In this document: positions 1 to 30,554 of the stretch, one piece after another
Layout: each line of letters opens with the position of its first letter
How positions within the stretch are numbered: the stretch's first letter is position 1
Source of the DNA: a virus
Direction: 5' to 3' (one strand)
Virus record (IMG/VR): IMGVR_UViG_3300009130_000095
Span: 1-30,554 of that record
Length of the DNA: 30,554 nucleotides
Made by a program: the position numbers and the translations under genes
Notes under the pieces: model-generated
What the model saw: the letters and a program-made list of their open reading frames with translations, nothing else
The model's database searches: none
Told to the model about the DNA's origin: nothing

Positions 1-2169
1 GGCAATAACAATGCCCCCCCTTATCGATCGGAAAGCGACGCGGAGAAAGCGGAGCGATTATTAGCCTATATTCGAGCCAAAGAAAAACAAATAGAGGTAC
101 AAGAAAAGGAGTACAAGTGGGGCGAGAAACAACTTGAACTCGATCTAAAAGCGCAAAAAGCTGCCGAGACGAAGCTCGCCCTCGATGCTAAGAACTATGA
201 GTCCGTCAACTCCTATCTGGAACTCTTGGCGAAATATAACAAAAAAAGAGCCGAAGGCATTGAAATAAGCGACGCCGAAAAGCAAGCCCTCATTGCACAG
301 AAGGATGCGCTTGAAGATGCCGACAAAGCCTTAGTTGATAATATAGCTCGCCAACGGGACCAAGTTACTCAGTCTCAAAAGAATGTCAAAGCTGCCCAGG
401 ATATCAAGAAAGCCTGGGGTGGTGTTGTTGATACAATGGGGGAACTCACAGGTGTCAACATGAGTCATCTGAAGAGTATGAAGGAGATAGGCAAAGAGGC
501 GATGAGCCGAGCCCGCGGGCTTGACGAGGTTAACAAAGCCTTGGCGCTTCAAACCGGCTACACTCGCCATTTACAGAAGGACTTAGCCGCCTTTTATCAA
601 GATTCCTCACGCACAGGGCTCATGTACAAAGAACAAGCCCAAATATTTGCAGGTTTGAGCAACGAATATAAGGATTTTAATGCACTGGCGAAGGATGCCC
701 GCATGGAGACTTTCGACCTTGCGCGCAAGTTTAAGGTACAAGGGGTAGAAGGCGCACTCTTCGGGCAAACATTAGATAAAATTAACCGGGGACTTGGAAT
801 CACTGGTACGGCCGGACTTAAGGCGGCGGCATCTTTTGAGAAGATTGCCATGAGAACGGGACGCCCATTGGGTGCTGTCTTGAAAGACTTCAATGAGCTT
901 GAGCCGCAACTGGCCCGCTTTGGATCTCATGGGGTTAAAGTATTCACCAGACTGCAAGAAGAAGCTCGTAAGCTTGGCATGGAATCGAAACAGATTTTCG
1001 ATGTGGCAGAGCTTTTTGATACCTTTGAAAGTGCAGCAGAGGCTGCCGGTAAGTTAAACGCCCAGTTTGGAACTCAGTTTGAGTCGGTTAATATGATGCA
1101 TATGGATCATGCCGACCGGTTTCAGGCTCTGCGCGCCGAGTTTGATCGTACGGGCGTCGTCGTGGCGAATATGGGCAAACGACAACTTCAGATGGTTGGC
1201 GATATCTTAAAAGTTGATCCGGAAACTGCCAAACGAATGTTCGGCGATCCCATGGAATTGCGGCGGATCCAAAAGGAAACAGCAATTAATCAGGAGCGTC
1301 AGAAAGGATTTTTGACAGCACAAAAAAGAATGCAAGTAGCTTACGAAAAATTCTATATGACTGTTGAGCCGCTGTTAGTTAAACTCATGGACTTCTTTGG
1401 GACCATAGCCGAATACGTCGATGATATTTTCTCCCACAAAATTGGACGAGCTATAGGTTCCGTCGTGGTGTTCACGGGGATACTCTGGAAGTTCACCGCT
1501 CCCCTTAAGTGGATCTGGAAGGGTTTAAAGGGTATCGGGAACATAATCAAGCCCTTGGGCACCGCCATGGCGTGGGTGGGTAGCAAAATTGGAGCCGTCG
1601 CATCCTTCTTGGCCCCGCTGGGACGGGCGCTGGGATTCTTTGCGAAGGCAATTGCGGGACCTGTGCTTCTTCTTAAAGATTTAATAGGCTCGACAGGACT
1701 TATCAGCGACGATAACGCTTTACTTGGGAAAGGCACTTTCATGGACATGAGCCAGAGTAATTCCCAAGCCCGGTTAGCCGCGGGTGCCACAGGTGCTGCC
1801 ATAGGTGGTGCCATGACGGGCGGTACCGGAGCAATGTTTGGCTACGGAATGGCTCGCAGTGTTCCGGATATAGTGGGCGTGAATGATGCAGCCCTCGCCC
1901 CCGGACCCATCAACCGCACCGCCGGGGTCAAGGGTCGCGCGGACGATCTCCGCATAACCGATGCCCAGGGAAGACTCCTTCAGTTGGGCACCTTTGGCGA
2001 AAATCGAGCAGGCAGAGGAAGAGAGAGTTCCGGGGAATCGAATCAAACCGGTCCTATCACCGTCAAAGAGTTAACGCTGCCAATTACATTAGAAATGGCG
2101 GGCACACAAATGGAATTTATCGAGAAAGCCCTCGATGTGGTTCTTAATCCCATGGTGGTAAGAGGGTAA
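1..2169 (+). CDS. Tape-measure-like tail protein, 5' end outside window
   Basis: The reading frame is open from the first base, so the start lies upstream; 722 residues are visible. A TTG at 226 is in frame, but the codons before it (Lys/Glu/Gln-rich, clearly coiled coil) belong to the same protein. The visible part runs from a long charged coiled coil (about residues 10-150), through mixed helical sequence, to hydrophobic and amphipathic segments around residues 480-565 and a Gly/Ala-rich stretch near 590-620. It ends in a compact hydrophilic domain. Long coiled coil plus hydrophobic helices, directly upstream of baseplate genes, is typical of tape measure proteins, which set tail length and are ejected on infection. 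No peptidase or lysozyme motif was recognised. The tape-measure role rests on architecture and position, not on a motif; another internal tail protein is possible. Confidence 0.55.
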   Translation, partial: GNNNAPPYRSESDAEKAERLLAYIRAKEKQIEVQEKEYKWGEKQLELDLKAQKAAETKLALDAKNYESVNSYLELLAKYNKKRAEGIEISDAEKQALIAQKDALEDADKALVDNIARQRDQVTQSQKNVKAAQDIKKAWGGVVDTMGELTGVNMSHLKSMKEIGKEAMSRARGLDEVNKALALQTGYTRHLQKDLAAFYQDSSRTGLMYKEQAQIFAGLSNEYKDFNALAKDARMETFDLARKFKVQGVEGALFGQTLDKINRGLGITGTAGLKAAASFEKIAMRTGRPLGAVLKDFNELEPQLARFGSHGVKVFTRLQEEARKLGMESKQIFDVAELFDTFESAAEAAGKLNAQFGTQFESVNMMHMDHADRFQALRAEFDRTGVVVANMGKRQLQMVGDILKVDPETAKRMFGDPMELRRIQKETAINQERQKGFLTAQKRMQVAYEKFYMTVEPLLVKLMDFFGTIAEYVDDIFSHKIGRAIGSVVVFTGILWKFTAPLKWIWKGLKGIGNIIKPLGTAMAWVGSKIGAVASFLAPLGRALGFFAKAIAGPVLLLKDLIGSTGLISDDNALLGKGTFMDMSQSNSQARLAAGATGAAIGGAMTGGTGAMFGYGMARSVPDIVGVNDAALAPGPINRTAGVKGRADDLRITDAQGRLLQLGTFGENRAGRGRESSGESNQTGPITVKELTLPITLEMAGTQMEFIEKALDVVLNPMVVRG

Positions 2170-2172
2170 GAA

Positions 2173-3543
2173 ATGGCTAAGAAATTTCCACCTTTGGTAC
2201 CTGGCACTACTGCGGTTGCTCAACATTATAGAAGCTCCATAACCCAAGAGGCTTTGAGCGAGCGCGCGGATCGCTCGTATTGGCTGGGCCACCTCAGCCG
2301 CGGATACAGAGGCACGAAAAAACGGGCAGAAACTGACTTAGGGGGGACACTTCCTGCCCCTCCGAAAGCTCCTTCTTTCTCTGATTATTTGCGGGGCGAA
2401 TCCGAAAAAATAGCTAATGATCGCTACAAGGTGACCTTAAATGAGGACAGTGACGGCGTACCCTTTAAAAGCTCCCTCCAAGAAACGAATGAACTCTTGG
2501 TTGAGGACCGTGTTAACCGGTTCAGCACAGAAGGTCCAGGGGCATATAATTTATTCACCCAGGCTAAACACGCATTAACGATCACCCATATCGCCACAGG
2601 TTTTGAGGTGGCGTTCCCCGCCTTTTTAGACACCTTTAATGATGCATACAACACCGATTGGACGCAGGAGAGTGTCCTGGGTCGGATGGATCCTATCGCC
2701 ACCTTTAATGGGACGGAGCGCACCTTGTCGCTGGGCTGGCACGTGCCGGCGTATTCTTACGCAAATGCCGAGGCGAATTTGGGAGCGGTGAATCAATTGA
2801 TCAGCTACTTATATCCTCTCTATGATGGGGAGCGGACCAATGCCGCAACAGCGATTAATCAAAGTCCTCTCGTACGGATTAGTTTTGGGAACCTTGTTGT
2901 TAGTTCAGTTTCGGGCGACGGGCTGTTAGGGTATTGCCGCGGCGTTACTTATGATCCCGCGATGGAATCGGGAATTTTTAACGAGACGACTGCTACTGGT
3001 CCTCAATATTTTGCTAAAACTTTTCGTCTTAATCTGGAGTTGAAAGTCTTACATGATCATAAATTAGGCTACCGAGTGTCAGACTCCAGTAAAGATAAAA
3101 TCACTGAAAAATTTGATTGGAGCGAAGGGTTAACGCGCCGCAGAAACCAGCGCACCATTACTACTTCTTATTCTTTTAATGATACGGACGTGCAGTGGAA
3201 TAATTTCCCCTACCGTACTCGGGTGGACGCCGGCAACTCGAACCGCTCGACCTCGCGGGTTAATATTATTAATTCTGTAGAGAGACCCGTGGAAACAGAC
3301 CCTACAGTGTTTGACGACATGTTCACGAGGCAGCGACTGGGGAATGTCAATGTGTTGAACGCGTTCCGTGCGGGTAAAATTAGCGCAGACGAAGCAAACA
3401 TGTTAGTACGCGGCGAGAACATTGAGGTTGGAGAAACAACCCCAGATGGACTTACATTGATGGACTACAGTCAAACCGGAATGAGCCCGGCGGGATGGCC
3501 CATTCCAGTTGACGATGCGAATCGTTTCCCTTTTTACCCGTAG
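2173..3543 (+). CDS. Tail tube/baseplate structural protein, paralogue 1 (gp48/gp54-like position)
   Basis: A 456-aa protein starting 3 nt after the tape-measure-like gene. Residues about 135-300 hold a core that is repeated in the next gene: an ATGFEVAFPAF strand, a DAYN element, then GRMDPIATF, a W-x-VPA strand, a helix ending NQLISYLYPLY, a SFGNLV strand and a final FRLNLELKVLHDHKLG strand. The shared order suggests the beta-rich fold of tail tube or tube-initiator proteins. In T4, gp48 and gp54 are homologous to each other and cap the baseplate, and gp53 is also near; the same arrangement here (two paralogues, then gp53-like) supports that role by analogy. The N-terminal 100 residues and the C-terminal 100 residues have no counterpart in the neighbour. 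No signal peptide or membrane segment is seen. The family name is an inference. Confidence 0.5.
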   Translation: MAKKFPPLVPGTTAVAQHYRSSITQEALSERADRSYWLGHLSRGYRGTKKRAETDLGGTLPAPPKAPSFSDYLRGESEKIANDRYKVTLNEDSDGVPFKSSLQETNELLVEDRVNRFSTEGPGAYNLFTQAKHALTITHIATGFEVAFPAFLDTFNDAYNTDWTQESVLGRMDPIATFNGTERTLSLGWHVPAYSYANAEANLGAVNQLISYLYPLYDGERTNAATAINQSPLVRISFGNLVVSSVSGDGLLGYCRGVTYDPAMESGIFNETTATGPQYFAKTFRLNLELKVLHDHKLGYRVSDSSKDKITEKFDWSEGLTRRRNQRTITTSYSFNDTDVQWNNFPYRTRVDAGNSNRSTSRVNIINSVERPVETDPTVFDDMFTRQRLGNVNVLNAFRAGKISADEANMLVRGENIEVGETTPDGLTLMDYSQTGMSPAGWPIPVDDANRFPFYP

Positions 3544-3552
3544 GTGCACGTC

Positions 3553-4743
3553 ATGACTAATAAAAAAGCCCCATCTCGATCTCTCCAAGGATCCTATTTA
3601 CAATCGGCGAACAAGCAGGCTATCGATGATCGTGTAGCTGCTTCCCGCGCCACCCGCCAAGCAGCCCAAGCCTATGATGATCAAAACCGCAACACTCCTC
3701 AGACACGGGTACCCGGAGCCCTGCATTTAGAAAACCTCAGAAAACAGCAGCTATATATTGAACATGTTCCCACCGGCTTCTCGGTAGTCTTCCCAGCCTT
3801 CGTTACGGCTTTCGGCGATGCTTATAATTCGTCGTGGAATTCGGAAAAGGTTTATGGGCGCATGGACGCGATGGGAACCTTTATGCACACTAAGCGATCC
3901 ATTTCGATGGCTTGGGAAGTACCCGCCGAGTCTTTTGAACATGCTATGCGGAATTTGCTCAAGATTAACAAACTGATTAGTTTTTTGTATCCTCTCTATG
4001 CACAGGGGTCCCGCGATAAAACAGCCTCCCCGCGGGATGCAATTGGGGTGATTAATCAAGACCCCTTGTGGAAGGTAAGATTTGGAAATTTAATACAGAA
4101 CTCCAAGACCGGCGGACCTCTATTGGGATTTGTTAATGGGATCACAATGGACCCGATGGTGGACTCCGGCTTCTTTTATGGGATGACTCCTGAGGGCACC
4201 CCCGAATATTATCCTAAATCCATTCGGCTGAATTTTGAGTTTGTGGTATTGCACGAACACAGCTTAGGATTCGATGCGAGCACCGGACGAAAGAAACAAG
4301 TGACGGTCAAATCAGCAGGGAAGATGAGTAAAACTCAGGTCACGTATCGGTTCAACGATCCTAAGTTAAATTTTGGCAATTTTCCCTACGTCACTACCCA
4401 ATTTGCTGAGGCTGTGCGCTCTGAAGGAGCAACGGTCCCGAGCATCCCGCCACCTACAGCCCTGGCTGACCCCAATCTACCCCCTCCGGCCAGCGCCGCT
4501 GATTTAACTCTCGTGGATCAGTACATTTGGCAACTGGAGCAGGGCACTCAAATCCCTTTCGTTACCTTAGATGCGGCTTTTAAAGCTAACCAGCTTAGTG
4601 AGAAGGATTTGTGGACCATCTATGAACACGATCGCCAATATGGTCCGGCATCTCAAAATATTACCTTCCTCAACGCGCATGAAGCGCAGCAAGCATATAG
4701 CCGGTATTCCGCATTTTATACAAAACATAACATACCCTGGTGA
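3553..4743 (+). CDS. Tail tube/baseplate structural protein, paralogue 2
   Basis: Paralogue of the preceding gene: TGFSVVFPAF, DAYNSSWNSEKVYGRMDA, SISMAWEVPA, NKLISFLYPLY, VRFGNLI and IRLNFEFVVLHEHSLG line up in order with its core. A GTG at 3544 lies in frame, but ATG 3553 is preferred because AGGTG (3542-3546) sits 6 nt upstream; that gives 396 aa. After the core comes a Pro-rich linker (IPPPTALADPNLPPP) and a helical C-terminal extension not found in paralogue 1. Two tandem copies after the tape measure fit a pair of stacked rings at the tube/baseplate junction, as for T4 gp48 and gp54. This is a structural analogy; sequence alone does not prove it. Confidence 0.5.
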   Translation: MTNKKAPSRSLQGSYLQSANKQAIDDRVAASRATRQAAQAYDDQNRNTPQTRVPGALHLENLRKQQLYIEHVPTGFSVVFPAFVTAFGDAYNSSWNSEKVYGRMDAMGTFMHTKRSISMAWEVPAESFEHAMRNLLKINKLISFLYPLYAQGSRDKTASPRDAIGVINQDPLWKVRFGNLIQNSKTGGPLLGFVNGITMDPMVDSGFFYGMTPEGTPEYYPKSIRLNFEFVVLHEHSLGFDASTGRKKQVTVKSAGKMSKTQVTYRFNDPKLNFGNFPYVTTQFAEAVRSEGATVPSIPPPTALADPNLPPPASAADLTLVDQYIWQLEQGTQIPFVTLDAAFKANQLSEKDLWTIYEHDRQYGPASQNITFLNAHEAQQAYSRYSAFYTKHNIPW

Positions 4744-4793
4744 CATACATTGTTCGACTTGTTTGATATTTACTACCCGGAGATAAAACACTA

Positions 4794-5132
4794 ATGGCTT
4801 ATTCACGATACACCAAAATTCCCATCTTCCTCAACAGTACGGAGGGATACCGCGACGCCCTGTTCGCCCAAAGAGGGGTGCTACAACTCCAACAATATGC
4901 GTCACGTCCAATGTCTTATCCTTCCATCGGTGCCGCCGCCGCCCTCGCCGGTGACCCTCAGGTCTGGCGCGCCACCGACAAACTTTATAATATTGCGTAT
5001 GAGCAATACGGAACTCCTCAATATTGGTGGATTATCGCCTGGTTTAATCAGAAGGCATCTGAAGCCGATTTTAAACTAGGGGATATTTATTATATTCCCC
5101 GTCCATTAGAGCAGGTATTGGAGTATTTTTAG
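4794..5132 (+). CDS. 53: gp53/LysM-like baseplate wedge protein
   Basis: A 112-aa protein. After an N-terminal strand region (FLNSTEGYRDALF), the C-terminal half has the hallmark of T4 gp53-type baseplate proteins and LysM-like domains: W-R-ATDKLYNIAYEQYGT, then the very characteristic YWWIIAWFN, and a GDIYYIPRPLEQVLEYF ending. In T4, gp53 joins wedges in the baseplate. The usual length for this family in phages is about 100-200 aa. The start at ATG 4794 has GGAG (4779-4782) 11 nt upstream. The 50-nt gap before it holds no gene. The protein points strongly to a contractile-tail (myovirus) baseplate. Confidence 0.75.
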   Translation: MAYSRYTKIPIFLNSTEGYRDALFAQRGVLQLQQYASRPMSYPSIGAAAALAGDPQVWRATDKLYNIAYEQYGTPQYWWIIAWFNQKASEADFKLGDIYYIPRPLEQVLEYF

Positions 5133-7685
5133 ATGGCAAACAAGCCGCCGAAAAAACAGACACATTCTCCCAAGCCCAATCAGCTTTTGCTGCTTAAGAA
5201 TTTATATAAAATTGCGCACTCTACCACTATTGTGCTTGACCCCGCTCACTTAGGGGCGGGGGGCTTAAGCGATACCTTACAAGCGTTTGATGACTCCCGC
5301 GCAGACACCCTCATAAATGGACTTTACCCCTATGTAGATGACCCTGATGTGCTGGTGTCCACGCTGGTCTCACCCCCCATCGCCAGCGAGTTTGTCCATG
5401 CGTGTCCCAACTTGTTGTCGGTGTTGGAGCCTCATCTTCGATTTTTTATTCGGGACAACGCCGGGAATGAAGAAGAGGTTTATTTTGGTGATCATACTTC
5501 CGCGGCGTTGGCCACTAAACTCTCCCAGACACGCCGGCAGTCGGGTACCCTAGAGGAAGTTTTTGGTCCCAAAAAACCTGGAGGTTCTAATGTAGGGATC
5601 AAGAGTTTTAGCTGGGATTATGACAATAAGCACGAGGGCGACCGTATTATCGGGGCTACTTTAGAACTATATTTTGGTTCCTTAGTTGAACTCTTGAATA
5701 TTAATTATTTAAAGTTTCTTTTCACTAACGGGCTTCGTACGCCTCACGCCAAATCTCTCACGCCTTCGGCTCAGAAAGAAGCTCCCTCCGAGGCATCTCG
5801 GATTAGAGACTTGGAATCTAAAATTGCGGGCGCGATGAAGACACTCCTCGACGGTAAAGCCACTTCGACGGAGACTGATTTTAATGCTGGACTTAAGAAC
5901 GACTTCCGCCAGTTACGAGTAACACTGGGGTGGTCCGTCCCCCAAGGAAGTCAAAAAGAATTGATAAAACTCTTCCGCGGCAAAGATCTCGAAACCAAAC
6001 GCACCAAGTTAAGCCGTTTTCTGGAAGCTGTTCAAGTGATGCAGCGCACCATCCTCTTGAATTTAGTGGATTATAATGTCAATTTTCAACAAGAGGGGCC
6101 CACTACTCTGACGATTCGTTATGTCGGTAGCACCGATAATTACATTTCCAGCCAGACCTCCGATATTTTTGGGTCTCACAACAACCAAGACACTTTGTTG
6201 CAAACAGCAACCTCTATTCCAGTCGATGATATTAATGTAGAAGATGTGTGGCCTGACGGTTATTTAGCTCACGTGTTATCGAAGAACAACCAGTCCGGCG
6301 GCTTAGCAAAAGGACCCGACGGACAGACTTTGGCTATGGTGAGGGCATCAAAACTTATTCAAGAGACTGATATTTTAATGGACAAGTTGAGTCTCTTGCG
6401 TTTAAAATATAAAGGGCAGCCTGATCCTGCCAATAACCACCAGCAACTCCTTAAATGGATGGGTCCCCTGGAAAGTGCATATGACAAACTTCAAAAAGCT
6501 CAGATGGCGGAAAGGATGGAGGGCTTTTGGGGTAGTCTTGTAGACAAGGATAAAGTGTTTATCGCCACCGTCGTGGCCGACCCCTCTAAATCGTTTGGGA
6601 GCAGCGAGACCGTAAGCGTAAGCTCCGTAGATGCTACCGACCGAGCCGACCTCCGCCAGCGACTCAAAGATTTGGCGAAGAACTTTGATACGGTAGATGC
6701 TAATGACAGCCCTGTACAAGGGGAAACAATGCACAAGGGGTCGAAACTCCCGAATGATGGAAAGCGGCGTATTTATTTCGTGCGTTTGGGGGATTTAATT
6801 TCTACCGCTATGAGAAAAGCCCAACTTCGTCATGACGTGAATCTTATCCTGGGAAGTTTTTCTCCATATGATTTAGGGATTCCGGGATATGGTTCAGCCT
6901 CCGCCGATCGTTTCGAAGCCCTCTATAACCTCCCTATTTCAATGGAATATGTAAATCAGTTCTTTTATGATAAGGTGGTAGCTACCGGGATTAAGACCTA
7001 TCCTTTTAAAAGGTTTGTGGATGACCTCATGGCGATGACCGGACGCCTTCTCAGTGAAGTGAGCGAGTTTCGCCTCAGGCTAATATTTGATATGACCCTT
7101 TACAGTACTTTTTGGGATATTCAGGAATTCAACAACCGGGAATATACTTTTATTTTAACGGAAGAAATGATTAAGTCTTTCCCTCGCACCCGAAAAAATA
7201 AAGCCCTCCTTGATAACAGGGCCTCCCCCATTTATAACTATTATGTGGTGTTTGCCCGGCAGTTAAATCATGCCAACCGGAAGGGAATTAAAAAGGACGA
7301 CGAAAAAGAGGGGGTGTTTCATTATATTATTGGCGCGGAGTGTGGCATAGCAAAGAAATTTAATTTTCGCAAAATGGACCAAGCACATTTTAAAGCCCTG
7401 AATATTGAATCAGCCCACTATTCCTCCAAATCCAATATGCAATCCAGCGCCGCAGCACGCGCTCTCTTTTTGCCACAGAACATCACGATTGATATGATAG
7501 GGAACAGCATACACAAGAATGGTGACTTGATATACGTAGACAGCCGGATGGTCCTGGGCGCACTAGGGAACGAGGTCTTGGCGTTGGGGGGCTATTACCG
7601 GGTGGTTAAGTCCAAACATACCATTAGTGCAAAGGGTTACTCCACTCAAATTGAATGCGTCTTTGAAAAGAGGACCTTGGGATAG
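5133..7685 (+). CDS. Large baseplate protein, hub-like C-terminus
   Basis: An 850-aa protein starting immediately after the gp53-like stop, with GGAG (5120-5123) 9 nt upstream. The N-terminal region has strand-rich sequence (LRFFIRDNAGNEEEVYF; VGIKSFSWDYDNKHEGD; ATLELYFGSLVELLNINY) that looks like an early baseplate or hub domain. The middle (about 210-550) is helical and charged. The C-terminus ends in GGYYRVVKSKHTISAKGY followed by a T-x-I-x-CVFE strand, a pattern shared with tail hub proteins of the gpD/gp27 type, where this barrel ends the hub domain. No lysozyme or peptidase motif is visible. By position and these features it is a baseplate or hub component; which one is not determined. 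Confidence 0.5.
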   Translation: MANKPPKKQTHSPKPNQLLLLKNLYKIAHSTTIVLDPAHLGAGGLSDTLQAFDDSRADTLINGLYPYVDDPDVLVSTLVSPPIASEFVHACPNLLSVLEPHLRFFIRDNAGNEEEVYFGDHTSAALATKLSQTRRQSGTLEEVFGPKKPGGSNVGIKSFSWDYDNKHEGDRIIGATLELYFGSLVELLNINYLKFLFTNGLRTPHAKSLTPSAQKEAPSEASRIRDLESKIAGAMKTLLDGKATSTETDFNAGLKNDFRQLRVTLGWSVPQGSQKELIKLFRGKDLETKRTKLSRFLEAVQVMQRTILLNLVDYNVNFQQEGPTTLTIRYVGSTDNYISSQTSDIFGSHNNQDTLLQTATSIPVDDINVEDVWPDGYLAHVLSKNNQSGGLAKGPDGQTLAMVRASKLIQETDILMDKLSLLRLKYKGQPDPANNHQQLLKWMGPLESAYDKLQKAQMAERMEGFWGSLVDKDKVFIATVVADPSKSFGSSETVSVSSVDATDRADLRQRLKDLAKNFDTVDANDSPVQGETMHKGSKLPNDGKRRIYFVRLGDLISTAMRKAQLRHDVNLILGSFSPYDLGIPGYGSASADRFEALYNLPISMEYVNQFFYDKVVATGIKTYPFKRFVDDLMAMTGRLLSEVSEFRLRLIFDMTLYSTFWDIQEFNNREYTFILTEEMIKSFPRTRKNKALLDNRASPIYNYYVVFARQLNHANRKGIKKDDEKEGVFHYIIGAECGIAKKFNFRKMDQAHFKALNIESAHYSSKSNMQSSAAARALFLPQNITIDMIGNSIHKNGDLIYVDSRMVLGALGNEVLALGGYYRVVKSKHTISAKGYSTQIECVFEKRTLG

Positions 7686-7691
7686 AATATT

Positions 7692-9152
7692 ATGACACGC
7701 CAAACCCGACCTGATCCTGCCAGTAATCCTGACGCTTATGCTTACGGGGACAACACCGACAATAGTCGCGAAATATTTCAAGAACGACAACATTATTCCC
7801 GCGTAGTTTTCCCTGAAGATCTCTTGCCTAATTTTATGGACACCTGGGGAAAGGATCGCTTTTACGGTACCATCAACCATAAGGGCAATGTTGTTACCGT
7901 GGAGGAGAGCCGTCTCCGACCTTTGTGGTATGGGAACGGGGGGACTCATTTTGCTTTAGATTTTGTGGCTGACGCCTGGGCAGATTTTTCTTTACGGCTC
8001 CAAACTCTGGTCAAGAGCGGACAACTGTATCAGAATAGTCCGTGGTCCCAACCCCTGGCGGGCAAAGGGTGGGCTTCTCCTTCTCTAGAATATGAAAAAT
8101 ATATGTTTGATATAGTTTATCCTGCGTTCAATACTGAGTATTTGAGCGTGCCGGGTCGCGCCCAACAAATCCGCGGACTGGATACTTTTCTGCAAATTTT
8201 TGATGACTTTGTAGAAAACATCTTATCCCAAGGAGGACCGTTAACCTATTCTGGGTTCTTAGAGAGCAGCTATGTCAGCCCCCTTTCGACGGGATTGATA
8301 ATAGAAATGAACACGGATGCCAAATATGATGATGATTTTGCTAAAAGTTATGTGTTTAAGGACTTGAATTTTGAGATGGTCGGACGCATCGCCGCCCAGT
8401 ATGGCTTTGCTGTAGATAAGAATATTCCATGGCGGTTCATCGCCGATGTTCGCAGCCCTGCAATGCAGGAGTATATGTACGGGGTAGAACCTGAAGGGTT
8501 TTTGCTTAATAATCTTCCCGTGGATACGTGTGAACCCTACTTTGGTGACCCGTCCAATGGTCCTCGGGCTTTTGGGTACAGCAATGTCCCAGGGATGGAA
8601 GACGTGGTGCGCCATGTTAATGTTTATTTTACAGAAGATGGGCAGCCTCACCCTGGGTACTTGGCGTACCAGCCAGTCAAAGGCACCACACAACAACGAG
8701 CTTTTGAAATATTATTTTCGGTGGCCTACAATGAGGTGTGGGCGCGCGATCCCCAAGAATTACAAACCTACCTCCTTTCTTTTTATAATGCTCTTGTGGA
8801 GTTTGAGCCGTTTTTTACGGTCCCTCATAATGGTGGGAACGGAGGAGTTGCCTGTGGAACCACGGTAGTTCATAGGCAGCCCGCAGATACGGAAAGTTTA
8901 CGTAAATCCTATAGCGAGCGGTGGCTGCTTAAAGCCCTCTACTTGTCACGCCAGCGAGAACGCCAAGAGGTATTCTCTCCTGTGCGCAATGCGACACGCC
9001 TCCAGCGGTTGTTTAACATGTATGAGCTTGCTCCTTCGGAGGGGTTTAGCCGTGCTCACAGATATCTTCAGGAAAATTTCATAGGACCCTATGCAGCCGC
9101 GGCGTTAACATTAGAGTATGTCCAGAGTATAATAACTTCAGATCTCTACTAA
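7692..9152 (+). CDS. Structural protein of the baseplate module, function unknown
   Basis: A 486-aa protein in the tail module, 6 nt after the hub-like gene. Recognisable blocks are FYGTINHKGNVVTVEES near residue 55, a long aromatic-rich central part (FALDFVADAWADF; YPAFNTEYLSVPG), IPWRFIADVRSPAMQEYM near residue 245, and a C-terminal helical ending. It has no transmembrane helix, signal peptide or enzyme motif that I recognise. The size, aromatic content and position between a hub-like gene and the polymerase suggest a virion (baseplate wedge-type) protein, but no family can be named from the sequence. Confidence 0.5.
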   Translation: MTRQTRPDPASNPDAYAYGDNTDNSREIFQERQHYSRVVFPEDLLPNFMDTWGKDRFYGTINHKGNVVTVEESRLRPLWYGNGGTHFALDFVADAWADFSLRLQTLVKSGQLYQNSPWSQPLAGKGWASPSLEYEKYMFDIVYPAFNTEYLSVPGRAQQIRGLDTFLQIFDDFVENILSQGGPLTYSGFLESSYVSPLSTGLIIEMNTDAKYDDDFAKSYVFKDLNFEMVGRIAAQYGFAVDKNIPWRFIADVRSPAMQEYMYGVEPEGFLLNNLPVDTCEPYFGDPSNGPRAFGYSNVPGMEDVVRHVNVYFTEDGQPHPGYLAYQPVKGTTQQRAFEILFSVAYNEVWARDPQELQTYLLSFYNALVEFEPFFTVPHNGGNGGVACGTTVVHRQPADTESLRKSYSERWLLKALYLSRQRERQEVFSPVRNATRLQRLFNMYELAPSEGFSRAHRYLQENFIGPYAAAALTLEYVQSIITSDLY

Positions 9153-9164
9153 AGACTGGAATTC

Positions 9165-10388
9165 ATGCTATTTCAAACCTTAGATGACAAGGAAGAATGT
9201 GTAGGTATTTATGCCGACAACAGTTTGATATTTGATGCCGATCAATTCCCCTCCACTCTTTCTAAAACATGGTCATATGCCCCTCATTTGCGCAAGTATG
9301 AGGATATCGAGTATGCGCAAATTTATTTAGAGGGGAGCCCATTGAAGGAGGTGTTACCCGAATACCTAAGAGATGATTGGGAGGATGTGAGTGCTCGACT
9401 TCGAGCTTTCAGGAGATCTCTTGCCATTGCTCAAGTTGATTTGAGTGAAACATGTTTTTATGATCTGGTGCCTTCCCGATTTTTAGTGGAACTGTGTGAA
9501 GTAAAAAACCACATTACAGAATATATTTTTCAAAACATAGCCCAACCATCCAGATATGCTTTTTATAAAAAGATGAGTATGTTGCTGGGTGACCTCTCTC
9601 ACCAGGGGGTGCGGCTGGACAAGCGTAAGATTTCGTCCTATGGTGTCACTCCCAAATATCAGAACCAGTGCAAGCGCCTGCTGGACGGTCCCTCTACGGT
9701 TAGTTACAATCTGTTTGGGACGAAGACAGGGCGACTCACGACAACGAAGGGGTCTTTCCCTATCCTTACCCTCAATAAGGTTTTTCGGGATGCTATCTTG
9801 CCCCATCATGACTGCTTCGTTGAGTTAGATTTTAATGGAGCCGAAATCCGCACGCTCTTGGGACTCCTCAAACGTCCGCAGCCCGAGGAAGATGTTCATC
9901 AATTTCATTTAGATACTGTTTTCCCGAAGGGTACCACACGAGACGAAGCTAAAACTATATTTTTTGCGTGGCTTTATGGTTCGCGAACGGCAGCCGACCC
10001 GCAAGTGATGAAACATTTAGAGGATTATTATAATAAAGAGGAACTCCTGGGGCAATATTGGGATGGGGAATATGTGCGTACTCCTTATCACAAGGTCATC
10101 AAGAATACATCCGAGCACCATGCTTTGAACTATTTGGTCCAATCGACCGCCGCCGACCTTGCCCTCCTTCAGTTTCTTAAAATTGAAGAACTTCTGCGCA
10201 CCCAAGGTACGGGGTCGCGGATTGCATTTTTGATTCACGATGCGGTGGTTTTGGATTTTAAAAATGCCGACCGCCACCTACTTAATTCCATAGTCACGCT
10301 TATGTCGTCTACACGTTTTGGACCGTTTAAGGTTAACATTACGGAGGGGCGAACATTGGGGCACATGAAGGATATGCAATATGGATAA
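9165..10388 (+). CDS. Compact family A DNA polymerase
   Basis: A 407-aa protein with the family A (Pol I) polymerase motifs in order: TKTGRL (residues 186-191), motif A FVELDFNGAEIR with catalytic D222, E227 and R229, motif B R259-x3-K263 followed by FFAWLYG (266-272), the NYLVQSTAAD block (322-331), and motif C IHDAVVLDF with D359. It is far shorter than Pol I (928 aa) or T7 polymerase (704 aa). There is no recognisable 3'-5' or 5'-3' exonuclease domain in the 180 residues before TKTGRL, and the A-B spacing (about 37 residues) is below that of Pol I. Motif C reads HDA instead of the usual HDE. The catalytic Asp pair and the binding Lys are present, so activity is plausible. It lies at the end of the tail module, away from the main replication genes and from dnaE, and overlaps the next gene by 8 nt. 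A repair or gap-filling role is an inference. Confidence 0.85.
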   Translation: MLFQTLDDKEECVGIYADNSLIFDADQFPSTLSKTWSYAPHLRKYEDIEYAQIYLEGSPLKEVLPEYLRDDWEDVSARLRAFRRSLAIAQVDLSETCFYDLVPSRFLVELCEVKNHITEYIFQNIAQPSRYAFYKKMSMLLGDLSHQGVRLDKRKISSYGVTPKYQNQCKRLLDGPSTVSYNLFGTKTGRLTTTKGSFPILTLNKVFRDAILPHHDCFVELDFNGAEIRTLLGLLKRPQPEEDVHQFHLDTVFPKGTTRDEAKTIFFAWLYGSRTAADPQVMKHLEDYYNKEELLGQYWDGEYVRTPYHKVIKNTSEHHALNYLVQSTAADLALLQFLKIEELLRTQGTGSRIAFLIHDAVVLDFKNADRHLLNSIVTLMSSTRFGPFKVNITEGRTLGHMKDMQYG

Positions 10389-11235
10389 GGTTATAGGTAT
10401 AGGGGAAACGGGCTGCCGCCTCGCGGATGAATTATCAGAGCATCCAGAATACCGAATCTATAAAATAAGAACGGGAGCCAAGGAGCGTGGTACCCTGAGT
10501 ATTGATACCCATGGGGACATGGAAGAGTACGAGAAAAATTTTGATGCTGAAGAGGCATACATCTATCTTCGCTCGATTAAAAAAGATGATGATGTATTGG
10601 TGGTTGTGGGCGGCGGAGCCCCCATCAATGGGATTTTGCTGCGCCTCTTGGAGAGCATCCACCATGCTAATTTAAATGTTTTATATGTGTGTCCTGATCG
10701 CACCATGACCTCTCAGGTGGAGCGTCGCGACGACAAAATCGCCTTTAATGTATTGCAAGAATATGCCCGGAGCGGCATCCTTGCGCAGTTATTGTTGGTA
10801 GACAAGCCCACCGTAGAGAAGTATGTAGGAGAGGTATCCATCCATGACTATGAACAAAGTATAGCACATCTCATATCCTATGGCTTTGCCATGGTTAACT
10901 ATTATAACCATACCGACCCTATATTGGGAACCTCTCGCGACACCACCCCGTGGTCACGGATTACTTCTTTTGGACTGTCGTCGTTGGAAGAAGATAACAC
11001 TGATGTTAAATTGTTTTTTCCCCTGAAGGATCCCAATTCCTATCATTTTTTCTATGGGGTCCCGGCGGAGATGCTGGCCTCGGACGGATCCTTGATGCAA
11101 AAGATTAAATCCCATGTAAAGTGTTATAAAACCGACGCAGCTTCAGCAAGTTTTTCCGTCCATGAAACAACTTTCGAAAACCTTATGGTACTTTGTACGG
11201 GTTATAGCGATAAAATTCAGCCTTTTGTAACGTAG
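10381..11235 (+). CDS. Divergent tubulin/FtsZ-fold protein
   Basis: A 284-aa protein whose layout follows the FtsZ/tubulin fold. It has an N-terminal strand and loop (KVIGIGETGCRLADEL, residues 3-17, compare FtsZ GxGGxGxNxV), then a strand ending in VVVGGGAPINGILLRLLE (74-91, at the place of the GGGTGTG signature loop). Next come NVLYVCPDRT (99-108, compare the VVTKPF strand), ERRDDKIAFNVLQEYARSG (114-132), QLLLVDKPTVEKYVG (136-150, compare the IPNDKLLKV segment) and a long helix to about 175. A C-terminal domain with strands at 209-214 and 267-274 completes it. The signature loop keeps only GGG and a later Gly, and no clear NxDxxD catalytic loop is visible near 173-180, so GTP hydrolysis may be lost. 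It overlaps the polymerase gene by 8 nt. The phage tubulins PhuZ and TubZ are possible functional relatives, but the fold assignment is by eye. Confidence 0.5.
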   Translation: MDKVIGIGETGCRLADELSEHPEYRIYKIRTGAKERGTLSIDTHGDMEEYEKNFDAEEAYIYLRSIKKDDDVLVVVGGGAPINGILLRLLESIHHANLNVLYVCPDRTMTSQVERRDDKIAFNVLQEYARSGILAQLLLVDKPTVEKYVGEVSIHDYEQSIAHLISYGFAMVNYYNHTDPILGTSRDTTPWSRITSFGLSSLEEDNTDVKLFFPLKDPNSYHFFYGVPAEMLASDGSLMQKIKSHVKCYKTDAASASFSVHETTFENLMVLCTGYSDKIQPFVT

Positions 11236-11316
11236 TTCTAAACTGCCGAATCTCACTCACTAAACTATTTAGACTATGCAGCCAACGATGTGACTGTACT
11301 AAGCAAGGAGAAGTCT
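11236..11316 (+). promoter_or_regulatory. Intergenic leader with CTAAACTATTTAG hairpin
   Basis: This 81-nt gap holds a small perfect inverted repeat, CTAAA-CTA-TTTAG (11260-11272), whose core AAACTATTTA recurs exactly at 29461-29470, upstream of the acidic protein gene. No sigma70-type -35/-10 pair was found. It may be a phage-specific (for example late) promoter element, or chance. The downstream ribosome binding site AAGGAG is at 11305-11310. Confidence 0.3.
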
Positions 11317-11751
11317 GTGAGTCAACGAAAAGGTTTTTTATTAGCGTCCTTTATTACCACTGAGAGTAGTGATCAAATACAACAAGAAGTTCAGTTTATC
11401 GCGGACAATCTTAATCTCACTGCTCCTTATATTTTCTTGTTGGGGAATGTTGAGGACCCTACTAAAAAAATCCTAACCTATAATGCCCAGACCGAGCGCG
11501 GCCAGAGTTTTAATCCCCGTCTTTACACCCTACGCCTTCATCGCAAAAAGCAGACAAATACTCTTTACACCATCAATGCTCTTAACTTAGCCCTGGCTAA
11601 AGAACATGAGGGCGCAAGCGGTTCACACCTCCGACTGGACTGGGAGGCTTACCGCAATACCATGCTTTTGACGGCGGGAAAAAAACTTCAAGTTTATCCC
11701 ATTGAAGTTCTGAAGATTTTTAAGATTGAGCCCCTTCCCGAGGAAAAATAG
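11317..11751 (+). CDS. Conserved-looking phage protein, function unknown
   Basis: A 144-aa protein. An in-frame GTG at 11290 exists, but GTG 11317 is preferred since AAGGAG (11305-11310) is 6 nt upstream and the sequence then opens with MSQRKGFLLASFITTE. The fold looks alpha/beta: an opening strand, a helix (SSDQIQQEVQFIADNLN), a strand (YIFLLGNVEDPTKKILTYN), a basic strand (LYTLRLHRKKQTNTLYTIN) and a helix ending in YPIEVLKIFKIE. No catalytic motif was recognised. It sits directly before the promoter of the SSB gene, after the tubulin-like gene. The basic HRKK segment could bind nucleic acid, but that is speculation. Confidence 0.6.
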   Translation: MSQRKGFLLASFITTESSDQIQQEVQFIADNLNLTAPYIFLLGNVEDPTKKILTYNAQTERGQSFNPRLYTLRLHRKKQTNTLYTINALNLALAKEHEGASGSHLRLDWEAYRNTMLLTAGKKLQVYPIEVLKIFKIEPLPEEK

Positions 11752-11752
11752 C

Positions 11753-11780
11753 TTTACACCTCCTCTCCATATGGTATAGT
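11753..11780 (+). promoter_or_regulatory. Sigma70-type promoter for the replication operon
   Basis: TTTACA (11753-11758) and TATAGT (11775-11780) are separated by 16 nt and lie 37 nt before the SSB start. The following leader carries an almost ideal Shine-Dalgarno, AAAGGAG (11804-11810), 7 nt before the ATG. This is the best candidate for driving SSB and probably recA. Confidence 0.7.
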
Positions 11781-11817
11781 AGATACACGGTCAACTAACC
11801 AGTAAAGGAGAAATACA

Positions 11818-12588
11818 ATGGGTATTGACTTGAATAAAATGAGGGCGAAGCACGCTGCTCTCACGAACCGAGGCGGAGACTCTTCGGACAACTTTTGGAA
11901 GCCAGAAGAAGGCACTCACCAGGTTCGCTTGGTCTGCCCTCCAAACGGCGATCCTTTCTTTGAGGCGTATTACCACTACGGCATGGGTGCCGAGGGTAAG
12001 ACCACAGTCCTCAGTCCTCGCACGAATGGCGACGCTGATCCCATCGCAGAGTGGGGAACCCGCCTTTGGAATGAAGGCACCGACGGCTCCAAGGAAGCAG
12101 CCAAACGCTTTTGGCCTAAGATGCGAATCTTTGCTCCCGTCGTCGTTCGCGGCGAAGAGGATAAGGGTGTTCGCTGGTGGGGCTTTTCCCGCACCACCTA
12201 CCAGGCTCTACTCGATGTAGTGCTTGACCCCGAGTACGGTGACATTACGGACACCGAAAAGGGAACGGACCTGCGTATTGACTATGGCAAGAAGTCTGGT
12301 CAGCAGTTCCCAACCACGGACGTCCGTCCGATGCGTCGCACCAGCAAGCTCGCCAAGACTGAAGAAGAGGTCAACACTCTTCTGGAGAGCATCAAGGTTG
12401 CCGATGATATTTTTGAGGTAGCCACTTACGAGGATTGCGAGAAGGTGCTCAACGAGACCTTGGGCGATACTGAAGCCACCAATGACGGGGATGAGACCAC
12501 TCGCTACAACAACACCACCACCAAGACCGATAATAACTTGGAAGGTGTCAGTGACATCGAATCAGCGTTCGACGATCTTTTAGCGTAG
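11818..12588 (+). CDS. ssb: Single-stranded DNA-binding protein, T4 gp32-like
   Basis: A 256-aa protein with the layout of T4 gp32-type SSBs. It has a basic N-terminal segment (LNKMRAKHAALTNRGG), a central domain rich in aromatics and basic residues (FWKPEEGTHQVRLVCPP; EAYYHYGM; RWWGFSRTTYQALL), and an acidic C-terminal tail ending SDIESAFDDLLA, the usual site for contacting replication partners. SSBs of this type coat single strands during replication, recombination and repair. T4 gp32 is 301 aa; this is a little shorter. The four cysteine/histidine zinc ligands of gp32 are not obvious here. It has a strong promoter and ribosome binding site, fitting the high expression such proteins need, and lies just before recA. 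The sequence is too divergent for a stronger claim than family level. Confidence 0.75.
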   Translation: MGIDLNKMRAKHAALTNRGGDSSDNFWKPEEGTHQVRLVCPPNGDPFFEAYYHYGMGAEGKTTVLSPRTNGDADPIAEWGTRLWNEGTDGSKEAAKRFWPKMRIFAPVVVRGEEDKGVRWWGFSRTTYQALLDVVLDPEYGDITDTEKGTDLRIDYGKKSGQQFPTTDVRPMRRTSKLAKTEEEVNTLLESIKVADDIFEVATYEDCEKVLNETLGDTEATNDGDETTRYNNTTTKTDNNLEGVSDIESAFDDLLA

Positions 12589-12629
12589 TTGACCGCTAAA
12601 CCCGCAGGGAGGCACGGGGTACAGGTGTC

Positions 12630-12645
12630 TCTCCATTTATGGAGA
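12630..12645 (+). promoter_or_regulatory. Hairpin hiding the recA ribosome binding site
   Basis: TCTCCA (12630-12635) pairs exactly with TGGAGA (12640-12645) around a TTTA loop. The right arm contains GGAG (12641-12644), the Shine-Dalgarno 5 nt before the recA ATG at 12650. Formation of this 6-bp stem would hide the ribosome binding site, so it may control RecA synthesis, for example by temperature, ribosome coupling or SSB binding. Confidence 0.45.
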
Positions 12646-12649
12646 TAAA

Positions 12650-13720
12650 ATGGCAAACAAAGCTGGAAATAGCCTTGTAAGTGATTTGCGCAGCGAATTA
12701 AACAAGGCAGCTAAAGAGAATATTGCATACGATTTGCACGGGGACAACCCGACAGACGTGAAGACTTGGATTCCAACGGGTTCGACTCTTCTTGATTATA
12801 TTATTTCTAACCGCCGAGACGGGGGTATCCCTGTCGGCAAGCTCACCACGATTGCTGGCGAGTCTGCCAGCGGCAAGAGCCTTATCGTCACGCAGATTTT
12901 GGCGAACACACAAAAGATGGGCGGCATCGCTGTGTATATTGACACAGAGAACGCAGCCTCTCCAGACTTCATGGAGCAGTTGGGACTTGACACCAAGAAC
13001 AATTTCTTATATGTTCAGCCTGGCACGATCGAAGAAGTCTTTGAAACGATTGAGCGACTGATTGGCCGCCTCCGTGAGAAGGCACCTGACCGCCTGGTCT
13101 GTATTGTGTGGGACAGCGTTGCGGGCACCCCAGTCAAAGCCGAGGTGGAAGGGGACTATGATCCCAACAGCCGCATCGGTCTGACAGCTAAGGCATTAGC
13201 CAAAGGGATGCGGAAAGTGACGGAAGCTCTGGGCAAAGAACAGATCGCTGTGGTTTTCACTAATCAGTTGAAGACCAACATCGGCGTGATGTTCGGAGAC
13301 AACCGAGTCGAGCCTGGAGGTAAAGCTCTTCCTTATCATGCTTCCACTCGTATCTGGCTGACCCAGCACAAGGGCAAAGCCAACGGTCAAATCCTCAACG
13401 AGAAGAAGCAGGTCATCGGCTTCCACACCAGTGCCAAGACGATGAAGTCTCGCTTCGGACCATCACCAAGGAGTTGTGAGTTTGATGTATTATTTGACCT
13501 TGCTAACGACCGTGTTGGCGTTGATGATGAAGGTTCCTGGCTTAGTGCTATCGCTGGCACGCCTGGCTGTATTCGCAGCGGCGCTTGGTATACTATCAAT
13601 GTTGACGGGGAAGATAAAAAGTTCCAAAGCAAAGACTTCTTAAACCTTCTGGAAGACAAGAAATTCAAAGAAAGAGTTCTTGACATTTTGGAAGATGAGT
13701 GTAGAATAGGTAAGAAGTAA
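12650..13720 (+). CDS. recA: RecA/UvsX-family recombinase
   Basis: A 356-aa RecA-family ATPase that drives homologous pairing and strand exchange. Visible are the Walker A loop GESASGKS (residues 70-77), the catalytic glutamate region YIDTENAA (E100), the Walker B strand VCIVWDSVAG (D155), and FTNQLKTNIGVMFGD followed by EPGGKALPYHAS. That last block matches the RecA L2 DNA-binding loop and its FINQIRxKIGVMFG neighbourhood. Length matches bacterial RecA (about 350 aa), and the L2 region looks closer to RecA than to T4 UvsX. It follows SSB, as recombination-dependent replication would need. The start at ATG 12650 has GGAG 5 nt upstream, within the hairpin listed separately. The assignment is firm. 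Confidence 0.93.
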   Translation: MANKAGNSLVSDLRSELNKAAKENIAYDLHGDNPTDVKTWIPTGSTLLDYIISNRRDGGIPVGKLTTIAGESASGKSLIVTQILANTQKMGGIAVYIDTENAASPDFMEQLGLDTKNNFLYVQPGTIEEVFETIERLIGRLREKAPDRLVCIVWDSVAGTPVKAEVEGDYDPNSRIGLTAKALAKGMRKVTEALGKEQIAVVFTNQLKTNIGVMFGDNRVEPGGKALPYHASTRIWLTQHKGKANGQILNEKKQVIGFHTSAKTMKSRFGPSPRSCEFDVLFDLANDRVGVDDEGSWLSAIAGTPGCIRSGAWYTINVDGEDKKFQSKDFLNLLEDKKFKERVLDILEDECRIGKK

Positions 13721-13739
13721 AACTCTTACCGGAGACCCC

Positions 13740-14696
13740 ATGAAAAGATTGCTTATTATTGATGGACAAAATATGTTCATTCGTAACTATGTCATGTCTC
13801 CCCAACTGGATATCAATGGAAATCCTATTGGGGGATTAACTGGTTTTATGCGCTCCCTTCAGAAAGAAGTACGACGCGCCAAGCCCGACCGAGTTGTTGT
13901 TTGTTGGGAAGGTCCCGGCGGCTCACAGAAACGTCGAGAGAAAAACAAGAACTATAAACTCGGACGGAAGCCTCCACGGCTTAATCGCGAATATGAGTTC
14001 TCCACTCCGGAAGAAGAGCGGGAGAATAAATATGATCAACTCGTGCGCTTGACAGAATATTTAGAACAACTCCCCATTCTTCAGATGTCCCTGGAAAATG
14101 TAGAAGCTGATGACGTCATTGCGTGGCTCTGTCATTCGCAAGAATACGAGGAATGGCAAAAAGTGATCATCTCTAATGATCAAGACTTTTTACAATTATG
14201 TGATGATAAAACTATTTTGCTGCGCCCTGGCAAAAACGAACAGGTTCTCAACAAGAAGAAAGTGTTGGAAGAATACGGGATTCACCCGCGGAATTTTGCT
14301 TTAGCCCGTGCCGTGGTGGGGGACAAATCAGACAATTTAGAAGGGGTTAAGGGATTAGGTTTAAAGACCATGGCAAAAAGATTTCCCTTCCTTTCGGAAA
14401 ACAAAGACTATGGTCTCCAAGATATTATCACGCACGCAAAAAATAATAAAAATAAAATAAAGGCTTATCAAAATGTTGCTGAAAATGAAGAAATTATTGC
14501 TTCAAATTATGAAATCATGCAGCTATATACAAGCACCATATCACCTCAAGGAGTCAACAAACTCAAGTATGCAATTCAGAATGACGGGCTTATTCTCAAT
14601 CGCACCCAAATTAGGACAATGCTCCTCAAAGATGGTATCGGTACTCTTAACATTGATGAACTTATGCTGATGCTTAACTCTCATAAAAAAGTGTGA
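13740..14696 (+). CDS. 5'-3' exonuclease / flap endonuclease (T4 RNase H-like)
   Basis: A 318-aa FEN-family nuclease that removes RNA primers and 5' flaps from lagging strands. The metal-binding acidic residues appear in the right order: D8 in LLIIDGQN, E122/D124/D125 in VEADDVIAW, D147 and D149 in SNDQDFLQL, and D195 and D198 in GDKSDN, followed by the helix-hairpin-helix DNA-binding motif VKGLGLKTMAKRF. Size agrees with T4 RNase H (305 aa) and with free-standing exonuclease domains. It starts 19 nt after recA, with GGAG in between, and precedes the helicase. With a DnaE polymerase that has no own 5' nuclease, this protein would complete Okazaki fragment processing. Confidence 0.9.
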   Translation: MKRLLIIDGQNMFIRNYVMSPQLDINGNPIGGLTGFMRSLQKEVRRAKPDRVVVCWEGPGGSQKRREKNKNYKLGRKPPRLNREYEFSTPEEERENKYDQLVRLTEYLEQLPILQMSLENVEADDVIAWLCHSQEYEEWQKVIISNDQDFLQLCDDKTILLRPGKNEQVLNKKKVLEEYGIHPRNFALARAVVGDKSDNLEGVKGLGLKTMAKRFPFLSENKDYGLQDIITHAKNNKNKIKAYQNVAENEEIIASNYEIMQLYTSTISPQGVNKLKYAIQNDGLILNRTQIRTMLLKDGIGTLNIDELMLMLNSHKKV

Positions 14697-14704
14697 GAGT
14701 GCCC

Positions 14705-14732
14705 TTTATATTTTGGTCAAATGAGTTATAGT
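14705..14732 (+). promoter_or_regulatory. Sigma70-type promoter before the helicase gene
   Basis: TTTATA (14705-14710) and TATAGT (14727-14732) are spaced by 16 nt in the 53-nt gap between the exonuclease and helicase genes. Both the -10 sequence and the spacing equal those of the SSB promoter. The -35 box is weak, so activity may need an activator. Confidence 0.5.
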
Positions 14733-14749
14733 AAGGAATAGGAATACAA

Positions 14750-16243
14750 ATGCCCGAACAACAATACGATACATTCAGTAAGTTCGGAAAGGCGTTCCAA
14801 GAAAAATTAGTGAAGACCATTCTCTTTGATCGCAACTTTGCGAATCAAATGGAGGAAGTTCTTGACACCACGTATTTGGAATTAAAATATCTTCAAGTCT
14901 TTGTCGATTTGATGTTTCAACATAAACAATCATATCCTCACCCCACCTACGAAGCGATGGTTTCAGTGGTGCGTACGCAGACTGAGGACTATTCGGATAG
15001 TATTGTCAAACAAGTTATCGAGTTTATGGCTCGTATCAAAAGCAATGCCATCGGTGACGACGATGAAGAGTATGTCAAGGAGAAGTCGTTAGACTTCTGT
15101 AAGAAGCAAAAGTTAAAAGAAGCCATCCTCAAATCGGTTGACCTGCTCCAGTCTCAGAGTTTTGACCAGATTCAAAAGGTCATCAACGAAGCCATGAATC
15201 TTGGAACAGACAACGACCACGGGCACGACTACCACAAAGACGTCCTTGACCGCTTTGAACTGAAGATGCGCAACCCTGTCTCTACCCACTGGGATGAGAT
15301 TGATATGATTACTAAGGGCGGCCTCGGCAAGAGGGAGCTTGGCGTTGTTGTCGCACCCACCGGTGCCGGGAAGTCTATGGCTCTTGCCCATCTGGGGGCG
15401 ATGGCGGTAGTCAAAGGCAAGACAGTAGTTCACTACACATTGGAACTAGCCGACACGGTTGTGGGACAACGCTACGATTCCTGCATCACAGGTATTGATT
15501 TAAAACACTTGATGACCATGAAGGATTCCATCCTCCAAGTGATTGAGCATATCCCTGGACAATTGATTATCAAAGAGTATCCTACCAAGTCCGCTTCTAC
15601 ACGAACGATCATTGCTCATTTAGAAAAACTAAAACAAAAAGGCATCAACCCCGATATGATTATTGTGGACTATGCTGACCTTTTGAAGCCAACAGCGTCT
15701 GGTTTTAAGACCCAGGAGCTACGCCACAGCCTCGGCAACATCTATGAAGAACTGCGAGGCATCGGACAAGTTTGGGACATTCCAGTATGGACAGCATCCC
15801 AAACCAATCGCAGCGGATTGAACGCCGAGGTCATTACGATGGAATCTATCAGCGAAGCATTTAGCAAGTGCTTTGTGGCTGATTTTATCTGTTCCATCTC
15901 CCGCACGATTGAGGATAAGACCGAGAACAAAGGTCGCATGTTTGTTGCCAAAAACCGCAACGGTATTGACGGCATTGTCTACCCCATGGAGATTGACACA
16001 GCCAAGGTTCATCTCAAGGTTCTCCCTCCCGATGAGTGTTCGACGATCGATGCGGTCGTGATGAAGACCAAACAAGAACAAGATGAACATCTGCGTCAGA
16101 AATACCAGAAGTTCAAACAAGAACGCCGGAACGCAGTCAAAGAAGAAGAGAATAAAAAAAAACAAGTGAATGAACAAAAGAGTTTAAAAGATGAGTTACG
16201 AGAATTAGCGACACACGTAAAACAGGAGCAACAAGCATCATGA
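14750..16243 (+). CDS. dnaB: Replicative DNA helicase, DnaB/gp41 family
   Basis: A 497-aa hexameric-type helicase that unwinds DNA 5'-3' at the fork. The N-terminal 160 residues are helical, as in the DnaB/gp41 primase-contact domain. The RecA-like motor follows: WDEIDMITKGGLGKREL, Walker A APTGAGKS (202-209), the HYTLELA strand typical of DnaB helicases (228-234), Walker B PDMIIVDYADLL (D307), then VWTASQTNR and the MFVAKNRNG arginine-finger strand. A Lys/Glu-rich tail (about 440-497) extends past the motor and may be a contact for other replisome proteins. The gene overlaps the reductase gene by 4 nt (ATGA). No primase was found in this window, and the protein has no primase domain, so primase must lie elsewhere or come from the host. 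Confidence 0.92.
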   Translation: MPEQQYDTFSKFGKAFQEKLVKTILFDRNFANQMEEVLDTTYLELKYLQVFVDLMFQHKQSYPHPTYEAMVSVVRTQTEDYSDSIVKQVIEFMARIKSNAIGDDDEEYVKEKSLDFCKKQKLKEAILKSVDLLQSQSFDQIQKVINEAMNLGTDNDHGHDYHKDVLDRFELKMRNPVSTHWDEIDMITKGGLGKRELGVVVAPTGAGKSMALAHLGAMAVVKGKTVVHYTLELADTVVGQRYDSCITGIDLKHLMTMKDSILQVIEHIPGQLIIKEYPTKSASTRTIIAHLEKLKQKGINPDMIIVDYADLLKPTASGFKTQELRHSLGNIYEELRGIGQVWDIPVWTASQTNRSGLNAEVITMESISEAFSKCFVADFICSISRTIEDKTENKGRMFVAKNRNGIDGIVYPMEIDTAKVHLKVLPPDECSTIDAVVMKTKQEQDEHLRQKYQKFKQERRNAVKEEENKKKQVNEQKSLKDELRELATHVKQEQQAS

Positions 16244-18111
16244 ACGACCAAGACGTCTCGACACAAATTCTATCTGATATCACGGTGTATATGAAATACG
16301 CCCGCTATCTTCCAGAGAAGAACCGACGTGAGACGTGGGAGGAGTTGGTCGCTCGTAACATGGAAATGCACATGAAAAAGTATCCTGAACTCAAACAAGA
16401 GATCAAAGATGCTTACCAATTTGTCTATGATAAGAAGGTGCTCCCTTCCATGCGCTCCATGCAGTTTGCAGGCAAACCTATTGAAATCTCTCCCAACCGT
16501 GTGTTCAACTGCGCTTATGCTCCGGTAGATGACTGGCGTGTGTTCGGCGAGATTATGTTCTTGTTGCTGGGCGGAACCGGTGTTGGTTATTCCGTCCAAC
16601 AGCATCACGTTGATGAACTCCCAGAAATTCGGAAACCAAACCAAGAAAGAACCCGGAGGTATTTAATAAATGATAGTATTGAAGGATGGGCAGATGCTGT
16701 TAAGTATCTTGTCCGCAGTTACTTCTTCGGTGGCTCACGGCTACGATTTGATTATAGCGATATTCGCCCTAAAGGTGCTCGCCTTGTAACCTCTGGCGGC
16801 AAAGCCCCAGGACCACAACCTCTCAAGGAATGCTTGGTGAAGGTAGAAGGCGTGCTCTCTGAAAAACATGACGGCGACAAGCTCTCCGCCATTGAAGTTC
16901 ACGATATTGTTTGTCACATCGCTGATGCAGTATTGGCTGGTGGCATCCGCCGTGCTGCTCTTATCTCTTTGTTCTCCGCAGATGACAACGAGATGATTGC
17001 GTGTAAGGCGGGCAACTGGTGGGAGACCAACCCCCAGCGTGGACGAGCTAACAACTCTGCCGTACTTTTGCGGCACAGAATCACAAAAGAATTCTTCATG
17101 GATTTATGGAAGCGTGTGGAAGCATCCAACGCTGGCGAACCTGGCATCTATCTATCCAACGATAAAGACTGGGGAACCAACCCCTGCTGTGAAATCGGTC
17201 TACGACCATTCCAGTTCTGTAACCTGACCGAAGTTAATGTTAGCAACATTAAGGACCAGCAAGATCTGGAAGATCGGGTATGTGCTGCTTCCTTCATCGG
17301 AACGCTCCAGGCTGGCTACACAGACTTTCATTATTTGCGTAATGTGTGGCAGCGCACCACGGAGAAGGATGCTCTCATCGGCGTCTCTATGACCGGCATT
17401 GCTTCAGGGCGCGTTTTGGCAGATGACATAGATTTGACGGCTGCGGCTAACGTAGTCAAAGAAGAAAACGCTCGTGTGGCTCAGGCTATTGGAATCAATA
17501 AAGCAGCCCGCACAACCTGCGTAAAACCTGCCGGAACCACGAGCCTGACACTGGGAACATCCAGCGGCATTCACGCCTGGCACAACGATTATTATGTTCG
17601 CCGAATCAGAGTTGGCAAAAATGAGCCAATTTATTGGCACCTCGCCATTCACCACCCAGAACTGGTGGAGGACGAGTACTTCCGTCCCCACGATACAGCC
17701 GTCATCTCGGTGCCCCAACGAGCACCGGAAGGGGCCATTCTGCGTGATGAAAGCGCGTTCCAACTTTTGCGGCGAGTAAAGAAAATTACAAGAGAGTGGG
17801 TCAACCCTGGCAAACGCTCCGGTCAGAACGGACACAACGTTTCAGCCACCATCAGCCTCCACGAAAACGAGTGGACCGATGCAGGCGAGTGGATGTGGGA
17901 TAACCGCAAACACTATAACGGCTTGTCGGTTCTCCCGTTTAACGGCGGCACCTACCGGCAGGCACCCTTTGAGGACTGCTCCAAGGAGAAGTTTGAAGCG
18001 ATGCTTGCCACCCTGGAAGACGTTGATCTCACCAAGATTGTTGAAGACGATGACAACACTGACCTCAAAGGTGAGGCAGCCTGTGCGGGCGGTGCGTGCG
18101 AAATTACTTAA
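16240..18111 (+). CDS. nrdJ: Class II (B12-dependent) ribonucleotide reductase, monomeric type
   Basis: A 623-aa enzyme that makes deoxyribonucleotides using adenosylcobalamin, needing no oxygen and no second subunit. The radical-site loop N314-P-C316-C-E318 has the NxCxE pattern. The redox cysteines are C91 (VFNCAY) and C327 (QFCNLTEVN), and a C-terminal C615-x4-C620 pair (CAGGAC) can shuttle reducing equivalents, as in the monomeric Lactobacillus enzyme. The PAGTTS block (about 430) and GGTGVGYSVQ (107-116) are further hallmarks. It is shorter than the 739-aa Lactobacillus enzyme, with no ATP-cone domain visible. The sequence closely resembles what I remember of reductases from cyanophages. 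Its reductant (thioredoxin) is not encoded in this window. It overlaps the helicase gene by 4 nt, so replication and dNTP supply are co-expressed. Confidence 0.93.
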   Translation: MNDQDVSTQILSDITVYMKYARYLPEKNRRETWEELVARNMEMHMKKYPELKQEIKDAYQFVYDKKVLPSMRSMQFAGKPIEISPNRVFNCAYAPVDDWRVFGEIMFLLLGGTGVGYSVQQHHVDELPEIRKPNQERTRRYLINDSIEGWADAVKYLVRSYFFGGSRLRFDYSDIRPKGARLVTSGGKAPGPQPLKECLVKVEGVLSEKHDGDKLSAIEVHDIVCHIADAVLAGGIRRAALISLFSADDNEMIACKAGNWWETNPQRGRANNSAVLLRHRITKEFFMDLWKRVEASNAGEPGIYLSNDKDWGTNPCCEIGLRPFQFCNLTEVNVSNIKDQQDLEDRVCAASFIGTLQAGYTDFHYLRNVWQRTTEKDALIGVSMTGIASGRVLADDIDLTAAANVVKEENARVAQAIGINKAARTTCVKPAGTTSLTLGTSSGIHAWHNDYYVRRIRVGKNEPIYWHLAIHHPELVEDEYFRPHDTAVISVPQRAPEGAILRDESAFQLLRRVKKITREWVNPGKRSGQNGHNVSATISLHENEWTDAGEWMWDNRKHYNGLSVLPFNGGTYRQAPFEDCSKEKFEAMLATLEDVDLTKIVEDDDNTDLKGEAACAGGACEIT

Positions 18112-18136
18112 AGGGAAACAAAAACTATATTATAAT
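18108..18136 (+). promoter_or_regulatory. Possible promoter before the co-chaperonin pair
   Basis: A perfect -10 TATAAT (18131-18136) lies in an AT-rich stretch after the reductase gene. The best upstream match is TTAAAG (18108-18113) with a 17-nt spacer, which is weak. The ribosome binding site AGAAAGGAG (18145-18153) follows. Confidence 0.35.
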
Positions 18137-18159
18137 AATCGGGTAGAAAGGAGCCCCTC

Positions 18160-18393
18160 ATGGCTACTCTAAACTTTATCATGCCCCGCGATTTGAAAGA
18201 CGGCTTTTGCGAGAGAGAAGAGAAAACCCATAAGGTCAAACATTCTTGGTTACCATCTGGACAGACCCGTGCGATAGTGGGAGATCAGATTGCTTTAGAA
18301 TGTTATTGCAAACACTGCAACTTGCGCGAATGGACCCAGACTTCTCGCTTTGAATTTGAAATGCTCCAAGACTACTGGAAGGAATTACGATGA
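18160..18393 (+). CDS. Small Cys-containing protein, function unknown
   Basis: A 77-aa protein with an excellent ribosome binding site (AGAAAGGAG, 6 nt before ATG 18160). It carries C17, C48, C50 and C53 (in ECYCKHCNLREW), with H51 between; this could form one zinc-binding knuckle. The rest is a short basic/aromatic N-terminal part and a C-terminal helix (FEFEMLQDYWKELR). It overlaps the GroES-like gene by 4 nt, so the two are probably translated together. No family was recognised. Confidence 0.6.
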   Translation: MATLNFIMPRDLKDGFCEREEKTHKVKHSWLPSGQTRAIVGDQIALECYCKHCNLREWTQTSRFEFEMLQDYWKELR

Positions 18394-18641
18394 AACCATT
18401 GAACCGCAGACTACTTATTGAAGTAATTGAGGAGGAGCCACAACAAGGTGCTTTCTTCGTCCCGGTGGAGGAAAAGGTAGAGGAGTTTCTAACAGCCAAG
18501 GTAATTTCTTGTGCAGATACATGCACTGATGACTTGAGCGGTAAGACCGTGGTCATTCATTCTTTCGGCAGAGAAGAGGTAACCGTCCGAGGCAAAACCT
18601 ATACCTTCATTGGCGAAAATCACCTGATCTGTGTAGAATAA
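18390..18641 (+). CDS. GroES-like co-chaperonin
   Basis: An 83-aa protein that follows the GroES (Cpn10) plan from end to end. It opens with MKPLNRRLLIEVIEEE (compare GroES MKPLxDRVLVKV). Then come an insert with GAFFVPVEE at the place of the mobile-loop strand, a TAKVISCAD strand (compare GxVVAVG), a GKTVVIHSFGREEV strand (compare GDKVLY), and an ending YTFIGENHLICVE (compare YLILREDDILAVIE). It is slightly shorter than GroES (97 aa), mainly in the mobile loop region. Phage versions, such as T4 gp31, cap host GroEL to fold capsid proteins. Its gene starts inside the stop codon of the previous one (ATGA). No chaperonin gene is in the window, so it would partner with host GroEL. Confidence 0.75.
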   Translation: MKPLNRRLLIEVIEEEPQQGAFFVPVEEKVEEFLTAKVISCADTCTDDLSGKTVVIHSFGREEVTVRGKTYTFIGENHLICVE

Positions 18642-18645
18642 TATA

Positions 18646-19368
18646 ATGAAAAAGATTTTGAACGAGTGGAAAAAGTTTGTAAATGAGTCTGGCTTTAATC
18701 GGATCATGAACATTTTGTCGGGCAATGTCCCAGCGGTTGACTCCGTGGCGTTCTTGACCGCAGCCAACCCCCAGGGCGAACGTACCCCCGCACGCGAAAA
18801 CGTTCGTCTCAATAAGGACCTGGCTGCGTGGCTGCGTGCACGGGGCTTAGGGTTTATTCGCATCCGGGGGAAATTTGGTGGACCTGAAAAATCTTTCATC
18901 GTCAATAATATTACCAAGGATGAAACGATTGCTGCCGGTTTGGAGTTTGATCAAGAGGCCGTCATATGGGGAGAGAAAACTTTTGATTCCGAAGGTGATC
19001 CGACGGGGTTCAAGTTTTACTACATCGAAGGTGACGTAGTTCAACAAGAGCGAGACATGGTACTAAGCGGAGAAGGAATCGAAAACCGAGAAGACTTTTA
19101 TTCCCAGGAACGCCAATCAGCCGCTCGCAAATTTGTGATTCCCTTTTTCGATGAAGATTATGAAATCGTTCCAGCCGAAGAAGCTCAACATAATTTTGTC
19201 TTTCTGCCTCCCCTCAACGGGGAACAGATTAAGACCCACCAACACACCATCGATGAGATCAATGAGCGCACGCGCAAATCCCTCGACGAGTCGCGTACTC
19301 CAAAGTCTCGTTGGCATCATCGTCAACTCCTGCGATTGAAGCTGAAGGAATTAGAAAAAAGACTATGA
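18646..19368 (+). CDS. DUF3293-like protein with head-targeting-like leader
   Basis: A 240-aa protein. Residues 1-16 (MKKILNEWKKFVNESG) form a basic amphipathic leader much like that of the next protein and like the T4 capsid-targeting peptide (MKTYQEFIAEA), with a possible cut after FVNE. The body holds VAFLTAANPQGERTPAREN (about 34-52), then LNKDLAAWLRARG, and a SFIVNNI segment followed by LEFDQEAVIWGE. This is the order seen in the DUF3293 family: TAxNP, N-rich helix, Gly strand and FGQxAI-type ending. DUF3293 function is unknown. The C-terminal 70 residues, with HQHTIDEINERTRKS and a basic helix, extend past that domain. No clear Shine-Dalgarno precedes ATG 18646. It overlaps the next gene by 4 nt. 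Confidence 0.55.
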   Translation: MKKILNEWKKFVNESGFNRIMNILSGNVPAVDSVAFLTAANPQGERTPARENVRLNKDLAAWLRARGLGFIRIRGKFGGPEKSFIVNNITKDETIAAGLEFDQEAVIWGEKTFDSEGDPTGFKFYYIEGDVVQQERDMVLSGEGIENREDFYSQERQSAARKFVIPFFDEDYEIVPAEEAQHNFVFLPPLNGEQIKTHQHTIDEINERTRKSLDESRTPKSRWHHRQLLRLKLKELEKRL

Positions 19369-19925
19369 AAAAATTAATAAACAATTTTCGTCAGTTTTTA
19401 GCCGAAGGGCAGATGAGTGATTACGACAAAGATGGGGTTACTGCACTGTACCACTATGCGGATATGGGATACTATGGACAACCAGATGAACTGGTCATCG
19501 ATCCAAATAAGTTTGGCGCATCTTCCTATTCTCGTAACGAAAAGGAGCGGAGCAACTTTCCTCGATCTTTCTTTTATCTGGATCCCCAACAAAGGGAACG
19601 CAATGTAGCGCAAGGCAAAACTCTTTATACTTATGATATCCCCACCACTCAACTCTACGATTTTCGCACTGACCCTATGGGTTATGACCGCATAAGGTCA
19701 GAAGAAAATCCCAATGGACTCATTGCTCCTGATAATCCTACCAAACGGTTGTACCAAGGAGAAGGTCCCGGCACGTGGGGAGAACTTTTTGAGCAAGTAT
19801 CTAAAAATTATGATGGAATGTTTTACTCTTTACGCAGCTTTGATGTTGTAGTATTATTTAAACCTGTAGCCGCCAAGCGCATCCCCTCTGATGAGCAACG
19901 TGCGCTTGAGCAACCCTCCCCATAG
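19365..19925 (+). CDS. Protein with head-targeting-like leader, possible ADP-ribosyltransferase-like fold
   Basis: A 186-aa protein. ATG 19365 is chosen because it overlaps the upstream stop (ATGA) and gives the leader MKKLINNFRQFLAEGQ. This parallels the previous protein and the T4 capsid-targeting peptide, with a possible cut after LAE. The body begins LYHYADMG, then LVIDPNKFG, YSRNEKERSN, PRSFFYLD, TLYTYDIPTTQLYDFR and, near the end, WGELFEQVSKN. The order of an LYH-type strand, an LDPxxxG turn, an R-rich stretch and a FFY strand recalls toxin-like ADP-ribosyltransferase folds in phage proteins, but I cannot confirm catalytic residues. An alternative is an unrelated conserved phage family. 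No membrane segment or signal peptide is present. Confidence 0.5.
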   Translation: MKKLINNFRQFLAEGQMSDYDKDGVTALYHYADMGYYGQPDELVIDPNKFGASSYSRNEKERSNFPRSFFYLDPQQRERNVAQGKTLYTYDIPTTQLYDFRTDPMGYDRIRSEENPNGLIAPDNPTKRLYQGEGPGTWGELFEQVSKNYDGMFYSLRSFDVVVLFKPVAAKRIPSDEQRALEQPSP

Positions 19926-19938
19926 AAAGGTAACTAAA

Positions 19939-20901
19939 ATGATTAGAACCGCTGAGTGCATTACGCCTCACCACCCAGATAAAATTTGTGATCGGATCTC
20001 AGATGCAGTATTAGATGCGTGTTTGGCGCAAGATCCTCACTCTCGGGTTGCTGTTGAGACTTTGGGCGGCCATCGAAAAATTGTAGTAATGGGCGAAGTG
20101 ACTACCGATGCTAAGATAGATATTCCCCAAGTCGTGCGGAGCGTTTACCGTGATGTGGATTGCATTGATGTGCACGTCGTTACACAAAGCAATTATATAT
20201 CCCAAGGAGTGGATGTGGGCGGAGCCGGTGATCAGGGAATCATGGTAGGATATGCCTGTAATGAAAATCCGGCAAAAATCCCCCATGAATTATTTTTAGC
20301 ACGGCAGTTATGTCAGCTACTCTATGCAGAGTTTCCCTTTGATGGAAAAACTCAGATCACTTTGGATACAGGAGAGATCACAGCAGTAGTAGCCAGCTTT
20401 CAAAATGCCCCCGGAACCGTCCTCCGCGAACGAATAGAAGATTGGTTAGAATCTTTGGGTGAAGATGCGTATACCGTGGACCTTGAGATTCATGTGAACC
20501 CGGCGGGGGACTGGGACATGGGTGGCTTTGATGCCGATACAGGCGTCACTGGTCGTAAATTAGTAGTGGACAATTATGGACCCCGTGTTCCTATTGGAGG
20601 GGGAGCCTTCTCCGGCAAAGACCCCAGCAAAGTTGATCGCTCCGCTGCCTATATGGCGCGCCGCATTGCTGTGGATTATCTCGATTATTATAAGGCGGCA
20701 GAAGTTTATGTATATTTAGCCTATGCAATTGGTCATCCTTCTCCCGTCCAAGCTACGGCGATTGTGGACGGCAAAACTTATATGGTAGATGGTTATGACC
20801 TTACGCCGGAGGGTATTATAAATTTATTAGAACTAAAAACCCCCAAGTATCGTCGAACAGCTAACTGGGGTCATTTTGGCAACGGGTTTATCTGGGGTTA
20901 A
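19939..20901 (+). CDS. metK: S-adenosylmethionine synthetase (MetK)
   Basis: A 320-aa methionine adenosyltransferase, making SAM from methionine and ATP. The start is ATG 19939, giving MIRTAECITPHHPDK, with GAAAGG (19925-19930) upstream; an upstream in-frame ATG at 19891 lies inside the previous gene. The family motifs are intact: HHPDK (11-15), GAGDQGIMVGYACNE (95-109), LTGRK-like VTGRKLVVD (203-211), GGGAFSGKDPSKVDRSAAY (220-238) and the C-terminal RRTANWGHFG. It is about 60 residues shorter than bacterial MetK (384 aa), with loss mainly in the region between residues 135 and 190. All ATP and methionine loop residues that I can place are kept, so it is probably active. It would support the MT-A70 methyltransferase encoded 4 kb downstream. 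Confidence 0.93.
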   Translation: MIRTAECITPHHPDKICDRISDAVLDACLAQDPHSRVAVETLGGHRKIVVMGEVTTDAKIDIPQVVRSVYRDVDCIDVHVVTQSNYISQGVDVGGAGDQGIMVGYACNENPAKIPHELFLARQLCQLLYAEFPFDGKTQITLDTGEITAVVASFQNAPGTVLRERIEDWLESLGEDAYTVDLEIHVNPAGDWDMGGFDADTGVTGRKLVVDNYGPRVPIGGGAFSGKDPSKVDRSAAYMARRIAVDYLDYYKAAEVYVYLAYAIGHPSPVQATAIVDGKTYMVDGYDLTPEGIINLLELKTPKYRRTANWGHFGNGFIWG

Positions 20902-20922
20902 TACCCAGAGGAGACAAGAGAA

Positions 20923-21282
20923 ATGAGTGAAGAACAGAAATCGGTTGAAGAGGTAGCTGATGATCTAATCCCTAAGCCACCACCGAAGTTGGCACCAAGA
21001 GGGATTACGAGTTTCACAGTTTATCGTCAACAAGACGAAACTGGAGTCTCTGGAGAGGGAGTAGTTATTGAAGGCGTCGTCATGGCGACGGGTCAATGCG
21101 TCGTGCACTGGCTCTACCCACCCCCGCGCGGAGGTATTGCCATTTTTGACAGTATGAGCGACTTTGTTAAGGTTCACATTGAACCACACCCAGCCAATCA
21201 AACTATCATCACTTACCAAGACGGTCATAAAGATGTCTACGGCGAGAAGCCAGATGAAGATAAAGAGTCCGAATCCCCCTAA
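20923..21282 (+). CDS. Small beta-rich phage protein, function unknown
   Basis: A 119-aa protein with AGAGGAG (20907-20913) 9 nt before its ATG. It has an acidic/Pro-rich start and tail around a strand-rich core: GITSFTVYRQQDETGVSGEG, then VVIEGVVMATGQCVVHWL, GGIAIFDSMSDFVKVHI and TIITYQDGHKDVYG. This pattern (R-x-x-DETGVSGxGxVxEGV, then W, then VH) resembles a widespread small phage protein family whose function is not known to me. It ends a transcription unit: a strong terminator follows 45 nt downstream. Confidence 0.6.
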   Translation: MSEEQKSVEEVADDLIPKPPPKLAPRGITSFTVYRQQDETGVSGEGVVIEGVVMATGQCVVHWLYPPPRGGIAIFDSMSDFVKVHIEPHPANQTIITYQDGHKDVYGEKPDEDKESESP

Positions 21283-21326
21283 TGCTCCTATTTAGAATAA
21301 TTGGAGATCCCCATACGATGGGTGGC

Positions 21327-21359
21327 GAGCAGGGACATGGGATCCCTGCTCATTTTTTT
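21327..21359 (+). terminator. Strong intrinsic terminator
   Basis: GAGCAGGGA (21327-21335) pairs perfectly with TCCCTGCTC (21343-21351) around a 7-nt loop, and seven T follow (21353-21359). It ends the unit before dnaE; the dnaE promoter begins 2 nt after the T run. Confidence 0.9.
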
Positions 21360-21360
21360 C

Positions 21361-21388
21361 TTGAACAAATCAGAAATTCTGATATAAT
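21361..21388 (+). promoter_or_regulatory. Sigma70-type promoter for dnaE operon
   Basis: TTGAAC (21361-21366) and a perfect TATAAT (21383-21388) with a 16-nt spacer, immediately after a terminator and 29 nt before dnaE. It should drive dnaE, the methyltransferase and dUTPase as one transcript. Confidence 0.8.
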
Positions 21389-21417
21389 AATATTACATCT
21401 AAAAGAGAAAGGTTTCC

Positions 21418-24400
21418 ATGGCAAACCGAATTGAAAGCAAGATCCCCTTCGTGGGATTACATGCCCACTCAGGACTCTCCCCTTTTGACGGGCTGGGGAT
21501 GCCTGGTGAACACATGGACTTCGCCTACGAGAACGGGATGAACGCCCACGCTCTAACAGACCATGGACATATGAACGGCTTGTCATTTCAGGTGGAACAC
21601 TTGAAGCAAATGAAGGCAGACGGCAAAGACTTCCGAGCCCTCTACGGATGCGAATCCTACTTCATCAAGTCCCATCGTAAATGGCGCACAATGTATGAGG
21701 AACACAAAGCCAACTCAAAGCGCCGCCAAAAGAAGGAAGAGTACGGGATGGTTATTGAGGATGAGGATCGCCAGAAAAAGCGCAACCCCCTCAACGAACG
21801 ACGCCACCTCGTGATGGTTGCACAGAACCAGGCAGGTCTTAATAATTTATTCAAGTTAGTTTCAGACAGCTACCAGCCTGAAAACTTTTATCGCTATCCT
21901 CGTATGGATTTTGAGATGCTCGACAAATATAACGAGGGACTGATCATCAGCAGCGCCTGTATGTCTGGTCCTTTGTTTGCCGACTTCTGGAAGAACCGAG
22001 ACAACGGTGAGGAGCATGTGCTTGCTGCCATGCGCAACACGATTGCTCAATTCAAAGAGATCTTTGGCGACAGGTTCTACGGCGAAGTCCAGTGGAACGA
22101 TATCAAAGAACAGCACGAGGGGAACAATTATATTATCCAAGCCTGTATGGAAATGGGTGTTGAAGTAATCAGCACCGCCGACAGCCACTACCCCCGACCA
22201 GAACTTTGGAAAGACCGGGAGATGTACAAGCGCATCGGTTGGGGCGGCAAGGTTCCCGAGTGGGCTGACCCCGACAGCCTCCTTCCAACGTCGGTCGATG
22301 AAGTCGGCTACGAACTCTACCCGAAGAACGGCGATCAGATGTGGGAGTCCTACAAGAGGTATTCCGGCAAGCATCAGATTGAATACGATGACACTTTCAT
22401 CCGTGATAGTATTGAGCGGACGCACCATATCGCCTTTGACCGATGCGAGGACTTCCTACCCAACAGCGAAGTGCGCCTCCCGGAATTCGTGGTCCCCGAA
22501 GGGAAGACTGCCATTCAAGCTCTGACCGCCGATGCTCTTGCGGGCATGAAGAAAAAGAATATCACCGACCCGGAGTATGTGGATCGCTTGAAGTATGAAC
22601 TCAACATCATTAAGGAGCGTGGGTTCGCTCAATATTTCCTGACGATGAAAGCCATCTCGGACAAAGCCCAGGAGGAAATGCTGGTCGGACTTGGACGAGG
22701 TTCCGCAGCCGGTTCACTTTTGTCATATGTCCTCGACATTACGCAGGTGGATCCTATCAAGTACGCGCTTCAATTTGAAAGGTTCTTAACGAAAGGGGGG
22801 AAAGGGTATCCCGATATTGATTTTGATGTGGAGGAACCCATGGCCCTTAAGGAGCAGTTAGCGGAGGAATGGAGCAAGATCGGCGTCAATGTGGTCCCCA
22901 TCAGTAACTTCAACACGCTCCAACTCCGCTCACTTATCAAAGACATTGGCAAGTTTTATAATATCCCATTCACCGAAGTGAACAAGGTGACCGGTGTGAT
23001 GATGAGCGAAGCCACACCACTAGCCAAGAAGGCACACGGTCAGACCGCTGGCGTGTATACTCCCACATTTGACGAGGTAAAAGAATACAGTGAAACTCTT
23101 CAAAACTTCTTCCAAAAGTATCCTCATATTGAGACTCATGTTGATAATCTGTTCGGCAATATGCGGAGCATATCACGACACGCTGGTGGCGTGGTGGTAG
23201 CGGAAGACTTAGACAAGCACATGCCGCTCATCAACTCTGGCGGTGTCATCCAGACTCCATGGAGCGAGGGGCAGAACGTCAGGCACTTGGAGCCGCTCGG
23301 CTTTATTAAGTTTGACTTGCTCGGCTTGTCAACTCTCCGTATGATTTCGGGAGCAATCCGTCACATCCTCAAACGCCATCAGGGAATTGAGGAGCCGACC
23401 TTTGAGCAGGTAAGAGATTATTATAATACTCATCTCCATCCAGACGTGATTGACTTTGATAATCAAGAAGTCTGGCGTGAGGTTTTCCACAAAGGGAAGT
23501 GGGCAGGCATCTTCCAGATGACTAACGGCGGAGCACAACGGTTCTGCCAAGAAGCCCAACCAGAATCTCTTTTGGACTTCGCTGCGGTCACGGCTATCTT
23601 CCGCCCTGGACCACTTAGCGCCAAGGCTCACAGTCTGTATGTCGCAAACAAGAGCAACCCCAGCCAAGTACACTACGAGCACCCAATCATCAAAGAAGTG
23701 CTCGGCGATACATACGGCTTGCTGGTCTTCCAAGAGCAGTTGGCTATGCTCGCCCACAAGCTGGGCGATGACCTATCGCTGGACGAGGGCAACCTGCTTC
23801 GCAAAGTCCTGACGAAAAAGGGAACAGGAAAAGATAAAGTAAAGAACAAACTCTATAAGAAGTTCGTGAAGGGTTGTAACAACCACGGCTTGTCAGAGGA
23901 GATCGCCAAGAACCTCTGGGCAAAGATGGAATACTTCTCAGGCTACGGCTTCAACTTGTCGCACGCGGTTTCCTACGGTGCGGTGTCCTTCCAGTGCGCG
24001 TGGCTAAGTTATTATTATCCCGTTGAGTGGATGGCTGCGTTCTTGGACAAGGAGCCAGAAGATAAAAAGGCAGGAGCAATTAACACCGCCAAGTCCTTTG
24101 GGTTCGAGATTGTCCCGCCAAGCGTCAACAAGTCAGGACGAGTCTGGGAGATTGCCGAGGACGGCAAAACATTAATTCAACCGCTTGCTGGCATCAAAGG
24201 TTTAGGCGACAGCGCCATTGATCAGATTGTGAGCAACCGGCCCTTCAACACCGTGGAAGAGTTCCTGTTCAATGAGAACATTACTTACTCCAAACTCAAC
24301 AAGAAGGCTCTGGATGTTTTGGTGCGGAGCAAAGCTCTTGACGAGTTGATGGACGACAGGTTCACAGGTCTTAAACACTATTGGTCAGCCATTGCTGTGG

Positions 24401-24837
24401 ACAGACCGCGCAAGGAAAAGAACCTTGAGGACAACATTGCACTTTACGCCCCCGAGGGAGACTTCACGGACGAAGAGAAGCTGGAACACTTCGCATCTCT
24501 CACCGGCATCTTTCCGATCCACGAGATTATGCCACAAGAGATTCAGGACAATTTAATGGGACGAGGTTGCCCACCCATCAGCGAGTATGATCCCGACCTT
24601 CAACTGGTCTGGTTCATTCCGAGGGAAGTAAAAATAAAGAAGACAAAGAACGGCAAGGAATACTGGGTCATCCACACGACTGACAGTAATGCTCACGACG
24701 CCCGCATCCGCTGCTGGGGCGTGAGAGATGACGACAAGATTTCCCTTAATAAAGTATATGTTGCCAACTTAGAATATAACGAGAAGTGGGGATTCAGTAC
24801 CCGCTCCATCAGACGCAGCTTTAGGAGGCTCACTTGA
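21418..24837 (+). CDS. dnaE: DNA polymerase III alpha subunit (family C)
   Basis: A 1139-aa family C replicative DNA polymerase, about the length of bacterial DnaE (1160 aa in E. coli). The N-terminal PHP domain keeps metal ligands: H15-x-H17 (GLHAHSG), D48-H49 in LTDHGHMNG, GCESYF, the GLIISSACMSG strand and ADSHYPRPE. The polymerase part shows GLGRGSAAGSLLSYVL (about 424-439), catalytic D466 and D468 in YPDIDFDVE, HAGGVVVAEDLD, and the third catalytic D633 in FIKFDLLGLSTL. FRPGPL and the NLSHAVSYGAVS block follow. A helix-hairpin-helix region (about 930) and a C-terminal OB-fold-like segment (from about 1065) end the protein. The complete PHP ligand set suggests it may proofread by itself, since no epsilon exonuclease is seen. 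Its stop overlaps the next start. Confidence 0.96.
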   Translation: MANRIESKIPFVGLHAHSGLSPFDGLGMPGEHMDFAYENGMNAHALTDHGHMNGLSFQVEHLKQMKADGKDFRALYGCESYFIKSHRKWRTMYEEHKANSKRRQKKEEYGMVIEDEDRQKKRNPLNERRHLVMVAQNQAGLNNLFKLVSDSYQPENFYRYPRMDFEMLDKYNEGLIISSACMSGPLFADFWKNRDNGEEHVLAAMRNTIAQFKEIFGDRFYGEVQWNDIKEQHEGNNYIIQACMEMGVEVISTADSHYPRPELWKDREMYKRIGWGGKVPEWADPDSLLPTSVDEVGYELYPKNGDQMWESYKRYSGKHQIEYDDTFIRDSIERTHHIAFDRCEDFLPNSEVRLPEFVVPEGKTAIQALTADALAGMKKKNITDPEYVDRLKYELNIIKERGFAQYFLTMKAISDKAQEEMLVGLGRGSAAGSLLSYVLDITQVDPIKYALQFERFLTKGGKGYPDIDFDVEEPMALKEQLAEEWSKIGVNVVPISNFNTLQLRSLIKDIGKFYNIPFTEVNKVTGVMMSEATPLAKKAHGQTAGVYTPTFDEVKEYSETLQNFFQKYPHIETHVDNLFGNMRSISRHAGGVVVAEDLDKHMPLINSGGVIQTPWSEGQNVRHLEPLGFIKFDLLGLSTLRMISGAIRHILKRHQGIEEPTFEQVRDYYNTHLHPDVIDFDNQEVWREVFHKGKWAGIFQMTNGGAQRFCQEAQPESLLDFAAVTAIFRPGPLSAKAHSLYVANKSNPSQVHYEHPIIKEVLGDTYGLLVFQEQLAMLAHKLGDDLSLDEGNLLRKVLTKKGTGKDKVKNKLYKKFVKGCNNHGLSEEIAKNLWAKMEYFSGYGFNLSHAVSYGAVSFQCAWLSYYYPVEWMAAFLDKEPEDKKAGAINTAKSFGFEIVPPSVNKSGRVWEIAEDGKTLIQPLAGIKGLGDSAIDQIVSNRPFNTVEEFLFNENITYSKLNKKALDVLVRSKALDELMDDRFTGLKHYWSAIAVDRPRKEKNLEDNIALYAPEGDFTDEEKLEHFASLTGIFPIHEIMPQEIQDNLMGRGCPPISEYDPDLQLVWFIPREVKIKKTKNGKEYWVIHTTDSNAHDARIRCWGVRDDDKISLNKVYVANLEYNEKWGFSTRSIRRSFRRLT

Positions 24838-25385
24838 AGAAGTATCAAATCGTTTATGCCGACCCACCCTGGGATTACAAAGGACAACTCCAGCACACAG
24901 GGAAAGGGGGTCCTGATAGTGGTGGCGCAGTACGACACTACGGCTGCATGAAACTACCAGAACTAAAGAAGATGGATGTGCCTAGTTTGTGTGACGATGA
25001 CTGTTTGCTTTTCCTGTGGGCAACGAGCCCTCACCTTGACCAAGCCATCGAACTGATGAAGGCATGGGGATTCTCCTGGGCAACCGTAGGATTTGTGTGG
25101 GATAAACAAAAAGTAAACCCTGGCTTCTACACAATGAGCCAAGTAGAACTCTGCTTGATTGGCAAACGTGGGAAGATTCCGAAACCAAGAGGAGCCCGCA
25201 ACATCCGACAGATGGTTTCAGTTATGCGAGGAAAACACAGTGCCAAACCTTCCGAAGTAAGAAAAAGAATTGAGGAAATGTTCCCAGAACAAAACAAACT
25301 GGAATTGTTTGCCCGGACTGAGATTGACGGCTGGGACTGTCACGGCGATGAGGTCGAAGCAGATATTATTTTGGCGGCGAGCTAA
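24834..25385 (+). CDS. MT-A70 family adenine methyltransferase
   Basis: A 183-aa SAM-dependent N6-adenine methyltransferase of the MT-A70 family. The catalytic motif is DPPW (residues 10-13, in VYADPPWDY). A short HYGCMKLPELKKM helix, the LLFLWATSPHLDQA block, GFVWDKQKV, CLIGKRGKIPK and the terminal LELFARTEIDGWDCHG segment are all usual in phage and bacterial members. The start is TTG 24834, which overlaps the dnaE stop (TTGA) and has a perfect AGGAGG (24823-24828) 5 nt upstream. Known members methylate adenine in DNA or RNA; the target here cannot be read from the sequence. Modification of phage DNA against host restriction is the likely use. No restriction enzyme gene is adjacent, so it is an orphan methyltransferase. 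Confidence 0.9.
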   Translation: MKKYQIVYADPPWDYKGQLQHTGKGGPDSGGAVRHYGCMKLPELKKMDVPSLCDDDCLLFLWATSPHLDQAIELMKAWGFSWATVGFVWDKQKVNPGFYTMSQVELCLIGKRGKIPKPRGARNIRQMVSVMRGKHSAKPSEVRKRIEEMFPEQNKLELFARTEIDGWDCHGDEVEADIILAAS

Positions 25386-25942
25386 TGAAAGACCAGACAA
25401 ATTTATTTAATGTGAGTGATGAGTGTTATGACTGCGGGTGTGATTTGAAACCAGCCTGCGCTGACCGAGAAGGAAAGAAAATGAAAGTAAGAGTACAACG
25501 ACTTCACGAGAACGCGAAGCTCCCTGTACGAGCACACCCAACAGATGCCGGCATGGATTTGTTTTTCTGCCCCGCACCACAACCCAACATCCCCAAACAG
25601 ATTGAGAGCGTTTTGCCTCACGGGTCATCGCTCTTTCCCACAGGTTTGAAGATTGAAGTCCCCGAAGGGTACATGCTGGAAATCAAAAACAAGTCTGGCG
25701 TAGCTTCCAAGCGTGGATTAATTGTGGGGGCGTGCGTAGTTGACCGAGGATACACAGGAGAAATCTTTGTGAACCTTCACAACCCAAGCGACCGAACACA
25801 AACCCTTCATGCCGGAGACAAGATTGCCCAAGGCGTCTTCGTAAAGATCACTACGGATGTGGAATTGGTTGAGTCGGATGGGATCTATGACGAGGAAACG
25901 AGCCGAGGCGAAGGAGCCCTGGGTTCCACGGGCGACAGATAA
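25385..25942 (+). CDS. dut: dUTPase with Cys-rich N-terminal extension
   Basis: A trimeric-type dUTP pyrophosphatase, turning dUTP into dUMP. All five motifs are present: DAGMDL (54-59), NKSGVASKRG (102-111), VVDRGYTGEI (118-127), GDKIAQGVF (144-152) and the P-loop-like RGEGALGSTG (174-183). Motif II has K-S-G where most have R-S-G. From ATG 25385, which overlaps the methyltransferase stop (TAATG), it has 185 aa. The first 32 residues carry C14-x2-C17-x-C19 and C25 and are unlike dUTPases. A second in-frame ATG at 25481, preceded by AAGGAAAG, would give a standard 153-aa enzyme, so both forms may be made. It removes dUTP and feeds dTTP synthesis, next to the polymerase. Confidence 0.92.
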   Translation: MKDQTNLFNVSDECYDCGCDLKPACADREGKKMKVRVQRLHENAKLPVRAHPTDAGMDLFFCPAPQPNIPKQIESVLPHGSSLFPTGLKIEVPEGYMLEIKNKSGVASKRGLIVGACVVDRGYTGEIFVNLHNPSDRTQTLHAGDKIAQGVFVKITTDVELVESDGIYDEETSRGEGALGSTGDR

Positions 25943-25952
25943 AATACGTCAC

Positions 25953-25980
25953 ATGACCGATGGTGGTTTCTATTTATAGT
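25953..25980 (+). promoter_or_regulatory. Sigma70-type promoter after dUTPase
   Basis: ATGACC (25953-25958) and TATAGT (25975-25980) with a 16-nt spacer. The -10 overlaps a CTATTTA motif (25970-25976). It would drive the 82-aa gene at 26048. Confidence 0.5.
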
Positions 25981-26013
25981 AGAGAAAGAAAGGAATAAAA
26001 CGGTTACAGCAAA

Positions 26014-26032
26014 GGAAAAATAGTATTTTTCC
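26014..26032 (+). promoter_or_regulatory. Hairpin next to a ribosome binding site
   Basis: GGAAAAAT (26014-26021) and ATTTTTCC (26025-26032) form a perfect 8-bp stem around a 3-nt loop. It abuts the GGGGAG ribosome binding site (26033-26038) of the following gene. It lacks a downstream T run, so it is not a normal terminator. It may protect the mRNA 5' end or affect translation. Confidence 0.4.
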
Positions 26033-26047
26033 GGGGAGTGCTACGCC

Positions 26048-26296
26048 GTGTCCACCGAGAAGGAACAAGCCCTACGCCGCTTGGCCGTACTTGAGGGCTC
26101 AGTCTTTACCACTTGGCAGCAAGTTTTAGAATGGGATGGCTTGAGGCGCTGGGTGCTAGATAATAATCTATTAGATGAGTACAAAGAGCAGCACTATTTT
26201 TCGTGTAGCCAAGAAATTACCAAAATCCAACATGCGCCGAAAAAATCTTCTTCCATATTTTCCAGATTTTTCAGTTTGTTTAAAAATAAAACTTGA
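26048..26296 (+). CDS. Small protein with basic/aromatic tail, function unknown
   Basis: An 82-aa protein beginning with GTG 26048, with GGGGAG (26033-26038) 9 nt upstream. The N-terminal half is helical and acidic/aromatic (TTWQQVLEWDGLRRWVLDNN). The tail, SSSIFSRFFSLFKNKT, is short, basic and strongly aromatic and could be an amphipathic helix that touches membranes. No family was recognised. A promoter overlaps its last codons. Confidence 0.5.
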   Translation: MSTEKEQALRRLAVLEGSVFTTWQQVLEWDGLRRWVLDNNLLDEYKEQHYFSCSQEITKIQHAPKKSSSIFSRFFSLFKNKT

Positions 26297-26320
26297 CCTC
26301 GGTTCATCTTGTGGTAATAT
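26293..26320 (+). promoter_or_regulatory. Sigma70-type promoter for the SH3-like array
   Basis: TTGACC (26293-26298) and TAATAT (26315-26320), 16-nt spacer, overlapping the end of the preceding gene. It lies 24 nt before the first of the seven small SH3-like genes, with AAGGGG (26333-26337 region) as ribosome binding site. Confidence 0.65.
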
Positions 26321-26344
26321 AAGATATAAAGAAGGGGAACAGAA

Positions 26345-26548
26345 GTGCAAGATGAGTGGCGATACCAACTAAAAGCTGGCGACCTCGTGATGATGAAGAC
26401 CGGCGGAATGGCTGTCATCACCGATGTACGCCACCACCGTTTTGATGACCCACCTCCTCCCCACATTAGGATGATGTATTGCGATGACGGAGAGCACGGA
26501 AGGTGTAGCTCCTATCGCATAGAAAGGATGCTCAGTGAAAGTCGGTGA
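26345..26548 (+). CDS. SH3/KOW-like small protein 1
   Basis: A 67-aa protein, GTG start with GGGG 7 nt upstream. It opens with YQLKAGDLVMMKTGGMAVITDV, the pattern of a small SH3-type (KOW-like) barrel: K-x-GDLV, a short loop, then G-x-A-V-I. The rest, IRMMYCDDGEHG and YRIERML, supplies two more strands. It is first in a run of seven genes with similar layout. Such barrels bind nucleic acids or proteins; the actual role is unknown. It overlaps the next gene by 14 nt. Confidence 0.6.
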   Translation: MQDEWRYQLKAGDLVMMKTGGMAVITDVRHHRFDDPPPPHIRMMYCDDGEHGRCSSYRIERMLSESR

Positions 26549-26747
26549 TTTGGTGAGAATCCGAAAGACGGCGATTGATTTCTTATCTACGACGTGGTTT
26601 ATTCGCCTCGCAGAAACGAAAACCCCTCTCGTTCTGGTTGAAAAGCTGAACACCCCTAATCAACGCCCCCCCGGCTGGTTTGTATTGAAGCCCGACGGGT
26701 CTACTTTTTTTACGCTTGAAGAAAACCTAACGACGAGGATGTGGTAA
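26535..26747 (+). CDS. SH3/KOW-like small protein 2
   Basis: A 70-aa protein. GTG 26535 is supported by AGAAAGGA (26521-26528) 6 nt upstream and yields MKVGDLVRIRKT, a clean barrel-opening strand. Then come TTWFIRLAE, PLVLVEKL, GWFVLKPDG and TFFTLEENL strands. The larger loop between strands 1 and 2 lacks the usual Gly-Val-Ile, so this is a divergent array member. It overlaps both neighbours (14 nt and 1 nt). Confidence 0.55.
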   Translation: MKVGDLVRIRKTAIDFLSTTWFIRLAETKTPLVLVEKLNTPNQRPPGWFVLKPDGSTFFTLEENLTTRMW

Positions 26748-26944
26748 TGAATCCCCAATGGAAAAGATATAAAGTTGGAGACTTGGTAGCAGTTGCTGCC
26801 AAGCAAGTGCTGGGTCTTATCACTCGCTCCAATTACTGGACCCTTGATGAATATCTCGGCGGCGAGATTGAATGCGTTGATGTGATGTTCGGAGCCCACG
26901 AATCCAAGCAATACCCAGTTCAATATTTGGTGGAGATGAAATGA
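26747..26944 (+). CDS. SH3/KOW-like small protein 3
   Basis: A 65-aa protein. ATG 26747 is favoured over the in-frame GTG 26741 because it overlaps the upstream stop and has GAGGA (26735-26739) 7 nt before it. The pattern is YKVGDLVAVAAKQVLGLI, then a variable loop, IECVDVMF and a final QYPVQYLVEM strand. It fits the barrel layout well and overlaps the next start (ATGA). Confidence 0.6.
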   Translation: MNPQWKRYKVGDLVAVAAKQVLGLITRSNYWTLDEYLGGEIECVDVMFGAHESKQYPVQYLVEMK

Positions 26945-27183
26945 AGACCTCTCCCCGCCAAGTTGAGTACCTCCCCGACCACCACTTTAAGGTCGGCGAT
27001 ATCGTAAAGCGATTTGTAATCGGCGGCAAAGATAGGGTCGGCGTTGTGCTGGGAACAGGAAAAAAGAATATGGACTACACGACCCTCACAATGGATGAAG
27101 ATGCTTGTCTAATATCTTTTGACAATGAAGAGCCAGTATGGGAAGCAGCATATTTTTTGGAGAAAGTTGATGCCAAATATTAA
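26941..27183 (+). CDS. SH3/KOW-like small protein 4
   Basis: An 80-aa protein with GGTGGAG (26929-26935) 5 nt before ATG. After a short N-terminal extension it has FKVGDIVKRFVIG, DRVGVVLGTG, ACLISFDNEEPVWE and AAYFLEKV, the same order of strands as its neighbours and the clearest match to the KVGD...GVV...V.F....W...L pattern. It overlaps gene 5 by 14 nt. Confidence 0.6.
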   Translation: MKTSPRQVEYLPDHHFKVGDIVKRFVIGGKDRVGVVLGTGKKNMDYTTLTMDEDACLISFDNEEPVWEAAYFLEKVDAKY

Positions 27184-27376
27184 TTTGAAGATTGGCACCC
27201 TACTCCGGATCAAGGAGCACTGCCGAAAAAATATAACCATCAGGCATAATGGCGAGTATGGTATTTTGGCACGAAATGATAATGGAAAATATATTACTCA
27301 CGATGTGTTGTTCCCTAACGGAACCCGATGTATTTTTATGCCAGACAATTGGGAGGTAGTCAGTCATGCTGGATAG
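27170..27376 (+). CDS. SH3/KOW-like small protein 5
   Basis: A 68-aa protein. ATG 27170 has GGAG (27159-27162) 7 nt upstream and lies inside the end of gene 4; an in-frame ATG at 27119 is further inside that gene and lacks such a site. It reads LKIGTLLRIKEH, GEYGILARNDNG, HDVLFPNGTRC and NWEVVSHAG, again an SH3-like order (here G-T-L-L replaces GDLV). Confidence 0.55.
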   Translation: MPNINLKIGTLLRIKEHCRKNITIRHNGEYGILARNDNGKYITHDVLFPNGTRCIFMPDNWEVVSHAG

Positions 27377-27632
27377 TGCGGATAAGATGTGGGCGGTTCA
27401 ACAGCCCGGAACTATTTTACGAGCCCGTCATAGTGCTAAGTACGGACAACTCGCTCTTGTTCTGGCGAGAGCCTACTCTGGTCCGAAGCCAAGTAACGGC
27501 TATCCCCCCCGCCAGTATGTGAAGATGCAGTGGCTCTCAACTGGCGAGCGGTTTGAAGAAATGTTAGTAAATGCTCACAATTGTTTTGACATTGTGAGTT
27601 CCTGTGATACACTTAATCACTCAGAAAATTAA
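27366..27632 (+). CDS. SH3/KOW-like small protein 6
   Basis: An 88-aa protein with GGGAGG (27351-27356) 9 nt before ATG, overlapping gene 5 by 11 nt. It has QQPGTILRARHS, YGQLALVLARAYSG, YVKMQWLSTGERFEE and FDIVSSC, an enlarged version of the same strand order (PGT instead of KVGD). The promoter of the next gene lies inside its 3' end. Confidence 0.5.
   Translation: MLDSADKMWAVQQPGTILRARHSAKYGQLALVLARAYSGPKPSNGYPPRQYVKMQWLSTGERFEEMLVNAHNCFDIVSSCDTLNHSEN
27586..27613 (+). promoter_or_regulatory. Sigma70-type promoter inside the array
   Basis: A perfect TTGACA (27586-27591), a 16-nt spacer, and TACACT (27608-27613) preceded by TGA, an extended -10 form. It lies in the last codons of SH3-like gene 6, 41 nt before gene 7, and probably also serves the zinc-ribbon and IMPDH-family genes. 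Confidence 0.7.
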
Positions 27633-27653
27633 TGAGATCATCGAAGGAGAAAA

Positions 27654-27830
27654 ATGATGACTATCGAACTCACCCCTAACACTCAAGTCAGTCGTATTGA
27701 TACGGAAGAGAATGGCCGCCTGCTGGGTCCCTTTGTCCGCAAAGGAGAGAAGTGGTGGACCATTTATTGGGACTCGGGCGAGACAACTGCCCAGCGTGAA
27801 TCGGAGATTCTTAATGGACAAGAAGCATAA
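27654..27830 (+). CDS. SH3/KOW-like small protein 7
   Basis: A 58-aa protein (57 aa from the second ATG, 27657, which has the better 7-nt spacing to AAGGAG at 27644-27649). It reads TQVSRIDTEENGRLLGPFVR, KWWTIYWDSGETTAQ and ESEILNG: a short strand, then two strands with the W-T-I-x-W-x-SG signature seen in small SH3-like phage proteins. It overlaps the zinc-ribbon gene by 17 nt. Confidence 0.6.
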   Translation: MMTIELTPNTQVSRIDTEENGRLLGPFVRKGEKWWTIYWDSGETTAQRESEILNGQEA

Positions 27831-28089
27831 GAAGAAGCTCAAGCGCGCAAAAAAGAAGCAAGAGCAGCAAAAGCTTCAAGAAGTGCAAAAAACACTTCAG
27901 CGTCAAATGAATATGTTCCAGCGGTTGCCAGGGGAATGTAGTGCGTGCACGACCCCTTTCCCCAAAACCAAAGAAGCACATATGACGTGGCGAGTGGTTG
28001 TTCGCAGCAAGAAGAAACTCGTGCGCCTGTTCTGCCCCGAGTGCCAACAAAAAGCCAAAGAATTGGTGGAGAATAATAATGAAGTTTAA
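27814..28089 (+). CDS. Zinc-ribbon protein with Lys-rich N-terminus
   Basis: A 91-aa protein. ATG 27814 has GGAG (27803-27806) 7 nt upstream; an in-frame ATG at 27697 lies within the previous gene. The first 30 residues are nearly all Lys, Gln, Arg and Glu (MDKKHKKKLKRAKKKQEQQ), a basic coiled helix. Then C42-x2-C45 and C74-x2-C77 (ECSACTTPF and FCPECQQ) form a zinc ribbon, with a VVVRSKKKLVRLF strand pair between. Binding to nucleic acid is plausible. A helper of transcription or a nuclease accessory is possible, but nothing specific is shown. It overlaps the next gene by 11 nt. Confidence 0.7.
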   Translation: MDKKHKKKLKRAKKKQEQQKLQEVQKTLQRQMNMFQRLPGECSACTTPFPKTKEAHMTWRVVVRSKKKLVRLFCPECQQKAKELVENNNEV

Positions 28090-29119
28090 AGAAGCAGTCA
28101 CGTACGACGATATGCTCATCGTGCCCCAGTATAGTGATATTGAGAGCAGGAGCGAGGTAGATATTGGCAGCAACTTGGGACTTCGGGAATTTCCCCTTCC
28201 TATTATTGCATCCCCGATGGATACTGTTTCTGAGTCCGAGATGGCCCTTGCTATGAATGAAGCAGGAGGATTAGCTGTTCTGCATCGGTATAATACAATC
28301 ACCGAGCAGCAAAAAATGGCTCAGGTAGTGGTTAACTACACAGACTGGTCAGGACAAGTAGCAGCAGCCATCGGCGTCACAGGAGATTATTTAGAGCGTT
28401 CGGAAGCTCTGATCGCCACCGGAGTAGACATGCTCTGTGTGGACGTTGCCCACGGTCATCACTCCTTAATGAAAGAAGCTCTGACGACCTTGCGGGGAGA
28501 ATACGGAAATCATATTTATATTATTGCCGGCAACGTCTGCACCTTAGAAGGTATTAATGATCTGGCGGATTGGGGAGCTAATGCTGTCCGCTGTAATATT
28601 GGGGGCGGCTCTATTTGCAGCACCCGATTGGTTACAGGACACGGACTGCCCGGTCTCCAAACTATTTTCGATTGCGCAAGAACCGATAGGGATGTAGCCA
28701 TTATTGCGGACGGCGGGATCACCTCCTCTGGTGATATTGTCAAAGCGTTAGCTGCCGGCGCAGACTTTGTGATGTGTGGGTCTCTTTTGGCAGGAACCAC
28801 TGAGAGCCCCGGCAAGGTTATCAGCTTGCCGAGCAATATCCGAGTCAAGGAATATCGAGGCATGGCATCGAAAGACGCTCAACTCGACTGGCGAAAGAAA
28901 TCTTCCACTCCAGAAGGTGTGGCGTCCTACGTCCCCTTCAAAGGCAGTGTGCGTGATATCCTTCAGCAACTGGAGGGTGGGATTAAGAGCGGTTTCTCCT
29001 ATAGCGGGGCTCGGAACTTGACAGAACTCCGAGACAAGGTAGAATGGGCCCGGCAAACTTCTGCCGGCACCCACGAAAGTAATACCCATATTTTTAAACA
29101 GAATGGAACCAGAAAATAA
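28079..29119 (+). CDS. IMP dehydrogenase / GMP reductase family enzyme
   Basis: A 346-aa TIM-barrel enzyme of purine metabolism. ATG 28079 has GGTGGAG (28065-28071) 7 nt upstream; a longer in-frame start at 27998 overlaps the zinc-ribbon gene. Landmarks are TYDDMLIVPQYSDIESR at the start, IIASPMDTVSE (42-52), the active-site loop GGGSICSTRLVTGHG with catalytic C180, IADGGITSSGDIVKALAAGA, and KEYRGMASKDAQ. There are no CBS domains, so it is shorter than common IMPDH and equals GMP reductase (347 aa). The flap ends EGVASYVPFKGSV, which looks more IMPDH-like, so the exact reaction is open: IMP to XMP or GMP to IMP. Either would change guanine nucleotide supply. Confidence 0.9.
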   Translation: MKFKEAVTYDDMLIVPQYSDIESRSEVDIGSNLGLREFPLPIIASPMDTVSESEMALAMNEAGGLAVLHRYNTITEQQKMAQVVVNYTDWSGQVAAAIGVTGDYLERSEALIATGVDMLCVDVAHGHHSLMKEALTTLRGEYGNHIYIIAGNVCTLEGINDLADWGANAVRCNIGGGSICSTRLVTGHGLPGLQTIFDCARTDRDVAIIADGGITSSGDIVKALAAGADFVMCGSLLAGTTESPGKVISLPSNIRVKEYRGMASKDAQLDWRKKSSTPEGVASYVPFKGSVRDILQQLEGGIKSGFSYSGARNLTELRDKVEWARQTSAGTHESNTHIFKQNGTRK

Positions 29120-29442
29120 TGTTTTATCGTAAATCCCCCAAAGATCAGCAAGCCGACTTAGACAAGCAACCCACCGAACTGGAGACTCAGTATAGTCCGA
29201 ACCCTACGTGCTTTGAGGTGCATGAAAAATGGAAGCTTCCCTGTGATCAATCCGGGTGTAGAAACTTCATGAACTATGAGGATGATCTAAACTGCGCAGT
29301 CGTCTGTGCCCGGAAGTATGAAAACGGTTTAAGCTTGCGAGAAGTAGCGGACAGAATGGGAGTAAGTTTCCCTCGCATTAGTCAGATTGAGCACGCTGCG
29401 TTTAAGAAACTTAAAGTTGCTGGTGTTTTTGAAGAAGAATAA
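29119..29442 (+). CDS. Sigma-70 region 4-like small protein
   Basis: A 107-aa protein. Residues 55-98 (DDLNCAVVCARKYENGLSLREVADRMGVSF then PRISQIEHAAFKKLK) form a helix-turn-helix of the sigma-70 region 4 kind, which in full sigma factors reads the -35 box. No other sigma region is present. Cysteines 42, 47, 59 and 63 (LPCDQSGCRNFMNYEDDLNCAVVC) may hold a zinc ion. Similar small sigma-like proteins occur in T4-like marine phages as far as I recall. It starts on the stop of the previous gene (TAATG) with only a weak ribosome binding site, so it is likely coupled to it. It may direct late or phage-specific transcription. Confidence 0.7.
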   Translation: MFYRKSPKDQQADLDKQPTELETQYSPNPTCFEVHEKWKLPCDQSGCRNFMNYEDDLNCAVVCARKYENGLSLREVADRMGVSFPRISQIEHAAFKKLKVAGVFEEE

Positions 29443-29511
29443 GGTGTTTTACCGATTACCAAACTATTTAATGTTGATTGGTTTTCAATCATCCTTAAGG
29501 AGATCATTATA
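29443..29511 (+). promoter_or_regulatory. Leader with AAACTATTTA motif and hairpin
   Basis: AAACTATTTA (29461-29470) repeats the motif at 11262-11271. A 6-bp hairpin follows, TGATTG (29475-29480) pairing with CAATCA (29486-29491). Then the ribosome binding site AAGGAG precedes the ATG at 29512. No sigma70 -35/-10 pair of good quality is seen, so a different phage promoter type is possible. Confidence 0.3.
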
Positions 29512-30162
29512 ATGACTAAGAAGAAGACTCTTGTGAACGAAAGCGTCGTTCGGCGTTGGGGCAAGTTGGCGAACATGCCCGCTTTGACCGAAAACTGGCT
29601 CGAAAACCTCACCGAAGAAGATATCGGCGAGGAAGAAGAAGAAGCCGCGCATGACATGCACAAAGCGCATGACGAGGAAGATTACGCCGAAGGCGACCTC
29701 GAACGTGCCGATGACAGCGAAATGGGCGATGCTGCTCCTTCACTGGATCCAGAAATCGCCCAAGAGATTGCGGCTGAACTGGCTGGTGCCCTTGGTGCCA
29801 AGCTCGAAGAGCTTGCTGGCGAGGAAGTGTTGGATGTGGTCGGCGACGACGAACTCGAAGCCCCTGACATGGATGTCGAAGAGGTTGGCATCGAAGATGT
29901 GGGCGAAGAAGAAGTTGAAATCGAAGAATCGGCATCCCCAAAATGGGGCAAAGGCGGACGCGAGTTCCGCCGTCGTAAAGTCGATGGCGTCGAAACGAGA
30001 GCCGGTGAGACCAAGAAGAAAATAGGGGGTCACCGCCGTTTCAAAGACTTCGAAGCCGGCAACCGCCAGGACGAAGACCTCGACGTTGACATGATTGACG
30101 ACGAAGCTCTTACTGAGACAGTCCTTACTCGCGTTATCGAGCGTCTTCTCAGTAATAAATAA
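29512..30162 (+). CDS. Acidic head/scaffold-like protein
   Basis: A 216-aa, very acidic protein. It starts MTKKKTLVNESVVRRWGKL followed by ANMPALTENWLENL, and the rest is dominated by Glu/Asp with one Ala-rich helix (about 88-105). Then comes a basic segment with WGKGGREFRRRKVDG (about 145-160) and a final helix ending RVIERLLSNK. The LVNES site resembles that in the leader of the protein at 18646, and sites of the LxE/VxE type are cut by the T4 prohead protease. I recall the NESxVRRxxKLAN pattern in proteins of other large marine phages. Extreme acidity suits a prohead core (scaffold) or internal head protein. It has its own terminator downstream, consistent with high, separate expression. 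Confidence 0.6.
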   Translation: MTKKKTLVNESVVRRWGKLANMPALTENWLENLTEEDIGEEEEEAAHDMHKAHDEEDYAEGDLERADDSEMGDAAPSLDPEIAQEIAAELAGALGAKLEELAGEEVLDVVGDDELEAPDMDVEEVGIEDVGEEEVEIEESASPKWGKGGREFRRRKVDGVETRAGETKKKIGGHRRFKDFEAGNRQDEDLDVDMIDDEALTETVLTRVIERLLSNK

Positions 30163-30196
30163 TAAGCAGCTTTTTTAGTCGAGCAGCTTAAAGATC

Positions 30197-30235
30197 AAAC
30201 GACCTCATGATATTATTCAGAGGTCGTTTTTTCTT
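30197..30235 (+). terminator. Intrinsic terminator after the acidic protein
   Basis: AAACGACCTC (30197-30206) pairs with GAGGTCGTTT (30220-30229) around a 13-nt loop, and the T run continues to 30232. It separates the acidic protein gene from the next gene. Confidence 0.88.
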
Positions 30236-30247
30236 TTAGGGCGTAAA

Positions 30248-30554
30248 ATGAGTTTTGATATATTGAAATTGCTCGAACAAGAGGGTTATATTAGCGACGG
30301 GGAAGACAACATAGTCCACGCCGAGAAGGCATTTTTCGCTGCTCGCGTCATGAAATGGATCCGCCACAAGGCGCAAAGTGAGCCAGATTTCGACTTGAGT
30401 AGCTACTTAACGATGTTAATGTATTACAAAACGGGCATGGCCGACTTAAAGTTTACCGAAAACGAGGATAAGCTATTATATAAGATGAAGCCCGTTGAGC
30501 CCGACAAGGAGGTGCAGGAACTTGTTAACTCACTTATTAAAGCTACTCGTAAAT
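30248..30554 (+). CDS. Probable structural protein, 3' end outside window
   Basis: An open frame from ATG 30248 to the end of the window; 102 codons visible. AGGG (30238-30241 region) lies upstream as a weak ribosome binding site. The protein starts MSFDILKLLEQEGYISDGED and is helical and charged, with AEKAFFAARVMKWIRHKAQ and SSYLTMLMYYKTGMADLKF. No family was recognised. It follows the acidic head-like protein, so a head or late role is possible. Confidence 0.6.
   Translation, partial: MSFDILKLLEQEGYISDGEDNIVHAEKAFFAARVMKWIRHKAQSEPDFDLSSYLTMLMYYKTGMADLKFTENEDKLLYKMKPVEPDKEVQELVNSLIKATRK

Follow-up and report, generated by a model that had tools for sequence, protein, structure and literature searches.

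What does the gene that begins inside the end of a compact family A DNA polymerase gene encode, and what might its product do there? We addressed this question in IMG/VR virus record IMGVR_UViG_3300009130_000095, whose 30,554 bases were analysed as a whole and are called the window below. A sequence-only reading of the window had proposed a divergent tubulin/FtsZ-fold protein that might be a catalytically reduced branch of its superfamily and a partner of the polymerase. We followed the gene, its neighbours, its fold and its motifs through related phage contigs, and weighed this proposal against four other readings.

The gene and its compact polymerase neighbour

The open reading frame had been placed at 10381-11235, with a product of 284 aa and an 8-nt overlap with polA; its coordinates, ATG start and TAG stop were all correct, and the end of the polA frame (9165-10388) does run into it. 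The features around this junction are the following.

9165..10388, + strand: compact family A DNA polymerase, 407 aa, with D222, K263 and D359 invariant (Pfam DNA_pol_A, model, conservation)
10381..10388, + strand: start/stop overlap of polA and the tubulin-fold gene, 8 nt (ATGGATAA; from the ORF ends)
10381..11235, + strand: reduced tubulin/FtsZ-fold protein, 284 aa (ORF, ATG start, TAG stop)
11290..11751, + strand: conserved 153-aa protein, marking the junction that holds the tubulin-fold gene (directly follows polA in Immutovirus)
11818..12588, + strand: single-strand DNA binding protein of the replication module (PHROG 1192)
12650..13720, + strand: UvsX/RecA-like recombinase (PHROG 97, Pfam RecA)
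14750..16243, + strand: DnaB-like replicative helicase (PHROG 19)
21418..24837, + strand: DnaE-type DNA polymerase III alpha (PHROG 405; tblastn to phage Pol III alpha genes)

One IMG/VR scan returned 50 homologous loci of the tubulin-fold protein with 30-79% identity, and the dN/dS of the gene was 0.018-0.046 among the pairs of relatives close enough for measurement, indicating strong purifying selection. With 50 homologues in one scan and a dN/dS of 0.02-0.05, the frame is therefore not a chance one. Many relatives start the gene with TTG inside the end of polA (e.g. L015, 10001), which suggests that it depends on translational coupling. GTDB genomes yielded, with the patterns used, no relative of the reduced protein or of the GTPase-type paralogue described below, and a single-sequence query of the INPHARED phages gave no useful match to the reduced protein. 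Neither tubulin gene was seen in Flavobacterium phage immuto or Microcystis phage Mel-JY01, two relatives in culture.

The neighbouring PolA (407 aa) is shorter than the Bst Pol I large fragment (580 residues), to which its AlphaFold2 model (pLDDT 92.1) aligned with a Z of 25.5. By our reading, D222, K263 and D359 correspond to the motif A, B and C residues, and the fold together with these catalytic residues places PolA in family A. The window thus holds two DNA polymerases in one phage, the miniature family A enzyme (9165-10388) and the DnaE-type Pol III alpha (21418-24837). The latter is the probable main replicase, which probably makes PolA an additional polymerase. The window also encodes an S-adenosylmethionine synthetase (19891-20901), an MT-A70 methyltransferase (24834-25385) and an IMP dehydrogenase/GMP reductase (27998-29119).

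The linkage between the two genes was invariable. The tubulin-fold start overlapped, abutted or lay 1 nt from polA in 48/48 loci examined first, a separate polymerase scan gave 96 untruncated compact-polA loci, each with the gene directly downstream (spacing -26 to +10 nt), and it was present in 44/44 loci of another survey; these surveys share contigs, and the polA scans covered the best-scoring relatives, so that compact polymerases lacking the gene may have been missed. Immutovirus-type loci, which have a polA of 441 aa and share the succession of polA, 151-aa gene and SSB, had the tubulin-fold gene in 0/73, and there a homologue of the 153-aa gene followed polA directly in 66 and another gene in 7. 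In seven such loci (L317, L318, L320, L321, L284, L286 and L297), polA and the 151-aa gene are separated by an extra gene of about 208-227 aa, which by profile is not a tubulin homologue. The order in Flavobacterium phage immuto, namely polA, 151-aa gene, SSB, RecA, exonuclease, DnaB and RNR, is that of the window, which makes the tubulin-fold gene appear to have been gained at the polA/153 junction, with loss from the Immutovirus lineage as the alternative. We also considered that the tubulin had replaced a lost PolA domain. This idea was weakened, as the Immutovirus PolA is already compact without a tubulin gene, which further shows that this type of polymerase can in general do without the protein.

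Pairwise distances of the tubulin-fold protein tracked PolA distances most closely (r 0.92, and a partial r of 0.66 once five neighbouring genes were accounted for), with the linked neighbours p486 (0.82) and p153 (0.81) correlating too and the pairwise distances not being independent of one another. Both proteins diverge faster than SSB, RecA, DnaB and RNR.

Fold and sequence homology

The AlphaFold2 model of the protein, built from a 29-sequence alignment, had a pLDDT of 91.5 and a pTM of 0.90. A Foldseek search of the PDB with this model matched FtsZ and TubZ with E about 1e-11. By VIA-align the best match was CetZ (Z 25.2; 261 residues, rmsd 3.0), followed by CetZ2 (24.6), TubZ (23.9), FtsZ (23.3) and tubulin (21.9), with 261-281 residues aligned within residues 1-284 and both domains included. 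The viral model that matched best was an annotated FtsZ-type GTPase from an uncultured phage. The element order of FtsZ, said to extend along all 284 aa, was supported by this confident two-domain model but with gaps, since, as we mapped its elements onto FtsZ, the model secondary structure (DSSP) lacks helices H8, which would follow T7, and H9, which would lie between S7 and S8. A two-domain tubulin/FtsZ fold was thus found at Z 21-25 over almost the entire chain, and assignment to the tubulin/FtsZ superfamily is well supported.

Sequence databases did not recognise the family. No model in Pfam, PHROG or NCBIfam did so, and PDB sequences gave no match with either the single protein or the family profile as query. 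Specifically, Pfam Tubulin and TubZ-like_C (PF00091 and PF22453), FtsZ_C, Tubulin_2, NCBIfam ftsZ (TIGR00065) and PHROG 4733 ('tubulin PhuZ') were all unmatched, and PHROG gave weak matches to unrelated families only. We compared profiles, one (A6) made from 36 sequences of the reduced family, a wider set gathered through the polA neighbour, and the other (A4) from GTPase-type phage tubulins. The two aligned in hhalign over 267 columns spanning both domains (probability 96.1, E 3.6e-9, score 70.8). As controls, reversed profiles scored 16-17, 40 block shuffles no more than 25.0, and a polA profile, unrelated to the family, 21.4. Sequence homology to accepted superfamily members, here the phage TubZ-like proteins, is accordingly not based on predicted structure alone. 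The single sequence of E. coli FtsZ aligned weakly with the reduced family over FtsZ residues 13-191; the FtsZ and TubZ-like comparisons are of unequal depth, and the phage TubZ-like protein is not ranked nearer than FtsZ.

These results bear directly on the reading that the protein is an unrelated Rossmann-like enzyme resembling FtsZ by chance. The silence of Pfam, PHROG and NCBIfam would suit such an enzyme, and GxGxxG, a pattern that counts in its favour, is a dinucleotide-binding pattern too. An unrelated or plain Rossmann fold is nevertheless contradicted by the C-terminal domain, which matches as well: both domains match tubulin/FtsZ structures with Z above 21, and the profile match to TubZ-like proteins spans both, which makes a chance resemblance barely credible.

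Motifs lost and kept across the family

The motifs were surveyed in an alignment of 107 unique members of the reduced family, with the following positions in the window.

10396..10416, + strand: T1-like glycine loop GIGETGC, residues 6-12, with G6 and G8 invariant (107-member alignment)
10609..10632, + strand: degenerate T4 phosphate loop, with GGGAPING at residues 77-84 instead of GGGTG[ST]G (alignments)
10756..10776, + strand: QEYARSG, residues 126-132, the best conserved stretch, with Q126, R130 and S131 invariant in the 107 members (alignment)
10801..10806, + strand: T6 position, D141-K142 (alignments)
10909..10959, + strand: T7 region, residues 177-193, lacking both NxDxxD and helix H8 (model DSSP, alignments)

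The departure from GGGTGTG that had been noticed in the signature loop is a property of the whole family. The window reads VVVGGGAPINGI at residues 74-85, GGGTG[ST]G occurred in 0/107 members, and relatives have EGGDPISG, VGSSYSSN, GGSGDVSA and similar loops, in which G78-G79 and G84 are mostly conserved. Likewise, the missing NxDxxD loop was confirmed throughout: the T7 motif is lacking in 107/107 members, and none has the conserved acids in this region. Catalytic loss in the reduced family is well supported by these alignments, and structure, profiles and family-wide motif loss agree on a new, catalytically reduced branch of the superfamily beside a compact family A polymerase, as first suggested. 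With the T4 loop, the T7 acids and H8/H9 gone, the protein very probably neither hydrolyses GTP nor forms classical dynamic protofilaments.

What the family has kept is less uniform. G11 of T1 is mostly conserved in addition to G6 and G8, and QEYARSG is likely to be an interaction or structural hot spot; this stretch, the C-terminal Q and the T1 glycines are suited to binding. In tubulin, the T6 and H7 asparagines contact guanine. At these positions, assigned in the reduced family by alignment, 24 members of a clade of 26 (support 100/99) have Asn at both, while in the window's clade (n=81) no member retains the T6 Asn and 7 retain the H7 Asn. Position 142 is thus Asn in 24/107, and most of the window's clade has Lys or Arg there. 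On the midpoint-rooted tree, phosphate handling and catalysis seem to have been lost first and base recognition later. The two lines of degeneration, with guanine contacts kept or lost, would be material for studying the death of a GTPase.

The retained residues raise the question whether the protein is an unorthodox nucleotide binder, using the T1 loop and what is left of the pocket to take up GTP or some other nucleotide and acting as a switch or a filament without the classical motifs. The conserved T1 glycines and the paired asparagines of the sister clade would fit such a function; the phosphate loop and T7 acids are missing in every member, and both asparagines are mostly lost in the window's own clade. 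On this alignment evidence we consider a nucleotide binder unlikely.

Partners, proposed role and known systems

Larger contigs of the group carry, close to the terminase gene, a separate GTPase-type tubulin of 378 aa. It matches Pfam Tubulin and TubZ-like_C above cut-off, its best match among solved structures is B. cereus TubZ (4ei7, E 1.7e-29), and it has a GGSGGG loop, the T7 sequence TTFDATDYD (D..D) and 92-95% identity between phages. Examples from phages of 178-190 kb are at L058 811-1944 (-) and L059 1399-2529 (+). Another GTPase-type tubulin, with a GGGGGTGSS loop, lies at L360 1375-2526 (+) on a sister-clade contig of 136 kb. A divergent GTPase-type clade (65-69% identity) had no reduced gene within contig reach, but as the stretches examined showed no homologue of the window's polA or replication genes either, this clade carries no information on the pairing. 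Two further observations concern the large phages. On the 178-kb contig G001 (L073, L074, L078), N-terminal peptides such as MKKLLTEWRKFLKE and MKITKSQLRKIIKEE recur on many otherwise unlike ORF products and are possibly a capsid- or prohead-targeting tag. By Pfam, the same contig encodes a GroEL-like chaperonin (L070 17702-19288, -), an FtsH-like protease (L071 5888-7714, -) and a site-2 (M50) protease (L074 7762-8583, -).

Both tubulin genes were present, in one order and 29-45 kb apart, in 16 of the 18 contigs that extend far enough upstream to be informative, the window itself being too short upstream to count. In the main group this held for 14/14 contigs, with a distance of about 30-34 kb, and in the sister group for G060 and G074. 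This constancy invites the reading that the reduced protein is a filament accessory, which caps, seeds or decorates the GTPase-type TubZ-like filaments of the phage and tethers the replicating genome to them through its co-production with PolA. The profile homology of the two tubulins agrees with it, as does the paralogue, which has retained its GGSGGG and D..D loops, and a top face without the T7/H8 bottom face would fit an end cap. Two contigs argue otherwise: G061 (161.7 kb, 142 kb of it upstream) and G062 (89.4 kb, 89 kb upstream), genome fragments like all contigs searched, have the reduced gene and no detectable GTPase-type tubulin. The rates of evolution are also very different (about 53% identity across phages for the reduced gene vs 92-95%), and the genes are far apart. 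A filament accessory therefore appears possible, though rather unlikely. The stricter idea of the GTPase-type tubulin as an obligate partner was weakened by the same two contigs, which make PolA the more constant partner of the reduced protein.

The invariable coupling to PolA points to a polymerase subunit or anchor. We propose that the reduced protein is a pseudo-GTPase tubulin dedicated to the compact family A polymerase, which it would serve as a non-dynamic partner, a proposal whose chances we judge to be even. Made from the gene that overlaps polA, it would join PolA as an accessory subunit or anchor and might in that role stabilise PolA on DNA or position it at the replication site. The suggestion of a polymerase partner made from the sequence thus gained strong circumstantial support from the invariant linkage and the distance correlation; the function itself, with physical contact and an effect on the polymerase, is read from genome context, adjacency and coupling being no proof of contact. 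Family A polymerases have comparable companions, borrowed from elsewhere: thioredoxin has such a role for T7 polymerase, and a dead tRNA-synthetase-like subunit for mitochondrial Pol gamma. By analogy with these, a family A polymerase of phages may also have taken on a borrowed protein. A polymerase partner would explain an otherwise unannotated gene of a large marine phage group. If true, the tubulin fold would be usable as a static binding module in replication with a DNA polymerase as its constant companion, a second phage use of tubulins beside spindles and partitioning. Somewhat more tentatively, a GTPase-stripped tubulin may by now be an obligate polymerase subunit in these phages, a cytoskeletal fold put to use in replication. 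The gene is conserved in about a hundred or more contigs of marine phages, and many of these encode a GTPase-type tubulin as well.

A host division inhibitor or decoy had been suggested as well, binding host FtsZ and blocking septation during infection. The FtsZ-like fold of both domains would allow it, and a protein without T7 and H8 could poison the end of a host protofilament. Its gene sits coupled to polA within the replication module rather than among early host-takeover genes, and nothing found in the analysis ties the reduced protein to FtsZ. The decoy is a weaker rival to the polymerase partner, and we regard it as quite improbable. A non-dynamic scaffold, the remaining function suggested from the sequence, may apply as well.

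Most of the tubulins known from prokaryotes and viruses form filaments driven by GTP. The closest structural likeness is to the archaeal CetZ proteins (M. thermophila CetZ, 3zid, and H. volcanii CetZ2, 4b45; Z up to 25.2), which bind GTP (4b45 was solved with GTPgammaS) and share 12-16% identity and no common motifs with the reduced protein. TubZ is alike in fold over both domains (B. cereus RepX, 4ei7, and B. thuringiensis TubZ, 2xka; Z 23.9 and 23.5), but the reduced protein lacks the GTPase signature, the T7 acids and H8/H9, is shorter at 284 aa and is linked to polA. FtsZ shares both domains and the element order (Z up to 23.3), and its GGGTGTG and NxDxxD are what the reduced protein lacks. 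Bacillus phage G gp138, annotated as a putative FtsZ-like cell division protein, exceeds the Pfam Tubulin cut-off and is distantly related, at 23% identity, to the marine GTPase-type tubulin; aligning it directly with the reduced branch gave nothing meaningful. As for the FtsZl-1/FtsZl-2 families, Pfam Tubulin_2, which we take to be their model, was not matched, and their loop is absent from the reduced protein. These families carry GGGTG(S/T)G as their signature GTP-binding loop (PMC2875224). PhuZ of nucleus-forming jumbo phages is likewise a phage-encoded tubulin fold and makes dynamic spindles (PMC13282480), but its catalytic loops are missing in the reduced protein, and phage tubulins in general have been described as filament formers (PMC13282480, PMC8314001, PMC7824862). 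Within the limited collection of literature searched, no GTPase-dead tubulin was linked to a polymerase. A cellular archaeal precedent for degenerate loops, which we liken to the reduced protein by its description, is the FtsZ of Nitrosopumilus maritimus (Nmar_1262), with the degenerate GTP loop AGKAGSA, no T7 loop and no polymerisation in yeast (PMC3684127).
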